64,000 nucleotides of DNA, from NCBI RefSeq assembly GCF_014023275.1, contig NZ_CP054697.1:1-64000 (forward strand), read 5' to 3'. The position numbers and the translations under genes were made by a program. How positions within the stretch are numbered: the first letter of the stretch is position 1; each line of letters begins with the position of its first letter. A model generated the notes under the pieces. It had not been told where the DNA came from and did not search any database. It saw only the letters and a list, made by a program, of their open reading frames with translations. This document shows positions 1 through 64,000 of this stretch, piece by piece. Origin of the DNA: Nostoc edaphicum CCNP1411. GTDB lineage: Bacteria > Cyanobacteriota > Cyanobacteriia > Cyanobacteriales > Nostocaceae.

Positions 1-335
1 TTCCCAATCACGCATAGAAATTGCTAATTTACTAAATTAATACTTCAGTTAATTATCATGCCGAAATTCTATCTTCACCGAACTGGGAAGATTCCTACTG
101 CTATTCACCCCTTTGTCAAACAAACGGCTCTCCCCCAAGATAAACACAAGCCCAGTCTATTTCAAGGGAAAATTATTCCAGATGTTCAAAATATTGCAAT
201 GTCGATGTATCGGATGATTTATATTGCAATTGCCTTTGTCGGGCGGTTACGACATCGCTCGTCTGATTCGGGACAAGCAGCAATAAGTAAACCGTTAGAT
301 CGACTCAAATAGGTGTACAAAAACGTTCAAAAAAA
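1..335. other. Upstream region without a supported gene
   Basis: A short plus-strand open frame (58-312, 84 codons) is present, but it has no recognisable domain, no clear ribosome binding site and an unusual composition. I do not support it as a gene. The stretch probably holds the promoter of the methyltransferase that starts at 336. Confidence 0.4.
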
Positions 336-1337
336 ATGTCAACTTTATTATATTCTGTAATTGGTTTTCTGATGCTTTTAGTAATTGGAATTGCGGCTTA
401 TTTCCTAACTGCCCGCAAGTATCAATCCTCATCCACAGTTGCCAATTCCTACGATCAATGGACGCTTGACGGCATCCTAGAGTTTTATTGGGGGGAACAC
501 ATTCACCTCGGTCACTACGGTTCGCCGCCACGACGCAAGGATTTTTTAGCTGCTAAATCTGATTTTGTACATGAGATGGTTAAATGGGGAGGAATAGAAA
601 AATTACCTCATGGTACTACCGTCTTAGATGTTGGCTGTGGTATTGGCGGCAGCAGCCGGATTTTAGCGCGAGATTATGGGTTTGCGGTCACAGGGATTAC
701 CATCAGCCCACAGCAGGTTAACCGCGCCCAGGAGTTAACACCTGACGGGCTAAACGTCCAGTTTGCGGTCGATGATGCGATGGCATTGTCGTTTCCAGAT
801 GCCAGTTTTGATGTAGTCTGGTCAATCGAAGCCGGCCCCCACATGCCAGATAAAGCCGTTTTTGCTAGAGAATTAATGCGGGTGCTAAAGCCTGGTGGGG
901 TGTTGGTTGTAGCTGACTGGAATCAGAGGGATGACCGCCAAAAGCCCCTAAATTTTTGGGAGAAACCAGTAATGCGGCAACTCCTCGAACAGTGGTCTCA
1001 TCCAGCTTTTTCCAGCATTGAAGGCTTTTCCGAGCTTTTGGCAGAGACAGAATTAGTTGAGGGGGAGGTAATTACGGCAGACTGGACGCAAGAAACCCTT
1101 CCTTCTTGGTTCGATTCGATTTGGCAAGGGATAGCTCGACCAGAGGGATTGGTGCGTTTTGGACTGTCTGGTTTCATTAAATCTGTGCGCGAGGTACCGA
1201 CGCTTTTACTGATGCGTTTGGCGTTTGGTGCTCTTTTGTGTCGATTTGGAATGTTCCGGGCTGTGCGGGCAAACTCGCGCACAGAATTGATGGACAGAAA
1301 CTTTGCCAACCAAAATCCCTCAAGCTTGGTTAGGTAG
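336..1337 (+). CDS. MPBQ/MSBQ-type methyltransferase (tocopherol pathway)
   Basis: SAM-dependent methyltransferase of 333 residues. It closely resembles, as I remember that sequence, the cyanobacterial 2-methyl-6-phytyl-1,4-benzoquinol methyltransferase (Synechocystis Sll0418 type), which methylates the prenylbenzoquinol ring in vitamin E synthesis. Visible marks are an N-terminal membrane segment (about residues 5-25), the motif YDQWTLDGILEFYWGEHIHL near residues 40-60, the SAM-binding motif VLDVGCGIGGSSRIL (about 97-111), and the block VVADWNQRDDRQ after the methylase fold. The length matches the family. The start ATG at 336 follows an A-rich leader and keeps the membrane anchor. The flavin monooxygenase follows 8 bases after the stop, so the two are probably cotranscribed. 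The family assignment is strong; the exact quinol substrate is inferred. Confidence 0.9.
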   Translation: MSTLLYSVIGFLMLLVIGIAAYFLTARKYQSSSTVANSYDQWTLDGILEFYWGEHIHLGHYGSPPRRKDFLAAKSDFVHEMVKWGGIEKLPHGTTVLDVGCGIGGSSRILARDYGFAVTGITISPQQVNRAQELTPDGLNVQFAVDDAMALSFPDASFDVVWSIEAGPHMPDKAVFARELMRVLKPGGVLVVADWNQRDDRQKPLNFWEKPVMRQLLEQWSHPAFSSIEGFSELLAETELVEGEVITADWTQETLPSWFDSIWQGIARPEGLVRFGLSGFIKSVREVPTLLLMRLAFGALLCRFGMFRAVRANSRTELMDRNFANQNPSSLVR

Positions 1338-1345
1338 CAAGCATA

Positions 1346-2704
1346 ATGACAAATTTTGAGTTTCCAACGATAAACTACGATGTGGTTATTGTCGGCGGCG
1401 GTATTTCAGGTTTGACACTAGCTTGTGGACTGCGATCGCGTAGCGTCTCCATTGGCGCAGCCTCCCGCAGGGAAGGAGAATCGTCAGGTCTGCAAATTTT
1501 AGTAGTGGAAGCACAACAGGAACAGCAAGTAACAAAGCGATCAAGAGTTTATGCCCTGTCGCCAATGACGAGCCAGATTTTTCGTGATTTGGGGGTATGG
1601 GAGCAAATTTCGCCAAAAATTAGCCATTTTTCACGGGTGTTACTGTCAGACGCGGACTATCCTCACCTAGTCGAGTTTTGTCCAAAAGATTTGGGTGAAC
1701 CAGCAGTTTACCACTGTGGTGAGCATGGAGTACTGATGGCGGCACTCCAGCAACGAGTGGCAACAGCAGCTAACATTACTTGTTGTTATGAGACTCAAGT
1801 GGTTGAGGTGCGCTATGGAGCTGAAACCGCAGGAGTAGTGCTGGAGAATTCCCAGGGTCAACAACGGTTGCAATCAAAGTTGGTCGTGGCTGCTGATGGC
1901 ATCAACTCGCAAATTCGCTCTTCTGCTGGCATCAAAACTAACGGTTGGGCTTACTGGCAATCCTGTATCACAGCTTTCGTTGCCCCAGAGCGCTCGCACC
2001 AGAATATCGGCTACGAGCGTTTTTGGTCTAGCGGCCCTTTTGCAATTTTGCCCTTGCCTGATAATCGCTGCCAAATCGTCTGGATTGCCCCCCACACAGA
2101 AGCTCAGGCAATAGTTGCTCTGCCAAGCGACCAGTTTATGACCGAACTGCAACAACGTTACGGCGACCAAATGGGGAAACTAACCTTGTTGAGCCAGCCC
2201 TTGGTGTTTCCTGCACAGTTGATGCAGAGCCGCAGCTATTGCCAGCCGCGCTTGGTGTTATTGGGGGATGCTGCCCACTGCTGTCATCCGGTGGGCGGTC
2301 AGGGGCTAAATATGGGTATTCGTGATGCGGCTGCCCTAGCCCAAGTGCTGCAAACTGCACAACAACAGAAACAAGACTTGGGTTCTCTGATAGTTCTAAA
2401 ACGCTACGATCGCTGGCGGCGTTATGAAAACTGGGTGGTGCTAGCTTTTACTGATATTCTCAACCGTAGCTTTTCTAACCACTGGCTACCAATGGTGAGA
2501 TTGCGGCGGCTACTGCTGCGACTGATAATTTACTGGTCTTTCCCACGAAGGCTACTGCTGCGACTGATGACCGGGCTGTGGGGTCGCCAGCCACAACTTA
2601 ACGCTCTATCTGCCGAGAAAGTGAGCAATGGTAACGGTAGCGTTAAACATATAGCCTCTGATCGCTCATCCTCGGCGGCGTTGCAGAATATAGATATGAA
2701 TTAG
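1346..2704 (+). CDS. FAD-dependent monooxygenase, UbiH/Coq6-like
   Basis: Flavoprotein hydroxylase of 452 residues. The N-terminal dinucleotide-binding motif DVVIVGGGISGLTLA is at about residues 12-26. The second FAD motif, LVLLGDAAHCCHPVGGQGLN, is near residue 305. A DG motif (VVAADGINSQIR) lies near residue 180. These are the three signatures of class A aromatic hydroxylases such as UbiH/UbiF, which hydroxylate quinone precursors. Its position directly after the prenylquinol methyltransferase suggests a role in prenylquinone or tocopherol metabolism, but the substrate cannot be read from sequence. Residues 30-47 are encoded by an inserted palindromic repeat (separate entry) and have no counterpart expected in the Rossmann fold. 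The C-terminal tail after residue 410 is basic, then low complexity. Confidence 0.85.
   Translation: MTNFEFPTINYDVVIVGGGISGLTLACGLRSRSVSIGAASRREGESSGLQILVVEAQQEQQVTKRSRVYALSPMTSQIFRDLGVWEQISPKISHFSRVLLSDADYPHLVEFCPKDLGEPAVYHCGEHGVLMAALQQRVATAANITCCYETQVVEVRYGAETAGVVLENSQGQQRLQSKLVVAADGINSQIRSSAGIKTNGWAYWQSCITAFVAPERSHQNIGYERFWSSGPFAILPLPDNRCQIVWIAPHTEAQAIVALPSDQFMTELQQRYGDQMGKLTLLSQPLVFPAQLMQSRSYCQPRLVLLGDAAHCCHPVGGQGLNMGIRDAAALAQVLQTAQQQKQDLGSLIVLKRYDRWRRYENWVVLAFTDILNRSFSNHWLPMVRLRRLLLRLIIYWSFPRRLLLRLMTGLWGRQPQLNALSAEKVSNGNGSVKHIASDRSSSAALQNIDMN
1434..1483. repeat. Nostoc-type palindromic repeat inside the monooxygenase gene
   Basis: The sequence contains GCGATCGCGTAGCGTCTCC followed by GGCGCAGCCTCCCGCAGGG and GGAGAATCG. 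It is self-complementary in parts and matches a short repeat type I know from heterocystous cyanobacteria. It is in frame and adds about 17 residues rich in R and S between the first beta-alpha unit of the FAD domain and the following strand. Confidence 0.6.
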
Positions 2705-2871
2705 TGCTTGCACCTAACCGACACAACTTTAACTAAGAACGAATTTAAGTTTTGTTTTGGGCGCAGCTAGCTATGAATATTTGGATTTTAACGCCTGCTG
2801 ACTATGTGATATCTGCGGTTTGAACTTCTTTCTGCACATCGCAAAATTAATCAACAAACGACACACTTTAT

Positions 2872-3927
2872 ATGCAAAAAATTCCCGTCACAGTAATTAC
2901 AGGATTTCTCGGCGCAGGCAAAACGACGTTAATTCGCCATTTACTCCAAAACAATGAAGGACGACGCATTGCTGTTTTGGTGAATGAATTTGGAGAAATC
3001 GGAATTGATGGCGAACTTTTACGTGATTGCCAAGTATGTGACGATGAAGAAGACTCCAACAGTAATATTGTTGAACTCACCAATGGTTGTCTGTGCTGTA
3101 CGGTGCAAGAGGAATTCTTACCAGTGATGCAAGAATTACTGAAGCGACGCGATCGCCTTGATTGTATGTTGATTGAAACCTCTGGACTAGCACTACCAAA
3201 ACCATTGGTACAAGCATTTCGCTGGCCGGAGATTCGCACAGGCGCTACAGTAGACAGCGTAATTACTGTGGTGGACTGTGAAGCGTTGGCAACTAATCAA
3301 TATGTAGGTGATTTAGCAGCCCTTTTAGCACAGAGACAAGCCGACTCTAGTCTAGAACACGAAACACCCATTGAGGAGCTGTTTGAAGATCAACTGGCTT
3401 GTGCCGATCTAGTATTGCTTACCAAGAGCGATCGCGTTGACGAACAAACGCAAGTTAGGGTGCAAGATTGGCTAAAGCAGAACTTATCGCCTGGTGTAAA
3501 AGTCATTCCTTGTCAGGATGGTAAAATCAGTGGCGATTTATTACTCGGTTTCAACGCTGCGGTAGAAGACAACTTAGATAGTCGTCCTAGTCATCACGAT
3601 ACTGAAGAAGACCACGAACATGATGAAGGGATTAATGCAGTGCAACTACTGTTAGACCAGGCATTTGAGCCGACTGTCCTAGTCAAACGCTTGCAAACAT
3701 TAGTGCAACAGCAAGAAATTTATCGAATTAAGGGATTTGTAGCAGTTCCGAATAAAGCTATGCGTCTGGTATTACAGGGTGTTGGTAATCGATTTGACTA
3801 CTTTTACGATCGTCCTTGGAAACCCGACGAACTCCGTCAAACAAGATTAGTATTCATTGGACAGGAACTCAATCAGGTTCGCATTGAATCATTGGTGTTG
3901 GGGGAGGAAGTCAATGCGACCATCTAA
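2872..3927 (+). CDS. cobW: CobW/G3E-family metal-chaperone GTPase
   Basis: G3E-family P-loop GTPase of 351 residues. The P-loop GFLGAGKTT is at residues 10-18, the metal-binding C-x-C-C motif (GCLCC) near residue 75, the switch segment IETSGLALP near 104, and the nucleotide specificity motif TKSD near 183. A His/Asp/Glu-rich stretch (HHDTEEDHEHDEG) around residue 245 separates the GTPase from the CobW C-terminal domain and could bind metal. Family members deliver Zn or Co to partner proteins, and CobW itself is linked to cobalt insertion into corrinoids. The cobalamin riboswitch, receptor and importer downstream support a cobalt or B12 connection. The next gene overlaps the 3' end by 14 bases, implying translational coupling. 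Confidence 0.88.
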   Translation: MQKIPVTVITGFLGAGKTTLIRHLLQNNEGRRIAVLVNEFGEIGIDGELLRDCQVCDDEEDSNSNIVELTNGCLCCTVQEEFLPVMQELLKRRDRLDCMLIETSGLALPKPLVQAFRWPEIRTGATVDSVITVVDCEALATNQYVGDLAALLAQRQADSSLEHETPIEELFEDQLACADLVLLTKSDRVDEQTQVRVQDWLKQNLSPGVKVIPCQDGKISGDLLLGFNAAVEDNLDSRPSHHDTEEDHEHDEGINAVQLLLDQAFEPTVLVKRLQTLVQQQEIYRIKGFVAVPNKAMRLVLQGVGNRFDYFYDRPWKPDELRQTRLVFIGQELNQVRIESLVLGEEVNATI

Positions 3928-4378
3928 TAGTGTTTGGCAAGGAAATTTCGGCTACTGGCAAAACAGCTTTATCCATAATAATCTACTGGTAATCGGTTAC
4001 ACAGGATGGAAAGGATTTCAGTCATTTGGGCGGGGAGTTGTCATTTGTGATGTGGATACTAAAGTTACTCACCCTACAAATACAAGTCTTGATACAGTTC
4101 CCTTCACCCTGCAATTTCTTCCCTCCGATCTGATTGGGTTTTACTTGCGTTCGTTTCAAGATAGCGGAGCTATATCGCAATCAATCTGCTCATCCATGAT
4201 TTCATCAATTTCCCCAGCGATCGCAACATACAATCCCCATCAAGATATTCTTCTGGTGCTAAAGGCTGAACCTCAGATTGAGGTTAATTTTTTACACCAA
4301 CTAAAAATTACTCCACCCGATTGCTACGAACAAGTTCGCAAGCGTTGGTCAGAATTTAAACCAAGCCTAATGCCGTAG
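3914..4378 (+). CDS. Conserved small protein of unknown function, paralog A
   Basis: 154 residues and not recognised. I place the start at the ATG at 3914, inside the end of cobW, because a GGGGGAGGAAG ribosome binding site lies just upstream and the protein then begins at the segment shared with its paralog. It resembles the protein at 6708-7163 over most of its length: both have WQ near the N-terminus, then IGY..W and GVVIC, later YNP..D, and end with ITPP.CY......W.EF.P. No signal peptide, transmembrane segment or Cys cluster is obvious. The overlap with cobW and the second copy next to the B12 riboswitch suggest a role in cobalamin or metal handling, which is inference only. Confidence 0.75.
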   Translation: MRPSNSVWQGNFGYWQNSFIHNNLLVIGYTGWKGFQSFGRGVVICDVDTKVTHPTNTSLDTVPFTLQFLPSDLIGFYLRSFQDSGAISQSICSSMISSISPAIATYNPHQDILLVLKAEPQIEVNFLHQLKITPPDCYEQVRKRWSEFKPSLMP

Positions 4379-4717
4379 AAGATATACAGGATATCAACAC
4401 ATATAGTTGCACTTTTTAAACTTGGAGTATAATCAATTGCTATCTCTCTACCAAGTAGCTATTAAGTATATAAAACAGGAAAACCTCCTGTTTGGGAAAT
4501 AAATCAATGTAAGAGATACAAAGTGAAAAATAAAAGATTTTACTTTGATTTTTTGCAACTATTTTTCAAGAATCTGTGAATCTCAGATAGCAATTTATTT
4601 TCTGGTGTATATTATGGGTGAATTGCTTCGAGTATCCAGGTTTTTAGAAAACATCATTCCCCTACCAAGCTGAGAGAACATTAACCTTAATTGTCAACCT
4701 ACTTCTAGGACAATTGC
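4379..4717. other. AT-rich intergenic region with a small hairpin
   Basis: Mostly AT-rich spacer. It holds one clean hairpin: AAACAGGA at 4473-4480 pairs with TCCTGTTT at 4486-4493 across a 5-base loop. No long T tract follows, so termination is only a possibility. The promoter of the secreted-protein gene at 4718 should lie in the last 100 bases. I see nothing else. Confidence 0.4.
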
Positions 4718-5107
4718 ATGAAGAAAGCTTTAATAACTTTAACTACCAAATCCGCAGCTTTGATGTCCCTAGCATCATTGGTAATGACCAGTAAAGTGAC
4801 CACAGCTGGTGAACCAGTAAATCCGCAACCAGTAGACCGTCCTGACGCTGCTACTACACCAGTATCAGCATCAGACCAAAAAGCTTGTGTAAGACATCCG
4901 AAACTCGGTAAGTTTTTCTGCGCTCATGCTGAAGAATTATCTCATTTGCAAAAAGGCGTAGCAGAGATTGATGTTACATCGGATGACAGCGAAAAGGCTC
5001 TGCTTGGGGTTACGGATGCAGAAAGTGATGCTGCTGTAGCTATGTTTGGTTGTGATTGTGCTGCATCGATAAATTGTTTACGCCGTCTGCGGAATAGCCT
5101 ACCCTAG
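4718..5107 (+). CDS. Secreted small Cys-containing protein, unknown function
   Basis: 129 residues, not recognised. The N-terminus has a lysine start, a weakly hydrophobic stretch (LMSLASLVMTSKVTTAG) and a likely cleavage after about residue 30, so export to the periplasm or thylakoid lumen is likely. The mature part carries five cysteines: one in KACVRHP, one in FFCAHAEEL, and three in the C-terminal block GCDCAASINCLRRLR. The arrangement could bind a metal, cofactor or cluster or form disulphides. It is followed by a hairpin and then a Rieske protein, an exported redox partner candidate. The start is the first ATG before the hydrophobic segment; CAATTGC rather than a strong ribosome binding site precedes it. 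Confidence 0.65.
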   Translation: MKKALITLTTKSAALMSLASLVMTSKVTTAGEPVNPQPVDRPDAATTPVSASDQKACVRHPKLGKFFCAHAEELSHLQKGVAEIDVTSDDSEKALLGVTDAESDAAVAMFGCDCAASINCLRRLRNSLP

Positions 5108-5152
5108 AATCTAATTTCCTTGGTTTTTCATCTTTCCAAAAGCAGGGGATAG

Positions 5153-5175
5153 GGGAAGAGTTTTTCTCTCTTCCC
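5153..5175. terminator. Hairpin between secreted protein and Rieske gene
   Basis: GGGAAGAG (5153-5160) pairs with CTCTTCCC (5168-5175) across a 7-base T-rich loop, 45 bases after the stop of the secreted-protein gene. The run of T is in the loop rather than after the stem, so it may terminate weakly or only stabilise the 3' end. Confidence 0.4.
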
Positions 5176-5245
5176 TCACTGTTTTACAGTTTTGTGTTTA
5201 GAAGTTTCAGAGTGCAATAAATTGTTTATATAAAACTTAAATAAT

Positions 5246-5671
5246 ATGAAACGTCGTGATTTTATTACTTGCTTTGGTTTAGGTTATTTGGCAAGTAGCC
5301 TACCTGAAAAAGGTGTGGCTTATGCTCCAGAAACTACAGCAATATCATCAACATCTGGAGATTGGCAAACAGTGGGAACAATCGCCGAATTGGATAAAGC
5401 TGGTCAGCTATTAAATGAAAACCTACCTGTTGGTGCAGTATTGGTAGTTGGTACTTCTAAAAGCAAAAATCTAGTGGCTGTGAACCCTACCTGCACTCAC
5501 ATGGGTTGTACAGTGGAGTGGCTTGCAGAAGAAAAAATATTTTTATGTCCTTGTCATGCTTCGGAATTTGATCCTAATGGTAATGTGCAGATGGGGCCAG
5601 CTACAAAACCACTATCAAATTACGAGACAAAAATAGAGGGTGATTTAGTTATTGTAAAACGTAGTTCATAA
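5246..5671 (+). CDS. Rieske [2Fe-2S] protein, exported
   Basis: Small Rieske protein of 141 residues. Both cluster-binding boxes are present: C-T-H-M-G-C at about residues 82-87 and C-P-C-H at about 106-109, each giving one Cys and one His ligand to the 2Fe-2S cluster, with the extra cysteines forming the usual disulphide. The N-terminus MKRRDFITCFGLGYL resembles a Tat signal (RRDF followed by a hydrophobic segment), suggesting export as a folded cluster protein. It is shorter than cytochrome b6f PetC (about 180) and lacks a long membrane anchor, so it is more like a stand-alone electron carrier. Neighbours are a secreted Cys protein upstream and a methyltransferase downstream in the B12 locus. 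Its electron partner is unknown. Confidence 0.88.
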   Translation: MKRRDFITCFGLGYLASSLPEKGVAYAPETTAISSTSGDWQTVGTIAELDKAGQLLNENLPVGAVLVVGTSKSKNLVAVNPTCTHMGCTVEWLAEEKIFLCPCHASEFDPNGNVQMGPATKPLSNYETKIEGDLVIVKRSS

Positions 5672-5840
5672 TTCGTAATTAATAATCTTAGCTTTCATTT
5701 GGGGTTTTAAATTTCCACTAAAATTTAGTATTACGCAGAAATTACCAGTAATACGTTAGTTAATCAAACGACAAAATTAACAAACTGATATCGCTTGGAA
5801 TATTAAGCATGAATGTGTAACTGTTTCTATCAATTTATAA

Positions 5841-6701
5841 ATGCAAAAACCAAAACTAGTCAATATTCCAAAAGCGACTCGCTACCAAAATGCAGCGATA
5901 GATTACTATATGGGGCTTACAGGTTCTTCCTATCTTCATTACGGGTATTGGGAACCACTACCTAAAAGGGGTGAAGAATTAACTCTGACTCGCCTGCGTG
6001 CGGCGCAGTCAGCATATACAGCTAAACTTTTGAGTTTTATTCCAGAGGGGACAAAAACTGTGCTGGATGTCGGCTGTGGGATTGGTGGTAACGCAGCGTA
6101 TTTGTACAGCTGCGGTTTCAGTGTTGAGGGATTAGCACCCGACGCACTCCAGCAAGAGAGATTTATTCAAAATACCAATGGCCAAGTACCTTTCTACTTA
6201 ACGAGATTTGAAGATTTTCGCACCTCAAACTCCTACGACCTCATTTTATTTAGCGAAAGCAGTCAATATATTGCTGCTCTCGATTTAGCTCAAGGCGCGG
6301 CTCGTTTATTGGATAGTGGTGGCTACCTGCTGCTTGCAGATATGATGCGTTTTGATGCCGAATACCGAGAAGGTATTTTTTCTAATTGTCATGTCGCCAG
6401 CGAACTCCAAGCGGCGTTGGAACAGACTGGATTCAAATTAATCAAGACTGAAGACATTTCAACCCATATTGCGCCAACGATTGACTTGTGTGTTGATAAT
6501 TTTCGTATTTTTGGGCTGACTACAGTTAAATATATTGCTGATGTTGTAGCGATCGCCGTCCCACCATTATACACACTCGGTCGTTGGGCATTTAAGCGTT
6601 GGTTGGAAAAGCCAATTGCTGAGGGGTTAGCAGCACGCACTATTTTTGAAAACCATCTGTGTTATTCCGTTCAACTTTGGCAGTTATCTAAAGGAGTTTA
6701 A
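5841..6701 (+). CDS. SAM-dependent methyltransferase, class I
   Basis: 286 residues. Motif I is TVLDVGCGIGGNAAYL at about residues 73-88, with an acidic loop later at FEDF and the post-motif strand LLLADMMRF near residue 170. The segment SSYLHYGYWEP near residue 30 is typical of the small-molecule methylases that include tocopherol, sterol and sarcosine enzymes, so a lipid- or amine-like acceptor is likely, but no substrate can be named. A hydrophobic C-terminal part (TVKYIADVVAIAVPPLYTLG) may touch the membrane. The gene is followed after 6 bases by paralog B; the AAGGAG at 6691-6696 inside its 3' end serves that next gene, so the two are coupled. It is similar in fold to the methyltransferase at 336 but only distantly related. 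Confidence 0.8.
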   Translation: MQKPKLVNIPKATRYQNAAIDYYMGLTGSSYLHYGYWEPLPKRGEELTLTRLRAAQSAYTAKLLSFIPEGTKTVLDVGCGIGGNAAYLYSCGFSVEGLAPDALQQERFIQNTNGQVPFYLTRFEDFRTSNSYDLILFSESSQYIAALDLAQGAARLLDSGGYLLLADMMRFDAEYREGIFSNCHVASELQAALEQTGFKLIKTEDISTHIAPTIDLCVDNFRIFGLTTVKYIADVVAIAVPPLYTLGRWAFKRWLEKPIAEGLAARTIFENHLCYSVQLWQLSKGV

Positions 6702-6707
6702 TTGAAA

Positions 6708-7163
6708 ATGACCACAGAAATAAACACCCAAGATTGGCAACAAACTTTTATCGCCACCAATATATTAGCAATTGGTTACAACGCTTGGGTTGGCTATTTA
6801 GGAGGAGAACGTGGTGTTGTAATTTGCAGCACTAATTCTCCGCATTTAAGTATTGCTGGTGAAACATTTAAAGCGCATTTTATCCCGCGTAAAAATCTCG
6901 CAGCTTTCTTAAATGCTTGGTTAACAGCACCAGATACCGTACTGTTGCAAAGACACTTCATGAATGCTCATATTCTCGAAGCTGTAGATAAATATAATCC
7001 CCAAAAAGATGTTATTTTTTTGTTGGAATACGGTTATCAAGCTGCTTTTTTCTATTTAACAAAATTACCAATTACACCACCCCAATGTTACCAAACTATA
7101 TGCAAACAATGGGCAGAATTCCAACCTCACCACTCTCTCTCAATAGGAGCAAAAACACAATGA
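6708..7163 (+). CDS. Conserved small protein of unknown function, paralog B
   Basis: 151 residues, related along its length to the protein at 3914-4378. Shared elements are ILAIGYNAWVG / LLVIGYTGWKG, GVVIC near residue 35, a conserved YNP..D segment near 105, and the C-terminal LPITPPQCYQ / LKITPPDCYE followed by W.EF.P. I prefer the ATG at 6708 to the in-frame TTG at 6702 because AAGGAG at 6691-6696 is at normal distance. No domain is recognised. It is the last gene before the cobalamin riboswitch, which lies about 300 bases downstream on the same strand. One copy sits behind CobW and one behind a methyltransferase; both ends of the cluster thus carry this family. Confidence 0.75.
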   Translation: MTTEINTQDWQQTFIATNILAIGYNAWVGYLGGERGVVICSTNSPHLSIAGETFKAHFIPRKNLAAFLNAWLTAPDTVLLQRHFMNAHILEAVDKYNPQKDVIFLLEYGYQAAFFYLTKLPITPPQCYQTICKQWAEFQPHHSLSIGAKTQ

Positions 7164-7460
7164 AACTCATCCAAAAGCAAAAACAAGCTTTCTAGTTTTA
7201 CCGCTTTTTCCCAATTGCTATGTATAGAGCTTTAATAGCAAAATTAAAGTCTTACACTACTTCTTAGGAATGTAAGACTCTGGACAAAATTAAATCTAGA
7301 GTGTGCGAAAAGTCCCCTATCCTGATAATTAGGGAATTTATTTTATGAGTGTTAACTGTAGCACAAGTATAATTATATATTCAGTAAGTAATATGGGGAA
7401 TCAAAATTATTATCCACTGAATTTACATATAGACAGTAACTATGGTAATGTGACACATGA

Positions 7461-7585
7461 CTGTCGGTTCTGATGGTGAGCAGCCATCAGGCGCAAGGGG
7501 GAAAGTTCGGTGTAAATCCGGCGCTGTCCCGCAGCTGTAATGAGACGAATATAACGTGTCTCTTAGTCAGAATGCCCGCCGACTC
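7461..7585 (+). promoter_or_regulatory. Cobalamin (B12) riboswitch
   Basis: The core matches the adenosylcobalamin riboswitch consensus: GCCATCAGGCGCAAGGGGGA, then GGTGTAAATCCGGCGCTGTC, CCGCAGCTGTAATGAG and AGTCAGAATGCCCGCC. The closing helix P1 can form between GTCGG (7463-7467) and CCGAC (7579-7583), and GAGAC/GTCTC near 7542 and 7557 forms a side stem. It lies about 320 bases before the TonB-dependent receptor gene and is expected to repress that gene, and probably the btuFCD genes beyond, when cobalamin is abundant. Confidence 0.95.
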
Positions 7586-7905
7586 ACTCTAGACACAAAA
7601 CATTTATCTGCGAGGCACAGATGATACATTTGATTAATAAATTTCATGGGTACAGATACTGTTTTAAGACAGTACCCTTTGCAAGTTTTACTAATTCGCT
7701 TCGCTGTTAGTAACGACACTCAATTTTGGGTTGTCCTATAGGGATTTGGGTATCCATAAGGAATACCACAAAGTCTTTTTGCTATCAAAATAGTACCCAT
7801 CATGATTTAGGTATGGCAATGCATTGTAGCAAGCTAGTTGAAGCCTAAATCTTAAAAACTCATAGCACAAATAAATACCTGCATTTACTGAAAACGAGGA
7901 GTTTC
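7586..7905 (+). promoter_or_regulatory. Long leader between riboswitch and receptor gene, with candidate expression-platform hairpin
   Basis: No gene is seen here. At 7648-7676, GGGT and ACTGT on one side can pair with ACAGT and ACCC on the other, giving an interrupted 9-pair stem around TTTAAG, followed by TTT. It is a candidate expression platform or terminator for the riboswitch. The remaining 230 bases are AT-rich; a second short near-repeat of GGGTA/TACCC occurs around 7750 and 7790. GAGGAG just before 7906 is the ribosome binding site of the receptor. Confidence 0.45.
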
Positions 7906-10050
7906 ATGTCCACTTCCCGCATAGTTACTTATTGTGAATTTTTCTCAAAAATCTTCGTTTTTACCGCAATCTATGGGATAGTCTGCGGAAGAAATGTAGC
8001 GATCGCTAATCAAGTTGCACAAATATCTGAGTTTCCTAAGTATGAAGGTTCTGCAAGAGACTTACAACCAGTTGCACAAGTAACACCTGAAAATACTCCA
8101 GCCTCCACAACAGGAACAGAACCCGATATTGAACTGACAGTCATCGACAAGCTATTGAATGAACCTGTATTTTCACCCTTTCGCCGCGAAGGGACAGTGA
8201 AAGATTCCACCCGTCCCGTTTACGTAATTACGGGTGAAGAAATGGAAGCGCAAGGTGCAAGAACTGTCAAAGAAGCACTGCGATTTCTTCCTGGTATCTT
8301 GGGTGATGGTACAGTTGGCACAGAAGTTAATGCCTTAAGTGGTCAATTTATTCGCGGTTCTAATATCGGTCAAGTATTAATATTGCTTGATGGTAGACCA
8401 ATTAATAATCTTGGTGGCGGTGGTTTTGACCTCTCAGAATTTACCACCAATAATATTGAAAGAGTTGAAGTGTTACCAGGAGGAGGTTCAACACTTTATG
8501 GTTCTGATGCAATAGGAGGGGTAATTAATATTGTCACTCGTCGTCCCACAGAGAAAGTTACAACAGAAGCCAAGGTGAATATTGGTGCTTATGGACTAAA
8601 CCAACAAAGTATTCAAAATAGTGGGAAAGCAGGTGCGATTTCTTGGGTTGTAGGTTACAACCGTACCCAAGCAGAAAATAATTATCCTTTCACAATTCCT
8701 GAAGCCAATTTTACAGGAACTAGAACAAATAATGATGCTCTGTTTAACAACTTTAATGTCAAACTAGAGGCAGATTTAGGAACACGTAATACCTTAAGTC
8801 TCTCAACCCTATACTTAAGCAAAGAACAGGGAGTACCAGGAGGTGTAGCAATTCCTGAACCACAATTTGGGCAAGGTTTTTTCAATTCTCTCACCGACAA
8901 TAATCGCAAATATACAGACCAAGTTCTCACTGATTTAACCTGGAATTCCAAATTAGGCAATGGTAATGATTCACTTTTAACAGCCAGAGTTTACACTGAT
9001 TTTCTCAATACTCGTTTTGATAACCGCAGTGGCGCACTTTCATCTCAAAATCGGTTTGATTCTAACCAAGTTTCTTACGGGATTCAAACCACACACAGTT
9101 GGAATCTGACCAAAAATCAGATTTTGGTTTACGGCTTTGATTACCGGAATGCAAATGTGCGTAATACCATCTTTAATTATGGCACTAATGTCAATAGAGA
9201 AAATTACGACAACGGTATTAGTCAAGGAGCCATTTTCGCCAAATATGAAAATAATCTTACTTCTAGTTTCAGTATCAATTTAGGAGTACGCCAAGATTTC
9301 AGTAGCTTGGTAAATGGTTCATTTACATCACCATCTGTAGGTACAAAATTAGCAATATCTGACTCCACAACACTCAGAGCTAACTATATCAGAAACTTCC
9401 GAGCGCCAACCATTGCTAATTTATTTAACAATAATCCTACTAATATTGGTAATCCTGAACTTAAACCCGAAAAGGGTGATAGTTTTGATATTGGCATTGA
9501 CCAAAAGTTAGGTAATATAGGCTTATTACGTTTGACCTTCTTTAGTAATACAGTGTCAGATACAATTGCCTTTAAAAGACTGACACCACCCGTAAATGGC
9601 AATACAGGTACTTTTGAAAATATCGGACTGGTTAGAACGACAGGAATTGAAGCCTCTCTAAATTTGCAGCTAGCGAAGAATATCTATGCTTTTGCTAATT
9701 ATACAGCTAATGATCCACGGATTTTAGAAAGTTCTAATCCGGCGGAAGTTGATAAAGAGTTGCGTTTTGCAGGTGCGGATAAATTAAATTTGGGTGTTTC
9801 TTATGAAAATCCTCAAGGTTGGTATTTAGGATTGCTCATGAATTCTTTGAATGGGTATCCAACGAATAACGATAATACAGAGTTTTTGTCTGGTTATACT
9901 ACTTTAGATTTCAAAATGCGCGTCCCTTTAAATGATAGTTTGATACTGACAAGTAGTGTAGATAATATCTTTAACCAGCGTTATCAGTTATTTCCGGGTT
10001 TTCCTGATGGGGGGAGGGTTTTTCAGGTTGGGTTGAGTTCTAGGTTTTAA
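7906..10050 (+). CDS. btuB: TonB-dependent outer-membrane receptor, probable cobalamin receptor
   Basis: 714 residues. A signal-peptide-like hydrophobic segment (residues 10-35) is followed by a linker and the plug domain: TRPVYVITGEEMEAQGARTV (about 103-122), then QVLILLDGRPINN and IERVEVLPGGGSTLYGSDAI, all classic for TonB plugs. The rest is a 22-strand barrel-like region ending in the C-terminal aromatic residue F (VFQVGLSSRF), the signature recognised for outer-membrane assembly. Transport of cobalamin across the outer membrane is inferred from the upstream B12 riboswitch and the btuFCD genes downstream; siderophore receptors have the same architecture. The start ATG has GAGGAG 8 bases upstream. 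The next gene follows after about 35 bases with its own AGGAG. Confidence 0.88.
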   Translation: MSTSRIVTYCEFFSKIFVFTAIYGIVCGRNVAIANQVAQISEFPKYEGSARDLQPVAQVTPENTPASTTGTEPDIELTVIDKLLNEPVFSPFRREGTVKDSTRPVYVITGEEMEAQGARTVKEALRFLPGILGDGTVGTEVNALSGQFIRGSNIGQVLILLDGRPINNLGGGGFDLSEFTTNNIERVEVLPGGGSTLYGSDAIGGVINIVTRRPTEKVTTEAKVNIGAYGLNQQSIQNSGKAGAISWVVGYNRTQAENNYPFTIPEANFTGTRTNNDALFNNFNVKLEADLGTRNTLSLSTLYLSKEQGVPGGVAIPEPQFGQGFFNSLTDNNRKYTDQVLTDLTWNSKLGNGNDSLLTARVYTDFLNTRFDNRSGALSSQNRFDSNQVSYGIQTTHSWNLTKNQILVYGFDYRNANVRNTIFNYGTNVNRENYDNGISQGAIFAKYENNLTSSFSINLGVRQDFSSLVNGSFTSPSVGTKLAISDSTTLRANYIRNFRAPTIANLFNNNPTNIGNPELKPEKGDSFDIGIDQKLGNIGLLRLTFFSNTVSDTIAFKRLTPPVNGNTGTFENIGLVRTTGIEASLNLQLAKNIYAFANYTANDPRILESSNPAEVDKELRFAGADKLNLGVSYENPQGWYLGLLMNSLNGYPTNNDNTEFLSGYTTLDFKMRVPLNDSLILTSSVDNIFNQRYQLFPGFPDGGRVFQVGLSSRF

Positions 10051-10085
10051 GGTTAAGAGTTTTTTCACGCACAGGAGAATTGAAG

Positions 10086-10958
10086 ATGAGTGAATTTAAT
10101 TGTTTGGTTACACCAGTAAATCAAGTTGTGACTGAGGCGTTGTCTACAGGTGGGACAATTGAGTATGAATATTTTGATTGTGGAAGTGATGTTTTGTCAT
10201 CGTTACTTTACACCTTATTTGAGCAGAATTGGCAACAGGTAGGGGTGGGGCATATTGTCCAAGGTAGTGTTTTGGAATTAGAATTTAATGCTGCACCAAA
10301 ACTTTGTATTCTCTACGATGGATATTTGACGGTAGCGACTGAAGGTTGTCATTTACATTTGTGTATTGATACTAATTTTGGTGGGCCTCTTTGTAGAACC
10401 CCTGTAGAAGTCAGGAAGCAGCGTCAAGTTAGTCGTGCGGCTTTTTATCGTCGGTTTAATGCAGAAGGAAATCCCAGAAGTTGGGGGATTCAATTTTGGA
10501 ATGGTGCAGATGAACAATTGATGACGATTTTATTACCGAATCCTTTCGTTGATGGTGAAAATTTATTACCAGAAGGTAAACCTGATTTATCAAAGTTAGC
10601 TTTGTATCAGGAATTAAGAGATATTTATGTATTGGGTATTCAACCAATCCCGTTTAGCAAAAATCCCCTGAAGCATTCTTATATTTCAGTTTGTACCTCA
10701 ACTCGCTGTCTTCCTTCACGCAAATGGCAACCCACATTTGATGCTTTAAAATCAGCAGTTGAAAATGCCAGTTTAGATATAGAAGTGAGAACATCTGGCT
10801 GCTTGGAAGTTTGCCAACAAGGGCCAGTAGTATTTTATTCTGATGATAGAACTTGGTATACTCGCGTTAACTCAAGTGTAGCTGAAACTATTGTCAATGA
10901 ACATTTGCTAAAAGGTAACAAAGTTATTGAACATTGCTATCCACCAGATTCCCCATAA
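10086..10958 (+). CDS. Protein with C-terminal thioredoxin-like [2Fe-2S] ferredoxin domain
   Basis: 290 residues in two parts. The N-terminal 190 residues contain repeated short Cys-containing strands (EYEYFDCGSD, EGCHLHLCIDT, GPLCRTP) and are not recognised. The C-terminal 90 residues show a thioredoxin-fold ferredoxin pattern: CTSTRC near residue 200, followed about 37 residues later by SGCLEVCQQGPVV, which gives the four ligands of a Shethna/NuoE-type cluster. Such proteins are often found in cyanobacterial B12 clusters. It may reduce cobalt during corrinoid handling, which is inference. The ATG at 10086 is chosen over the TTG at 10080 because AGGAG at 10073-10077 fits it. It lies between receptor and binding protein in the presumed riboswitch operon. 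Confidence 0.78.
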   Translation: MSEFNCLVTPVNQVVTEALSTGGTIEYEYFDCGSDVLSSLLYTLFEQNWQQVGVGHIVQGSVLELEFNAAPKLCILYDGYLTVATEGCHLHLCIDTNFGGPLCRTPVEVRKQRQVSRAAFYRRFNAEGNPRSWGIQFWNGADEQLMTILLPNPFVDGENLLPEGKPDLSKLALYQELRDIYVLGIQPIPFSKNPLKHSYISVCTSTRCLPSRKWQPTFDALKSAVENASLDIEVRTSGCLEVCQQGPVVFYSDDRTWYTRVNSSVAETIVNEHLLKGNKVIEHCYPPDSP

Positions 10959-11089
10959 CTTCTATTTTTTACAAATCTCACGCAAAGACGTAAAACAGAT
11001 TTTATTTAGTTCATCTTCTTTTCTCTTCCTCTCTAACTCTCTGCGCCTTTGTGTCTCTGCGTGAGAAAAATTATCTTTCCTCAAACCAC

Positions 11090-12307
11090 ATGAAATTGGT
11101 AAAACTGACTCACTCAAAACCCATTATTTTTTTATGCCAATTCTTCTTAATTGCCACTTTAATTATTGCTTGCCATAGTACAGCAATTGATACCTCTACA
11201 AATGCCAATAATAACGGCTGTATTCAAAACTATGATCCCAATACTGATTACTTCCCTAATAAAATCAAGATTACTCATGCCACAGGCTTCGCAGTAGAGT
11301 ATCATAAACACTACAAAATCGTCACTCTAAAAAATCCTTGGCAGAATGCTAACACAAAGTTTCAATATGTTTTAGTTCAATGTGGAACTCCCACGCCAAA
11401 AGGATTTAATCAAGCGCAGGTAATTACAGTTCCTATTAACTCCATAGTTTCTTTATCTACTACTCATTTACCCCACCTAGCGAAATTAGGTGTAGTTGAT
11501 AAACTGATTGGTATTAGTAATACTAAACAAGTCAATACTCCTGATGTAGTCGAGAGAATTAAAGCTGGAAAGATAACACAAGTAGGGAATAATTCTAATG
11601 TGGATATAGAGAAAGTACTAGAATTAAATCCTGACTTGGTGACAACTTTTGGTACAGGAAATTCTCAAACTGATAGTTATGCCAAACTTACGGAGGCGGG
11701 TTTGAAAGTGGGGATAAATTCTGAATATATGGAAGACACACCACTGGGAAGAAGCGAATGGTTAAAATTTACGGCTCTGTTTTTTAATAAAGACGAACAA
11801 GCAGAAAAAATATTTAGTGAAATTGCCAATAAATATGCACGAGTAGCTGAAAAAGCTAAATCTGTAAAAAATCGTCCAACTATATTTGTTGGGTTCAATT
11901 TTAAAGGAACTTGGTATATGCCTGGGGGTAAAAGTTACGTAGCCAAATATCTGGCTGATGCAGGAGCAGATTATCTCTGGATTGATGATAAATCTTCTGG
12001 TAGTTTACCTTTATCTTTTGAAGTTGTTTTAGAACGTGCAGCGAATGCTGACTACTGGTTGAATTTTAGCCAATCTTGGAAGAAATTAAAGGATTTAGTC
12101 GCAGAAGATAATCGCTATGCTGATTTTAAGGCTGTGAAAACAGGCAATCTTTACAATAATAATGCCCGTGTTAATGAAAACGGAGGTAATGATTACTGGG
12201 AAGGCGGAATTAGTAACCCAGATATGGTTTTATCTGACTTGATTAAAATACTACATCCAGAAATATTACCTAACCATCAGTTATTTTATTACCACAGACT
12301 TAGTTAA
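11090..12307 (+). CDS. btuF: ABC transporter substrate-binding lipoprotein, BtuF-like
   Basis: About 405 residues. The N-terminus has a hydrophobic signal followed by the lipobox LIIAC, so it is a lipoprotein anchored at the periplasmic face of the inner membrane. The body has the class III binding-protein pattern: SLSTTHLPHLAKLGVVDKLI, then VDIEKVLELNPDLVTTFGTG, and later YVAKYLADAGADYLW. This is the family that binds cobalamin, haem and siderophores; the riboswitch context favours cobalamin. The first 13 codons of the longer open frame (from 11051) are excluded since MKLVKLTHSKP at 11090 gives a proper signal. The permease gene begins 3 bases after the stop. Confidence 0.85.
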   Translation: MKLVKLTHSKPIIFLCQFFLIATLIIACHSTAIDTSTNANNNGCIQNYDPNTDYFPNKIKITHATGFAVEYHKHYKIVTLKNPWQNANTKFQYVLVQCGTPTPKGFNQAQVITVPINSIVSLSTTHLPHLAKLGVVDKLIGISNTKQVNTPDVVERIKAGKITQVGNNSNVDIEKVLELNPDLVTTFGTGNSQTDSYAKLTEAGLKVGINSEYMEDTPLGRSEWLKFTALFFNKDEQAEKIFSEIANKYARVAEKAKSVKNRPTIFVGFNFKGTWYMPGGKSYVAKYLADAGADYLWIDDKSSGSLPLSFEVVLERAANADYWLNFSQSWKKLKDLVAEDNRYADFKAVKTGNLYNNNARVNENGGNDYWEGGISNPDMVLSDLIKILHPEILPNHQLFYYHRLS

Positions 12308-12309
12308 TA

Positions 12310-13398
12310 ATGTTAAGCGCAAAATATAAATTTAAAATTCCCCTAATAACCCAAAAAACTCCGGTTTTCAAAACCATTATTTTCTTAATTATATTTATAA
12401 GTTTAATTTTGGCTTTTTTATTAGACTTGGCTTTAGGTTCAGTTGATATTCCTGTTAATGAAGTAATAAAAATTTTACTCGGACAAGAAGCAGAAAAAGT
12501 GACATGGACTCATATTATTCTCAAATTTCGCTTACCTAAAGCTTTAACTGCAACTTTAGCGGGTGCAGCTTTAGGTGTGAGTGGCTTACAAATGCAAACC
12601 CTATTTAAAAATCCCTTAGCAGGGCCTTTTGTATTGGGTATTAGTTCTGGTGCAAGTTTAGGTGTAGCGTTAGTTGTGCTGACAGCAAGTGCTACAACAC
12701 CAACACTATTAGCAGATTTGGGAATAATTAGTGATTTTGGTTTAGTCATAGCAGCAAGTCTTGGCGCAGCATCAGTTTTAGGGATGATGTTAGTTGTTTC
12801 TCGCCGAGTGCAAGATACGATGACACTATTAATTTTAGGTTTATTGTTTGGTTATGCTACTAGTGCAATAGTAAGTATTTTGTTGCAGTTTAGCTCAAAA
12901 GAACGCATTCAAAGTTATATCATGTGGACTTTTGGTAGTTTTGCTGGGGTGACTTGGAGACAGTTAGTTGTTTTAATTCCTGTGATACTTTTGAGTTTAT
13001 TGGGAGCAGTGTTGCAATCAAAATCTTTGAATGCACTTTTACTTGGTGAATCTTATGCACGTAGTTTAGGTTTAACTGTGCAAAAAACTAGATTTTCTAT
13101 TATTACTAGTGCATCTATATTAGCAGGCGCAATTACTGCTTTTTGCGGCCCCATAGCATTTTTAGGTGTGGCAATTCCCCATTTGTGTCGTAGTCTGTTC
13201 AATACTTCCGATCATCGGATATTAATCCCTAGTGTGACAATGATGGGTGCAATCTTAGCATTGTTTGCAGATTTGTTTTCCCAACTTGCGGTAAGTCAAA
13301 TGGTTTTACCTTTAAATGCTGTTACTGCTTTAATTGGAACTCCTGTTGTGACTTGGGTAATTCTGCGGCGTAATTCACAAAAGTCTTTTCCGTCATGA
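12310..13398 (+). CDS. btuC: ABC transporter permease, FecCD/BtuC family
   Basis: 362 residues with about ten hydrophobic segments. Family marks are KFRLPKALTATLAGAALGVS (about residues 74-93), the block QTLFKNPLAGPFVLGISSGA (about 96-115), and GPIAFLGVAIPHLCR near residue 280, the coupling region to the ATPase. It forms the inner-membrane channel of a cobalamin- or iron-type importer with the neighbouring genes. The start ATG at 12310 is 3 bases after btuF. The next gene's ATG overlaps the stop as ATGA, showing tight coupling. Length and topology are normal for the family. Confidence 0.9.
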   Translation: MLSAKYKFKIPLITQKTPVFKTIIFLIIFISLILAFLLDLALGSVDIPVNEVIKILLGQEAEKVTWTHIILKFRLPKALTATLAGAALGVSGLQMQTLFKNPLAGPFVLGISSGASLGVALVVLTASATTPTLLADLGIISDFGLVIAASLGAASVLGMMLVVSRRVQDTMTLLILGLLFGYATSAIVSILLQFSSKERIQSYIMWTFGSFAGVTWRQLVVLIPVILLSLLGAVLQSKSLNALLLGESYARSLGLTVQKTRFSIITSASILAGAITAFCGPIAFLGVAIPHLCRSLFNTSDHRILIPSVTMMGAILALFADLFSQLAVSQMVLPLNAVTALIGTPVVTWVILRRNSQKSFPS

Positions 13399-14453
13399 AT
13401 GATGCGATTTTAACAACTCACAATTTGACTATTGGTTATAAGACATCCCGAAAAACTGTTCGGTGTGTTGCGTCTGATATTTCTGTATCTCTGCAAGCTG
13501 GGGAACTTGTTTGCTTACTCGGCCCCAATGGTGCAGGTAAATCTACATTACTGCGATCGCTCGCCGGAATGCAACCCCCAATATCAGGTGAAGTGCGACT
13601 CTTGGGAGAAAATATTTACAAGTTAGCACCACAAGAATTAGCCAAACGTCTGAGTTTGGTACTCACCGAGAAAGTTGATGTCGGAATGCTATCAGCTTAC
13701 ACCTTGGTGAGCTTGGGGCGATATCCTTACACTGATTGGTGGGGAAATTTGACACCCGAAGATGAAGCTATAGTAACTTGGGCAATAAAATCTGTAGGAG
13801 CAGTACACTTAGCACAACGCCAAGTTAGCGAATTAAGTGATGGTGAACGCCAAAAAATTATGATTGCGCGTGCTTTGGCTCAGTCGCCTATTGTGATGTT
13901 ACTTGATGAGCCAACAGCATTTTTAGATTTACCGCGACGGGTGGAAATTATGCAATTATTGCGTCAGTTAGCACGAGAAACGAATCAAGCGATTCTCCTT
14001 TCTACCCACGATTTAGATTTAGCTTTGCGTCTTGCTGATAAGGTTTGGCTATTAACAGCTAATGGTATTTTACACGTTGGCGCACCGGAAGATTTGGTGT
14101 TAAGTGGTGCATTTGCTGATACTTTCGAGAGTGAAGGTGTAGAGTTCGATGTTGCTTCTGGAGAATTTCATCTCCATACATCCCACAAGGAAGAAATTAA
14201 TGTAATAGGTGAGGGAATTGCAACTATATGGACTATTCGTGCTTTGGAAAGAGTGGGATTCTTGGTTAATCGAAGTGCAAAGTCTTTTACTGTAGAAGAT
14301 ACGACGCAAACACAAATCTCAGTAGAAGTTATATCAAACTCTGCACAAGTTTTTTGGCGAATCACAAACAATAAGACTGTTTACACTCATCATTCATTGT
14401 ATACACTGATTAAATTTTTGGATTGTTTATATCAGGGTCAGGGTTTTGGTTAA
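13395..14453 (+). CDS. btuD: ABC transporter ATP-binding protein, BtuD/FecE family, with C-terminal extension
   Basis: 352 residues. The Walker A motif GPNGAGKST is near residues 49-57, the signature LSDGERQ near 150, Walker B VMLLDEPT near 172, and the switch His in STHD near 204. The ATPase domain ends around residue 250; the family usually stops near 255-265. Here about 95 further residues follow, beginning with GEFHLHTSHKEE and a segment IWTIRALERVGFLVNR. The extension looks like a small regulatory or ligand-binding domain, which I cannot name. It completes the importer with the two preceding genes, and overlaps btuC by 4 bases. Confidence 0.88.
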   Translation: MNDAILTTHNLTIGYKTSRKTVRCVASDISVSLQAGELVCLLGPNGAGKSTLLRSLAGMQPPISGEVRLLGENIYKLAPQELAKRLSLVLTEKVDVGMLSAYTLVSLGRYPYTDWWGNLTPEDEAIVTWAIKSVGAVHLAQRQVSELSDGERQKIMIARALAQSPIVMLLDEPTAFLDLPRRVEIMQLLRQLARETNQAILLSTHDLDLALRLADKVWLLTANGILHVGAPEDLVLSGAFADTFESEGVEFDVASGEFHLHTSHKEEINVIGEGIATIWTIRALERVGFLVNRSAKSFTVEDTTQTQISVEVISNSAQVFWRITNNKTVYTHHSLYTLIKFLDCLYQGQGFG

Positions 14454-14485
14454 CATAGAAATTCCCCTGACATTGCAAATCAACT

Positions 14486-15721
14486 ATGCCCAAGACTTGG
14501 AACATCAAGATAGATAACTATTTTCAAGCCAACCCCAATTGCATCATCGCCACCGCCCATGTAGACAGCTTCCCTATAGACCTGCCGCTAGAACCGAACA
14601 TCCGGGAACCGAACCGTAAAAGCGCGACCTACAGACAAATCTTCGACTCACTGACCACCGAACCTGTAAAATTCTTCTCTCGCCACAGTGGAATCGTTCT
14701 GTCAGCCAATAAAACTAAACCTGTCAAGAACAAAACTGAACTAGAGCTAGAAGTCTTAGAAGCTAACGAGGGTGGCAGCGACGGCATTATTAACGGAGGA
14801 CATACAGTTTTAGCTTTTGAGCAAGCTAAAAATTACAACTACAATTTAACCGAAGCTAGGGTAAAAGTTACGATTCACATCGGGCTGACTGAAGAATCAG
14901 CCAAAGATATAGCCCTAGCAAGTAATACTACAACGCCAGTAGATTCTCGCTCCAAAGTCAACGCTAGGGGTGATTACAAATTCATCAAGCAGTATTTAGC
15001 CCAGTTAGAGAGAGCAGAAGATAGAAAATTCCGCATTGCCTATTACCAAAACCAAAGCGGCGCTCCCAGAAATGCCCAGTGCAATGTCACCCATTTGCTC
15101 AAGCTCCTTTACTGCCTCGACAGGAATAAATACAACCCCGACGGCAATAAACGAACCAAACACCCAGCAGGGATGAGTCTTCCAAGTAACATCACAGATG
15201 CAGAAAGGGAACGGTTAACTGCTTTACTGCCTCTCCTAACTCATGCTTTGTGGATAGAGCAAAGACTCTATGAAATTATCCAAGACCATATCAGCAACCC
15301 CAGAAGAAAGGGTGCCAACGATTTAGCATCAATAGATATACGTAAAACTACGTTGTTGCCTGATAGCAAATACTCTTTCGGGTTTGGTGCGCCAACTGAC
15401 CTAGCATTACCGATAATTGCGTCCTATCGGGTATTTTTGGATAAGGACTATAAATGGATTCTGCCGTTTAACGAATTCGCCGAAGATTTTCTCCAACACC
15501 TGTGGACTAACTACTTCCGTAAATACTTGGTGTCGGAGAAAACAGCAGGAAATACAGTCGGCACAAAAATAAGTCGCAATCAAGAGATTTGGGAAAGTTT
15601 GTATATCTCAGCGCAGAGTTATCTAAATCAGCACTTGGTGAAAATGGTTAACTCTAGTAAGCAAGAAGAATCGAAGGTTACACAAGGTACAAAAGGGCGT
15701 GTGCAAGCAGGTAAGAAATAA
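14486..15721 (+). CDS. AIPR-family (abortive infection) protein
   Basis: 411 residues. The segment SRHSGIVLSANK near residue 70 followed by DGIINGGHTVLAFEQA near residue 100 matches the AIPR/abortive-phage-resistance signature, in which a GIxNGGQT-like loop is conserved. Here Gln is replaced by His (NGGH). The NTTTPVDSRSK segment near residue 155 is also typical. Proteins of this family are found in phage-defence islands and beside restriction enzymes; the biochemical activity is poorly known. It starts 33 bases after btuD but probably does not belong to that operon, since base composition becomes less AT-rich. It marks the left edge of the plasmid-like block and is followed by a toxin-antitoxin pair. 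Confidence 0.72.
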   Translation: MPKTWNIKIDNYFQANPNCIIATAHVDSFPIDLPLEPNIREPNRKSATYRQIFDSLTTEPVKFFSRHSGIVLSANKTKPVKNKTELELEVLEANEGGSDGIINGGHTVLAFEQAKNYNYNLTEARVKVTIHIGLTEESAKDIALASNTTTPVDSRSKVNARGDYKFIKQYLAQLERAEDRKFRIAYYQNQSGAPRNAQCNVTHLLKLLYCLDRNKYNPDGNKRTKHPAGMSLPSNITDAERERLTALLPLLTHALWIEQRLYEIIQDHISNPRRKGANDLASIDIRKTTLLPDSKYSFGFGAPTDLALPIIASYRVFLDKDYKWILPFNEFAEDFLQHLWTNYFRKYLVSEKTAGNTVGTKISRNQEIWESLYISAQSYLNQHLVKMVNSSKQEESKVTQGTKGRVQAGKK

Positions 15722-15970
15722 TAGTACAAGGTTTCTATTGAGAGATTCGTTTTGGATGGGCGATGGCTTTTAAGAGTGAACAGTTATCAGTCAAGTCGTA
15801 AAGTCCTTGGGTTTTAACTGGTGACTGATAACTGTTTTAAGTGATAGCCTAAGAAAGTGAAATCGAAAAAGTGCTATTGCTCACAAATTATTTTCCATTT
15901 TCATATACAATAACAACTGCTCATTCAAGGACTATTTTGTGAATTTAACAGTAGCAAGAGAGAAAAAATA

Positions 15971-16261
15971 ATGGCTGAACTCAAACTCCGGTCAAAAGAT
16001 CCAGATTCCCTCAGACGCATTATTCAAAGTGCTTTGTCAGAAAGATTACAGAGTGTGACAGCAGGAATCAAAAGAACAGAAGAACGGATTCAGGATTTTG
16101 AAACCAAATATCAATTATCGACTGAGGAATTTCTCACTCAGTTTAATAATGATGAATTATCCCATAATTTTGACTATGATGAGTGGATTGGAGAAGCTCG
16201 AATGTTGGCACATTTACAAAAAACAAAAGAGTCGATAGAGGAGATTGATTTTGTTGATTGA
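15971..16261 (+). CDS. Probable antitoxin partner of TumE-type toxin
   Basis: 96 residues, highly charged and mostly helical, with a coiled-coil-like centre (RTEERIQDFETKYQLSTEEF). It lacks a recognisable DNA-binding motif. I call it an antitoxin only because the TumE-type gene starts inside its last codons, the normal antitoxin-first order. The start ATG at 15971 follows AGAGAG. Antitoxins of similar length and charge accompany DUF6516/TumE proteins in cyanobacteria. A function other than toxin neutralisation cannot be excluded. Confidence 0.65.
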   Translation: MAELKLRSKDPDSLRRIIQSALSERLQSVTAGIKRTEERIQDFETKYQLSTEEFLTQFNNDELSHNFDYDEWIGEARMLAHLQKTKESIEEIDFVD

Positions 16262-16634
16262 AGATTATTTTCAGCAAATTCGGATTTTAATCGAATCCTC
16301 AGAAATAGTTAAAATATTTAATTTAGAAACTGAAAAAAGAGGAATATATGAAGGTTTTATCAGAGCCAAGCTCGAATTTAAAGATAATTCGTTGCTGCAT
16401 CTGAGGGAATTTATCTATGTTGAAATATCCCCAGATAGAAAAATGTATAGTTATCAATATATGAACTCAGAGAATAATCTAATTTTTCGCTATGACAATA
16501 CAGAACATCACCGAAAATTAAATCTGACTACTTTCCCTCATCATAAACATGATGGGAGTGAGGATAATATCGTTAAATCAGATGCTCCTTTTTTAGCTGA
16601 GATCCTAAAAGAAATTGAGAAAATATTAGTATAA
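16245..16634 (+). CDS. tumE: TumE-family (DUF6516) toxin-like protein
   Basis: 129 residues from a TTG at 16245; TTGs at 16251 and 16254 are alternatives. The body shows the family pattern: L.LREFIYVEIS near residue 45, YSYQYM near 67, LIFRYDNTEHHRKLN near 78, and the histidine-rich FPHHKHDG near 97. These conserved His and Tyr residues are thought to form the active site of this putative toxin family. The gene overlaps the preceding small gene by 17 bases, as in translationally coupled toxin-antitoxin pairs. Such pairs are common on cyanobacterial plasmids. The target of the toxin is not known from the sequence. Confidence 0.78.
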   Translation: MILLIEDYFQQIRILIESSEIVKIFNLETEKRGIYEGFIRAKLEFKDNSLLHLREFIYVEISPDRKMYSYQYMNSENNLIFRYDNTEHHRKLNLTTFPHHKHDGSEDNIVKSDAPFLAEILKEIEKILV

Positions 16635-16866
16635 GTGCGATTCCTACGGCAGACGTTGCCAATGTCCACAATGTCTTCAGAGATCGCTTGACATCGACTA
16701 ATTTATTTTCGCTGTAGACTACACCTTTGTTAGAAAAGCGTAGTCTGACCTTAACAATGGCTCTGCCAGGAATTCACATTCGCTGTATTATCCCTTATCC
16801 GTCTACAGTCAAATTAATCCTCTTTAATTGTTACCCAGTCAGTTAAAACAGCCATACAGCAAGCGG

Positions 16867-17004
16867 TTAACGTTGGCTTCTCAATATCTTGTTTTCATGT
16901 TTGGCGACATAACCCCCTTCTAAATGATTCTGCTCAACAGAAACCCCAATTACGTCAAAAAGCTTGTTAGCAACATCTAAGGAAATTGATTTAGACCAAG
17001 ACAT
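16867..17004 (-). CDS. Small hypothetical protein, 45 residues
   Basis: Reading the minus strand, ATG at 17004 opens a 45-residue frame beginning MSWSKSISLDVANKLF and ending ILRSQR. ATTGGAG lies 6 bases upstream, a proper ribosome binding site. It follows the frameshifted two-helix protein on the same strand and could be the last gene of the ATPase operon. It is soluble, has no Cys and is not recognised. It is too short for most gene callers; the ribosome binding site is the main support. Confidence 0.45.
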   Translation of the reverse strand: MSWSKSISLDVANKLFDVIGVSVEQNHLEGGYVAKHENKILRSQR

Positions 17005-17067
17005 CTTTACTCCAATGAATCTAAGAGTTCAGCTAAATAATTAAAACCCATCTTCACCTACTTCGAT

Positions 17068-17404
17068 TTATTCCCCTTTTTGAACCAACAATTTCCCAGA
17101 CACTCCAGCCGTAAAACCCAACCCAATCGCCGCCACAGTAACGCTGGGCTTGATAAATAACGTCGCAATTCCAATAACTGCAGCCCCAAAGACAGCCATA
17201 GCAGCAAACGATAATCAACTGATTTTTGGGTTTAGCCCTTTCGTCCGATATGGATTGATGGACTATGGCATAATTTTCAAGCTCATTGGTAATTTCTAGT
17301 AAAGAAGCGCCGTACTGTTTTTCTAAGCGTTCGATAGCCAGCCTGTCTGCCTTAACTGGGCTTATGGCTAATTTTTGCAATGCTGTGGTTAATTTATCAG
17401 TCAT
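17068..17404 (-). pseudogene. Two-helix membrane protein, frameshifted
   Basis: The minus-strand frame starts at ATG 17404 (MTDKLTTALQKLAISPVKAD) and reads about 65 residues to KPKNQLII. There one extra T (GTTT for GTT, near 17200) shifts it. The next frame continues with a very hydrophobic AAMAVFGAAVIGIATLFI and a second helix, ending LLVQKGE at 17068. Repaired, it is a protein of about 110 residues with a charged N-terminal domain and two transmembrane helices, like the 89-residue product at 21178-21447. The upstream region contains the 11-bp iterons at 17516-17559. Function unknown; either a true pseudogene or a one-base sequence error. Confidence 0.6.
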
Positions 17405-17515
17405 TTTTAAACTTCCTATGCTCCGACATTCTAGAAAATGTTTAAAAAAAATTAAAACTTGCTGGAGAGACAAAAACGACTCTATTTTTCAGAGGTACTT
17501 GGAGATGTGAGAATA

Positions 17516-17559
17516 CCGGAACTTGACCGGAACTCGACCGGAACTCAACCGGAACTCAA
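17516..17559. repeat. 11-bp iteron cluster B (4 copies)
   Basis: Four head-to-tail copies of CCGGAACTYRA (17516-17526, 17527-17537, 17538-17548, 17549-17559). On the minus strand this reads TTGAGTTCCGG, the same unit as cluster A at 22369-22444. The cluster lies between the ATPase stop and the start of the two-helix gene at 17404, so it is in that gene's upstream region. Confidence 0.85.
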
Positions 17560-17577
17560 CGGTCAGTGTCACGAATA

Positions 17578-19495
17578 TTACTGGTTAACGTTAATAACAC
17601 TAAAACCATCTTTTTCATTTCCGCACAATCGTTTAGTGTCAATCAATTGTGATAGGGCATTTCTCAAGTAAAGAACACTCTTTTTCTCTTCGCCCCACTT
17701 GCGGCTGTTTCTGATAGCAGCAAAAGAAGCTGGAGGATTAGCAGTAGCTGCAACGATCGCCACAATCTGTTCCAAATCAGCCTCAGAAATACTATTTTCT
17801 TCTACTTCCAGAAATTCCAGTTCTTGATAAGGCTTTGAAAAAATGGACTCCAGATGATTAACTGCATCTGATGGAGCAATTTTCTCCCCTCTAGGTATGA
17901 CTGCCTTTTCATGCTGTTGAACTAATTCTGGGAAGAATTGAAGTAATGTTCTGGCTGGATCTGGTTGCCCATTGCCTGGGTGCAAATGGGTCTTTAGCCA
18001 TTCGGGAATCATGCCCAGATTGCCACCACTAACAGGTTCTCCAAAGTTATTAGGGTTGGCTTTAAAATATTCTCCACTAGCGACATTCATTTTGCGTAGA
18101 CCACCAGCGCTAACCGCTTGAGCTACACAACCAATAAAGTTAACCGATTGCTTAAAGGTATCTGCCAGCCCAGCCGTAGCTTTACCGACTACGCTTGTCA
18201 GGTTAGAGCCATGCAAGACGATAATTAATGTACCACCAGACTTAGCGAAGCGAGAAAGTAAATATTGAATCGCCCAGGTGCGATCGCTCTCCTCCAACAA
18301 TGACAGCAACCGCATTGCCTCATCAATCACTAGCAGTAAATTTTTATGGGAGTAAGGTTCGCTTCCATCTAAACCCTTAAGAAATTTCAATAAATCACGA
18401 GCGACGAGTTGATCAGCCCCATCCGCATCTTGATCCGGGTACTTAAGAGCAGAGGTCAAGTTGCAGGCAAAGGGGTAAACGTCCACCCCGGCTGTAAAGT
18501 ATTGGGTGTTCAATCCGGGGTCAAGTGCAGTAGATAATGTTGCCAAGATTGCTGCTAAGGTTCCCTTGCCACCTCGCTGAGTACCAGCGATCGCAATGAC
18601 TTGAGAACTCATCATATCTTCTACTTGGAAACCACTTTTCGTTAAAGCAGCGATGAGTGCGTTTGCCCTATTAATTAGAGGAAGATTAATTAAAGTCTCT
18701 GGTACAACTTCCCCATTAGCTGATGCCTGTAACTCTGTAGGTCTAGAAAACTCCGCAGCTTGGTTCATCTTGCCAATATCTACCTGTGGCGATTGAAACT
18801 GCTTGATATCTATGGTCGGTGGTAACTGGACGTTTGCCTGTGCGATGGCACTTATCTCCGACCGATTCACTCGGCTGTCAATTGTCACATCCTGTAAATG
18901 AAGAGCCATGCTTTCATAAGTGGGTAGCTGACGACCCTTGAGCTTGCCAAACCAGCCAAACATCCAGCGATAAGCATAAAAGCGTTTTCCTGCTTCAACT
19001 TGTGTTAAATACTGACTAATATTTTCAAACTCAGCATGAAGAAAGGTGTACTCTTCTGCTGATTGTCGCTCTAGGAATTTAACAGTATTGGCAAGATGAT
19101 CCGCTTGATAATTGCTCCTCGCATCATAATCCCCGGCACGAGCTAGAGCGTCTATAAAGTTGCCACGTACAAAAGGCAAGGGGGCGATCTCCTTGGTTCT
19201 GTTGGAATGTTCGACAACAAACCATAACCACGCAGCACCACCGACTAAACCACCAACTAGTGCCAAAGGGTTAACCGCATAACAAACTGCTCCGATCCCA
19301 GAAGCCAACAAACCAAGTACACGAGTCATGTCTGCTTCATTCTCAGATGCCCGTGCCATTTCAAATAATCCATCTTTTCTCTCTTGCAGCCATTGGGCGA
19401 TATTGCCAGCTTCCAAGTGAGACAAGCTAGGATATGATTCGCGTAAATGTTCAGTTTCTTTAGTTGTGAATTTTTGGGATATTGTTACTTTGCAT
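17578..19495 (-). CDS. Membrane-associated P-loop ATPase, FtsK/HerA/VirD4-like plasmid protein
   Basis: The clean open frame runs from a TTG at 19425 and encodes 615 residues. The N-terminus has hydrophobic segments (about 37-70) that can span the membrane. Walker A is AGTQRGGKGT (about 280), Walker B LLLVIDEA (about 363), and a sensor-like TLIIVLHGSN follows. This resembles DNA-pumping or coupling ATPases, but the exact family is not recognised. The frame stays open upstream of 19425 without an ATG. An ATG at 19495 with GGGAGG 5 bases upstream reads MQSNNIPK and joins this frame if one A in a run of five is removed, so the true start is probably 19495 with a one-base indel near 19470. It is the last large gene of the operon starting at 22353. 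Confidence 0.72.
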
Positions 19496-19564
19496 AAATG
19501 CCTCCCTTGGTGAAACGTTGCCGCCCCTTTTTTACAGTGATTGGTTTCTTGGGCGGTTTCCGTT

Positions 19565-20281
19565 CTAATCCTTTGTCAACCGCCAAATAGCGAACCCAAT
19601 TTCACCCGCCATCATTGTGCCGATGTTAAACAAGATGCAACCCAAAATCATGAATGGGGCTGTAAATTCAAATGGGTTACGAGCGGCAAAGGTGGTGACA
19701 ATATCGAACACCCAAACCGCAATCACAACTAGCCCAGCGCTAGAGCGATCGCGTATACCTGCGGTTTTGTAGTCCGCCCAGAGTTGGCCTACTAAGTCAA
19801 TCTTGCCACTAGGCTTGGTTTCAAGGTCATAAACCATGTGGTCTTGAAGTTCCCGTCGTGCTGAATCTGGGTTTTTACCGCGTAGGGCGTGGGCTTCGAT
19901 TACCTGAACGCCTACAGAAATTATGAATGCAAGGTAAAAAAACGGGTTGAACAGTGCAAACGGCACATTTAGCCAATTCCAAGTCGGCTCAAACCAGGGT
20001 AAAACAGGGGGCCCAGTAAAGATTAATTGCCAAGTTGAATCAGCACTAATCATGGAACCGCCGATAAATAAAATCCCGCCAACTAACGCGCGACCTGCAC
20101 CTCCATTAGCAACAAACTGATTGACTATAGCGGCGGCTGCTCTAATGGGTAAACCGACAATCATCACTACAGCCTTGGCACAAAAATCGATTATTTCACC
20201 AAGCGATCGCTTCTTACCTTTAGGCTTACTATCGCTGTTGCCAGTACTATTAGTTTCCGCACTTGATGAACTATTAGCCAT
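19565..20281 (-). CDS. Polytopic membrane protein of the ATPase operon
   Basis: 238 residues, not recognised. A Ser/Asn-rich soluble N-terminus and a KPKGKKRS patch precede about five hydrophobic segments: AVVMIVGLPIRAAAAIV, RALVGGILFIGGSMI, NVPFALFNPFFYLAFIISVG, then, after a charged loop (ALRGKNPDSARRELQDHM), SAGLVVIAVWVFDIVTTF and FMILGCILFNIGTMMAG. It may be the inner-membrane platform of the ATPase encoded next. Its ATG overlaps the stop of the upstream gene as TAATG, so translation is coupled. Nothing similar to conjugation VirB proteins is obvious. Confidence 0.75.
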   Translation of the reverse strand: MANSSSSAETNSTGNSDSKPKGKKRSLGEIIDFCAKAVVMIVGLPIRAAAAIVNQFVANGGAGRALVGGILFIGGSMISADSTWQLIFTGPPVLPWFEPTWNWLNVPFALFNPFFYLAFIISVGVQVIEAHALRGKNPDSARRELQDHMVYDLETKPSGKIDLVGQLWADYKTAGIRDRSSAGLVVIAVWVFDIVTTFAARNPFEFTAPFMILGCILFNIGTMMAGEIGFAIWRLTKD

Positions 20282-20691
20282 TACTTTTTCCTCACTGGTT
20301 TGATATTTTGAACGCTTTTACAAATCCCTTTGGCTTTGTATTTCCACTTCCAAATTCCTTCTTCAATTCGTCCAATACACCTGCCCGTCGCATCAAAAAC
20401 ATCAATAATCTCATCATCAAGATATAGGGTTGTGTCTGGTCTGGGATTGCGTTTAGCGCTATCAAAGTAATTGGTAATTCTCAGTTTCCGAGTTGTGGGC
20501 ATCACTCCCGCCTCATATAGAGCATCACTGGTTTTTGCCCGTTCTTCTATGCGGGAACGCTCTAATTCTTCTGTGGCTTTTAGCCGTTGAAGTTCTGCAT
20601 AAGCCCCCAACTTGGGTACTAAGGGGATGATTACAGGCAATATGCAAATGCCAACACCAGCCAAAGCTAAGTACAGTTGTTTCTTATACAT
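20281..20691 (-). CDS. Single-pass membrane protein with coiled coil
   Basis: 136 residues, not recognised. An N-terminal transmembrane helix (LALAGVGICILPVIIPLVP) is followed by a charged helical stretch (ELQRLKATEELERSRIEERA) and a beta-rich C-terminus (DTTLYLDDEIIDVFDATGRC). The C-terminal part looks like a small periplasmic or cytoplasmic binding domain. It is the first gene after the TGAAAC repeat array and is coupled to the polytopic protein by overlapping stop and start codons. The array occupies its upstream region and could hold its promoter. Confidence 0.72.
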   Translation of the reverse strand: MYKKQLYLALAGVGICILPVIIPLVPKLGAYAELQRLKATEELERSRIEERAKTSDALYEAGVMPTTRKLRITNYFDSAKRNPRPDTTLYLDDEIIDVFDATGRCIGRIEEGIWKWKYKAKGICKSVQNIKPVRKK

Positions 20692-20734
20692 GAGACTACT
20701 GTGTTATAGCGCGTTCTTACTACAAATTTTTCCC

Positions 20735-21170
20735 CTGTTTCACACATAAAATGAGGCGTTTCATGTTTCACGATGCTGAAACATTGATGAAACCGTTGAA
20801 ACAGTTTCGTGAAACAGCTGGATGAAACACTACCCTTCATAACGCTTTTCGAGCAAGGAATTAGCTAGTGTTTCATGTTTCACGTTTCACGTTTCACGCT
20901 GGGGGAATGCTGTTTCATGCTGTTTCACGCCCTGAAACACTGATGAAACCGTTGAAACTGTTTCATGAAACAGTGCTGTGAAACAGCTTCGTGAAACAAT
21001 CTCGCCCATAAAGGCTTTCGATCAAGGAATTAGCTGGTGTTTCATGTTTCACGTTTGATGTTTCACGCTGGGGGAATGCTGTTTCACGGTGTTTCACGCC
21101 CTGAAACACTGATGAAACCGTTGAAACTGTTTCATGAAACAGTTCTGTGAAACAGCTTTATGAAACACTC
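20735..21170. repeat. Dense TGAAAC/GTTTCA repeat array, centromere- or origin-like
   Basis: About 33 copies of TGAAAC or its complement GTTTCA lie in 435 bases, many as GTTTCACGTTTCACGTTTCA or CTGTTTCATGAAACAG. The array is built from a larger unit starting CTGAAACAYTGATGAAACCG at 20776, 20932 and 21101, so the period is 156 then 169 bases; the third copy is partial. Each unit has a block of direct copies, a block of inverted copies and a unique part (CAAGGAATTAGCT). No protein is encoded. Many sites in both orientations suit a DNA-binding protein that spreads, as in a plasmid centromere, or an origin. Confidence 0.85.
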
Positions 21171-21177
21171 CCGCCCA

Positions 21178-21447
21178 TCACTCTTGCCTCGATGCCCGTC
21201 CCAGAAATGTCAATCCTGCACCAACAAGTAATCCCAAGGGAATGAACATCCCACTACCAATTAATCCAGTAGCAACAACGCTACCAACGAGATATGCACT
21301 GCCACCTAAAGCGCCAACAACTGAAGTAGCAAACAATCCCGTACTCAGAATATCCATAACTTGATTTTTCCTTTGATGAGTTAATAGTTCTTGAAGTAAT
21401 CGGATTTCAGCAACAGTAGCAACAGTTTCATTTTGGATTTGTAACAA
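21178..21447 (-). CDS. Small protein with two membrane helices
   Basis: 89 residues from a TTG at 21447, not recognised. A charged N-terminus (TVAEIRLLQELLTHQRKNQV) precedes two hydrophobic helices, LFATSVVGALGGSAYLVGSV and a Gly-rich second one (GSGMFIPLGLLVGAGLTF). The reading frame is open further upstream and overlaps the end of the 191-residue gene with plausible protein sequence (DPILEAYKTVAALLQ), so the real start may lie inside that gene. The layout resembles the repaired product at 17068-17404. It ends only 8 bases before the TGAAAC array. Confidence 0.6.
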   Translation of the reverse strand: MLQIQNETVATVAEIRLLQELLTHQRKNQVMDILSTGLFATSVVGALGGSAYLVGSVVATGLIGSGMFIPLGLLVGAGLTFLGRASRQE

Positions 21448-21470
21448 TGCTGCTACTGTTTTATAAGCTT

Positions 21471-22046
21471 CTAAAATCGGATCTGTGTCCCCATTGAACT
21501 GACTCTCTCCCGCAATAAATTGAGTCGCGCTTTGAGTTGTTCCTTTTTTTGGATCGACTTCCCCAGCCTTGTTGAGGCTTCTTCTGCCAAATTAATCAAA
21601 CTCTGATCTATCTCGGTAATCTGGTTATCGACTTCCAACATGGATTGTTCAGCAAAGGCATCCAACACAGTCCCTTTGGCTCCAATCAAGGATTCCATGA
21701 ACAATAAAGCTCCTGTAACACCAGTTGATGCACCCAGAATCTTAGATTGCTCATTTTGAACGGCTATAGCACCAGAAATAGTCTCTTTATCAGCCGCAGT
21801 CAACTTGTATGAGGCTTGTTGAATTGCCTCATCAGCTTTGGTGATTGTGGCTTCGGGTATATCTGCTACAGGTGATTGTTGAGGCTGTAATCTCTCACTA
21901 TTGGTAATATCTTGAAATCTAGCTAAAATCTCCTCTGGAACTAGTGAATCTACCGTCCATTTTTGCTCTGGATATTGACGGCGTAGTTCATCAACTACTT
22001 TTCCTGGTACTTTGTTGAGAGCTTGTGCGAATTCTTTAACAATCAT
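21471..22046 (-). CDS. Helical protein with central hydrophobic segment, ATPase operon
   Basis: 191 residues, not recognised. The N-terminal 60 residues look like a small helical domain (FAQALNKVPGKVVDELRRQY). A linker rich in Q and P follows, then a long helix with a short hydrophobic stretch (ILGASTGVTGALLFMESLI), and finally a coiled coil (VDNQITEIDQSLINLAEEAS). TAGGAGCC precedes the ATG at 22046, the same leader sequence as the upstream gene's AGGAGCC. Together with neighbours it forms a compact minus-strand operon. A structural or scaffold role with the ATPase is inferred from context only. Confidence 0.72.
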   Translation of the reverse strand: MIVKEFAQALNKVPGKVVDELRRQYPEQKWTVDSLVPEEILARFQDITNSERLQPQQSPVADIPEATITKADEAIQQASYKLTAADKETISGAIAVQNEQSKILGASTGVTGALLFMESLIGAKGTVLDAFAEQSMLEVDNQITEIDQSLINLAEEASTRLGKSIQKKEQLKARLNLLRERVSSMGTQIRF

Positions 22047-22086
22047 GATTTAGGCTCCTAAAAACTTTTCGGGGTGATTTTTTAAT

Positions 22087-22353
22087 TCAATTGCCACCTT
22101 TTTTCAAAGAACCTTTGGCTAAAACGTAACTTCTAATTCTTTGAAGCACAGGTAAATGCCAGTTTGTCAACTTCGCTCGTCCGTTTAGCCCTCCATTATC
22201 TTCGTCCCGAAAATCCTCAAATTCTGGCAAGTACAAAGAAGCTAAGTCTAGATACTTTTGGAACTGTCTAATTCCAACTGATGGCTCCAATTTCTTGGCT
22301 GCCTCCTCTCGTGTTAACAATTGTTCAACTACACAGCTTCCTTGAATTAGCAA
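22087..22353 (-). CDS. Small MerR-like or winged-helix protein, first gene of ATPase operon
   Basis: 88 residues from a TTG at 22353. The segment LLTREEAAKKLEPSVGIRQF looks like a helix-turn-helix start of a DNA-binding domain, followed by a helix near YLPEFEDFRDE and a basic C-terminus (YVLAKGSLKKGG). I cannot name the family. AGGAG at about 22364 is the ribosome binding site; immediately upstream are the seven 11-bp iterons of cluster A and then a terminator. First position, small size and the adjoining iterons make it a candidate autoregulator that binds those repeats, which is inference. Confidence 0.6.
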   Translation of the reverse strand: MLIQGSCVVEQLLTREEAAKKLEPSVGIRQFQKYLDLASLYLPEFEDFRDEDNGGLNGRAKLTNWHLPVLQRIRSYVLAKGSLKKGGN

Positions 22354-22368
22354 TGGTTTCGGCTCCTA

Positions 22369-22444
22369 GAGTTCCGATTGAGTTCCGACTGAGTTCCGAC
22401 TGAGTTCCGATTGAATTCCGGTTGAGTTCCGATTGAATTCCGGT
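22369..22444. repeat. 11-bp iteron cluster A (7 copies)
   Basis: Seven head-to-tail copies of GARTTCCGRYT: 22369-22379, 22380-22390, 22391-22401, 22402-22412, 22413-22423, 22424-22434 and 22435-22445 (the last differs in its final base). The same unit in the opposite orientation makes cluster B at 17516-17559. It lies directly upstream of the operon's first gene, between a terminator and the ribosome binding site. Confidence 0.9.
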
Positions 22445-22462
22445 ACTGCTAATACTAATAAT

Positions 22463-22494
22463 AAAAACCCTACCGGCTGGTGAGTAGGGTTTTT
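22463..22494. terminator. Bidirectional intrinsic terminator
   Basis: AAAAACCCTAC (22464-22474) pairs with GTAGGGTTTTT (22484-22494) around CGGCTGGTGA. The T run on one strand and A run on the other let it act in both directions. It separates the ATPase operon and iteron cluster A from the small gene at 22520. Confidence 0.85.
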
Positions 22495-22500
22495 CTGATG

Positions 22501-22525
22501 ACTTAGCGTCAGGCTGACGCTAAGT
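22501..22525. promoter_or_regulatory. Perfect 25-bp palindrome
   Basis: ACTTAGCGTCAG and CTGACGCTAAGT are perfect inverted repeats around a single central G. This is unlike a terminator, which lies next to it at 22463-22494, because it has no loop or T run and overlaps the 3' end of the small gene. An operator for a dimeric protein or a recombinase site is possible. Confidence 0.6.
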
Positions 22526-22732
22526 ACCTGATAATAATTTATGGATAGCTCCAAAATGATTAAGTACCTGTGGTTTTGGCTGTTGATACCTTGTACTACT
22601 TTCGTCAGCTAACCAATGACTTATTGTTTGTTCAGGATAATCACTAAGCCTATGCATCAGGTATATGGAAGCATTGTGAATTATTTTGAATTCTCTTGGA
22701 TGCATTGGTTTAATACCAATGTTTTGTACCAT
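22520..22732 (-). CDS. Small hypothetical protein, 70 residues
   Basis: 70 residues starting MVQNIGIKPMHPREFKIIHN and ending HKLLSGT. GTAGGAGCG just upstream of the ATG at 22732 is a good ribosome binding site. The middle (LMHRLSDYPEQTISHWLAD) looks helical with conserved-looking aromatic residues. No domain is recognised. It is on the minus strand and ends at the palindrome and terminator, so it appears to be a separate unit from the ATPase operon. A GCGATCGC octamer lies at its start. Confidence 0.5.
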   Translation of the reverse strand: MVQNIGIKPMHPREFKIIHNASIYLMHRLSDYPEQTISHWLADESSTRYQQPKPQVLNHFGAIHKLLSGT

Positions 22733-22770
22733 ACTGCGATCGCTCCTACTATCGGGTTAGTCTGTGCGCA

Positions 22771-24599
22771 AATTTCTCACAAACAATAAAAAATCGATTT
22801 ATATGGACTGATATAAGACATTTTTTCGATACATCACCCATTCAAATTGACGTAGATAAATAAACTAAGTATAACTAGCACTTTTTAAGCTAAAACAATT
22901 ACTTTGATTATTTTTAATACTGAAACAAAAATGCTCTGTTCATAAAATTAAGCATTCCAAAACAAGGCTTGAATAAAACCAAACCCAAAACATCATTAAT
23001 TAGAGATTCAGGAAATACAAATTGCTTAAAATTAAGCGGTATTAGTCAGAAATTTTAAGCATCTGTAAGCAGCAGCAAAGAGATGTTTATACGGACAAGA
23101 GCTTGTAATCGCAATTAAAATTCGCCGCGAGCTTACAGTAATTAAGGCTCCTAACTTCAATAATTTTGTCCGAATAGTTCCAACTTGAGCATTTTGTAGT
23201 TCGGTTTTAGCTAAACATTGTTGACGCAATGCATTCATCAAAATATAAGCAAGAGAAGAGAACCACAAACGCAACTGATTTCCCGCAAATGTGTGGGTAC
23301 TTGTTCTATCACTAAAAAGTTCTAGTTGTTGTTCTTTAAAGCGATTTTCCATCTCCCCGCGCTTACAGTATTTTTGTCTATAAAGTTGACTAGGAGGTAC
23401 TTTATTGGTAGGAAGACTTGTAACAACAAAACGAATATTAGTCCCCTTTGCTCCATATTCAACCTTACAAACAACACGACGGCTACGACTCCAAGATTCA
23501 CGAGTCTGATAGTCTAACGACTTATGCCAAATTGAGTTATCAATCAGGTCACAAGCAAGTTCGGAAAGTTGTTCATCTGGTTTAAATACAGTTTCTAAGA
23601 ATGAAACTACTGTTGATAATTTCTGCTCAAACTCAAGCTTCGCTCTATTTTGAGTCGTCGTAGCCATTTGAATTAAACGACTGTTTCGCGCCAATCCAAA
23701 AACGTAGTCAACTCCAGGGAGCGACTCACACCATGTCATTATATCCTCTCTGGAATAGGCACTATCTCCTCGTACTAAAATCTCAACATTCTGCCACTGT
23801 TGACGTATTTGTTTAATGACTCTCTGCAACTCTTCTAACGCCCCAAATGCTGGGTCTACATTAGAAGGTCTAAGTTTGGCTGCTAACAAATGTTTTCCAC
23901 AGAAAATATAAAGTGGAGCATAACAGTATCCTCCGTAATAAGTATTGAAGAAAACTTGCTCCTGATTGCCGTGTACTAAATCATCGGTTACATCTAAGTC
24001 CAAAATAATTTTTCGTGGTTCTTTTAAGTAAGATTTTAAAAATATACTTACAAATAGGCTTTCAATTTCTGCTGAAGAATGCCCAATTTTATGGTAACGA
24101 CTATCTGCTCCTTGTTCTACATCTTCAGGGCAATGTTCCAGCCTATTTAATGTACTCTTACCTGCTAATGTTGCAGGTTCATCCTCTACTCCAATTCTTT
24201 TTCCTAATGCTAAAGCAAACATCGGATCATGACGTAATTCTTCATGGTCATTTAAGTCTTCGTATCCCATGATCAACCCGTATATCCGTTGCTTGATTAA
24301 GTTTTCTATTGAATGGTCAATCCGATAAGGCTTTCGGTAATCTTGGAAACACTGTGCAAACTGTGATGTGATTTGCAGTTTTCTGTCTATTTCAGCAATT
24401 AAGCTTAAACCTGCATCGGATGTTACCTGTCCACCCTGGAAATTAACTACAACTGGCGGCGATTTTGGTTGCTCAAATTTGAACTGTTTTGGGAGCGATC
24501 GCGTTGCTGGTTGAATCATGTTTTAAAACTGCTGAAATGCCTGCCATATATACATCTTAGCAGTTTTTATACCCATTTATTTACGAGTTGGTGAGAAAT
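22771..24599 (-). mobile_element. IS1380-type insertion sequence (approximate ends)
   Basis: The element carries one transposase gene (23032-24519). Candidate terminal inverted repeats are AATTTCTCACAAAC at 22771-22784 and GTTGGTGAGAAAT at 24587-24599, sharing ATTTCTCAC plus AAC. The repeats are short and imperfect and I could not find a target duplication, so the ends are approximate and could lie 5-10 bases further out. Confidence 0.55.
23032..24519 (-). CDS. IS1380-family transposase
   Basis: 495 residues, apparently intact. The N-terminal VVVNFQGGQVTSDAGLSLIA is the hallmark of IS1380 transposases, followed by the DDE catalytic core: LDLDVTDDLVHG near residue 173 carries the first Asp pair, ILVRGDSAYSRE near 248 the second, and the region KRGEMENRFKEQQLELF near 388 the Glu. 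The C-terminal part (NQLRLWFSSLAYILMNALRQ) is typical as well. ATG at 24519 is the natural start; GCGATCGC sits nearby. The gene is on the minus strand, the same as the flanking operons, and lies between them. Confidence 0.93.
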   Translation of the reverse strand: MIQPATRSLPKQFKFEQPKSPPVVVNFQGGQVTSDAGLSLIAEIDRKLQITSQFAQCFQDYRKPYRIDHSIENLIKQRIYGLIMGYEDLNDHEELRHDPMFALALGKRIGVEDEPATLAGKSTLNRLEHCPEDVEQGADSRYHKIGHSSAEIESLFVSIFLKSYLKEPRKIILDLDVTDDLVHGNQEQVFFNTYYGGYCYAPLYIFCGKHLLAAKLRPSNVDPAFGALEELQRVIKQIRQQWQNVEILVRGDSAYSREDIMTWCESLPGVDYVFGLARNSRLIQMATTTQNRAKLEFEQKLSTVVSFLETVFKPDEQLSELACDLIDNSIWHKSLDYQTRESWSRSRRVVCKVEYGAKGTNIRFVVTSLPTNKVPPSQLYRQKYCKRGEMENRFKEQQLELFSDRTSTHTFAGNQLRLWFSSLAYILMNALRQQCLAKTELQNAQVGTIRTKLLKLGALITVSSRRILIAITSSCPYKHLFAAAYRCLKFLTNTA

Positions 24600-24651
24600 C
24601 CGGGTGTGGTGGGGAATAGCCCTCTGGTGTTGAAAAATCTCTGCTTAATTT

Positions 24652-24879
24652 CTAGACTTTTCCTATTTGTTGTTTGATCATCTGCTCCACGTCATCAATT
24701 GCGTTCACTATTTCTCCTAAAACATTGAAAGCATCGTTTAATACCACATCATTTGATGTAGAAAAGTACTCGGACGATTGAAGCCTGCGATAATCCTTAC
24801 TACTCCCAACAAGCCGCAATGTATGTTGACAACCTTGCAAAATAGTCCGAATCTCTGATGTAGTTAACTTGATTTCCAT
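24652..24879 (-). CDS. Small hypothetical protein, last gene of Ycf46 operon
   Basis: 75 residues, acidic and helical (MEIKLTTSEIRTILQGC at the start, DDVEQMIKQQIGKV at the end), not recognised. GGGAGGG 8 bases before ATG 24879 is an excellent ribosome binding site, which supports a real gene. It follows the IS-interrupted two-helix gene by 14 bases, so it was part of the same transcript before the insertion. With no membrane or Cys features its role cannot be guessed. Confidence 0.65.
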   Translation of the reverse strand: MEIKLTTSEIRTILQGCQHTLRLVGSSKDYRRLQSSEYFSTSNDVVLNDAFNVLGEIVNAIDDVEQMIKQQIGKV

Positions 24880-25014
24880 TATTGTTTCCCTCCCTAAAGT
24901 TTGTCCCGGTAAATACTAAAACTTGCTCCGACTAAAGAACTGCCTAAGAATGCAGAAAAACTGACCAACATAGCTCCAAGACTTCTGTTTTTCTGGTACT
25001 CCCAACCAGAGATA

Positions 25015-26203
25015 AGCTGTTACGCAGCTAGATTGTATAATATTAGATTAAGTAATTAATTTAGTATCAGCCATCTATGCCAGCAAAAAATCATCTTTCC
25101 CAAGAGCAGAAGGAAAGGCTACTAAAAACGCTAAAAGAGCATGAAAATCCCTACGTAAGAGAAAAGATTCTGATTTTATTATTAATGAATGATGGAAAAA
25201 CTTATCAAGAGATTAGTAAGTTTTTAGATATTGCATATCCAACAGTAGCATATTGGGCAGTTCACGGCGATCCAGATAACCTAGAAAGTTTTTTAGATGG
25301 AAGAAGAGAAGGGAACTTCCGCAAAGTTACCAAAGAATATGAGGATTTATTATTAGAAATAATTGAAAAAGAGCCACTAGAGTATGGGTATGAATTTGGT
25401 CGTTGGACAGCAGCAAGACTAGCTACATACCTCGAAAAGATAACAGGAATTAAGTTAAGTGGTTCACAAGTTGGGAGAATATTAGAGCGAAAAAAAGTAC
25501 GTTTACCTTTGGGCAAAATACAGCCTAGAGGACAAACAGAATCCTGAAATGCGTAAGGCATTTAAAGAAAAATTGTCAGAATACTTAAGAATAACAAAGG
25601 AAGCCCCAGAGCGTTTACAGGTATGGTTTTGGGATGAGAGTGGATTTAGTTTAAGAGTGATAAGAAGAAAAAACTGGGGTAAGAAAGGTACAAGGAAACA
25701 AATCACAGGTCAAAGAAGAAGAGGAAGAGTAAATATTATGGGAGGGTTACGTTATCACGACAAGAAGAGAATGAATTTTGTGATTAAAAAAGGAAATGCC
25801 GATGTATTTTATGAGCAGCTTCAATCTTTGAATAATTTTCTATTGCAAGAATGGATAGAGCAAGGAAATAGAATTGAGACTTTCAATAAATGTTCTGCGA
25901 AAATAGTGATTATCTTAGATAATGCCAGCTTCCATAAAAGAAAAGATATTTTAGTTCGTATCAAGGCAGAAATGCCAAATATTATCCTGGAATTTCTACC
26001 ACCTTATAGTCCAGATTATAATTTGATTGAATTGGTTTGGCATTCAGCAAAAGAATATATAGCTCATAGATTGTTCGAGTCAGTATCACAGCTAGAAGAG
26101 TTGTTAAATAAATTGTTAAATGAAGGAGGTCTTATTATTAAATGGGAACGCAAAATTAAAAATAAAGGTAATGCTGTTTATTAAATTTAGCTGCGTAACA
26201 GCT
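25015..26203 (+). mobile_element. IS630-type element, copy 1 (1189 bp)
   Basis: Terminal inverted repeats AGCTGTTACGCAGCT at 25015-25029 and AGCTGCGTAACAGCT at 26189-26203, flanked on both sides by the TA target duplication (25013-25014 and 26204-26205). A second copy with the same ends is at 58220-59410. The two differ mainly in homopolymer lengths. It disrupts the two-helix gene at 24894-26426. Confidence 0.95.
25077..26184 (+). CDS. IS630-family transposase in two frames (copy 1)
   Basis: The first frame (25077-25547) encodes an HTH domain (HLSQEQKERLLKTLKEHENP, then YQEISKFLDIAYPTVAYW). It leaves the correct frame at a run of seven A (after RILERKK). The second frame (25549-26184) supplies the catalytic core: WFWDESGFSLR with the first Asp-Glu, IVIILDNASFHK with the second Asp, and PDYNLIELVWH with the Glu. 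Removing one A fuses them, so the protein could be made by slippage at A7 or by +1 frameshifting, or this copy could be inactive. In copy 2 the same site has six A and the frames are fused there. Confidence 0.85.
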
Positions 26204-26422
26204 TAATTATGTTGGGATTATTAGTCTCGATAATCTCCAGCCCCCAACAAGCCATTGCTCCAACTCCTAAAAACCCAGTTAAAAGCAGAGAGGCGATTGC
26301 AGTTGTTTCTATGATGCGGTCGAAAAAAATCCTGGGGTTAAATCTTTTTCGAGTCCGACGAAGAACTAACTTACTCTTATTATTTGAAGGCAAAGATGAT
26401 TGATGAGTTACTTTATGGGTTT

Positions 26423-26620
26423 TCATTTCGCTTCGTCTAACTCCACAAAAAATCCTGCACCTGTATTCGTAATCTTTACTCTTCTTTGATTGACCAATGT
26501 TTGAATCACTCCCAAGCTAAAATTGATACTGCATAACCGAGCGCTGCCACCGCAACGACTTAGGTACTGAAGGCATAACTGGGAATGGTCTTTTGGGACT
26601 GGGTTAGCTTTTTTAGACAT
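26423..26620 (-). CDS. Small hypothetical protein, 65 residues
   Basis: I choose ATG 26620 (MSKKANPVPKDHSQLCLQYL) because AGGAAAG lies 5 bases upstream; the longer frame adds only MTPTNHNRKDI. The core LSRCGGSARLCSINFSLGVI looks like the middle of a short alpha-beta domain with two cysteines, followed by TLVNQRRVKITNTGAGFFVE. It could be a small winged-helix DNA-binding protein. The end overlaps the start of the two-helix gene by four bases (ATGA). Function unknown. Confidence 0.6.
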   Translation of the reverse strand: MSKKANPVPKDHSQLCLQYLSRCGGSARLCSINFSLGVIQTLVNQRRVKITNTGAGFFVELDEAK

Positions 26621-26734
26621 GATGTCTTTCCTGTTGTGGTTTGTGGGGGTCAAAGCGCTGGGTGAAAAAAAATAGCCAAGCAGTATTAATGCTTGACTAA
26701 AGTATTTTTGAATTTAAAAGGTGAATTTCAGTTA

Positions 26735-27004
26735 TTAGAAATTATCAAGATCGTCAAATTGATTTGTTGCAGAGTGCTTGTACGCTTTGGCTTTATTCAT
26801 TTGATAATTAGAAGCTTTAATTACTGGAATTGCAGCTTCCTTAACTGAATCCTTTGCTTGTTGAAATAGAAATTGTGTCGTCCCTTGTGCATCTTCTTCT
26901 TTTGGGTCAATTTGTCCCCATAGTGAGCAAGTTAACTCTAAAGATTCGTAGTCACCTAAATTGAACTTACGCGTGTAAGTTACAGCAATAGTCTTGATTT
27001 CCAT
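26735..27004 (-). CDS. Conserved plasmid/phage-type hypothetical protein
   Basis: 89 residues. The N-terminal AVTYTRKFNLGDYESLEL resembles a motif common in small phage and plasmid proteins of unknown function (variants of YERKFNLGNYES). It is followed by one beta-rich stretch (TCSLWGQIDPKEED) and a helical, Lys-rich tail. No enzyme motif is present. It lies between the WGR gene and the 65-residue gene on the minus strand, part of the Ycf46-containing operon. A nucleic-acid-binding accessory role is plausible but unproven. Confidence 0.62.
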   Translation of the reverse strand: MEIKTIAVTYTRKFNLGDYESLELTCSLWGQIDPKEEDAQGTTQFLFQQAKDSVKEAAIPVIKASNYQMNKAKAYKHSATNQFDDLDNF

Positions 27005-27075
27005 AATTTACTCAAACAATATTCCAAAATGAAGTGTAGCTATTTGGCATCTCTTACAAAGTGACGCTTCTCAAA

Positions 27076-27636
27076 TTACAAATGTCGCCAGAAGTTCTTA
27101 CTGATAGTCTTGAGACTGACTACCTTGGGTTCTGCTGTCGCTTCAGAGGCATGACCAACAGCCACCGCAGCGACTTGTGGTGCGGGTGTGGTTAACAAAG
27201 AATTAAGCAATCTCATTTGATAATCAACATCTTCTACTGAGCGATATACTCTGTATGGTTCAATTTGCATACCCAAAGGTGTTGGGACAATCAAAAGATA
27301 TTGATTTAGGGCATTGATATAAGCAACTGAAAAATTTCTCTGCTCTACATAAGGACGGATAATCTCTAGTAATTCAATCGCTCTGTTGATTTCAGAAACT
27401 TCACAATTACTGTCGATTTGTGACTGACTTCTTCTGTAGCCTTTCATCATCTTTTCGGCTACTAGATTGTTGAATTTACTTACCGCTCTCTGATGATTGC
27501 CTAATGTGTGGACTTTGGTTTGCGCCTTATAACCGACTCTGCCCCACTGCACTGTTAAATTACCATCTTCAACTTTTGCGCTCCAGAACTTGTTGCTGTT
27601 ATGAATTGCGTCTACAAAGACTAAATAGGTTTCCAT
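27076..27636 (-). CDS. WGR-domain protein
   Basis: 186 residues. The N-terminal 75 residues form a WGR domain: YLVFVDAIHNSNKFWSAKVE, then LTVQWGRVGYKAQTKVHTLG, with the eponymous W-G-R near residue 31. WGR domains bind nucleic acids or proteins in PARP enzymes and in bacterial DNA-related proteins. Residues 85-150 carry a helical region (INRAIELLEIIRPYVEQRNF), and the last part has a Pro/Ala-rich linker. No catalytic domain follows. Next to a Ycf46-like ATPase it may mark DNA or protein substrates, which is inference. Confidence 0.85.
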   Translation of the reverse strand: METYLVFVDAIHNSNKFWSAKVEDGNLTVQWGRVGYKAQTKVHTLGNHQRAVSKFNNLVAEKMMKGYRRSQSQIDSNCEVSEINRAIELLEIIRPYVEQRNFSVAYINALNQYLLIVPTPLGMQIEPYRVYRSVEDVDYQMRLLNSLLTTPAPQVAAVAVGHASEATAEPKVVSLKTISKNFWRHL

Positions 27637-27649
27637 GTTTCTTACCCTG

Positions 27650-27997
27650 TCAACTCACCACTTGGCGGGCGTTGCCCCATCGAATTTGATGCTGTAAAGC
27701 TTCAAGTATCGTTTCTGCTTCGTCTGCTGTTAGTCCCTTCAACTGTAAGCAGATATTTTTTAAAACCTCTGGAATACCATTCCAAAGAAATCTTTCAAAA
27801 TGTCCATCTGTCAAAGCTTCTGTTAGAGAATAATCTTCAGGACTACATATTCGCTGCATAAAAACATATTGGGACAAAGTTGTACGCAGCAAAAGCTTAG
27901 TTTCTCTATCCAGTTTTTCGAGATAAACTCCATAATTTTGAACAAATTGGTTAATTCGTTCAGTTTGTCCGTAGTAAGTCACTAAATCTGTTGTCAT
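27650..27997 (-). CDS. Hypothetical protein, 115 residues
   Basis: 115 residues, not recognised. It is all-helical and polar (YYGQTERINQFVQNYGVYLE at the start, GLTADEAETILEALQHQIRW at the end), with one segment YVFMQRICSPEDYS in the middle. GAAGGTG is placed 8 bases before ATG 27997 and supports the start. It precedes the WGR gene by 13 bases and follows the AAA ATPase after a strong hairpin of purine and pyrimidine tracts, so it may be transcribed less than the upstream genes or from its own promoter. Confidence 0.65.
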   Translation of the reverse strand: MTTDLVTYYGQTERINQFVQNYGVYLEKLDRETKLLLRTTLSQYVFMQRICSPEDYSLTEALTDGHFERFLWNGIPEVLKNICLQLKGLTADEAETILEALQHQIRWGNARQVVS

Positions 27998-28105
27998 CTT
28001 TTTTTCACCTTCTCTTTAACTGATTGTTGGATTTGAAAAAGCGATAAGCCTGACGGCATAGCTACGCTTACCGCCCCCATAGAATCAGGAGGCAATCGCC
28101 CTCAA

Positions 28106-28192
28106 GAAGGGTAAGGGGAAAAGGGGAAGGGGGAAAGAGGGTTTTCTTTATTCCTTTCCCCTTTCCCCTTTACCCTTTACCCTTTCCCCAAG
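28106..28192. terminator. Large purine/pyrimidine hairpin after AAA ATPase gene
   Basis: A G/A-rich tract (28109-28140, GGGTAAGGGGAAAAGGGG and following) faces a C/T-rich tract (28150-28190, CCTTTCCCCTTTCCCCTTTACCC and so on) across TTTTCTTTATT. The arms are complementary over about 25-30 pairs and made of short imperfect repeats. It begins just past the AAA ATPase stop in the direction of transcription, so a terminator or attenuator role is likely. Such tracts are common between genes in Nostoc genomes. Confidence 0.55.
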
Positions 28193-28200
28193 ATTATTTC

Positions 28201-29823
28201 TCAGTTCATATTCCGAAACTTAGCAGCACGCAAAGACTGAGTTTTCGCTGCAACCACAGGACTACTAGCCCGTCGTGCGGTGGATGCCCATGCTTGCATT
28301 CTTTCAACTGCCGCCGCATCCTGAATCGCAAGCGGGGTAATGGTTTGACGGCAGGTTTCGAGGTCAGCAAGTGTTACCTGCTGCGGTCTATCCTCATCGA
28401 ATGCCAGCAGAGCAGCTTCTGAAGCAAGGGTTTCCAGTTCTGCCCCTGAAAATTTCGCGGTATTGGCAGCGATCGCTTCGAGGTACTCCGATTCCAGATG
28501 AATGCCAAAGCGTTGTAGATGAATCCCTAGAATCTGTACACGCTCCGGTTCTGTGGGTAGATCAACAAAGAAAGATTCGTCAAATCTTCCCTTCCTCTTG
28601 AATTCACTTGGTAGTGCTGATGGGTCATTGCAGGTTGCAACTATAAACACCCCAGCAGTGCATTCAGCCATGAACGTAAGCAAAGTACCCAAGATGCGTT
28701 GAGAAACACCGCTTGTATCGCCCTGACCTGAAAGTGCTTTTTCGACCTCATCAATAAACAAGACACAAGGTGCGATCGCCTCGGCAGTTTTCAAAGCACG
28801 TCTGACATTCCCCTCAGACTCACCTACCAGACTGCCCAAAAGGGACGCAATATCGAGTTGCAGAAGTGGTAGATTGAGTATGCTAGCGATGTTTTTGGCA
28901 CAGTGGGATTTTCCTGTTCCGGGTGGGCCAGCCAGCAACACCCCTTTGGGTTGGGGTAAGCTAAGACTTCGCGCCTCTTGTGTGAATAGTCGCCGCCGCC
29001 TCATCAGCCACTCACGCAGTAGATCCAAACCGCCAAAAGGAATGGTAGCTGGTTTACCCAACTCGATACCCATTTGAGAGAGTAGCCGAGTTTTGTACTC
29101 GACAGCTTTGGGGATAAAATCAGCGTCAACGACGACACCATGATTAGTTAAGTTTTCTTTGACTGTTAACCGAAGGAAATCACTAATTTCTTCTAAAGTT
29201 AAACCTAACGCTGCACGAGAAAGAGTTTCAAATTCAGCATTTTCTAGCGTAATAGTGAAAGTCAATTCTTGCTCTCTAGCAGACTGTTGTAGGTCATGCA
29301 AATAAGAAGTGATATGCTCAAGTATTTGGTCAATACTAGGTAAAGGAACTTCGCAATAAGGAATTAATCTGACTAAGGATTCGTGTAATTGTATGTTCTG
29401 ACCCAACAAGACAATGCGTTTATCTGTGGGTTTTAACCTGTGGTAAAGGTTTTTAACTTTGGATAAAATCTCCCATGATAATTGGGGTGAGTTCTTAGCA
29501 ATAAAGGGGTGAATATCTCCGAGGATAAATACACCATTTCCGCTAAAGTTAGCAATGTAGTCGAATACAAATAGTAGTGGATCAGCGTGTGGTGGTTTTT
29601 TGTACTCTGCAACGGGCTTAAACACCAATCCCCCATCTGCTGCGATTAAACATTGTTCTAAGGTTGATACTCCCAGATTCCAGAAGAAAACTGGACATGA
29701 GAGCTTATTGTTAGCTTCAGCAGTCAACCACTGAATAATCGTCGCTTCATCAGGAGACAGAACATCAAGTGCTGCGATCGGGATTTGTGAATCGAGCGTG
29801 GAGAGAAGATTTGAGAGGTTCAT
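28201..29823 (-). CDS. ycf46: Ycf46-like AAA ATPase
   Basis: 540 residues. The N-terminal 250 residues form the non-catalytic Ycf46-type region (VFFWNLGVSTLEQCL, then FVFDYIANFSG and DKRIVLLGQNIQLHESLVRL). The AAA domain starts near residue 268 with GLDLLREWLMRRR. Walker A GPPGTGKS is near 299, Walker B VLFIDEVEK near 355, the sensor ATCND near 395, and the arginine-finger region FKRKGRFDESF near 409. Ycf46 proteins occur throughout cyanobacteria and in algal plastids; the Synechocystis homolog is associated with inorganic-carbon use, but the biochemical task is unclear. Here it is plasmid-type and sits with DUF2997 and DUF1257 genes, a recurring neighbour set. Its ATG overlaps the stop of the preceding small frame by four bases. 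Confidence 0.88.
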   Translation of the reverse strand: MNLSNLLSTLDSQIPIAALDVLSPDEATIIQWLTAEANNKLSCPVFFWNLGVSTLEQCLIAADGGLVFKPVAEYKKPPHADPLLFVFDYIANFSGNGVFILGDIHPFIAKNSPQLSWEILSKVKNLYHRLKPTDKRIVLLGQNIQLHESLVRLIPYCEVPLPSIDQILEHITSYLHDLQQSAREQELTFTITLENAEFETLSRAALGLTLEEISDFLRLTVKENLTNHGVVVDADFIPKAVEYKTRLLSQMGIELGKPATIPFGGLDLLREWLMRRRRLFTQEARSLSLPQPKGVLLAGPPGTGKSHCAKNIASILNLPLLQLDIASLLGSLVGESEGNVRRALKTAEAIAPCVLFIDEVEKALSGQGDTSGVSQRILGTLLTFMAECTAGVFIVATCNDPSALPSEFKRKGRFDESFFVDLPTEPERVQILGIHLQRFGIHLESEYLEAIAANTAKFSGAELETLASEAALLAFDEDRPQQVTLADLETCRQTITPLAIQDAAAVERMQAWASTARRASSPVVAAKTQSLRAAKFRNMN

Positions 29824-30023
29824 TGTTTTTGATAAGGTAGTGGAACTAATTCATCGTGAGTATTAACAAGTCTCACGGCTACTTCATAAACTTCGGCATC
29901 GCCGTCGAAAACCTCTGCTGTACCGTTGTTCTCTTGGTAGGCGATGCCTACGGCGGTAAACTACGCTGTTACTATGGCATTCAACAGCACACACAAAACT
30001 TCAGTATTCGGCTTGATGATCAT
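29820..30023 (-). pseudogene. Small operon gene broken by in-frame stop within a repeat insertion
   Basis: On the minus strand ATG 30023 reads MIIKPNTEVLCVLLNAIVTA and reaches a TAG at 29961-29963. The same frame then continues through YQENNGTAEVFDGDAEVYEV and HDELVPLPYQKQ to a TGA that overlaps the ATG of the ycf46-like gene as ATGA (29820-29823). That overlap shows the downstream part belongs to a real gene. The stop lies inside a 27-base repeat that is a multiple of three and typical of Nostoc genomes; removing it gives about 58 residues. No function is recognised. Confidence 0.55.
29939..29966. repeat. Nostoc-type repeat carrying a stop codon
   Basis: GGCGATGCCTACGGCGGTAA followed by ACTACGC on the plus strand. 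The inverted elements GGCGATGCC and its neighbours are a widespread short repeat in heterocystous cyanobacteria; a related copy is at 46393-46420. On the minus strand it introduces TAG into the small gene at 29820-30023. Confidence 0.6.
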
Positions 30024-30039
30024 GGAAAAAGCGTGTTTT

Positions 30040-30213
30040 CTATTGTCCGTAAATGTCAACAAGTGGGTATTCTTTTGGTGGGTAGATAAAATCTCTTGGG
30101 AGAACCACGACAATAAAGCAATTGGCAATAGTCGCAGTTCTCCTTTTCTTATTACTGTCTGAGTCTGGTTTGGTGAGTTGAAGTTGTACGAAGTTGTTGG
30201 GTTTGAGCTTCAT
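30040..30213 (-). CDS. Small hypothetical protein, 57 residues
   Basis: From ATG 30213 the frame encodes MKLKPNNFVQLQLTKPDSDS, a basic KKRR patch, then a hydrophobic and aromatic C-terminus (FIVVVLPRDFIYPPKEYPLV). It overlaps the end of the DUF2997 gene in another frame and ends 17 bases before the next small frame. The C-terminal sequence has protein-like composition, and no gap would remain in the operon if it is real. The ribosome binding site is poor. Not recognised. Confidence 0.4.
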   Translation of the reverse strand: MKLKPNNFVQLQLTKPDSDSNKKRRTATIANCFIVVVLPRDFIYPPKEYPLVDIYGQ

Positions 30214-30358
30214 CCTTAAACCTGCGATCGCCCACAACTCCAAGTGCTTCTTCAAATGGTTGCGTAGCTAATAAACAACTCACTCCCTCGAACCCCTCCG
30301 CCTCCACGCGAACTTCACCTGTAGCGCTGTCAAAATGAATCAGTATTGAACGTTCCAT
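30152..30358 (-). CDS. DUF2997-domain protein
   Basis: 68 residues. The segment ILIHFDSATGEVRVEAEGFE then GVSCLLATQPFEEALG matches the DUF2997 pattern: a beta hairpin, a conserved Cys, and a C-terminal helix that recognises EALG. The usual family length is 60-75. CGGAGAT precedes ATG 30358, and the stop of the DUF1257 gene is 3 bases upstream. DUF2997 genes are usually found beside DUF1257 (Ycf35) and a Ycf46-type ATPase, as here, which supports the call. The C-terminal tail (TTSTHQTRLRQ) is not conserved in my memory of the family. Confidence 0.75.
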   Translation of the reverse strand: MERSILIHFDSATGEVRVEAEGFEGVSCLLATQPFEEALGVVGDRRFKDEAQTQQLRTTSTHQTRLRQ

Positions 30359-30361
30359 AAT

Positions 30362-30811
30362 TTATCTCCGTGCAAATTGTTTAACTTCTTGATGTCCGGC
30401 AAAAGTCAGCCGTAGAGTTTGCACGCTCCCGTTGGTTTCTTCAGCGATCGCACATTCACCAAATTTTTCTTGTAACTCGGCGGCTTTAGCACGAACCAAA
30501 TGCTTACCATAAGCCAGCATTAGTTTATTACTAAAAAAGTCTTGTCCCAACTTCGGAACTGTTTCATAACTGTCGTGTATTACGTCGTACACACCACTTG
30601 ACTGATTCCATTTGAAACCGATGTCTGCACGGGCTTTTATGGTGCGACCAGATACGATGATTTCAGCACTTTGTCCTTGAGAGCCACCATAGTATCCTTT
30701 TAGTGATTGTGCTGTTTGGTGAACTTGTGGTGATAGGTTTAGATCCGTGAGAGCTTGCACCAAACACTCGTGATTGCTTAATTTGGTTTTAACTGTTGAG
30801 AAATGCGACAC
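30362..30811 (-). CDS. DUF1257 (Ycf35-like) protein
   Basis: 149 residues from a GTG at 30811 with AAGGAG 8 bases upstream. It begins with the family signature SHFSTVKTKLSNHECLVQAL and contains ADIGFKWNQSSGVYDVIHDS near residue 80 and a helical KAAELQEKFG. Ycf35 proteins occur in cyanobacteria and red-algal plastids with unknown function. In bacteria and phages they pair with DUF2997 and AAA ATPases. This supports a three-protein module in which the two small proteins serve the ATPase, an inference from gene order. Confidence 0.82.
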   Translation of the reverse strand: MSHFSTVKTKLSNHECLVQALTDLNLSPQVHQTAQSLKGYYGGSQGQSAEIIVSGRTIKARADIGFKWNQSSGVYDVIHDSYETVPKLGQDFFSNKLMLAYGKHLVRAKAAELQEKFGECAIAEETNGSVQTLRLTFAGHQEVKQFARR

Positions 30812-30941
30812 AAGTTATCTCCTTAGTTGTAAAACTGGTTTGAGAAATAGTAGAAGTGAGATATCCTTTTTGAGGTGAACACCACATTTCCAATTCATTA
30901 GTTAGTCTTGAGCGAATACACCCTCGCCCAAGACTATTTTT

Positions 30942-32015
30942 TTACCTGAACCTAAAAGCGGCAACTGTAGCTTTCGATAAGCCCACGTCGTCAGCCGCAA
31001 GTGATTGTAGATTGCGTTGTTCATCTAACAACTTGATGCGGATCTCTTGCATCTTTTGCTGCAATTGACTGCGCCCATCACTGCCAAGATTTTTTGACTC
31101 AATCGCTGGATCGTTAACGATAGAATCCAAGTGCGCCATCATCGCCTCCAAGCTACTGCCTGCCTCCGGTGAAGCGTTTGCCAGTAGCACTTGAACCTTC
31201 ATCAGATGGCGCTCCATTTTTCTTTTAAACTGTATGGGTTTCCTCCCTGGTTCCCAATCAGCTAACTCTTCAAGCAATTGCGCGGCGAGTTGTTCACCAC
31301 CAGCTAAAGCAGATTCCCTCAATCTCTGTTCCAGATTTTGGTCATACTGTTGGATGAACTTGGTAATCTGATCAAGACATTCAGCTTGCTGCTGATTGAG
31401 TTGCTCAGAGAGGGCAGGGATAATAACCGGACGACCTATAATGACTTGCAAATAGTCTTCAAGATCGGTCAGAGTCGGGAATGCTCTTAACAAGTTTGTT
31501 TTTACAGATTCTTGCTTATCCTGTGCTAATTCCCAGGTGTTAAGTGAGAGAAACTGATCAATCCGCTCTTGGTAATCTACAAGTCCCGCTTCGTAATCAG
31601 CTTTTAATTGATTGCGTAAACCAGGGGCGATATTATCTCTGATATTGATTAACTGATTCCATACCAGGGGAGCTAAATCAATTGGACAAACCCAGTCACC
31701 AGTATCAGCAGACATCCACTCTTGAACTGAAGCAATCTCTTGCCTCAATTGGGCAGCAGCTTCATCCAACTTCTTGAATACCTTGATACCCCGCAAACCA
31801 ACTTCGGAATTAGTAACTTTAACAAGGTCTGATTCAATTTCAGAAACTTCAGCTTGTAGTACATCCGCCCATTTAGGTGCGGCAGATTTTGTACTTTTCT
31901 TCAACTGGATACGAAATCTGATGCGGGTTTTATTTAACTGTGAGAAATTGTGGCGCTCGACTACTGCATCAGTTAGGAAATTTGCAGCAACAGGGTTGTC
32001 AAGTGCTTGTACCAT
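30942..32015 (-). CDS. Large helical protein, first gene of Ycf46 operon
   Basis: 357 residues, not certainly recognised. The N-terminal part has a beta-helical core with LRGIKVFKKLDEAAAQLRQE and DTGDWVCPIDLAPLVWNQLI, followed by a long helical region with coiled coils (QLNQQQAECLDQITKFIQQY and later LQQKMQEIRIKLLDEQRNLQ). Order of elements reminds me of DUF3150 proteins, which accompany MoxR-type ATPases, but that is a weak resemblance. GAGG lies about 8 bases before ATG 32015. Being first in the operon and close to the ATPase module, it may be the substrate or adaptor. Confidence 0.6.
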   Translation of the reverse strand: MVQALDNPVAANFLTDAVVERHNFSQLNKTRIRFRIQLKKSTKSAAPKWADVLQAEVSEIESDLVKVTNSEVGLRGIKVFKKLDEAAAQLRQEIASVQEWMSADTGDWVCPIDLAPLVWNQLINIRDNIAPGLRNQLKADYEAGLVDYQERIDQFLSLNTWELAQDKQESVKTNLLRAFPTLTDLEDYLQVIIGRPVIIPALSEQLNQQQAECLDQITKFIQQYDQNLEQRLRESALAGGEQLAAQLLEELADWEPGRKPIQFKRKMERHLMKVQVLLANASPEAGSSLEAMMAHLDSIVNDPAIESKNLGSDGRSQLQQKMQEIRIKLLDEQRNLQSLAADDVGLSKATVAAFRFR

Positions 32016-32294
32016 GATTATTTACCTCAATCATTATTTTTCACTTTCAATTCAGCGAAGCTTTCTTTGTAACTATTTGAATGTCTTTAGTAGCTCTATA
32101 GATTACTTTTTTAGAGCTTTTTTGTAGTCGAACAGGTCTTTTTATGACTGGTGGTTTATGTATGGACATGGCTCAAAATAGCTGAAGTTGCTGCGAATTA
32201 TCCTGTACAACAGGCTTGTTATAAACCATGCCTTCGACTTCATAACAACGGGTCATGAGTTTGTTTCGATTTAGTCGAAAGCTGGCTTTTTTTC

Positions 32295-34170
32295 GTATCC
32301 GCTCAATAAATCGGGGTAGTAGAAAAAATAACAAAGTAGAGAGATGCACATAGGGTCGTAGAATATATGACATGGCGCAAAAGCAATCTCCAGAAAAACA
32401 AGTAGAGGCATTGTTGCAAACCATCGACCCCTCAAAGTTTGCAGACGAATCCTTGCGCCAGACATTAACTGTTCTGCTAAACGTCATAGAGCAGCAACAA
32501 TCAGAGATAAAAGAATTACGTGAAGAAAACCAAAAACTACGGGACGAAAACAATCGTCTGAAAGGCGAACAGGGGAAACCAGAAATCAAGAGCAATCAGT
32601 CGAAAGGGTTCAAGAGCAATCATTCATCCGAAAAAGAACGACACACTCCCAAAAAAAACATACGAAAAGTAGCAAAAATCAGAGCATAAAAGTAGACAGG
32701 ACATGCATTCTGGATTATCCGGCGAGTGAGCTACCGCCTGATGCACAGTTCAAAGGCTATGAAGAGGTAATCATTCAAGATATTTCACTGTTAACTGATA
32801 ACGTATTATTCCGGAAAGAAAAATATTACTCGCCTAGTGTTGGAAAAACGTATTTAGCATCTTTGCCACCTGGTTACGATGGAGAATTTGGTCCGGGAAT
32901 AAAAGCTCTAGTAATTAGCTTATATTACGGCGGTAATATGACCCAAGGTAAGTTGCTAGAGTTTTTAGAGAATATTGGGATCTCAATGTCGGCTGGCTAT
33001 TTATCAAATCTACTCATCAAAAACTTAGGCGATTTTGAAGCTGAATATAATCAAGTTTATACATCTGGGTTAGAAAGTAGCTCGTGGCAGCATATAGACC
33101 AAACAAGTGCCCGTGTTAAAGGAGTAAATCAGACCACGAATGTAATTTGTAACCCCTGGTACACAGTCTACTCAACTACAGCTAAGAAAGACCGACTAAG
33201 CGTAATTGGGGGTCTTGCAAAATAGACAAGAGCTTGAATATGTTCTAAATGGGCTGACTTACGAGTTGCTTACAAGTTTTAATGTCCCAACTAAATGGCA
33301 CAATCAAATGAAATTGTTGCCGCAAGAAACAGTTTTGACTGAATTAGAGTTTAATTCATTGCTGGATACGTATTTAAGCAAGCTAGGTTCTCAATACCGG
33401 ACTCGTGTTTTGGAAGCTGCTGCAATTTCGTTCTATCATCAGCAATCTCAAATACCAGTGGTAGAATTTCTGGTCTGCGATGATGCACCCCAATTCAAAT
33501 TAATTACAGATAATTTGGCTTTATGTTGGGTACATGAAGCCAGACATTATAAAAAAATTAAGTCCATTTGTTGGTTTTTTGTCAACAAACATTAGACAAA
33601 TTTTTAGGGGAATTTTGGGATTACTACCGAGAATTAGTCGCTTACAGAAATTCCCCTTCCCCAAAAACCAAACAGGAATTAAAGACTAAATTCTGTCAGC
33701 TATTCGGTACTGAAACTGGATATAAACAATTAGATGAGCGAAAAAAATTAACGGCAGCTAAAGAGTCTGAACTACTGCTGGTCTTAGAGTATCCAAACTT
33801 ACCTTTACATAATAATCCGGCGGAATTAGCTGCTAGGACTATGGTGCAGCGACGAAAAAATTAGTTACGCCACTCAAACGAGTGAGGGTACTAAGGCATG
33901 GGACATTTTTATGTCTCTTGTTGCCACTACTCGTAAATTGGGAATCAGCTTCTTTGAATATATACATGACCGGATTTCTCTCTCTGATAAAATCCCCGAA
34001 TTGGACACTATTATTCGCTCAAAATTTTCTATTAATCCTCAACCTTTATAGTCAAGCGTTTGCATTCAAATAGAATCCCTGCGTTAGAACAATCTAGTTA
34101 ACTCTCAATAAATTGGATGTTAGCAAGTCTTTTTACTTTTATTCGCTACCCCGACTTATTGAGCCGATAC
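32295..34170 (+). mobile_element. IS66-type element (1876 bp) with 8-bp target duplication
   Basis: Terminal inverted repeats GTATCCGCTCAATAAATCGG (32295 on) and, on the opposite strand at the right end, GTATCGGCTCAATAAGTCGG (to 34170) match at 23 of 25 positions. Both ends are flanked by TTTTTTTC (32287-32294 and 34171-34178), the 8-bp duplication expected for IS66. The transposase inside is broken by several frameshifts. Confidence 0.9.
32372..34051 (+). pseudogene. IS66-family transposase, multiply frameshifted
   Basis: Five successive open pieces spell an IS66 TnpC-like protein: a coiled-coil N-terminus (QQSEIKELREENQKLRDENN), then LPPGYDGEFGPGIKALVISL and LLEFLENIGISMSAGYLSNL, then ESSSWQHIDQTSARVKG with the first catalytic Asp, the segment FLVCDDAPQFKLI with the second, and finally the LPLHNNPAELAARTMVQRRK block before RTMVQ with the Glu. 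Frame breaks fall at runs of A (near 32655), G (near 33208), T (near 33580) and A (near 33858), and a final piece ends in stop TAG 34049-34051. It is inactive as read, unless the breaks are sequencing errors. Confidence 0.85.
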
Positions 34171-34470
34171 TTTTTTTCTTTGATTTGGCAGAGGTACAAA
34201 TAGATACTGTGGATGTTGGATGCTACCCTCATCTCCCAAATATCGACAATGTGTACCATTAATTTGGTAAACTTTTGATGAACTTAATAGTGTCGCATCA
34301 TACACTTTAATCAAATTTGTTTCCATCTGATTAGTATTCAAGTAGAGTGTGTGATAATCTTTTGTGGAATCGATTTTTCTCTCCAGTCAGACTGATTAAA
34401 TCTAACTGGAGAGTTTTTCACGCATAATTCGTTACCTTTGCGTTAATTATTGATTGAGAGTGCCATTCGA

Positions 34471-34743
34471 TTACAGATAGAAATGCTCAAAAATCTGATT
34501 GAGTTTTTCTTTTAATTCATCTGACAGAGCATTAAAATCAAACTCTTCAGAGTCCCAAACTTGATCCAAGCTTGTAGATTCATCAATAATGTTTGCAATC
34601 AAACAAGATTCATTGTCATAGTTCCAGCCATTTGCTAAAAGCCACGGCAGAATTCCTTTAGATTGCAATATTTTCTCAATGTCGAACGAGTCAGAAAACT
34701 GCTGTAAGTTTTCGATACTAGGATGAACGATTGTTGTTGTCAT
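34471..34743 (-). CDS. Small hypothetical protein, about 90 residues
   Basis: I start at ATG 34743 (MTTTIVHPSIENLQQFSDSF); the upstream 19 codons (to 34800) include hydrophobic residues and may be leader. The protein is acidic, helical and aromatic (ILPWLLANGWNYDNESCLIA, then LDQVWDSEEFDFNALSDELK), with no catalytic motif. It sits with other minus-strand plasmid genes after the IS66 element. Not recognised. Confidence 0.5.
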   Translation of the reverse strand: MTTTIVHPSIENLQQFSDSFDIEKILQSKGILPWLLANGWNYDNESCLIANIIDESTSLDQVWDSEEFDFNALSDELKEKLNQIFEHFYL

Positions 34744-34806
34744 GGGGTATTTTAAATGATTGATATACAGCCCAATAAAAAGAGGAAGAAAGGGATTCAA
34801 GAATTA

Positions 34807-34980
34807 TTAAGTCACTCTCACAAGAAAAACTTTTTCCCTTTCCCCTTCTTCATTAGCTGTAGATAAAACTTGAGAACTGATCAAATATGCTTCCCTACTT
34901 GAAGGTAAATAGGGAAGCATAAAGATGAACGCAATTGCTGCAATCACCTCAATAAGTATTTGTTTATTAAGAAGGCACAT
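34807..34980 (-). CDS. Small hypothetical membrane protein, 57 residues
   Basis: ATG 34980 gives MCLLNKQILIEVIAAIAFIF, one transmembrane segment ending MLPYLPSSREAYL, followed by a polar tail. Its start overlaps the end of the DUF5895-like gene (stop at 34967) by 14 bases, which suggests coupling. Longer start codons upstream give Cys-rich extensions without support. Short and not recognised. Confidence 0.35.
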   Translation of the reverse strand: MCLLNKQILIEVIAAIAFIFMLPYLPSSREAYLISSQVLSTANEEGEREKVFLVRVT

Positions 34981-35944
34981 CCTCCCAGTAACCAACTTCA
35001 TCATCATAATTTGCTTGCATAGACTGCAATTTGTTGACGAAGTTAGCAAATTCTTCGTTAGTTAGTGACTGCCTTCCTTTTTTACCATAATTGTCTATGA
35101 GAAACTGTTTGCCCTTTTCCTCTTTCCAACCTAAAGCTTCAATCAATCGTTGCGACTCCATCATCAATTGATTGCGATCAAGTGCATGAGACGTATGCTT
35201 TGGTAAGTTATTGTTAGGCAATCCTTTTTTCCACCAATCGCAGATGGAATTATGCACAAGGGCAATTTCTTGAGCTATTGGTTTCTTGCCAATACAATAA
35301 CTTTCCCAGTCTGGCGCAGTTGGCTTTTCGTATCCACTACATACACAGGCATTGGAAGTTTGCCCCCCTTTCTCACGTTTCTCTGTTGTCAATGTGGGAC
35401 AAAATACCCACATCGAATGCCAAAGTAAATTCTTCGGTTGGTGATGTTTGCCTTGAAAACTTGCATAAGCTTGTTCGCAGGTTTCACGGAATGCCATTAG
35501 TTGTTGATCAAACGAAACTTGAAACACTCCCCAAGCAGTTATTTGTACTGGTGCGATATGAAGAGGTAGATTTTGGGCATCGACGAAAATCACCATATAC
35601 CGCCTACCGAATTTGTAGGCGTTCTTGTCCAAACCATCACTGCTACGCCAAACTCCAATCACCTTTCTATCGTTTCCGTATAGCAGAGGCGATCGCCCAA
35701 TCACAAGTATTCGTGGTTGTCTATAAAGAGCGCCAGGAATGCCTATCTTTTCATCGTTTTCGTCCAACTTGTTAGTAAGAACTTTATACTCTTTCCCACC
35801 AACTAGTTCTTTATTTTCGTACCATCCTGCTAATTGTTGATTTTCGTAAGCAATCCAAATGCCTGCGGGTGAAGGAATACTTTTGGCTGCTGGGGTCTTT
35901 TCGTAGGCTTTATGTTCAGCAGAATCAAAGTCAAAAGCTGTCAT
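34967..35944 (-). CDS. DUF5895-type plasmid protein
   Basis: About 325 residues from ATG 35944 (MTAFDFDSAEHKAYEKTPAA). The first 200 residues contain the segment IWIAYENQQLAGWYENKELV and RQPRILVIGRSPLL, and VFCPTLTTEKREKGGQTSNA near 208. These recur in cyanobacterial plasmid proteins annotated as DUF5895. Pattern and length are consistent. The C-terminal 100 residues are helical (RLIEALGWKEEKGKQFLIDN) and look like a small accessory domain. Function unknown; a role in DNA binding or plasmid maintenance is only a guess. The 12 codons before ATG 35944 are excluded because they lack support. Confidence 0.65.
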   Translation of the reverse strand: MTAFDFDSAEHKAYEKTPAAKSIPSPAGIWIAYENQQLAGWYENKELVGGKEYKVLTNKLDENDEKIGIPGALYRQPRILVIGRSPLLYGNDRKVIGVWRSSDGLDKNAYKFGRRYMVIFVDAQNLPLHIAPVQITAWGVFQVSFDQQLMAFRETCEQAYASFQGKHHQPKNLLWHSMWVFCPTLTTEKREKGGQTSNACVCSGYEKPTAPDWESYCIGKKPIAQEIALVHNSICDWWKKGLPNNNLPKHTSHALDRNQLMMESQRLIEALGWKEEKGKQFLIDNYGKKGRQSLTNEEFANFVNKLQSMQANYDDEVGYWEDVPS

Positions 35945-36059
35945 AGTAGCTGCTTGCCTTTCTTTAATGTTAGTTTTCACAAAAACTAAGCGAAGCTCTA
36001 ATTCTCGGTGGCACTGTTTTAAAATAGTGGTGGAAGAGAATTTTCTTCCACCATTTCAC

Positions 36060-36857
36060 TTATGCCGCTACCAACTCCCGACGAACTTGCGGCAGTTCAA
36101 TCGGAGCAGTTACCCTGGACAGTGCTTCTACAGCCTCTTTTACACTCCAGTACCGTACTCCATCGCCACAGCGCCAGTAGTATGTCTTGGGGTCGTTTTC
36201 CCAGACTTCCTCAGCGTTTCTGACCTTGAAGAGTATGCCCAAAAACTCACCATCTAGATATACATTGTGAGCCGTCTGGAGGTCAGTGCGCCCTACATAA
36301 GTCAGTCGGTAGCCGTCCACTGGTTCGCACAAGTCTTCTGCACGAGTCCCGCGATACCCACAGTTACCGCACCCATGTCCTTCGCAGTCTGGACAGATGG
36401 CAGCAGACATATTCCACTTCGGCAGGGTGAAGTCCCATTCAGATGGTGGGGTTAATATTCGAGCCTTGTGAGAGATATAACAACCAGCATGACCGATTAC
36501 TTTATCAGAATGGTATTGGACGCTCAACGATAACCAGTCACAATCACCTAACAAGCCAATTTTCTCAGAAGCTTGTTTTAATTCCTTTTCTTCTTTGTGA
36601 TTGCACTTTACTGGAGCAGAAAGACTCGCTTTTACCTCTGCAACAGCCCGTTTGAAGGATTGTTTGTGGTAACGAGCATAGCCGTGGATCATTTTTACCC
36701 ACACGATATCATCACTGTTGATCCAGATAGTTACTACATCTTCGGGCTTGCACTCTTTTGAGTAGTCCGACTGATTGACGATGGTTGCAATGATTTGGCG
36801 ATCGCGTGTGGTTAGCGGATCTTTTGTTGGCGTAGGGGCTAAACTTTGTGTCATCAT
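36060..36857 (-). CDS. Hypothetical protein with zinc-ribbon-like motif
   Basis: 265 residues. A helical N-terminal half (MTQSLAPTPTKDPLTTRDRQ, then DDIVWVKMIHGYARYHKQSF) precedes the four-cysteine block CPDCEGHGCGNCGYRGTRAE near residue 155, a DnaJ-type double C-x-x-C zinc knuckle that could bind zinc and nucleic acid. The C-terminal part (YYWRCGDGVRYWSVKEAVEA) is aromatic. ATG at 36857, or the adjoining one at 36854. Similar proteins occur on Nostoc plasmids, in my memory, but without a function. Confidence 0.6.
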   Translation of the reverse strand: MMTQSLAPTPTKDPLTTRDRQIIATIVNQSDYSKECKPEDVVTIWINSDDIVWVKMIHGYARYHKQSFKRAVAEVKASLSAPVKCNHKEEKELKQASEKIGLLGDCDWLSLSVQYHSDKVIGHAGCYISHKARILTPPSEWDFTLPKWNMSAAICPDCEGHGCGNCGYRGTRAEDLCEPVDGYRLTYVGRTDLQTAHNVYLDGEFLGILFKVRNAEEVWENDPKTYYWRCGDGVRYWSVKEAVEALSRVTAPIELPQVRRELVAA

Positions 36858-37285
36858 TAGAAATACCTCTTAAATGGGTAAAAAAGCGATCGCAGACTTT
36901 CCAGGGACGGCGATCGCCTTTTGTTTTGCGTGAACAACGTTGTGGTTTACCGCAACGCTCTCAAAAAGATTCGGCGTAGCCTCATGTTTCTGAATTTCAG
37001 TTATTTTCTAGCAAGAATTCACGGCACAAGGCTCTAGAGAAGGTATTAAGTGGTTGCCCTAATTGCAGGATAAGTGGATTTATTGAGTGATTTTGAGTAT
37101 CTCCCCCAGCCGACTTTACCTGGCGTACCTTGTGCTATACGACGGGAGGTTCTTGTTTCTCAAATCTATGTTTTGTGTTGATCAAATCTGTGACTGGTTA
37201 GACTTGTGAACCCTTTTTGCGTTTGGGTGCAGGCGGTTCGCTTTCCTTGCCCTTGAAATAAATATAAACCAATTGCATTGCTTTT
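36858..37285. other. Intergenic region with possible gene remnant
   Basis: No intact gene is supported. GCGATCGC sites occur at 36888 and 36911. On the minus strand 37198-37278 encodes 26 residues (MQLVYIYFKGKESEPPAPKR and KKGSQV) that look like the tail of a protein; an in-frame TAG cuts it off from further upstream codons. It may be a gene remnant. The region leads to the inverted repeats before the CopG-like gene. Confidence 0.4.
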
Positions 37286-37360
37286 GCAATACTTTTGCTA
37301 TCAGGTTTATTCTACGTTCTTGCTATTCAGCATAAGATATCTGTATAGCAAAAGCATTGC
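37286..37360. promoter_or_regulatory. Inverted repeat upstream of CopG-like gene
   Basis: GCAATACTTTTGCTAT (37286-37301) and ATAGCAAAAGCATTGC (37345-37360) are inverted repeats with one mismatch in 16. A third related element, TATGCTATAGCTTTGCAT, follows at 37363-37380. Such spaced repeats 60-150 bases before a ribbon-helix-helix gene suit its autoregulatory operator or a small iteron origin. Confidence 0.5.
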
Positions 37361-37438
37361 AGTATGCTATAGCTTTGCATTACCTTTAACTGTATAACGC
37401 AATGAAAAGCACAGCAAATGTAATATAAGGAGGTGTCA

Positions 37439-37681
37439 ATGCAAGTCTTGCTGCTGTTTATGTCCAGAAAAAGAAAGCCTGTTTCCTTCCGAATTGATGA
37501 GTTAGTGGTAGAAACTTTGGCTAAATTAGCTAGGGAAGAAAATACTAGTGTGAATAGATACATCGAAACTCATTTTTTTCGGCTAGGTAAAGAGCGAGGC
37601 TTTATTCCTCCAGACGCTCAATTAATTGGCGAAACCAGAGGAGGGGACACAACTAAGGGTATAAATTCTGATGAAATTTGA
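37439..37681 (+). CDS. CopG/ribbon-helix-helix-like DNA-binding protein
   Basis: About 80 residues. The start ATG at 37439 has a strong AAGGAGG at 37427-37433; an in-frame ATG at 37460 (MSRKRKPVSFRIDELVVETL) is an alternative. The sequence RKPVSFRIDELVVETLAKLA then REENTSVNRYIETHFFRLGK is the pattern of a ribbon-helix-helix fold: one beta strand with polar contacts and two helices. These proteins control plasmid copy number or toxin-antitoxin systems. No partner toxin follows within 200 bases; the inverted repeats upstream are its probable binding site. Confidence 0.72.
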   Translation: MQVLLLFMSRKRKPVSFRIDELVVETLAKLAREENTSVNRYIETHFFRLGKERGFIPPDAQLIGETRGGDTTKGINSDEI

Positions 37682-37974
37682 GCCATTGGGTGAGGAAAAA
37701 CTATCTCAAACCAATGTAAATTACATTTATAACGTATTTAATTTTACCTAGAAGTACACAAAGATAAGTATATTTAAGTAAAAACGTGTTGTAAATAATG
37801 GCTATTAAACAGAATTTTTCAATTGGGAGCTAACAGGCGCTCGTTTTACTCTTCATTTGGATTGGTCAGAGAAAGAATTTATCTTTTTTGAAGCCCCTCA
37901 CCGAGCCGATTCCCTTGGGTAACTCAAGCCAGTTAATAAAAAAATCATTTCCTCTGTCTCTTCAAGGAGCCAAC

Positions 37975-38910
37975 ATGAATCTACCTTTAAATCAGTCCGT
38001 GTTGCTGGAGTCAAGAACACTGAGGACTTCAGCTTTAACAAATTTTGAGAGCGACAAAGCTTTATCTATTCTCTCCAAGGCTAAAGCAATAATTTTCGCT
38101 GTCTGGAATGGTAGTGGTTGGGCCACCACTGCACAGATTGCAGAATACTTCGAGGTGAGTGAATCAGCGATTAAAGAATTGTACAGAAGCAATCAAGAAG
38201 AATTTAACCTCCAAGAAACTGAAACCCTTGCAGGACAAGTACTTAGGGATGTTAGACAGACATTCTGTCTAAGTCCCAGAACACCAAAAGCGAGAGTTTT
38301 TAGTCCTTTAGGCGCTCTCAGGATTGCGATGTTACTACAACAATCGGAGGTGGCCGCACAGATCCGAACGATACTGATTGAAATCGTTGCAGCAATACCC
38401 AACACAATTGCATCTCAAAAGCAAAATCATATACCAGCCCTCCCCCCAGTTGAACAACGGCTAGATACTTTTGTCAAAGCAATGAAAACTTTAGCCGAAC
38501 TCACCGGTGGCAGACTCAACCCATACATGGAACAGAATTGCAAAGACTTCGCCGCCAATCTGATAGCTGACTACAACAGACAGTCCTTAACCGCCACAGA
38601 AGAACGCTGGCTTGGCGTGGTCAACTTTGCAGAGAGCGAACTTGGAAAGAAAGTACCCCTGAGCGGCGCTCACTATCGCGGACACTTGGGCACATGGGTG
38701 AGAACATTCTACCCTCAGTTAGGCGATCGCCAAGAAACGCGATTGGTTAACGGTGTACAACAGCCCATCTATGTCTACGCTTGTCACGATCCGGCTGTTG
38801 CGGCTGGGTTGACCAAAGCTGTAGAAGAGTTCTTTGCTCATCCCAGTCCTGGAGCAGCGTTAAGGCAGGCGGGGGCTTTCGCTAGTAAGAAGGAAAAAGT
38901 ATCAGTTTAG
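37975..38910 (+). CDS. HTH plasmid protein, BRO/antirepressor-like N-terminus
   Basis: About 311 residues. ATG 37975 is chosen because AAGGAGCC lies 6 bases upstream; 29 earlier codons lack support. Residues 35-120 include a helix-turn-helix (GWATTAQIAEYFEVSESAIK) followed by RVFSPLGALRIAMLLQQSEV and IRTILIEIV, a pattern of phage antirepressor-type BRO proteins. The C-terminal half (WLGVVNFAESELGKKVPLSG and HYRGHLGTWVRTFYP) is found in other cyanobacterial plasmid proteins. It is probably a DNA-binding regulator or replication accessory; the reading is tentative. Confidence 0.65.
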   Translation: MNLPLNQSVLLESRTLRTSALTNFESDKALSILSKAKAIIFAVWNGSGWATTAQIAEYFEVSESAIKELYRSNQEEFNLQETETLAGQVLRDVRQTFCLSPRTPKARVFSPLGALRIAMLLQQSEVAAQIRTILIEIVAAIPNTIASQKQNHIPALPPVEQRLDTFVKAMKTLAELTGGRLNPYMEQNCKDFAANLIADYNRQSLTATEERWLGVVNFAESELGKKVPLSGAHYRGHLGTWVRTFYPQLGDRQETRLVNGVQQPIYVYACHDPAVAAGLTKAVEEFFAHPSPGAALRQAGAFASKKEKVSV

Positions 38911-39054
38911 TAGCCATCAGTTTTTAGTTATCAGTTCCCTGAATTTTTTTACTACTGGCTACGCAACCATTACCTGTAAGAATTTTTGGATTACACGAAG
39001 AGTTTTAAAGCCTATTGGTTAAGCAAAGAATAAGTAATAAATAAGGATAGGTTA

Positions 39055-39717
39055 ATGACACGATTTCAAGACCCAAGAGCAGCAGCACTAGCCCAACAGA
39101 TCGACCAAATCAACGTAATCGGTTGGGAAGGAGCTTGTGACATGGCACTACAACAGCGCGTAGCGAAAAGCGAATTATCCCCTGTAGAAACAGTATTGCG
39201 TTTCGATATGTTCCGAAAGAGAGCGCAAGATACAGCCGATAAACGACAAGCAATTTGGGCAGAACAAGTAAGCCAAGGCATTAGTGGAATTGAGTGGTAC
39301 ACCGTTGAGTATGGCGGCGTGAATGTGGAGCTTCCCCGACTGTGTGAGGAGTTGATGCTCGTTCCTGGTGATAAGGAAATTTTGATGCAGTCCAAGCCGG
39401 TGGCGCTCGACTTCCTCGCGCACTGGAACATGGTGTTTAAGCTGTGGCGTTACAACCGCGAAACAGAATCGCGCTGGTTTTTATGTCGATGGAGTCAGTT
39501 TTACACCGAATACATCAGCCGGGAATGGCTAGAACTTTGGGCAGAAGATGAGGTTTACCAGATTCTTTTACCAGATGGAACATTCCAGGACAAACCCATG
39601 TTTGCTATCAACGCTTGCTGTTGCTGGGGTAATCCTGAAGCAATCCACCGCACCACTGCATACTCTGATTCTGGCTCAAGCTGGTTTCAATGGAATAATT
39701 TTACGCCTTGGAGATAA
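39055..39717 (+). CDS. Hypothetical protein, 220 residues
   Basis: 220 residues, soluble and aromatic-rich (ESRWFLCRWSQFYTEYISRE and WFQWNNFTPWR at the end). A helical N-terminus (AAALAQQIDQINVIGWEGAC) is followed by a region with CCCW near residue 195. No domain is recognised. ATG at 39055 follows AGGATAGGTTA. It sits between an HTH gene and a small gene and an adenine-methylase-like gene, all on the plus strand in plasmid-type context. Confidence 0.65.
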   Translation: MTRFQDPRAAALAQQIDQINVIGWEGACDMALQQRVAKSELSPVETVLRFDMFRKRAQDTADKRQAIWAEQVSQGISGIEWYTVEYGGVNVELPRLCEELMLVPGDKEILMQSKPVALDFLAHWNMVFKLWRYNRETESRWFLCRWSQFYTEYISREWLELWAEDEVYQILLPDGTFQDKPMFAINACCCWGNPEAIHRTTAYSDSGSSWFQWNNFTPWR

Positions 39718-39784
39718 AAGCGATCGCTATTAAACAAGTAGCAATCACCACGTTAAACACTTTTTCATATTTGGCATAACCAAC

Positions 39785-39988
39785 ATGAGAGTCATTGTTA
39801 GAGTCACCGAAAAAATTATTAGTGAAGCTCACATCAATATTCCCGATGGGCTTTCAGAATCAGGCATTAGGCAGCATATTGTAGACCGCTATAACAATGG
39901 CGAGATGCTGACTGAGATGAACATTTTTCAAGTGGATTTTGAATCAATCAGCGCTCAAGTTGTCAAACAAGCCGGAGAGAATTTATGA
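39785..39988 (+). CDS. Small hypothetical protein, 67 residues
   Basis: 67 residues (MRVIVRVTEKIISEAHINIP), a small alpha-beta domain with a helix (ESGIRQHIVDRYNNGEMLTE). No domain is recognised. Its stop overlaps the start of the following methylase-like gene by four bases (ATGA), so it is probably cotranslated with it and may be a partner subunit. Confidence 0.6.
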   Translation: MRVIVRVTEKIISEAHINIPDGLSESGIRQHIVDRYNNGEMLTEMNIFQVDFESISAQVVKQAGENL

Positions 39989-40689
39989 CTGTTGCACAAC
40001 TGCTAACACCACAACCATACTCTCCTAAATCTACAGGAGAAGCTGTTGGTAGGCATCCACTGAACTTTTACGAGTCTCCATCTTGGTTCACAACTGAACT
40101 ACTGCGCCATGTTCCCTTATCTGGTGTCATTGGTGAGCCTTGTGTCGGACACGGCGCGATCGCTTCTTTACTCAGAGCGTGGCCCTACACCAAGCAAATG
40201 TGGACGAACGATATTGATCCACATAAAGCGGCTGATTACCATCTGAATGCAACACTATCCCAATCATGGGCTAACTTTCCCGATTGCGATTGGATCTGCA
40301 CTAATCCACCATATTCGGATTTTGCTGCACCAATTATCAAAAATGCCTGCCAGAAAGCGCGTGTGGGTGTTGCCGCATTCCTATTAACCAGCTTTCTTGA
40401 ACCCTGTGATGACCGGGCTGATTTCTTACAACAGCACCCGCCGTCACTTGTAATCATCATGCCGCGCTTCTGTTTTCGGAAAGACAAACGGGGTACTCGT
40501 TGGGCAACAGACAACATTACCATCTCGTGCTTTGTATGGGACAAACGTGCAATAGGGCAGCAAATTATTATTCGTCCCAAGTCTCAAATCGCTGGATTTT
40601 ACAAGAACCCAGAACAGGCTATTTCACAAGAACGGGCAGAAGAAATTGTTCGGGCGATAGCGTGTGGTGAAGTTAGTACAAACTATTGA
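39985..40689 (+). CDS. N6-adenine-methyltransferase-like protein
   Basis: 234 residues. Motif IV appears as DWICTNPPYSDFAAPIIKNA near residue 103, the catalytic D/N-P-P-Y of adenine-N6 methyltransferases. An upstream SAM-loop GEPCVGHGAIASLL near 48 and ND (WTNDIDPHKA) support the fold. The C-terminal part is mostly beta (PSLVIIMPRFCFRKDKRGTR). No restriction partner is visible, so it is an orphan methylase, perhaps phage- or plasmid-type. The next gene starts 14 bases after the stop. Confidence 0.75.
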   Translation: MTVAQLLTPQPYSPKSTGEAVGRHPLNFYESPSWFTTELLRHVPLSGVIGEPCVGHGAIASLLRAWPYTKQMWTNDIDPHKAADYHLNATLSQSWANFPDCDWICTNPPYSDFAAPIIKNACQKARVGVAAFLLTSFLEPCDDRADFLQQHPPSLVIIMPRFCFRKDKRGTRWATDNITISCFVWDKRAIGQQIIIRPKSQIAGFYKNPEQAISQERAEEIVRAIACGEVSTNY

Positions 40690-40703
40690 TTAAAGAGGTA
40701 ATT

Positions 40704-41631
40704 ATGTCTACAAATATACAATGGTGTGACGAAACCTGGAATGTAATTGTTGGCTGTTCACGGGTTTCTGGAAGTCCTGGCTGTGCGCGATGCTATGCAG
40801 CGAAAGCTGCCAAATCCCCACGACTTCAACAATTCCCCCAGTATCAAACTGTTAGTAATTGGGATGGCACAGTTGAATTTGTCAAATCTCAACTTATTAA
40901 ACCATTGTCTTGGAAAAAGCCGAAAAGAATTTTTGTATGCTCAATGGCTGATTTGTTTCACGCCAATGTCCCTGATGAATGGATTCATCAAGTAATGGCT
41001 GTTGTTGCTCTTTCACCTCAGCACACTTTTCAAATCTTGACTAAGCGACCAGAAAGAATGAAGGAGTACTTTAGTCAACAATCACTATGGGGCAAGTGGT
41101 ATGAAGCAGCCAAGGAAAATCTTTGGGACGCTGTTAGTGAGAAATTTGGAGAATTAATTAATCTTCAACAATATTTTATTGACCAACCATTCCCCTTACC
41201 AAATGTGTGGTTAGGAACCTCCACTGAGAATCAACAGATGGCGAACGAACGCATTCCAATTCTCTTGCAAATTCCCTGTTCTGTTCGGTTTTTATCTTGT
41301 GAGCCACTGCTTGAAGAAATCGATTTGAGGCAAGGAGGTGCAATTCAAAAATTAATCAGTGATTCCTACGAATGGGAATTAGTAAATGAAGATATCCAAT
41401 GGATTGTTGTAGGGGGTGAGTCTGGACCCAAATTCCAGACCATGCCACATCGAATGGATTGAGTCTATTGTCCAACAATGCCTACAATCCCAAACACCTG
41501 TGTTTGTGAAGCAGTTGGGGGCTAATGCAATATTTGGGGGACAGCGATTTAAAACCCGCGATCGTAAGGGTGGCGAAATCAAAGAGTTTCCCCTTCAACT
41601 GCAATTACAAGAATTTCCGTTTGGTACGTGA
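40704..41631 (+). pseudogene. DUF5131 (Gp37/Gp68-like) protein, frameshifted
   Basis: ATG 40704 with AAGAGG upstream starts MSTNIQWCDETWNVIVGCSR followed by SPGCARCYAAK, the Cys-rich start typical of DUF5131/phage Gp37-Gp68 proteins. The frame runs through DLFHANVPDEWIHQVMAVVA, LTKRPERMKEYF and VWLGTSTENQQMANERIPIL to VVGGESGPKF, and there leaves the expected path. The continuation (SRPCHIEWIESIVQQCL then TPVFVKQLGANAIFGGQRFK) is in the next frame to 41631. A one-base indel near 41435 in CCCAAATTCC would restore it. The stop TGA overlaps a GTG of the next frame. Confidence 0.75.
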
Positions 41632-41643
41632 ATCAAGCAAAAT

Positions 41644-41669
41644 CCCCCACTTTTAGCGCAGTGTGGGGG
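41644..41669. terminator. GC-rich hairpin after DUF5131 gene
   Basis: CCCCCAC (41644-41650) pairs with GTGTGGGGG (41661-41669) around TTTTAGCGCA, giving a 7-pair GC-rich stem with one bulge 13 bases after the DUF5131 stop. No T run follows; it may terminate or block readthrough to the next start at 41709. Confidence 0.4.
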
Positions 41670-42123
41670 AAAGGATCAACTATAAATTTTGACAAATGGT
41701 GGTTGTATATGAGTGTAACATCAAAAATACAGAGCGATAGCTTCAGCGACGGCAGAAAGAAACGCCATATATACATCGATAGTAAGTTGGATGATTTACC
41801 ACTAACAATGGAGGCATTTCGGGTTTACTGCCACCTGTGCCGCCGTGCCGGTTGTGATAATAACGCCTTCCCTTCCTATAAATCTATAGGTGAAGCTTGT
41901 TTCCGTGGTTCTTTCCCGAACTCACCGACTGAAACTTTACGGCGAAAAGCGATGGCAGCAGTCGATGAGCTTGTTTGTTGGAATCTGATTACTAAAGCCA
42001 CAAAAAAAAAGTTAGACGGTTCGCCATCATCAAATCAATACAGACTCACAGATATTGACGATTGGTTTACCGAAGCAACTAAACAATCTAGTTTGACTAG
42101 AGGGAAAGCGAAGACCAGTAGCG

Positions 42124-42262
42124 GGGGAACACTAGGGGTAGTGTTGGGGGAACACCAGGGTGGTGATGGGGGAACACTAGGGGTAGTGATGGGGGAACAC
42201 CAGGGTAGTGATGGGGGAACACTAGGGGTAGTGATGGGGGAACACCAGGGTAGTGCTGGGGG
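42124..42262 (+). repeat. 45-bp tandem repeat within the replication-type gene
   Basis: About three tandem copies of GGGGGAACACTAGGGGTAGT followed by a variable base, TGGGGGAACACCAGGGT and GGTGAT or AGTGAT. They encode GGTLGVV.GEHQG.. repeats. Each unit itself holds two related halves (GGGGGAACACTAGG and GGGGGAACACCAGG). A flexible Gly-rich linker is likely. Confidence 0.85.
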
Positions 42263-42315
42263 GACACCCAAAGTATATCCAACTAAAGATTATCCAATTG
42301 AAGTCCATCCACTTA

Positions 42316-43330
42316 CAGCACCTACGGCTGTTATGAGGTACAGTAGCAGCAACTAGCAAACCAGTTTCTTAAATGTTGAGGATTTATTAAGTCGAGTGCA
42401 ACTGAGATTAGTTTATCAACCATTTCTGTTGTAGTTGGAGCAAAATTGCGTAAAAAAGATTTAAGTTGTGACCACCATAATTCAATTGGATTAAAATCGG
42501 GGGAGTATGAGGATAAACAAATAACTTTCGCACCTACAGCTTCAATCATTGGCACAATTGAATCTAGTTTATGTGCGGATAAATTATCCATCACCACTAC
42601 TGCTCCTGACCATAAATGTGGTACTAAAAACTTCTCAATAAATAATTCAAATGCAATGCCATCCATTGAACCATTCATTGTCATTAATGCAACTACTTTT
42701 TTAAGACTAATTGCTCCAATTACTGTAACTTTTGAGCCTCTATAGAAGGGGTTAAGAGAGTAAGCTCTTGTTCCCATTTGTGAACGGGCATGAGTCCTCG
42801 CTAACCCAAGTAGGACACCAGTTTCATCCAAAAATACTAAATTTTCTGGCTCTATATTTTTGACCTTTTCCCAATAATCTAATCTTAAATGCAGGACTCT
42901 CTCAGTAAGAGCTTGGGTACTCCGCTTCGTTTTTTTTTACGATTTAATCCTAATTTCTGTAACGCCCGACACATTGCACTTTGACCTACCCAATTACCAG
43001 TCTTGTCTGCAAATAATTCACACAACTCTATCAATGTTGCATCTGGATATGATTCAACTAATTCTCTCAACTCTATGTCAGCATTTGTTAGATGACTAAA
43101 TTGTGGCTTTCCTCGCGGCTTGGATTGTAAATTTCCTTCAAGTTTTTGTTGTTTTACAAGCTTTTGAACTAAACTTTTTGAGACGGAAAATATGTTAGCT
43201 ACTTTTCTGATTGAGATATTTTTTTGAAGATGTGCTGCAACTATTTTTTCTCGAAGATCGACAGAGTATGACTTCATTTAGAGGTATTTATATTTTAATT
43301 TATTGTACCTCATAACAGACGCAAGTGCTG
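42316..43330 (-). mobile_element. IS630-type element inserted in replication-type gene (1015 bp)
   Basis: The inverted repeats begin CAGCAC and include CTGTTATGAGGTACA at the left (42328-42342) and TGTACCTCATAACAG at the right (43304-43318). The two ends match at 28 of 31 positions when read inward from TACAGCAC. TA flanks both sides (42314-42315 and 43331-43332). It has a split transposase on the minus strand. Confidence 0.9.
42331..43277 (-). CDS. IS630-family transposase in two frames
   Basis: The first frame (ATG 43277, MKSYSVDLREKIVAAHLQKN) is the HTH part (SIRKVANIFSVSKSLVQKLV), ending just after RKKK. The second (to 42331) carries LVFLDETGVLLGLAR with Asp-Glu, VVMDNLSAHK with the second Asp, and YSPDFNPIELWWSQLKSFLR with the Glu. 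The two join by reading one additional A at a nine-A run, as expected of programmed -1 frameshifting or transcript slippage. Otherwise intact. Confidence 0.85.
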
Positions 43331-44206
43331 TAAGGACGCGCCCCTGGCTTCGCCACCCGCGCCCCCCACCCAAGAGAGTGTGTGTGAAAAAGAAGAACTT
43401 GATTTAACAACGGAAGAAATTGAACTTGAAGAACCAATTTCAGAAAAACCAAGTTTAGAAAAACCAACCCCAGAAGAACCAACCCCACAACAACCCACTT
43501 CGTTGTTAAAAAAATTCCGAGTCTTCGCAACAAACCGATAATCCCTCAAGAGGATCAACTATTGCGGGGGGGTCGTTCGACAAATCCGAACAATCGAATA
43601 AGCTGCAACTAATCTGTCCCTACAAGACAGCCCGGAACGTGAAAGAACTGATTGATGCCTGGCTAACAGACCCGACTGCGATGAGTGATGATTCTTTACC
43701 ACTGCTTGTCAGAGAAACAATCAAGTGGAAGTGCTGGGTTTTACCTTGGCGCAATGGAGAGCGAAAGCTGAATAACTTGTACCAGAACTTCAACCCCATA
43801 GTCGTGGACTTCCTGGCACAAGAATTAGCCACTAAATCGAAACGCTCCGCACGACAGGAAGTAGATCATGCGATCGCAGTCATGAACACCTGGGAGAAAA
43901 CCAAGGGTGGATGGACGAACCTAATGCAGCGTTACCAGCAAGCTCAAAGTGCCGAAACTCAACGCCTTGCCCAACAACAAGCCATACAAACGGCTCATGC
44001 TGCCCCTAATGAGTTGAGGGCAGTACTACCCGAAATTAGACAAGCGCGGAGATTTACCAAAACAGAATTCAGGAGCAAGGAGTCAGGATTCAGAATTGAA
44101 GCTTGTGCAGCTGCGGGATGAATCATCGCTTCAAACAAGAAATTTCTTGTTAATTCTGACTTCTGATTCGATTTACAAAAAAAATAGCATAGCAGGAGAA
44201 AAAGTG

Positions 44207-45598
44207 ATGTTTTCACCAGATTTTGCCCCAGATAACGTAGTTTCAATGCCTAACCACTTACCACCCCAGGCGATAGAAGCTGAAGAAGTAGTACTCGGTG
44301 GCATTTTGTTTGACCCGGAAGCGATCGCTCGTGTGATTAAGATTTTGCAACCAGAAGATTTTTACGTTGGTTCGCACAAGAACATTTACCAAGCCGCAGT
44401 CAGATTGCACCAGTCTCAGCAGCCAACGGATTTATTGTTTGTCACCAGTTGGCTAGAATCTCATGGACTGTTGCATAATGTCGGCGGGAGAAATAAACTT
44501 GCGTCCTTGCTTAACTCTTGCGTGTCAGCAGTTAACATCGATGCCTTAGCAGAGTTAATTCGAGAAAAAGCGCAATTGAGAGCGGTAATCCAAACGGCTT
44601 TACAAATGGCGCGTACAGCGATGGATGCCCCCTTGACTGAAATGACTGCTACTTCAGTCATCGAAATGGGACAACAAAAACTTTTAGAGTTGCGCCAATT
44701 AACTATGCCTTGTCAAATGAAATTAATGGCTGACATCATCCCTGACGTTTATGCCGAGATTGAATTGGCCAACAACGGTGAAGATGCGATTGAGGTGAAT
44801 GTCCCAACTGGATTTTATGATTTGGATTCCGTAATTGGCGGGATGCCCTTCGGTGCTTTGACTGTTGTTGGAGGTCGCGGCGGAATCGGCAAGTCCACCT
44901 GGGCATTAGATATTGGCATTCGGGCTGCTGCTAGCGGCTTAACAACCGCTTATTTCGCTTTAGAGATGTCTGCCTCACAAATGGTCAAAAAGACCCTCGC
45001 AAGGTTGGCAGCGCCCAATGTTCCTGCTGACCTACTTTTTAAACGCAATGCACTTCGGGAATCTCACTGGAATCCTTTGGCTCAAGCTTGTGCTGAGGGG
45101 ATGGCGCTACCATTTTGGTTGAATGACAACCCCGTAATCACCACCTCACAAATCAAGGGTGATTTGCAAGATATACAAGCTCGTTGCGGATCAGTCAGTT
45201 TGGTGATTGTGGACTATGTGCAGTTGATTGAACCAATGCGCCGTGAACGTGGCGAAAATCGTGTACAAGAAATCGACTCCATCTTGAAACAACTCAGGGC
45301 GATCGCTAAACAATTCAATTGCGCTGTCTTGGGTTTAGCGCAGTTAAAAAGAGAAGTTGATTCACGTTCCGAAAAGCGTCCAACTAAAGCGGATTTTCGG
45401 GAATCGGGAGGATTTGAACAGGAGGCTGCTGTGATGTTGGGTTTGTATCGAGAAGATTACTACGATAAACAGACTACCCAAAAAGGCATTTTTGAAGTCT
45501 CAGTTTTGAAAAGTCGGTTTAGTAGTGAAACGACTGTTAATCTCTTGTTTGATGAAAGATTTGGACAGTTTAAAAATTTAGCTAAATCCAATTATTAA
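44207..45598 (+). CDS. dnaB: Replicative DNA helicase, DnaB-like
   Basis: 463 residues from ATG 44207 (AGGAG at 44193-44197). The N-terminal domain (PPQAIEAEEVVLGGILFDPE) is followed by a RecA-like core with Walker A VVGGRGGIGKST near residue 224, the ALEMS segment near 251, Walker B LVIVDYVQLI near 340, and the H3/H4 region LGLAQLKREVDSRSEKRPTK near 380. Length is normal for DnaB (about 450). A plasmid-borne DnaB next to a replication-type protein supports autonomous replication of this block. The ASCH gene follows 5 bases after the stop. Confidence 0.92.
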   Translation: MFSPDFAPDNVVSMPNHLPPQAIEAEEVVLGGILFDPEAIARVIKILQPEDFYVGSHKNIYQAAVRLHQSQQPTDLLFVTSWLESHGLLHNVGGRNKLASLLNSCVSAVNIDALAELIREKAQLRAVIQTALQMARTAMDAPLTEMTATSVIEMGQQKLLELRQLTMPCQMKLMADIIPDVYAEIELANNGEDAIEVNVPTGFYDLDSVIGGMPFGALTVVGGRGGIGKSTWALDIGIRAAASGLTTAYFALEMSASQMVKKTLARLAAPNVPADLLFKRNALRESHWNPLAQACAEGMALPFWLNDNPVITTSQIKGDLQDIQARCGSVSLVIVDYVQLIEPMRRERGENRVQEIDSILKQLRAIAKQFNCAVLGLAQLKREVDSRSEKRPTKADFRESGGFEQEAAVMLGLYREDYYDKQTTQKGIFEVSVLKSRFSSETTVNLLFDERFGQFKNLAKSNY

Positions 45599-45603
45599 AA
45601 CAG

Positions 45604-45996
45604 ATGAAAGCGCTATCCGTTCGTCAGCCTTGGGCATGGGCAATTATTTATGCTCTTAAAAATATTGAAAACCGTGGCTGGCCTATTCACTATCGCGGCG
45701 ACATTCTGATTCACGCAGCAAAAACCTGTACCAAGAAAGAGTATCAGCTAGCGAGAGAATTTTGCCAAGGGATGGGGATAGTAATCCCAGAACTAATATC
45801 TCTACGTCGCGGTCAAGTCATTGGCATTGTCACAATAGTAGATTGCAAGTTTTCACAAGTTGCGTCTGGTTGGGGGATGCCTGAGCAATACCATTGGAAG
45901 CTGGAGAATCCACGCGAGATTATACCGATTCCTTACATTGGGCGGTTGGGAATTTTTGAAGTGCCAGATGATTTGGTCATGGAGGTGGCTGCATGA
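45604..45996 (+). CDS. ASCH-domain protein
   Basis: 130 residues with the signature of ASCH domains: MKALSVRQPWAWAIIYALKN then IENRGWPIHYRGDILIHAAK near residue 22-41 and RGQVIGIVTIVDCKF near 75. ASCH folds resemble PUA and bind RNA or nucleotides. The family length is about 120-150. The gene starts 5 bases after dnaB and its end overlaps the next frame by four bases (ATGA), so all are cotranslated. The molecular target is unknown. Confidence 0.85.
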   Translation: MKALSVRQPWAWAIIYALKNIENRGWPIHYRGDILIHAAKTCTKKEYQLAREFCQGMGIVIPELISLRRGQVIGIVTIVDCKFSQVASGWGMPEQYHWKLENPREIIPIPYIGRLGIFEVPDDLVMEVAA

Positions 45997-46181
45997 CTAA
46001 ATCAGTAATAGCTGAGTTATCTGCAATACCCGAAAAATTCTTAGAGGACGACCTTGAAAGCTCACAACTGCATAGCCAAGGATGCCTCTATCCGTATCTC
46101 GACAAGAAAAAGCTACTTGATGGCTCAATAGTTTTTTACCCACGAGTTATAGGCCAACGTGACCCAGACATGTCCCCCTGA
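45993..46181 (+). CDS. Small hypothetical protein or 5' gene fragment
   Basis: 62 residues. The segment GCLYPYLDKKKLLDGSIVFY then PRVIGQRDPDM resembles the beginning of a longer cyanobacterial plasmid protein, so this is probably an N-terminal fragment fused by deletion to the cytosine-methylase remnant that follows. Starts by ATGA overlap with the ASCH gene. Confidence 0.5.
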   Translation: MTKSVIAELSAIPEKFLEDDLESSQLHSQGCLYPYLDKKKLLDGSIVFYPRVIGQRDPDMSP

Positions 46182-46657
46182 TTCGGACACTGCAACAGTT
46201 CACGAAGTGTGCCGAAGGTATCGCGCATCTCATCCTTACGATGCCTGACTCTCAACTACTCCTCAAACAACGGCAAGCGGTAGAACAATTTCTGATGGCT
46301 AACGAACCAACACCACTGCTACTAGAGAGAGTTGGAGGACGCAACGGACTGAAGTACAAACCCGGACATTTACCTTGCAACACTATCTTGCGATGCCTGC
46401 GGCGGGCTGCGCCTACGCACTTCACCGATCACAAAGGCTGCAACCGTAGTAAGTTCGCTGATATCTGGTTGCCGGATGGTACGGTCAAGTCTTTGTCTAT
46501 CCAAGGTGCAGCCATTTTGCAAGGATTTCCGTCCTGGTATGAGTTCCCAAAAGAGACTGCTACGGCGGGGTCAATCATTGGTTACTCTGTACCACCCAGT
46601 TTTGCCGCGCAGTTATTCATGTCGGCACAAATTATTTTGGAAGGAGACGAAGTATGA
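46169..46657 (+). pseudogene. C-terminal remnant of DNA (cytosine-5) methyltransferase
   Basis: From about 46169 the frame is open without a start (LIRTLQQFTKCAEGIAHLIL, then ATG 46241), and it continues to LFMSAQIILEGDEV. The segment GGRNGLKYKPGHLPCNTILR, SLSIQGAAILQGFPSWYEFP and GSIIGYSVPPSFAAQLFMS are the motif IX-X region of cytosine-5 methylases. The SAM-binding and Pro-Cys catalytic motifs are missing, so it is a remnant. A Nostoc-type repeat (46393-46420, CGATGCCTGCGGCGGGCTGC and more) adds RCLRRAAPT in the target-recognition region. Confidence 0.7.
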
Positions 46658-46681
46658 CTAATCTTATCCAATATGCTGTAA

Positions 46682-49450
46682 TTAACGCCGACGCTTCACA
46701 AGAATGAATAAAGCGATCGCACTCACACCTAAAAACCATCCCCCTGATGCTTCAGGTACACTAACTTTCAAAGGATTAACGGGTTTAGAGAGATTTTCCT
46801 TCCCGTTCTCAACTTTACGGTCAAAGCGATCGCTTTGGGCTTCTGCTTCTTTGAGTAACCGTCTTTGTTCATCGTTGACTAATACCAACATCGAAGAATA
46901 AGGGCTGACAATCTTATACTTTTTGGCTACGCCGTGAATCGCATCTAAACCTTTGAGGTTGTCTAACGTAACTTTTTTACTCAACCCTAAAATTAATTGT
47001 CTGGCTGCTAATGGCAAGAAATCATCTTGTTGGTTGCTACTTGCAATTGCTGTGTCTAATGTTTGCAAATACCAAGCATAACCATTAACAACACTCACAA
47101 CAGAGTTGCCTAAAACTGATTTAGTAGCAATTCGTTGTAGCACCTCAGAAATATTAACAGCAACTCCACCACCACTATCTTGTAATAATTTAATCATGCC
47201 ATCATTATAAGCCCCAGGTAATCCACCTAGATGTAGCATCCACAAAGGCGCAGGCGTATTAGGGACGGTTTTATTGTTCTTCGATAATTCATAACTGCCT
47301 TCATCAGTCAACAACAAAACGACATCATAAGCTGTATCTCCACGCAAATTGTTAAACTGTGTCAGCATTTCTTGGGGTTGAATTGTACCGTAAAAGGCGA
47401 CTTTTTCCGGTTGGAATTGCTGGAGATTATCTAAGCGTTTGGGTGCAGCACCTGGAGAAACACTGAGATATAAATCTGCATCGTTGTTTGTCAAATCATT
47501 ATCTGCAAAGCTGTGTTGTTTCAACCATGATAATGTTTGCAGCAATTCTTTAATATGTTCCCCCATGCTGCGAGAAGTATCGAGAACTACAGCAACTCGC
47601 TGGACTTTGGGTAAGGTGTAATCTTGACTAGATAAGGGTTTAGCTAATATTTTGTAGCCAGACTCTAAATTTACTTCATGTAATACAGGTTGAACTTTTC
47701 CACTTGCTCTTATGAATTTTTCTAACCAAGCATCGTCTTTCAAACCGATTTCTTTGCCGTTGCGGATACGCTTGGTTTGATTAGTCCAGAAAATATTACG
47801 TCTTTCCCCTAAATCGGGCATTTCCCAACCCAAGTCTTGTCCCAGCACTTTGTAAGTTAACCATAGGTGCATTTCTGTGGGGAGTGGTGGTTGCCCTTGT
47901 ATTTGTTGTACATTCTTTGGAGGAATAGGAAAAGCCCGTAAGCGATAATGTCTCGGCCCTACTTGTTCCAACAAAGCCGGATCTATAGGGCGTGAACGTC
48001 TAACTTGAGAATTATAAACTTTCTGGGCAGCACCGCGAGGAGAGACAACAAAAGGGAAACGTTGGTCTAATTTATTAGTATCTCCCAACCATAAGCCAGT
48101 AATTACAGCGCTTTCTGGCAAAGAAAAGGAGTAAAAAACTTCCTGAACTTCTTGTGTTTGGTTTTTATAAATTTCGTATAATTCCACATCAGCCCAATCA
48201 CCATGTTCTTTAACTGTGACTTCTTGTGATACTAATAAAACTTTTTTTTCGTTGATATTTAATAAACCTGCTTTAACTTCTTGTTCATTAAAAGTAGATT
48301 GTACTGCGTGACTAACTGCTGTTTTTTCTGCTTTTTGTAGAGGTGTATCAAAAAAATCGGCGTAAAGTTTCTCTGCCTTGGCGGTATCTTTGTCAGAACC
48401 ATTATATAAAAATGGTGACATCAGAAAGTTATAAGTTGCTTGCAATCCATCAGTGGCCGATTTATCTAAGCCTAATAAATGATGATACATAGCACTGATA
48501 TGGTTATTTTCTTGCTTGCTGCTAAGGTAGCGGTAAGAAGATAAATAAGCATTAACTAATCCTGTACGAATTTGTTCTGATTTGGCTACGAGCGTTTGGC
48601 GATCGCTATCATTTGTAGGTGCATTAGCTAAGAGTGAAAAAGCTAATACTTGGGGTTGTTGTTGTAAAGATACAAAAGTAACTGCAAACGCCACAATAAC
48701 TGCACCAGCACCAGCAAATGTTTTATTCTTACCATGTTCTGAAGCAAAGGCTCTTAAAATTTTTGCTCCTGAATGTACATACATTGCTGTTAACGCCGAT
48801 GGCATTGCAATAAACAATGTGGCACTGAAACTAACAATAGCCAGCCAAGGAATTATTATAAATAACCCTCCCACAAAAGCTGAGTGATATAGTACATCCC
48901 ATAATAGTTTTAGCCATGCAAATTTGAGGAATTCTTGCAACAGAAATACTGCTAAAGGCAAGGCGTAAAATAACAACACCGCACCCGCATAAATTCCAAA
49001 TACTAGCATTAATGTATGGGCTAACATTTGTGCCCATTGCAAACCACTTTTACGTCGGTCAGCATAACCCCAAAATAACTCTCCAGTAAAAGCAGCTATA
49101 CATACGCCCATTGTTATCAGAATTTGGCTGCTGGCTGATGTCAGTTCTCGGATCACAAATAACCGCAACAAACACAATAAAAACAGTGGTGCTTCTATAC
49201 CATAAAATAGGCGAATTAGTTGTAAAGGTTGTTTGGTAAATCTCCAACCACCGATAATACTGGAAATTGTGGGGATGGCAATTAAAGTAACTAGAGTCAA
49301 AGAAAATTCAGATGGGATATCACCTGTTAAGGTTGCCTGAAATAATGGTACGCCTACGTATGGCAATATCCCTATGTAAACTAACATTAAAAATGTCAGA
49401 TTCCAGATCCAAAAAATTCCATAAAAACTTGTATTCCAAAATAATTTCAC
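46682..49450 (-). CDS. TIGR02921-type membrane protein with VIT and von Willebrand A domains
   Basis: 922 residues. About ten membrane helices in the first 280 residues. Residues 395-530 look like a VIT domain (VELYEIYKNQTQEVQEVFYS, SLPESAVITGLWLGDTNKLD, RVYNSQVRRSRP-type). The A domain carries the MIDAS-like VAVVLDTSRSMGEHIKELLQ near residue 625. The C-terminus SVPEASGGWFLGVSAIALFI then LVKRRR is a PEP-CTERM-like tail. The family is cyanobacterial; role likely at the cell envelope or in sorting, but unproven. ATG at 49450. It lies beside the remnant of an alpha/beta hydrolase upstream. Confidence 0.85.
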   Translation of the reverse strand: MKLFWNTSFYGIFWIWNLTFLMLVYIGILPYVGVPLFQATLTGDIPSEFSLTLVTLIAIPTISSIIGGWRFTKQPLQLIRLFYGIEAPLFLLCLLRLFVIRELTSASSQILITMGVCIAAFTGELFWGYADRRKSGLQWAQMLAHTLMLVFGIYAGAVLLFYALPLAVFLLQEFLKFAWLKLLWDVLYHSAFVGGLFIIIPWLAIVSFSATLFIAMPSALTAMYVHSGAKILRAFASEHGKNKTFAGAGAVIVAFAVTFVSLQQQPQVLAFSLLANAPTNDSDRQTLVAKSEQIRTGLVNAYLSSYRYLSSKQENNHISAMYHHLLGLDKSATDGLQATYNFLMSPFLYNGSDKDTAKAEKLYADFFDTPLQKAEKTAVSHAVQSTFNEQEVKAGLLNINEKKVLLVSQEVTVKEHGDWADVELYEIYKNQTQEVQEVFYSFSLPESAVITGLWLGDTNKLDQRFPFVVSPRGAAQKVYNSQVRRSRPIDPALLEQVGPRHYRLRAFPIPPKNVQQIQGQPPLPTEMHLWLTYKVLGQDLGWEMPDLGERRNIFWTNQTKRIRNGKEIGLKDDAWLEKFIRASGKVQPVLHEVNLESGYKILAKPLSSQDYTLPKVQRVAVVLDTSRSMGEHIKELLQTLSWLKQHSFADNDLTNNDADLYLSVSPGAAPKRLDNLQQFQPEKVAFYGTIQPQEMLTQFNNLRGDTAYDVVLLLTDEGSYELSKNNKTVPNTPAPLWMLHLGGLPGAYNDGMIKLLQDSGGGVAVNISEVLQRIATKSVLGNSVVSVVNGYAWYLQTLDTAIASSNQQDDFLPLAARQLILGLSKKVTLDNLKGLDAIHGVAKKYKIVSPYSSMLVLVNDEQRRLLKEAEAQSDRFDRKVENGKENLSKPVNPLKVSVPEASGGWFLGVSAIALFILVKRRR

Positions 49451-49672
49451 AGCTTTACTCCTCTAAAATTAACGTTCATGCACCCATACCCCAGCATTGA
49501 AAATAGTTCCTTATTTTAAGTTTTCCCTTAACACTGGCTTTTGTAACAATTTGTTTAGGGACTTCTAGCTCTTTTGGTAATGGTGCTGGAATCCACCAGC
49601 CATGTATATATTCATTAGAGCCGGCAATAGCTAAACGCACATCTTTGTAAGGAAGAAAAATGTCCGGTGAGC

Positions 49673-51388
49673 TAGAGAGGCAGTCCAGTAGAAGTTATTG
49701 ACAAATAAAAATAATTATGCAGATATTTCGATTAGATTCATAAGTGGCATTTGAGCCAAAACATGAAGATTATGAACAACAGCAATACGTCTTAAATCAA
49801 AAAGATTCTTGCGTAGACCAATGTAACGAGCCTCGTCACCTTGCCATTGACCAATTTTAGCCAAACAATGTTCAACCGAAACACGTTCACGGAGCTGCGC
49901 TCTCCCTTGGGCTGTGTTTTGACGCTCTTTTAATTCTTTTAATAATAATTCGTCGGCATGAATCGAAACGCTACGACCATTTTTACTGTTAGTGCATTGT
50001 GAATGCAGAGGACAAATATTACATTCTGACTTGGGAAAATGGATTACTTGCCCTTGCACAAAAGGTAAGCTTATTCCATTGGGGCAAAGAATTTTAGCAT
50101 TCTCCCAATCTAAGATAAATGATGTTTTATCAAAGAGTTTACCGTTTTGCACTCGCCATGATTTGCAGACAATCGTTAAGTCCGAGTCACGTTCCTTAAC
50201 CAAATGACTGGTTAAATACGCACGGTCAATTTGTAATTGTTTTAACTTTACTTTTTGATTTTTTAAATCAATTTCAATCGCTTGGGTCACTTCTGCTTCT
50301 GGTTGGTTTGCACAAGTGACTCCAACTGCTCGTACCATGCCTAAATCCAAATCTTTAAGAACATGGCGCTTGTAGCCATTAAAACGTTGGTTACGGCTTT
50401 TACGCCCATGACGCATATCCTTATCTTCAATTGAAATACGACGATTCGGCGCTACACCCTTACGGAGCTTTGGGGAACCATTTGATTCCTCCTCAGTATC
50501 CTGTGCTTCGATTATTCGTGCATCCTCAATGCTCTGTTTGGCTTGATTTACCACTTTTGCATCAATATCTGTTTGCTCTTTTACCCAAGATTCAACACTA
50601 TTAAGGGTTTGTAGTATCGTTGTTAATGCTTCTACTTTTTGTTGTGGGTTGTCCCAGTCTAAATCTAGAGCCGCTTTCAAACTACTTCCTGCAACTATAT
50701 CTGCTCCTGCAAGGGATGCAATAGTTGATAGTTCCTGCTTTTGGTCACGGGCAATAACATTTAAAGCTTTTCGCAGTGCGTGACCTAAAAGATTGTAGGT
50801 GTCTTCTACCCGTGCAGCTCCCCATAAAGGACTTGAATCAAGTGCTGCTCTCAACGTGCGAGAACTATAACCCTGACGCATTTGAGCCATTTCAATTGTT
50901 TTTTCTATTAACATTCGGTCGCCTGAACATGCGATTAAAGCTGCACGAAACCGAACCAGTGTGCCCTTACCAAAAGGCGCTTGTTCGCTATCGACGCAAT
51001 CTAAAACTAATTGCCACCTTCTGTCCATCACCATTGCTTCTATAGCTTCGTCATCACTTACTCCTGTGTAAGCTTGTAGTATGATGGCAAGTGCTATTTG
51101 TGCTGGCGCTACTGGGCATAAGCCAACACTACTGTCTTTAAATACTTTTGCTAGTTTTTGTTGAAATTCTAGGTCAAATAACTCATGACGTACTTGCCTC
51201 AAAAATAAGAACAGCTTGGCTTTCCGGATGCGTTGAGCGATTTTTTGTTCGCTTGCTGATAGTTCGATGGGAGGATTCCAAACGGGGGGACGCATAGCTA
51301 TGCACTCCTGATATCGCGTTCACCTACAAGTTAGCCTCCGCAAAAACTGTACCTTTTGTCAATATCTTCTACTGGACTGCCTCTCTAG
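49673..51388 (-). mobile_element. IS1182-type element
   Basis: The inverted repeats CTAGAGAGGCAGTCCAGTAG (49673 on) and its complement, ending at 51388, are perfect over 23 bases. They continue with TATTGACAAA after one mismatch. CTAG at each end (49673-49676 and 51385-51388) is probably the 4-bp target duplication, leaving 49677-51384 as the element. It contains one transposase and sits inside a hydrolase remnant. Confidence 0.92.
49715..51295 (-). CDS. IS1182-family transposase
   Basis: 526 residues, intact. N-terminal LFLFLRQVRHELFDLEFQQK then VAPAQIALAIILQAYTGVSD is typical of IS1182. The DDE motif appears as ALDSSPLWGAARVEDTYNLL near residue 160, then YLTSHLVKERDSDLTIVCKS, and the C-terminal RVSVEHCLAKIGQWQGDEAR carries the Glu. 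A zinc-like block (CNICPLHSQC) near residue 435 is usual for this family. ATG at 51295. It is the only gene of the element. Confidence 0.92.
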   Translation of the reverse strand: MRPPVWNPPIELSASEQKIAQRIRKAKLFLFLRQVRHELFDLEFQQKLAKVFKDSSVGLCPVAPAQIALAIILQAYTGVSDDEAIEAMVMDRRWQLVLDCVDSEQAPFGKGTLVRFRAALIACSGDRMLIEKTIEMAQMRQGYSSRTLRAALDSSPLWGAARVEDTYNLLGHALRKALNVIARDQKQELSTIASLAGADIVAGSSLKAALDLDWDNPQQKVEALTTILQTLNSVESWVKEQTDIDAKVVNQAKQSIEDARIIEAQDTEEESNGSPKLRKGVAPNRRISIEDKDMRHGRKSRNQRFNGYKRHVLKDLDLGMVRAVGVTCANQPEAEVTQAIEIDLKNQKVKLKQLQIDRAYLTSHLVKERDSDLTIVCKSWRVQNGKLFDKTSFILDWENAKILCPNGISLPFVQGQVIHFPKSECNICPLHSQCTNSKNGRSVSIHADELLLKELKERQNTAQGRAQLRERVSVEHCLAKIGQWQGDEARYIGLRKNLFDLRRIAVVHNLHVLAQMPLMNLIEISA

Positions 51389-51482
51389 GTAGCGTTAAGA
51401 TTTTTGGTATGGGGCGAAATATCAAATAAGGCTGCCGAACATACAAAAATAGACAAGTTGAAATGTAGGTGTTCGCTATTAC

Positions 51483-52026
51483 TCATGAAAAACTGCCCTT
51501 GGGCAAGGAGTCCAGAGCAGTGCTTACAAAAAAAATATGGGAGTTTTAACTATTGCCCCCTGCTTTACATATAATTCGTTCGCTATGTAATACTCTTCAG
51601 TTCCAGTTTTGTAATTTACGCAAAAAGAGCGAAGAACTTTTCAAGCTGCACTATACAAGGATTAGACGGAATCAACCAAGCCCAATGCAACACCCTTAGC
51701 TGAGTGCGTGACAACCAATGGTTGTCAAAATTTGGTCAAACCAACATAAATCCACCATTATCCCAAGGAGCGATCGTAGGCTGTGGAGGGCGGTTGTTGC
51801 TTGGGTAGTTTCGGAGGCAATAGCTATGGCAGGGTATATAAGAGTGCAATGCAATCGCAGACGCGCAAAATTATCGTAGCTTTTAGCACTTCCCATTATG
51901 TTATCTTTTTAACCTTTTTCAACCCCAACTGAGCAAAGAAATTTGACGGTTGAGGATGCTGAGAATAGTTATAAATGTTAGTAAGGTAATATCTTTAAAG
52001 CTAAAACAAAGAAGGCGAAATTTCAA
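51483..52026. other. Intergenic region without a supported gene
   Basis: No open frame here looks like a protein. GCCCTTGGGC near 51498 is a short palindrome. The base just before 52027 includes AAGAAGGCG, the likely ribosome binding site of the acetyltransferase. I see nothing else. Confidence 0.4.
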
Positions 52027-52575
52027 ATGAACAAAAATGTCTCATTGACCTCTTTTCCAAGGTTAGAGACAGAGCGTCTGTTTTTGCGTCAAGAAACCCC
52101 AGAAGATGCTCCTGCTGTTTTTACAGTGTTTTCTGACCCAAAAGTGACTCAATTTCATGACCTTGATACCTTCACGAAACTTGAAGAGGCATTTGGTGTT
52201 ATTGAGCACCGGACAAAAAGATTTGAAATCGGGCGTGGAATCCGATGGGGAATTGCGCCTGTGCAAGACAACACCTTAATTGGTTCCTGTGGTTTTACAT
52301 GGGACACACAAGCAATGAGTGCTGATATAGGTTATGAGCTTGCCAGTGCTTATTGGAGGCAAGGGTTTATGACAGAGGCATTACAAGCTATTCTGCAATT
52401 CGGGTTTTCTAAGTGTGGCTTGCAATTTGTTACTGCTGAAGTAATGTTGAATAACATCGCTTCCAAAAAACTATTACTCAAATTAGGATTCCAAAGTAGG
52501 GGTGTACTGAAACAGCATGGATTTTGGAAAGGGCAGCATCATGACTTAGAGCAATTTGTACTAGCTCGAAATTGA
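52027..52575 (+). CDS. GNAT acetyltransferase, RimJ-type
   Basis: 182 residues. The N-terminal segment LETERLFLRQETPEDAPAVF is the start of RimJ/RimL-type GNAT domains. The acetyl-CoA loop appears as SAYWRQGFMTEALQAIL (about 115-131), with the preceding strand MSADIGYELA, and the later ASKKLLLKLGFQSRGVLKQ. The family acetylates ribosomal protein or small-molecule amino groups; the substrate is not readable. Length is typical. ATG 52027 is preceded by GAAGG. No operon partner downstream. Confidence 0.85.
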   Translation: MNKNVSLTSFPRLETERLFLRQETPEDAPAVFTVFSDPKVTQFHDLDTFTKLEEAFGVIEHRTKRFEIGRGIRWGIAPVQDNTLIGSCGFTWDTQAMSADIGYELASAYWRQGFMTEALQAILQFGFSKCGLQFVTAEVMLNNIASKKLLLKLGFQSRGVLKQHGFWKGQHHDLEQFVLARN

Positions 52576-52722
52576 GAGCAGTGTAGGCTAACTAATACAA
52601 CCAGATAGATTAACATAGAGCCGAGATGCCACAATGCTAAAGGTGCAACAGCCCAAACCATCGTCCTGACAACGGAACAACTTACAGTTAAATCGGGTAC
52701 TCACAATGAGAGTACCCTTGGC

Positions 52723-53075
52723 TGAGTCAAATCTACTACCGAACACCTGACCATTCTTGAACTACTTGGTGGGATCAAAAGCTACGACTATCTTCCTCCA
52801 GGTGGGAAAATGTGGAGTTTATTGCAGATGTACCGATTGGAACTCCAGTGCAAGTCTACAACCTCGTTCCCCGGCAATGGCAACCCGAAGCAGTGAGGGA
52901 CTACTGGAAAGCAAAGGGTTTTCTGGTGGTGCGCTGTGGGGGGCGGGGGCTGTTTTCAGTGGAGAGTGGGCAAGAAGAGAGCTGCATCAAGCTCTACTGT
53001 GTAGTACTACAAATTACAGAAAATCATTCATATACTCTCAACGCAGTTTCTAAAGTTCTGGTTACTTCTGGGTAG
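52723..53075 (+). pseudogene. Remnant of a plasmid-type gene, two frames
   Basis: The plus strand holds HLTILELLGGIKSYDYLPPG in one frame and, after a 2-base shift at GGGAAAAT near 52810, EFIADVPIGTPVQVYNLVPR and YWKAKGFLVVRCGGRGLFSV in another (to 53075). The joined sequence has the look of one protein. Upstream stops and no start show that it is truncated. The 3' end overlaps the end of the SDR gene on the opposite strand. Not recognised. Confidence 0.5.
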
Positions 53076-53877
53076 CAGTTGGCTTGCGAACAGTCGCAGC
53101 AGTTATACGATCAACCAATCCTGGCATAATTAGCTTTGCCCAAGGGAGTACTTTACCTTTCAACGTCATGATGTGTTCTCTTTTACGCCGCTCCATCGCC
53201 CAGATAATTTGATGTACACACTCATCTACTGACATATTGCCTTGCGTTTCATCACGCGGACTTTTGCCTAATGGTTTTCCATCTGCTCCCAACGCTCGTT
53301 GCCGAATATCTGTGGCGACAAACCCTGGTGAAACAACCAATACATCTACTCCTGTTGAGTGCAATTCTATCCGTAATGTATCAAAGAAGCCTTGCATGGC
53401 GTGTTTACTGGCAACGTAACCTGTACGAGTCGGTACACCTGTTTTGCCACAAATTGAAGAAATCGCCACTAATAGTCCTCGACTAGTTTTTAGGTAGGGT
53501 AGGGCATAATGAGTACAATAGACTGCACCTAAATAGTTGACCTGCATTACCCGCTCAAAAACGGACAAATCTGTGACTTCATCAAAGCACGTCAGCATTC
53601 CAATTCCGGCATTGTTGATCAAAATATCAATCTGCCCAAACACGCCAATCGCTCTCTCTACCAACTGCTGGCAAGCAACGGCATGAGTTACGTCTGTAGG
53701 TACTGCAATCACCTTCTGTGTATGATTTGTACAAGCAGTCAGTGTCTGTTCTAATTCTTCTTGATTACGAGCCGCCAAGACTAAATTTGCATCTTGTTGG
53801 GCTAACGAGATTGCCAGCTTTCGCCCAATTCCTGCTGATGCACCTGTGAGAACAATAGTTTTATTAGCAAAGCTCAT
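53062..53877 (-). CDS. Short-chain dehydrogenase/reductase (SDR)
   Basis: 271 residues from ATG 53877. The NAD(P)-binding motif VLTGASAGIGRKLA is at residues 7-20, ILINNAGIGM near 87, and the catalytic Ser-Tyr-Lys as SSIC near 140 and YVASKHAMQG near 153. All are diagnostic of classical SDRs. The segment VVSPGFVATDI near 183 closes the cofactor site. A hydrophobic patch at the C-terminus (LPWAKLIMPGLVDRI) suggests membrane contact. A two-codon longer start (53883) is possible. The substrate is unknown; it does not share an operon with the ABC exporter, which ends 250 bases away on the same strand. Confidence 0.9.
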   Translation of the reverse strand: MSFANKTIVLTGASAGIGRKLAISLAQQDANLVLAARNQEELEQTLTACTNHTQKVIAVPTDVTHAVACQQLVERAIGVFGQIDILINNAGIGMLTCFDEVTDLSVFERVMQVNYLGAVYCTHYALPYLKTSRGLLVAISSICGKTGVPTRTGYVASKHAMQGFFDTLRIELHSTGVDVLVVSPGFVATDIRQRALGADGKPLGKSPRDETQGNMSVDECVHQIIWAMERRKREHIMTLKGKVLPWAKLIMPGLVDRITAATVRKPTATQK

Positions 53878-54125
53878 AATCAATGTTTCCAGTCAAAAAA
53901 TTGCCTATTGTAGAGCTTTATATTACCAGTCAGTTTGCTTTTTTCTTTACAACTAGACGAGGATTTGGGGGATTGGTTGAAATTGGGGATTTTGGGTGTT
54001 GTGTCTCTTTTACAGCAGGAATTCATATAGGGGGCGATTGCTACCGGGGTTAGCGGCGGTGTCAGGTTGATGGTGGAGTGTCTTTTGGGGGCGAGGGGGG
54101 ACGGTTGGGTTTGATCCACAACAGG

Positions 54126-55877
54126 TCAAGCTTCGTCTTGCATACTAACTAGCTTGGCGTAATAACCATCCTGGACAATTAGTTCGTTATGGCTGCCAGC
54201 TTCCACGATACGCCCTTGCTCAAGTACGTATATCCTATCTACATAACGTGTCGCCAACAAACGGTGAGAAACTAATACTGTAGTAAGTCCATTCCTGATC
54301 GCTCGCAATTGCGATAGAACTAAAGCCTCAGTTTTAGTATCTAATGCAGAAAAACAATCGTCTAACAGCAAGATGGGGGTCTGGCGAATCAGCCCACGAG
54401 CTAGGCTGGTTCTTTGTTTCTGCCCACCTGATAAAGTTACCCCACGCTCACCAATTAATGTGGATAAACCTGCACTAAATTTGTTAATTGTTGCTTCAAG
54501 CTGTGCATATCGAGCAGCCTGCCAAATAGATTCGGGTGGTCGATCTGGCTTATCGAATGAAATATTTTCTGAAATTGGTGCTGCAAATAAGAAAGCATCT
54601 TGGGGTACAAATGACAGATTCTGACGCAAGTGATTCAGTGGAACGTCTTTTAAATCTTGCCCATCCAATTTGATTTGTCCACTATTAGGCTCCAATTGCC
54701 TGGCCAGCAGTCGTAACAAGGTAGATTTGCCAGAGCCGACACGACCGATGATGGCAATCATTTCGCCAGGGCTGATACTCAGGGATATCTGTTCTAGAAC
54801 CAGACGCGATGGCAGCCCAGAACTAACTGGGTAACTATACAATAGATTTTCAACTGCAATTTCGCCATTGATAGGCTGAACTGATAAGCCTGTTGGAACA
54901 TCTTCAATCTCTGGCTTTTCATCCATAATCTCAAATACTCTGGTTGCAGCAGTAATGGCATTGAGTAAAGCATACATAACAAAACTGCTTTCCTTGATCA
55001 CCCCCAAAATCATTGCCAAATAAAAGATGAAAGCTGTCAGCGTGCCAACACTGATTTGCCCAGCCAAGACTTGCTTACCACCCACGCCAACAACAATTAA
55101 GGTCATCAGACCACTACCCAGCACAATGGAGGCAGTGAGAATAGCGTTCAAATTGATCAACTTTTGATGAGCTAGCGCATAACAATTTGACACGCCTGTA
55201 AAATGGTTAATCTCACGCTCTTCCTGGGCATGAGACTGAATGGTACGAATACCCTTGAGGTTTTGCTGCACTGTTTCTGTCAACTTACCAAAACCCGCTT
55301 GTACCGCTGCTGATGCCAACAAAATACGCCCAGCTAAATACCAGCCATTAATAACTATTACTACTAGCAAAGGCAGGAGCAACAATGTTAACTGGGGCGA
55401 CTGTTGTAACATAAAAATTGGGGCAATAAACATCACACCAATAAGGCTCACCAGTCGATGCACACCAGACCGGAAAAAGCGACGAATGGATTCCATGTCA
55501 TTAGTCGCTCGTGCAATCAAGTCACCCAAATGATAGTTTGCATAGAAGCCACGACCAAGCCTTTGCAAGTGTGCATAGAATGCTTGCCGTAAATCATAAG
55601 ATATGTAAATTGAAATCAGTGCATTTTTGCGACGACCAAAGTGCAGGATAGCAAAGCGCACAACTGTCAAACTAAGTATCGCCAGAGTCGGTAATAAAAT
55701 ATTTTCATCCTGTTTTGAAATCAAATCAATACCGACTTTTAAATAGATCGGAATGACAGCCTCAACAACGTGAACACTCAGAAGAGCTATTACTGCTATT
55801 AACCACTGGAAACGATAAGGTTGGAAGTAGTAAAAAATTCGCTGTAACACAGTTAAAGTATGTAAATTTGATTTCAT
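54126..55877 (-). CDS. ABC exporter half, MsbA/MdlB-like (partner 1)
   Basis: 583 residues: six membrane helices in the first 320 and a nucleotide-binding domain. Walker A is GRVGSGKST near residue 385, the signature LSGGQKQR near 485, Walker B LLLDDCFSAL near 505 with Asp followed by Cys where a Glu is usual, and the H-switch SHRLLA near 545. The D-C substitution at the catalytic Glu suggests a degenerate site, as in heterodimeric exporters such as TM287. The gene is 220 bases from a second exporter half on the same strand. Substrate unknown. Confidence 0.88.
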   Translation of the reverse strand: MKSNLHTLTVLQRIFYYFQPYRFQWLIAVIALLSVHVVEAVIPIYLKVGIDLISKQDENILLPTLAILSLTVVRFAILHFGRRKNALISIYISYDLRQAFYAHLQRLGRGFYANYHLGDLIARATNDMESIRRFFRSGVHRLVSLIGVMFIAPIFMLQQSPQLTLLLLPLLVVIVINGWYLAGRILLASAAVQAGFGKLTETVQQNLKGIRTIQSHAQEEREINHFTGVSNCYALAHQKLINLNAILTASIVLGSGLMTLIVVGVGGKQVLAGQISVGTLTAFIFYLAMILGVIKESSFVMYALLNAITAATRVFEIMDEKPEIEDVPTGLSVQPINGEIAVENLLYSYPVSSGLPSRLVLEQISLSISPGEMIAIIGRVGSGKSTLLRLLARQLEPNSGQIKLDGQDLKDVPLNHLRQNLSFVPQDAFLFAAPISENISFDKPDRPPESIWQAARYAQLEATINKFSAGLSTLIGERGVTLSGGQKQRTSLARGLIRQTPILLLDDCFSALDTKTEALVLSQLRAIRNGLTTVLVSHRLLATRYVDRIYVLEQGRIVEAGSHNELIVQDGYYAKLVSMQDEA

Positions 55878-56100
55878 TTTTTGGGGTCAGTTATTATCAG
55901 TTTAATTTGGCTGTATAGAGAGACATATCTATTAGATAAAAGCAATAATTTTGTAAAATTACTCAGTTGCAGCAATTTACATTCAATAAGACTTACAGCC
56001 TGTAATTTCCAATCAAATAATAAAGTTAATACAGTTGGAAATCAGCTTATTTAAGATTCATTTTTTGTACAAACGTATTTCTGAAAAATTGCCTCAATAT

Positions 56101-58008
56101 TTAGACATCCTGAGTTAGGCGGGATGATGTGTTTTCACGTCTACGCTTGTACAATTGCGCTTCATAGAGGGTTTTATAAAAACCATTACGAAGCATTAAT
56201 TCCTTGTGGTTTCCTACCTCCACTAGTTGACCATGATTTAAAACCACAATGCGGTCTGCTCGGCGAATAGTCTGTAATCTGTGGGCAATGGTGATAGAAG
56301 TTCTGTTGGCTGTTACTTTCACCAAAGCTGCTTGTATAGCAGCTTCAGTTTCCGGATCAATACTAGCAGTGGCTTCATCCAGAATCAGAATTTCAGGATT
56401 TAAGGCAATGACACGAGTAAACGCTAATAACTGGCGTTGTCCTTGCGATAGATTTTGGCCACGGTCTTCCAATACCGTATCAAAGCCTAGTGGCAAGGCT
56501 TCAATGAAATCTAGGGTCTGTATTAGTTCAGCGGCTTTTCGAGCATCTTCCCGCGTAATAGTTGGATTACCCAAGGCGATGTTGTCATAGACAGTACCAG
56601 GGAAAAGGTGAAAGTCTTGAAAGATAATACCTACACGCTTGCGGATCTGTGCAGGATCTATCTGCATGATATCGATGCCATCTATGAATAAGCTATTTTC
56701 AGGCACATCGTAGAAACGACAGATGAGCCGCGTCAATGTTGTCTTGCCAGAACCAGTGGGCCCGACAATGGCAATGTTTTCTCCTGGTGCTACAGTAAAA
56801 TTAAAGTGACGAATAACTGTTTCGCCGTTTTCATAACAAAAATTCAGATCGCGAAACTCAATTCGACCTTCCAAACCTTCAGGTAAAGGTATAGGTTGCA
56901 ACGGCACGGACAAAGATTCCTTCCAGTCCAACAACCCGAATATGCGTTCACAGGCTGCCGCCGCTCGAAACACCGCATTTGCTTGATCCCCCAAAGCCAC
57001 AATCGGACGGAACAACATATCGCTAAATTGCAAGAACAACACGACCGATCCCAGGGTAGTAGTCTGGTTTAGTACGTGTTGCCCACCTAACCACAAGATA
57101 CTAGCGATCGCTAAATAGGATATGTTGTCGATGATCGGATTGTATACAGTCTCTGCCATGATAGCCTTAGTCTCGGCTACTTTATTGGCTTGGTTAATCG
57201 CAGAGTACTGTTGAAAGCTCAATGCTTCTCGCCCGGACATTTGCACAATTTCAATTCCCGATAAGTGTTCGTGCAAATGCTCGTTGAGACGCGATAAGGT
57301 GGCACGGATGACCTGATAGATCGAACTAGAATAAAGTCTAAAAATTACGATTACACCCGCCACAAACAACATCAAAGGTGATAGTTTTACGGCAAGCATC
57401 GCATCCAAAGACAACATTACGCTTACAGCAACAATCAATGGAATCAATTCTCCAGCCAACGCACCGACACCAGTCAAAAGTTCGGACAAACTCTCGATAT
57501 CGTTAGCAATCCGGGTCAATACCTGCCCAACCATAACCCGATCGTAAAAAGCAGATGGCAAATGCTCGACATGGGCAAACAAATCGCGGCGCAAGTCACT
57601 CAAACCCAACAGTGCCGCATAAGACAGCTGAGAGCGGAAGGCATACCCAAAGCCAGACCACAGTAGTACCCAAAGTAAACCAACAAGGGCGGCAGCAATT
57701 ATTTGTTCAGTGTTTAATGTAGTTGCTAACCATTGGATTAATGCCGTTTGTCCATAATCTGGTAGATCAGTCCGGTAATTATGCATCAAGATCCCGTCCA
57801 CTACCACCCGGCTTACTACAACTGGTATCAAAACGGCAGATGTAGCCGAAAGCATTGCAAACAGCAGAGCTAACGCAATGCGCCAGCGATACGGAGCCAT
57901 CCAGTGCCGCAGTCGCCAGACATTGCTGACAAAGGAGTTAGGCTTATTGATTGATACTTCAAAGGGGTCAAGCCGACCAAAAATGTTAGAGGTCTTTGAT
58001 GATGTCAT
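56101..58008 (-). CDS. ABC exporter half, MsbA/MdlB-like (partner 2)
   Basis: About 635 residues from ATG 58008 (GGGGGATC upstream; a start at 58041 is possible). Six membrane helices are followed by a nucleotide-binding domain. Walker A GPTGSGKTT near residue 400, signature LSQGQRQ near 503, Walker B EILILDEAT near 523 with the catalytic Glu present, and H-switch AHRLQT near 555. With its partner it forms a heterodimer containing one consensus and one degenerate ATP site, a common feature of multidrug or lipid exporters. The two genes are tandem; this one is transcribed first. Confidence 0.88.
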   Translation of the reverse strand: MTSSKTSNIFGRLDPFEVSINKPNSFVSNVWRLRHWMAPYRWRIALALLFAMLSATSAVLIPVVVSRVVVDGILMHNYRTDLPDYGQTALIQWLATTLNTEQIIAAALVGLLWVLLWSGFGYAFRSQLSYAALLGLSDLRRDLFAHVEHLPSAFYDRVMVGQVLTRIANDIESLSELLTGVGALAGELIPLIVAVSVMLSLDAMLAVKLSPLMLFVAGVIVIFRLYSSSIYQVIRATLSRLNEHLHEHLSGIEIVQMSGREALSFQQYSAINQANKVAETKAIMAETVYNPIIDNISYLAIASILWLGGQHVLNQTTTLGSVVLFLQFSDMLFRPIVALGDQANAVFRAAAACERIFGLLDWKESLSVPLQPIPLPEGLEGRIEFRDLNFCYENGETVIRHFNFTVAPGENIAIVGPTGSGKTTLTRLICRFYDVPENSLFIDGIDIMQIDPAQIRKRVGIIFQDFHLFPGTVYDNIALGNPTITREDARKAAELIQTLDFIEALPLGFDTVLEDRGQNLSQGQRQLLAFTRVIALNPEILILDEATASIDPETEAAIQAALVKVTANRTSITIAHRLQTIRRADRIVVLNHGQLVEVGNHKELMLRNGFYKTLYEAQLYKRRRENTSSRLTQDV

Positions 58009-58219
58009 AGTTTGATCCCCCAGGACGAATGGCATTAACAAGTTAGATCAGTCTTGTATATAGATTTGTGACTGCTTTACAGGTTGCTTTTAGTTGTGGC
58101 AAAGTTAGTTTTTCGCTAGGTCATGTAATCATTGCTTTTTTGATATATTTGCTACTAGAGCAATCTGTAAATTTCCGGTCTTCTTGATTCCAGATTAAGC
58201 TGATATTTTACTTCTTCTA

Positions 58220-59410
58220 AGCTGTTACGCAGCTAGATTGTATAATATTAGATTAAGTAATTAATTTAGTATCAGCCATCTATGCCAGCAAAAAATCATC
58301 TTTCCCAAGAGCAGAAGGAAAGGCTACTAAAAACGCTAAAAGAGCATGAAAATCCCTACGTAAGAGAAAAGATTCTGATTTTATTATTAATGAATGATGG
58401 AAAAACTTATCAAGAGATTAGTAAGTTTTTAGATATTGCATATCCAACAGTAGCATATTGGGCAGTTCACGGCGATCCAGATAACCTAGAAAGTTTTTTA
58501 GATGGAAGAAGAGAAGGGAACTTCCGCAAAGTTACCAAAGAATATGAGGATTTATTATTAGAAATAATTGAAAAAGAGCCACTAGAGTATGGGTATGAAT
58601 TTGGTCGTTGGACAGCAGCAAGACTAGCTACATACCTCGAAAAGATAACAGGAATTAAGTTAAGTGGTTCACAAGTTGGGAGAATATTAGAGCGAAAAAA
58701 GTACGTTTACCTTTGGGCAAAATACAGCCTAGAGGACAAACAGAATCCTGAAATGCGTAAGGCATTTAAAGAAAAAATTGTCAGAATACTTAAGAATAAC
58801 AAAGGAAGCCCCAGAGCGTTTACAGGTATGGTTTTGGGATGAGAGTGGATTTAGTTTAAGAGTGATAAGAAGAAAAAAACTGGGGGTAAGAAAGGTACAA
58901 GGAAACAAATCACAGGTCAAAGAAGAAGAGGAAGAGTAAATATTATGGGAGGGTTACGTTATCACGACAAGAAGAGAATGAATTTTGTGATTAAAAAAGG
59001 AAATGCCGATGTATTTTATGAGCAGCTTCAATCTTTGAATAATTTTCTATTGCAAGAATGGATAGAGCAAGGAAATAGAATTGAGACTTTCAATAAATGT
59101 TCTGCGAAAATAGTGATTATCTTAGATAATGCCAGCTTCCATAAAAGAAAAGATATTTTAGTTCGTATCAAGGCAGAAATGCCAAATATTATCCTGGAAT
59201 TTCTACCACCTTATAGTCCAGATTATAATTTGATTGAATTGGTTTGGCATTCAGCAAAAGAATATATAGCTCATAGATTGTTCGAGTCAGTATCACAGCT
59301 AGAAGAGTTGTTAAATAAATTGTTAAATGAAGGAGGTCTTATTATTAAATGGGAACGCAAAATTAAAAATAAAGGTAATGCTGTTTATTAAATTTAGCTG
59401 CGTAACAGCT
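58220..59410 (+). mobile_element. IS630-type element, copy 2 (1191 bp)
   Basis: The same element as 25015-26203. It has identical ends (AGCTGTTACGCAGCT and AGCTGCGTAACAGCT) and TA on both sides (58218-58219 and 59411-59412). It is in intergenic DNA between the ABC exporter and an acetyltransferase. It differs from copy 1 by one A fewer near 58695 and extra bases at three other homopolymers, net +2. Confidence 0.95.
58282..59391 (+). pseudogene. IS630-family transposase, multiply frameshifted (copy 2)
   Basis: Here the frame is fused at RILERKKYVYLWAKYSLEDK, where copy 1 shifts. But an additional A near 58778 (KAFKEKIV in place of KAFKEKLSEYL) and extra A and G near 58880 break it later. It resumes at 58945 (MGGLRYHDKKRMN) to the end. 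All breaks lie at homopolymers of A or G. The catalytic residues are the same as in copy 1. It is inactive as read. Confidence 0.85.
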
Positions 59411-59664
59411 TATTTCCAACTGCTTGTTTTAGTTACTGGAACCACTTTGAACAAAGTACTGTTAATCGGTCAAGTTATCGTATTTAATGAAGTTTAATAG
59501 TCTCATGAACCAGAGTAAAAAGCAAGCAGAAAAATATATAGCAATTCTTGCTATGAGAATGATTAGTTAATTCTTGGCTTATGCTTTGTGTCGAGCGTAA
59601 ATCAACGGGATGGTTTATCAAGGTAGTGTGATCATAGCGATGCTATGCAAATAGCATGATTACG

Positions 59665-60096
59665 ATGGCAGATATAGAGATCCGAACTTTTGAACTTACT
59701 GATGAGTCTGCCGTCATTGCCTTATGGATACGGTGTGGTTTAACTCGACCCTGGAATGATCCCAAAAGGGACATTGAGCGAAAGCTTTGTGTACAACCCC
59801 ATCTTTTTCTTGTAGGTACAACTGGGCAGAAGCTTATAGCAACAGTTATGGCAGGGTATGAGGGGCATCGAGGTTGGATAAATTACCTTGCAGTTGCCCC
59901 ACAATATCAGCGTCAAGGAATTGGAAGGTTGATGATTTTAGAAGCCGAACAACTTCTTGTGGAAGCAGGTTGTCCGAAAATTAATTTGCTAGTGCGGACT
60001 ACAAATAGCGAAGTTATTAGATTTTATGAACGTTTGGGATATGTTGTTGACGATGTTATCAGCTTGGGCAAACGTCTTGAATCCGATGAGTCATGA
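59665..60096 (+). CDS. GNAT acetyltransferase, YpeA-like
   Basis: About 143 residues. The sequence MADIEIRTFELTDESAVIAL then RPWNDPKRDIERKLCVQPHL matches the YpeA-type small acetyltransferases. The acetyl-CoA loop is VAPQYQRQGIGRLMILEAE near residue 80, and NLLVRTTNSEVIRFYERLGY near 110 closes the fold. The start at 59656 adds MIT; either is possible. The length is normal for the family (about 140). No partner gene. Substrate unknown. Confidence 0.88.
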   Translation: MADIEIRTFELTDESAVIALWIRCGLTRPWNDPKRDIERKLCVQPHLFLVGTTGQKLIATVMAGYEGHRGWINYLAVAPQYQRQGIGRLMILEAEQLLVEAGCPKINLLVRTTNSEVIRFYERLGYVVDDVISLGKRLESDES

Positions 60097-60246
60097 TCTG
60101 AATTGCGATGCTATTCATGCATAGTCTGTAATTGTGCGATCCGTTCCGCACTTTCTATCACTCTGGAAAAAGAAATATGATAGACTCTAGAAGGTTTGAA
60201 ACATTTTTCATATCAATGATTATTCAAGCCATAGCAAGGATAAGTG

Positions 60247-60552
60247 ATGAACTTTAAAAATGCATCATCTACAGACTTTTGCGCCCGTCAACTTAAAGCT
60301 TTAGCAGATACGACACGTCTATCTGTTGTGAAAATTCTCATGGAAGGCCCGAAACACGTCGGAGAACTGAATGCTGTCTTGAAGCTAGAGCAGAGTTTGT
60401 TATCCCACCATTTGAAAATTTTGCGAGAAGCAGGTTTTGTGGAGGCGACACGAGATGGCAAGGCAGTACTTTATCATTTTGTACCGACGATTCGACAGGT
60501 CAACACTGGTAAAGCAATTGATTTAGGCTGTTGTCTGCTCTGTTTTGAATAA
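60247..60552 (+). CDS. ArsR-family HTH regulator
   Basis: 101 residues with a winged-helix DNA-binding domain: RQLKALADTTRLSVVKILME then LEQSLLSHHLKILREAGFVE and the wing TRDGKAVLYHFV. The C-terminus LGCCLLCFE has a Cys pair and another Cys that could sense metal or arsenite. It is placed 21 bases before pstS on the same strand, suggesting that it regulates the phosphate genes. In several bacteria ArsR-type genes and phosphate-binding genes share arsenic-response clusters, because arsenate enters by Pst. ATG 60247 chosen; an in-frame GTG at 60244 is close. Confidence 0.85.
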   Translation: MNFKNASSTDFCARQLKALADTTRLSVVKILMEGPKHVGELNAVLKLEQSLLSHHLKILREAGFVEATRDGKAVLYHFVPTIRQVNTGKAIDLGCCLLCFE

Positions 60553-60573
60553 AAATTTAGACGCAATTTTTCG

Positions 60574-61428
60574 ATGAAACAACTCAAAACCCTAGCATTT
60601 ATTACTGTCGGTTTCACAATTTGCTTGGGACTACTATCTTGTACGCAATCTTCAAAAACAGCGACTCAACCAACCAATCAATTACAGGGAAAGTTAGTTT
60701 TAACAGGCTCTAGTACAGTAGCACCGTTGGCAGCAGAAATTGGTAAGCAATTTGAATCAGAACATCCTGATGTCCGAGTGGATGTGCAAACAGGAGGTTC
60801 ATCTCGCGGTATTGCTGATGCGCGTACAGGCGTTGCTAACATTGGGATGGCATCTCGTAGCCTCAAAGAGGAGGAGAAAGACTTACAAGCTTTTGCTATT
60901 GCCCGCGATGGAATTGGCATTATTTTGCATAAAGAAAATTCCATAAAATCCCTCTCAAATCAACAAGTTATCGATATTTACACTGGTAAGATTAACAACT
61001 GGCAACAAGTTAGTGGCAAAAATGCACCGATTACAGTTGTCAACAAAGCTGAGGGACGTTCTACGCTGGAATTGTTTCTTGGCTACTTCAAACTTAAGAA
61101 TAGCGATATCAAATCATCGGTTGTGATTGGGGACAATCAGCAAGGCATTAAGACAGTAGCAGGTAATCCTAACGCCATTGGATATGTATCTATTGGTACT
61201 GCTGAATTTAGTATCAACAACGGCGATGCGATTAAGTTATTGCCTTTGAATGGAGTCGCAGCCACCACAGAAAATGTCCGAAATGGAAAGTTTCCACTTT
61301 CCCGTCCCCTGAATTTGGTTACTAAAACTCAGCCGGCAGGGTTAGATCGAGCATTTATTGAGTTTGCACAGTCGCCGCAAGTCCATGAAATTGTTAAAAA
61401 GCAAGATTTTGTCCCCGTCTCAAAGTGA
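60574..61428 (+). CDS. pstS: Phosphate-binding lipoprotein PstS
   Basis: 284 residues. A signal with the lipobox-like LGLLSC gives a lipoprotein. The phosphate-binding loop TGSSTVAPLAAEIGKQF near residue 45 and QTGGSSRGIADARTGVANIG near 72 are specific for PstS-type binding proteins. The segment VNKAEGRSTLELFLGYF near 155 is conserved too. It delivers phosphate to PstCA; affinity for arsenate is an inference. The reading frame overlaps the pstC start by 44 bases. Confidence 0.9.
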   Translation: MKQLKTLAFITVGFTICLGLLSCTQSSKTATQPTNQLQGKLVLTGSSTVAPLAAEIGKQFESEHPDVRVDVQTGGSSRGIADARTGVANIGMASRSLKEEEKDLQAFAIARDGIGIILHKENSIKSLSNQQVIDIYTGKINNWQQVSGKNAPITVVNKAEGRSTLELFLGYFKLKNSDIKSSVVIGDNQQGIKTVAGNPNAIGYVSIGTAEFSINNGDAIKLLPLNGVAATTENVRNGKFPLSRPLNLVTKTQPAGLDRAFIEFAQSPQVHEIVKKQDFVPVSK

Positions 61429-61590
61429 TATCGTTCTCCTGTGGATATTACGGTTATTAGCTCTAATCACAAGTATTATTGTTGTCTTAATTACCGGATT
61501 CTTATTACTCGAAGCATTGCCAATACTGCGACAGGTAGGATGGTTGCGTTTTGTCAGCGATCCATCTTGGCATCCAGGTGAAGGATTATA

Positions 61591-62672
61591 AGTAATCGAA
61601 CAAAATTAATTACACAAATCAATATATAATATAATTTCGGATTTACTTAGATAAAAATTAGGTTTTAAATGATTTTTTTGAGAGAAATCAATCCGCTTTC
61701 TTTGAAACTACTGGAGCGCATCTATCGCCAAAGTCGATATCATCAGGTGCGGCAAAGAGCGCATTTCTTAATGCTAGCCTGTCAGGGAATAGAGTTAGAA
61801 AAATTAATGACAATATTTAATGTTAGTTATAAGACAATATATAACTGGATAAATCGTTGGGAATCGGAGGGAATGGTAGGACTGTATAATAAACCGGGGA
61901 GAGGGAGAAAACGAATATTTAGGCCAGAACAAGAAGCAGAAATTAGAGAGTGGGCGAAACAAGAACCAAGACAACTAAAAAAGACGCTAGAAAAAATTAA
62001 ATCAGAATGGGATATTGAAGTTAGCACTGAAACGATTAAAAGAATATTGAGAAATTTTTATATGAGTTGGCATAGAATGCGACGAGATGTTGGAGGAGAG
62101 CCAGACCCTATAGAATACAAAGAAAAATCAGCACAGTTAACAGAGTTAAAACGATTAGAAGATGAAGGTAAAATTAATTTATATTACTTAGATGAAACCG
62201 GATTTTGTCTCATTCCTTCTGTTCCTTATGGATGGCAAAATATCGGAGAGTATTTAACTATTCCTAGTCGCCGTAGTTCGCGCTTGAATGTTTTAGGAAT
62301 CATGAATCGAAATAATCACCTTGAAACTTATGTTTCAACTCAAAGTATTAATTCGGATGTAATTATTGCTTGCATTGATGCGTTCTTTACTCAGGTAGAT
62401 AAACCGACCGTGATTGTTGTTGATCAATCCTCTATTCATACCAGTGGGATTATTCTTGATAAAATTGAAGAATGGTCAGAACGTGGTATTACCATCTTTC
62501 AATTACCCTCCTATTCACCTGAGTTAAATTTGATTGAAATTTTGTGGCGATTCATCAAGTATCAATGGATTGAAATTGATGCTTACAAAAATTGGCAAGC
62601 TTTTGTAGCATCTGTGGAAAAGATTCTTCGAGAGTTTGGTAAAAACTATGTAATTAATTTTGTTTAGCTACT
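61591..62672 (+). mobile_element. IS630-type element in pstC (1082 bp)
   Basis: Inward-reading ends: AGTAATCGAACAAAATTAAT at 61591 and, on the other strand from 62672, AGTAGCTAAACAAAATTAAT. They match at 17 of 20, flanked by TA (61589-61590 and 62673-62674). The element carries one intact transposase gene. It is unrelated in sequence to the IS630 copies at 25 and 58 kb and the one at 42 kb. Confidence 0.9.
61669..62667 (+). CDS. IS630-family transposase, intact
   Basis: 332 residues. The N-terminal HTH (LMTIFNVSYKTIYNWINRWE) and a basic region (GRGRKRIFRPEQEAE) precede the DDE core: YYLDETGFCLIPS with Asp-Glu, VIVVDQSSIHTSG with the second Asp, and YSPELNLIEILWRFIKYQW with the Glu. The frame is undisturbed, unlike the other IS630-type genes in this window, so this copy may be the most recent and active. 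ATG at 61669. Confidence 0.93.
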   Translation: MIFLREINPLSLKLLERIYRQSRYHQVRQRAHFLMLACQGIELEKLMTIFNVSYKTIYNWINRWESEGMVGLYNKPGRGRKRIFRPEQEAEIREWAKQEPRQLKKTLEKIKSEWDIEVSTETIKRILRNFYMSWHRMRRDVGGEPDPIEYKEKSAQLTELKRLEDEGKINLYYLDETGFCLIPSVPYGWQNIGEYLTIPSRRSSRLNVLGIMNRNNHLETYVSTQSINSDVIIACIDAFFTQVDKPTVIVVDQSSIHTSGIILDKIEEWSERGITIFQLPSYSPELNLIEILWRFIKYQWIEIDAYKNWQAFVASVEKILREFGKNYVINFV

Positions 62673-63339
62673 TATAACCTGATGCCAATGCTGTGGGGAA
62701 GTCTGTTGGTGACACTCGGTTCTGTACTGTTGGCTGCACCTTTAGGGATTGGCTCGGCAATATTTTGTCAGTATTATGCTCCTCCTTTGGTTGGCGGATT
62801 TTATCGGCAGTTAATTGAGTTACTGGCAGGTATTCCTTCTGTAGTTTACGGGTTCTGGGGTTTGGTCGTCCTCGTGCCACTGATTGGTAAACTCCAACCA
62901 CCAGGAGCAAGCCTGCTTGCGGGAATCGCTATTTTGACATTAATGATTTTGCCAACGATCGCCTTAACAGCACAAGCCAGTTTTTCTGAAGTCCCGAATG
63001 AGTATTTACAGGGTGCAGCCGCTTTAGGAATTTCTCGCTGGGCAACAATCAGAAGCGTTGTTTTAACGGCTGCTAAGTCTGGTATATTTACTGGTTTGAT
63101 TTTAGGAACGGGACGGGCCATTGGCGAAACAATGGCAGTCTTGATGGTTTGTGGCAATGTCGTCCAAATACCCACAAGCTTATTTGACCCCCTTCGCACC
63201 CTCACTGCCAATATTGCTTTAGAAATGGCTTATGCCACAGGAAATCACCGTTCAGCACTGTTTGTCAGTGGCTTGTTGCTAATGGTGGCGATCGCCGCTT
63301 TAGTAGGCGTTGCCGAAGTTATAAGCAGGAAAAGCATTT

Positions 63340-64000
63340 ATGGCTAAAAAATCGCTTCCACTACCTACTCTTGTGCTTTGGACGATCGCTTTATTTGTCA
63401 GTGCCGTTTTCTGCTGGATTTTAGGCGATATCGTGTGGCACGGTGTAGGGCACATTTCCTGGGAATTTTTGACAACTGAACCTCGGAATGCGGGACGAGA
63501 GGGAGGAATTGCCCCGATTCTGATTTCTACTTGTCTGATATTGGGCGTTTGTATGGCGGTTTCTCTCCCCCTTGGTGTTGGTACTGCCGTACTGTTAGCC
63601 GAGTTTACAGCCACTGAAAGTGTCTTTGGGCGTTTAGTGCGTCGCAGTTTGGATGTGTTGGCGGGAGTCCCATCTATTGTTTTTGGCTTGTTTGGTAACG
63701 CCTTTTTCTCGATTCACTTGGGATTAGGCTTTTCGATTTTGTCCGGTGGGTTGACTTTGGCTTGTATGGTGTTGCCCATACTGATTCGTTCCGCAGAAGC
63801 AGGACTTCGGGCTGTTCCGGCTGATTACCGATTAGGGGCTGCGGCTTTAGGATTATCACGCACTACCACATTAGGTAAATTGCTATTACCAGCAGCGACA
63901 CCTGGATTAGTTGTGGGTTTGGTTCTGGGAATTGGCAGAGCGATCGCTGAGACAGCCGCACTGATTTTTACCAGTGGTTATGTAGATCGAATGCCAGAGT
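63340..64000 (+). CDS. pstA: Phosphate ABC transporter permease PstA, partial
   Basis: ATG 63340 overlaps the pstC end by 8 bases. About 220 residues are seen to the window end (MAKKSLPLPTLVLWTIALFV, then EPRNAGREGGIAPILISTCL, SLDVLAGVPSIVFGLFGNAF and VPADYRLGAAALGLSRTTTL). AALGLSRTTTLGKLLLPAA is the coupling helix that meets the ATPase PstB. The segment EPRNAGREGGIAP is typical of PstA. The 3' end, and any pstB, lie outside the window. Confidence 0.9.
   Translation, partial: MAKKSLPLPTLVLWTIALFVSAVFCWILGDIVWHGVGHISWEFLTTEPRNAGREGGIAPILISTCLILGVCMAVSLPLGVGTAVLLAEFTATESVFGRLVRRSLDVLAGVPSIVFGLFGNAFFSIHLGLGFSILSGGLTLACMVLPILIRSAEAGLRAVPADYRLGAAALGLSRTTTLGKLLLPAATPGLVVGLVLGIGRAIAETAALIFTSGYVDRMPE

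Follow-up and report, generated by a model that had tools for sequence, protein, structure and literature searches.

A plasmid operon of filamentous cyanobacteria that pairs variable front halves with a membrane core and P-loop ATPase

Plasmid partition is commonly divided into three or four self-contained types, and we know of no type II locus that runs on into a core of membrane proteins and a P-loop ATPase. Several described systems are the nearest comparisons. ParM of plasmid R1 is reported to bind the coupling ATPase TraD (PMC4949242), a precedent for a ParM front joined to a membrane ATPase. The stbABC genes of R388 are reported to connect stability and transfer (PMC3098194; PMC5016525), and TubY of type III partition, which combines an HTH with a coiled coil, is described as binding both the centromere complex and the membrane (PMC7762940). 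Streptomyces TraB is presented in one account (PMC4170104) as sufficient alone for transfer and as reading 8-bp repeats. FcmB/FcmC of Nostoc punctiforme is described as a cell-shaping actin that is encoded on a cyanobacterial chromosome and originated in a plasmid partition system (PMC12645912); the locus numbered L110 in our set is likely the FcmB/FcmC locus in the N. punctiforme genome. Here we describe a plasmid operon of filamentous cyanobacteria that has apparently not been described previously, and for which we found no matching described system.

Operon layout and membrane core

The 64-kb stretch of DNA analysed here (the window) is part of a 265-kb replicon (contig C5) of a Nostoc-like genome of 8.3 Mb in total. 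Its eight closely packed minus-strand genes (Table 1), with oneTM and fiveTM overlapping by TAATG at 20281, had been noted in the initial annotation together with iterons 5' of the first gene and before the two-helix gene and a repeat array inside the operon; all of these were verified in the sequence, the iterons by TRF. The operon limits given there hold for the genes listed but not for the extent, since relatives of two more 5' genes (70-aa and 75-aa proteins) occupy the same place. Homologues of the 70-aa protein lie directly 5' of hth in L007, L009, L011-L017, L020, L045, L058, and L064. The 75-aa gene is cut off from the operon by a transposase-like gene (23032-24519), and a relative of its product is encoded upstream of hth in L007. 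At the other end, the product of the last gene shares 81-94% identity with relatives in L012, L013, L015, L016, L020, L056, L057, and L060, and TMdown sits between twoTM and oneTM in L118-L120.

Some gene-level labels required revision. The hydropathy scan, which is crude, finds four helices rather than five in fiveTM and scores a single helix (51-69) in twoTM, whose two-helix label stands by eye as a hairpin, and TMdown, previously taken as a full gene, covers just the 3' part of a gene that should span ~111 codons. Compared with 3-4 relatives, single-base length differences shift the frame in the middle of TMdown and at the 5' end of the ATPase gene, whose start in relatives corresponds to about 19495. 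Intact copies of both genes are present elsewhere, and the frame shifts could reflect assembly error.

Table 1. Features of the operon and its surroundings, with positions in the window
Feature	Coordinates	Strand	Remarks
Small soluble protein, downstream of TMdown	16867..17004	-	relatives in eight loci
TMdown, small two-helix membrane protein of hth block	17068..17404	-	frame broken in window
Same 11-bp iteron as upstream of hth, inverted, upstream of two-helix gene	17515..17557		3.9 copies (TRF)
ATPase	17578..19425	-	N-terminal membrane-hairpin domain, RecA-like P-loop motor (GTQRGGKGT), C-terminal winged-helix-like domain
fiveTM, 238-aa multi-pass membrane protein, core gene 2	19565..20281	-	overlaps oneTM by TAATG
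oneTM, 136-aa single-pass membrane protein, core gene 1	20281..20691	-	one helix 7-25 (hydropathy scan)
TGAAACA array, 25 copies	20736..21167		tandem period ~169 bp, 2.3 copies (TRF)
twoTM, small protein with hydrophobic stretch	21178..21447	-	hairpin by eye; recurs next to cc
cc, 191-aa coiled-coil-like protein, second front gene	21471..22046	-	coiled coil by eye
hth, small HTH-like protein, first front gene	22087..22353	-	HTH by eye only
11-bp iterons (GGAACTC core), upstream of first front gene	22369..22442		6.7 copies (TRF)
70-aa protein	22520..22732	-	kept upstream of hth in hth-cc variant
75-aa protein	24652..24879	-	relative of third gene of ParM-type operons; HMM match E=2.5e-21

In agreement with the earlier statement that the set was not recognised, Pfam and NCBIfam searches placed no window product above a curated cut-off, and the best values were E 0.012 with PHROGs and E 0.011 with PADLOC (seven proteins). 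Weak family matches were judged to be chance, among them one of cc to NF008986 (E 2e-4; 21 bits, where the cut-off is 292). The labels "HTH-like" and "coiled-coil" stand as by-eye descriptions, to which the profile searches lend no support.

The back half of the operon is a core of three genes found on cyanobacterial plasmids, encoding a single-pass protein, a protein with 4-5 passes, and a membrane-anchored P-loop ATPase, and it is accompanied by a variable front half. Matches to fiveTM occur in 51 plasmid records from 8 genera; among the 65 first loci, oneTM is present in 48 (own genome counted) and fiveTM in 52. The ATPase profile matched 10 of 386 cyanobacterial genomes (own counted), 9 of which carry the window's ATPase family. 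The small genes thus do recur beside the ATPase in other genomes, as the initial annotation had proposed to check, and the ATPase did not turn out to be a well-described conjugation or phage protein. In the plasmid rows listed, almost all features under core matches are annotated "hypothetical protein."

Front halves and their repeats

Fronts were counted at the 53 core loci with at least 4 kb upstream, and all lie on the strand of the core: 30 are ParM-like actin fronts, 15 are hth/cc pairs as in the window, and 8 are a second HTH-like/cc pair (L063 and L100 show cc alone, and L123 is a distant match). The assignment of five of 45 loci as lacking a front was rejected: BLAST with the L075, L116, L117, and L123 pairs detected the complete pair in L060 and L062 and just its coiled-coil member in L063 and L100, and L075 has the pair itself. 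Among 23 replicons checked, the records, small and large, being chosen partly by size, ParM fronts lie on replicons of 13-93 kb and nine of ten other fronts on replicons of 135-447 kb. The hth gene accompanies the core in 15 of the retrieved loci as well as in L118-L121, and cc adjoins it wherever both could be read; L043 has cc with no match to hth, oneTM, or fiveTM.

Assignment of the actin-like genes draws on Pfam ALP_N matches above cut-off in L004 and L101 and on ParM/StbA annotation in L074, L077, and L079; the ParM394 subtype has no Pfam match, and its link to ParM is L078, a locus hit by both models. Of 32 ParM loci, 28 have upstream a large divergent gene with a match among nine seed genes (9 of the 28 being the seed loci themselves); the seeds were taken as replication-type by Pfam (L003, L005), by annotation (L074, L077, L078, L079), or by position alone (L004, L008, L076). 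In an ATPase tree of 40 rows, supported branches require at least four changes of each ParM label, where the label "other ParM" includes one non-front row, L021.

The window holds a ParM-less form of the operon: the actin-like ATPase gene present in 30 of 53 related operons was not found in it. Searches of the genome, run without a positive control, returned neither the ParM394 type nor, at E 0.1 with a 64-aa query, its small partner RHH64. The initial annotation had suggested a DNA-translocation, segregation, or mating system and missed the link to ParM; as the operons of most relatives begin with a ParM-type actin gene, the operon is tied to plasmid segregation.

Of the 37 TGAAACA words in the window (about 18 expected), 25 lie in the array, and no 450 bp outside it holds more than two; across the 8.3-Mb genome, the array accounts for 19 of 31 close TGAAACA pairs, and a reversed control pattern gave 8. 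In loci whose ATPases share 83-87% identity with that of the window, TGAAACA occurs upstream in combination with one ParM type (3-7 copies at 13 loci), whereas five loci of the same ATPase group with other ParMs have 0-1. Because copies follow ParM type among near-identical ATPases, the repeats belong to the front and not to the motor, and we rejected on this ground the idea, drawn from TraB and its TRS repeats, that the C-terminal domain of the ATPase reads the array. The window's array resembles, by its sequence, a putative centromere-like repeat of the ParM394/RHH64 type that would be orphaned here.

The GGAACTC iterons upstream of the first front gene are probably bound by hth. GGAAYTC is found in 5-8 copies within 250 bp of hth in 13 of 15 loci of the hth-cc variant, the exceptions being L018 with one copy and L038, at a contig end, with none. 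The iteron word is kept in L119, whose hth is 74% identical, and absent in L118 and L120 (63-64%); at least four copies lie between the ATPase gene and TMdown in L011, L020, L060, L063, and L090.

The ATPase motor and readings of the core

The model of the motor domain (pLDDT 86.5) has FtsK motors as its best three Foldseek chains (E 7.8e-5 to 6.9e-4), with TrwB and TcpA also among the structural matches, while RecA, Rho, and FlaH folds tie with FtsK on Z (within 1 Z); the predicted motor is RecA-like and, by Foldseek, leans to FtsK. A first full-length ATPase model (pLDDT 67.9) led fold searches to no clear class, and neither PDB sequence searches nor a viral fold library search gave anything informative. 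The Foldseek ranking leans towards the earlier FtsK/HerA-like label, but sequence profiles of that class do not: FtsK_SpoIIIE, DUF87, and T4SS-DNA_transf had no match in 30 ATPase members among the 25 of 26 families listed, and neither did T4CP models match the ATPase among the families listed. Some ATPase relatives carry a generic AAA_22 domain. In parallel ParM operons, the motors of L074 (1.7e-3), L112 (1.9e-3), L113 (7.1e-4), and L114 (1.6e-3) have weak FtsK_SpoIIIE/HerA matches, all below cut-off. Identity of 63% between the L008 ATPase and those of L060 and L098 is confined to residues 23-257 and 14-238, respectively, and from this we conclude that the N-terminal domain is retained while the motor is swapped.

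We lean towards a cassette of two halves, in which an exchangeable front catches the plasmid and a fixed membrane complex with an FtsK-leaning motor acts on plasmid DNA. Its basis is recurrence, gene order, the swapping of fronts and of motors, front-tracking repeats, and the RecA-like motor fold, and we count as further support that all 53 core loci with at least 4 kb upstream have a segregation-like or HTH-like front. The front would consist of a ParM actin, a small partner, and centromere-like repeats, mainly on small plasmids, or of an HTH-like and coiled-coil pair with its own repeats, mainly on large replicons including the window's. The back half would be a fixed membrane complex of oneTM, fiveTM, and the hairpin-anchored ATPase, whose motor would probably assemble into a membrane-associated ring and dock or pump the delivered plasmid DNA at membrane or septum; DNA binding, ring formation, translocation, and their location are what we infer.

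An unlikely alternative is that the ATPase substitutes for a coupling protein in mobilisation, accepting a relaxosome as VirD4 and TcpA do and passing the plasmid to the mating channel of another plasmid. In favour of it, 12 of the 22 ParM loci that reach at least 9 kb downstream carry, in that region and on the strand of the operon, a match to the L003 MOBP relaxase (L003 counted; a 13th match, to MOBF, was left out because its seed also matches helicases), and TrwB and TcpA appear among the structural matches of the motor. Of 51 core-bearing plasmids, 32 are typed mobilizable and 9 conjugative, figures that have no even-handed comparison set of plasmids lacking the core in these genera, but 10, including both Allocoleopsis plasmids, are typed non-mobilizable. 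Moreover, MOBP and MOBF seeds had no downstream match in the 12 loci of the hth-cc variant with 9 kb downstream, PF03432 relaxase matches fall on contigs C4 (two), C1, and C3 but not on C5, and T4CP models are missing from the matches listed. The PF03135 (VirB4-type) model had no match in the genome. The reported lack of Tra and ParA/ParB genes is borne out for the operon but not for C5 as a whole, which has ParA-type matches (208082-208630, 118718-119119) and, at 177695-178327, a partial match to a T4SS coupling protein. Relaxases differ in type between plasmids or are missing, yet the core persists. On these grounds together we rejected a core tied to mobilisation.

It appears quite improbable that the core works on something other than DNA, as a membrane transporter or as a device for exclusion or defence carried along in a par operon. 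In favour of this, the motors have been swapped, their fold belongs to a generic RecA-like class, DNA binding is putative, and generic AAA models score at least as well as FtsK/HerA models in motors of parallel operons; against this stand the PADLOC result, the fronts preceding the core in 53 of 53 loci, and the recurrence of weak FtsK_SpoIIIE/HerA matches in those motors. We give slightly less credence to a spreading system in which the motor moves plasmid copies through filament septa, as TraB and Spd do in Streptomyces mycelia. Within the plasmid collection the core occurs only in genera that we take to be filamentous (8 of 8), but descent explains this restriction equally well. The replication gene of one core plasmid reaches Synechococcus, Synechocystis, and Gloeothece in the same collection, a control that is weak because only 4 of 118 records match more than 80% of the gene, many of those inspected matching its primase part alone. 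The core is retained where ParM is replaced, and the layout of FtsK-leaning motor, small membrane proteins, and short DNA repeats recalls TraB/Spd (PMC4170104); yet the TGAAACA repeats follow the front and not the ATPase, unlike the TRS repeats, and many of the plasmids carry relaxases. One relative, P0136, bears the name of a metagenome bin labelled "Chroococcales," an order whose members are unicellular, and this label would count against both the spreading and the septum-crossing readings.

If the two-half cassette acts on DNA, it would join partition, membrane docking, and transfer in one operon and offer an entry into low-copy plasmid persistence in multicellular cyanobacteria, and dozens of plasmids would gain annotation. 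One membrane core is common to actin-type and NTPase-less HTH-type fronts, and its ATPase changes motor while keeping its membrane anchor. It is doubtful, though conceivable, that filamentous cyanobacteria have a plasmid-machine class of their own, in which a three-protein membrane complex stays constant while its motor heads and its catching modules (actin on small plasmids, HTH/coiled-coil without an NTPase on large ones) are swappable, and which moves plasmid DNA at membranes and across the septa of a filament.

Comparison with known systems

Relatives of the operon resemble type II partition (ParM/ParR/parC of R1) in having an actin-like gene with a small downstream partner and, in most ParM394-type relatives, repeats upstream; the window, unlike these loci, has no ParM, and its 25 TGAAACA copies may extend the likeness as a word also seen upstream of ParM394 genes. 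NTPase-less partition ("type IV": R388 StbA, pSK1 Par) pairs a DNA-binding protein with a cis site, to which hth and its iterons may be analogous, but the window has a coiled-coil protein and a membrane motor as well, and the likeness drawn here is one of layout. The same holds for TubY, which is a single protein where the window has two and which accompanies the tubulin-like TubZ. FcmB/FcmC differs in that L110 has no membrane ATPase core alongside. Streptomyces TraB/Spd likewise combines a membrane ATPase, there of the FtsK class, with a number of small membrane proteins, and its plasmids too live in a multicellular bacterium (PMC4170104). In contrast to TraB, the repeats here track the front half. 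Among FtsK/HerA/VirD4 motors (FtsK, TrwB, TcpA, EccC), FtsK gives the best Foldseek matches of the window's motor, and the window's ATPase shares an N-terminal membrane anchor and a winged-helix-like C-terminus as in FtsK gamma; it differs from them in having no significant sequence match, in an H that replaces Q after strand 4, and in being joined by two further conserved membrane proteins.

The operon and the recurrence of its core

The window covers the opening 64 kb of contig C5 (264,855 bp) in an 8.3-Mb genome of six contigs, in which contig C6 spans 7.73 Mb; the nearest relatives that bear a name belong to Nostoc. The initial annotation holds for all eight genes on the minus strand, for the two sets of iterons, and for the repeat array. 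Relative to homologs, the ATPase gene (at its 5′ end) and the two-helix gene TMdown (in its interior) are each frame-shifted by a single base, reflecting either decay or assembly error. No match above the Pfam cut-off was obtained for nine window products, and NCBIfam, PHROGs, and PADLOC gave no convincing match for five window products and two ATPase relatives. No description of the operon was found in the literature searched, which misses most subscription papers. A transposase-like gene (so judged from its sequence) splits a 75-aa operon gene from the remaining operon. Upstream of the operon lie genes for a WGR-domain protein and an AAA+ ATPase, and genes annotated alike also lie upstream of the operon at the related locus L007. 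A 22/45-bp tandem repeat (45-bp unit × 3.2, 96% matches) falls inside a reading frame.

Coordinates of features in the window and at loci elsewhere
Feature	Location	Strand
hth, HTH-like (by eye)	22087..22353	-
cc, coiled coil (by eye)	21471..22046	-
twoTM	21178..21447	-
oneTM, single-pass	20281..20691	-
fiveTM, multi-pass	19565..20281	-
ATPase, membrane-anchored P-loop	17578..19425	-
TMdown	17068..17404	-
Iterons (11 bp, GGAACTC core)	22369..22442	
Iterons, inverted	17515..17557	
TGAAACA array (25 copies)	20736..21167	
Transposase-like gene	23032-24519	
WGR-domain protein and AAA+ ATPase	27076-29823	
Tandem repeat	42123-42268	
Reading frame with tandem repeat	41628-42356	
Hybrid locus	L060:9935-12873	
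Chromosomal ParM operon (C6)	L101:7130-12901	
Chromosomal actin-like gene pair (C6)	L110:7975-9617	
Broken ParM-like frame and 99-aa gene	C5:205426-205704 (L108:8916-9620)	

A protein search returned 254 ATPase relatives; among the 120 listed, the most specific name is "ATP-binding protein." In the plasmid collection, the ATPase occurs in 52 records and the multi-pass protein in 51. Among the first 65 loci, which were picked via the ATPase and include many cut contigs, 64 gave an ATPase match, 52 a multi-pass match, and 48 a single-pass match, with both membrane genes upstream of the ATPase on the same strand. Two groups differ in the genes that precede this core: one, the window's group (variant A), has hth, cc, and twoTM, with TMdown downstream of the core, and another has a 394-, 64-, 75-, and 86-aa series. 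The variant-A exceptions are L019, without a single-pass match, and L043, without a single-pass or multi-pass match.

Fronts upstream of the core

In most relatives, the front, meaning the exchangeable genes upstream of the core, is a segregation module. In the second group, an actin-like gene comes first, matching ALP_N above the Pfam cut-off in L004 and annotated ParM/StbA in L074, L077, and L079; the 394-aa sub-type (ParM394) has no Pfam match, and L078, which matches both models, bridges it to ParM. Among the 45 loci whose sequence extends 4 kb or more beyond the single-pass gene on its upstream side, model matches identified ParM in 29, hth in 11, both in 0, and neither in 5; these last five carry a second HTH-like/coiled-coil pair (both genes in L060, L062, and L075, the coiled-coil gene alone in L063 and L100). 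Eight further loci, fetched via the multi-pass protein, have ParM (L122), hth (L118 to L121), or the other pair (L116, L117, and the distant L123), bringing recognizable fronts to 53 of 53 loci (30 ParM, 15 hth-cc, 8 with the second HTH-like/coiled-coil pair). A large divergent upstream gene matches one of nine seeds in 28 of 32 ParM loci, nine of the 28 having themselves supplied seeds. Pfam or annotation marks six of the nine as replication-type (DUF3854, DUF5906, DUF3987, VapE), and three were picked by position. The four ParM loci without a seed match are either cut by the record end (L006, L073) or chromosomal (L098, L099).

Two chromosomal loci of the window's genome also carry actin-like genes. 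L101 is an operon of ParM, several small genes, single-pass and multi-pass genes, and a membrane ATPase, a layout shared with the window's relatives, with model matches limited to ParM and the ATPase C-domain. At L110, an actin-like gene is followed by a 159-aa gene, and position and size make this likely to be the FcmB/FcmC cell-shape pair.

Across 23 replicons (records that are complete and contigs treated as entire replicons, part of them chosen by size before fronts were known), ParM fronts occur on 13 (13 to 93 kb) and HTH-type fronts on 10 (39 to 447 kb, nine of them >134 kb), a size difference (Mann-Whitney p = 2e-4) drawn from related plasmids that are not independent. C5 also has ParA-type matches, one of them close to a broken ParM-like frame that has a 99-aa gene behind it. 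The core therefore persists when the actin front is lost.

ATPase domains and repeat arrays

The ATPase N-terminal domain (a conserved helical part preceded by a membrane hairpin) is common to proteins whose motors give no BLAST match to one another: L008 is 63% identical to both L060 and L098, confined to residues 23 to 257 and 14 to 238, respectively. A second scaffold family behaves likewise, with L102 and L114, from ParM operons with different small genes, 80% identical over ∼272 N-terminal residues and divergent beyond. The C-terminal domain is common across scaffolds, the C-domain model of the window's family matching L101 (1e-13) and L102 (1e-11). The ParM operon of Oscillatoria pOSCIL6304.02 includes a further, different P-loop protein that is possibly membrane-anchored. 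In L111 and L115, no such ATPase lies directly downstream of ParM. In the hybrid loci L060, L062, and L063, a diverged core replaces the window-type core, and ∼80 to 105 codons of the old ATPase are retained along with TMdown.

A 40-row ATPase tree unites all 15 variant-A rows in a single group with support of 98/97, which has 16 members. The contig of the sixteenth member, L021, starts at the ATPase, and its ParM-like match lies 6 kb downstream; its label is therefore not a front. Each of two ParM labels changes at least four times on supported branches of this tree, in which five rows are long-branched.

In 15 of 17 ParM394 rows, 3 to 8 TGAAACA words precede the actin gene (L049 has 1, L078 none), versus 0 or 1 in 18 rows of other ParMs, one of which (L021) is not a front. 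When only ATPases 83 to 87% identical to the window's are compared (13 versus 5 rows), the counts do not overlap, and the array therefore belongs to the actin front, where it is placed as a parC would be. Between twoTM and oneTM, 14 to 31 such words occur in the window and in each of the 15 variant-A loci scored. Searches of the window's genome, made without a positive control, found neither ParM394 nor its 64-aa partner, RHH64. We read the window's array as a candidate centromere that was inherited, has grown, and is now orphaned, perhaps used as a promoter region or read in trans. The GGAACTC iterons track hth, being present beside it at L119 (hth 74% identical) and absent at L118 and L120 (63 to 64%); the TGAAACA array shows no enrichment in L118 to L120. 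Two Scytonema loci (L004, L046) carry another repeat, ACCCGGAA, directly 3′ of the ATPase (within 500 bp; 8-mer × 5 in each).

Host range, proposed mechanism, and precedents

In the plasmid collection, the core occurs in Nostoc, Tolypothrix, Microchaete, Calothrix, Aulosira, Trichormus, Scytonema, and Allocoleopsis, all of which are filamentous. A metagenome relative labeled Chroococcales (P0136) counts against strict restriction to filamentous genera. The replication gene of one core-bearing plasmid matches Synechococcus (17 records), Synechocystis (7), and Gloeothece (5) in that collection, many of the rows seen matching by the primase part only. The distribution of the core fits a between-cell function and fits plain descent equally well.

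Most likely, the front would bind the plasmid and position it, the membrane complex would then take up the positioned plasmid, and the motor would act last, with DNA docked or pumped. Published work describes binding of the coupling ATPase TraD by ParM of R1, with transfer enhanced by Par proteins (PMC4949242); a balance between stability and transfer set by R388 stb (PMC3098194); suggested borrowing of a host motor by NTPase-less partition (PMC5016525); TubY, a membrane-binding HTH/coiled-coil partition protein (PMC7762940); and plasmid transfer and spread in mycelia by TraB/Spd (PMC4170104). These systems are precedents for the proposed mechanism, the window's front having been compared in sequence through the family libraries.
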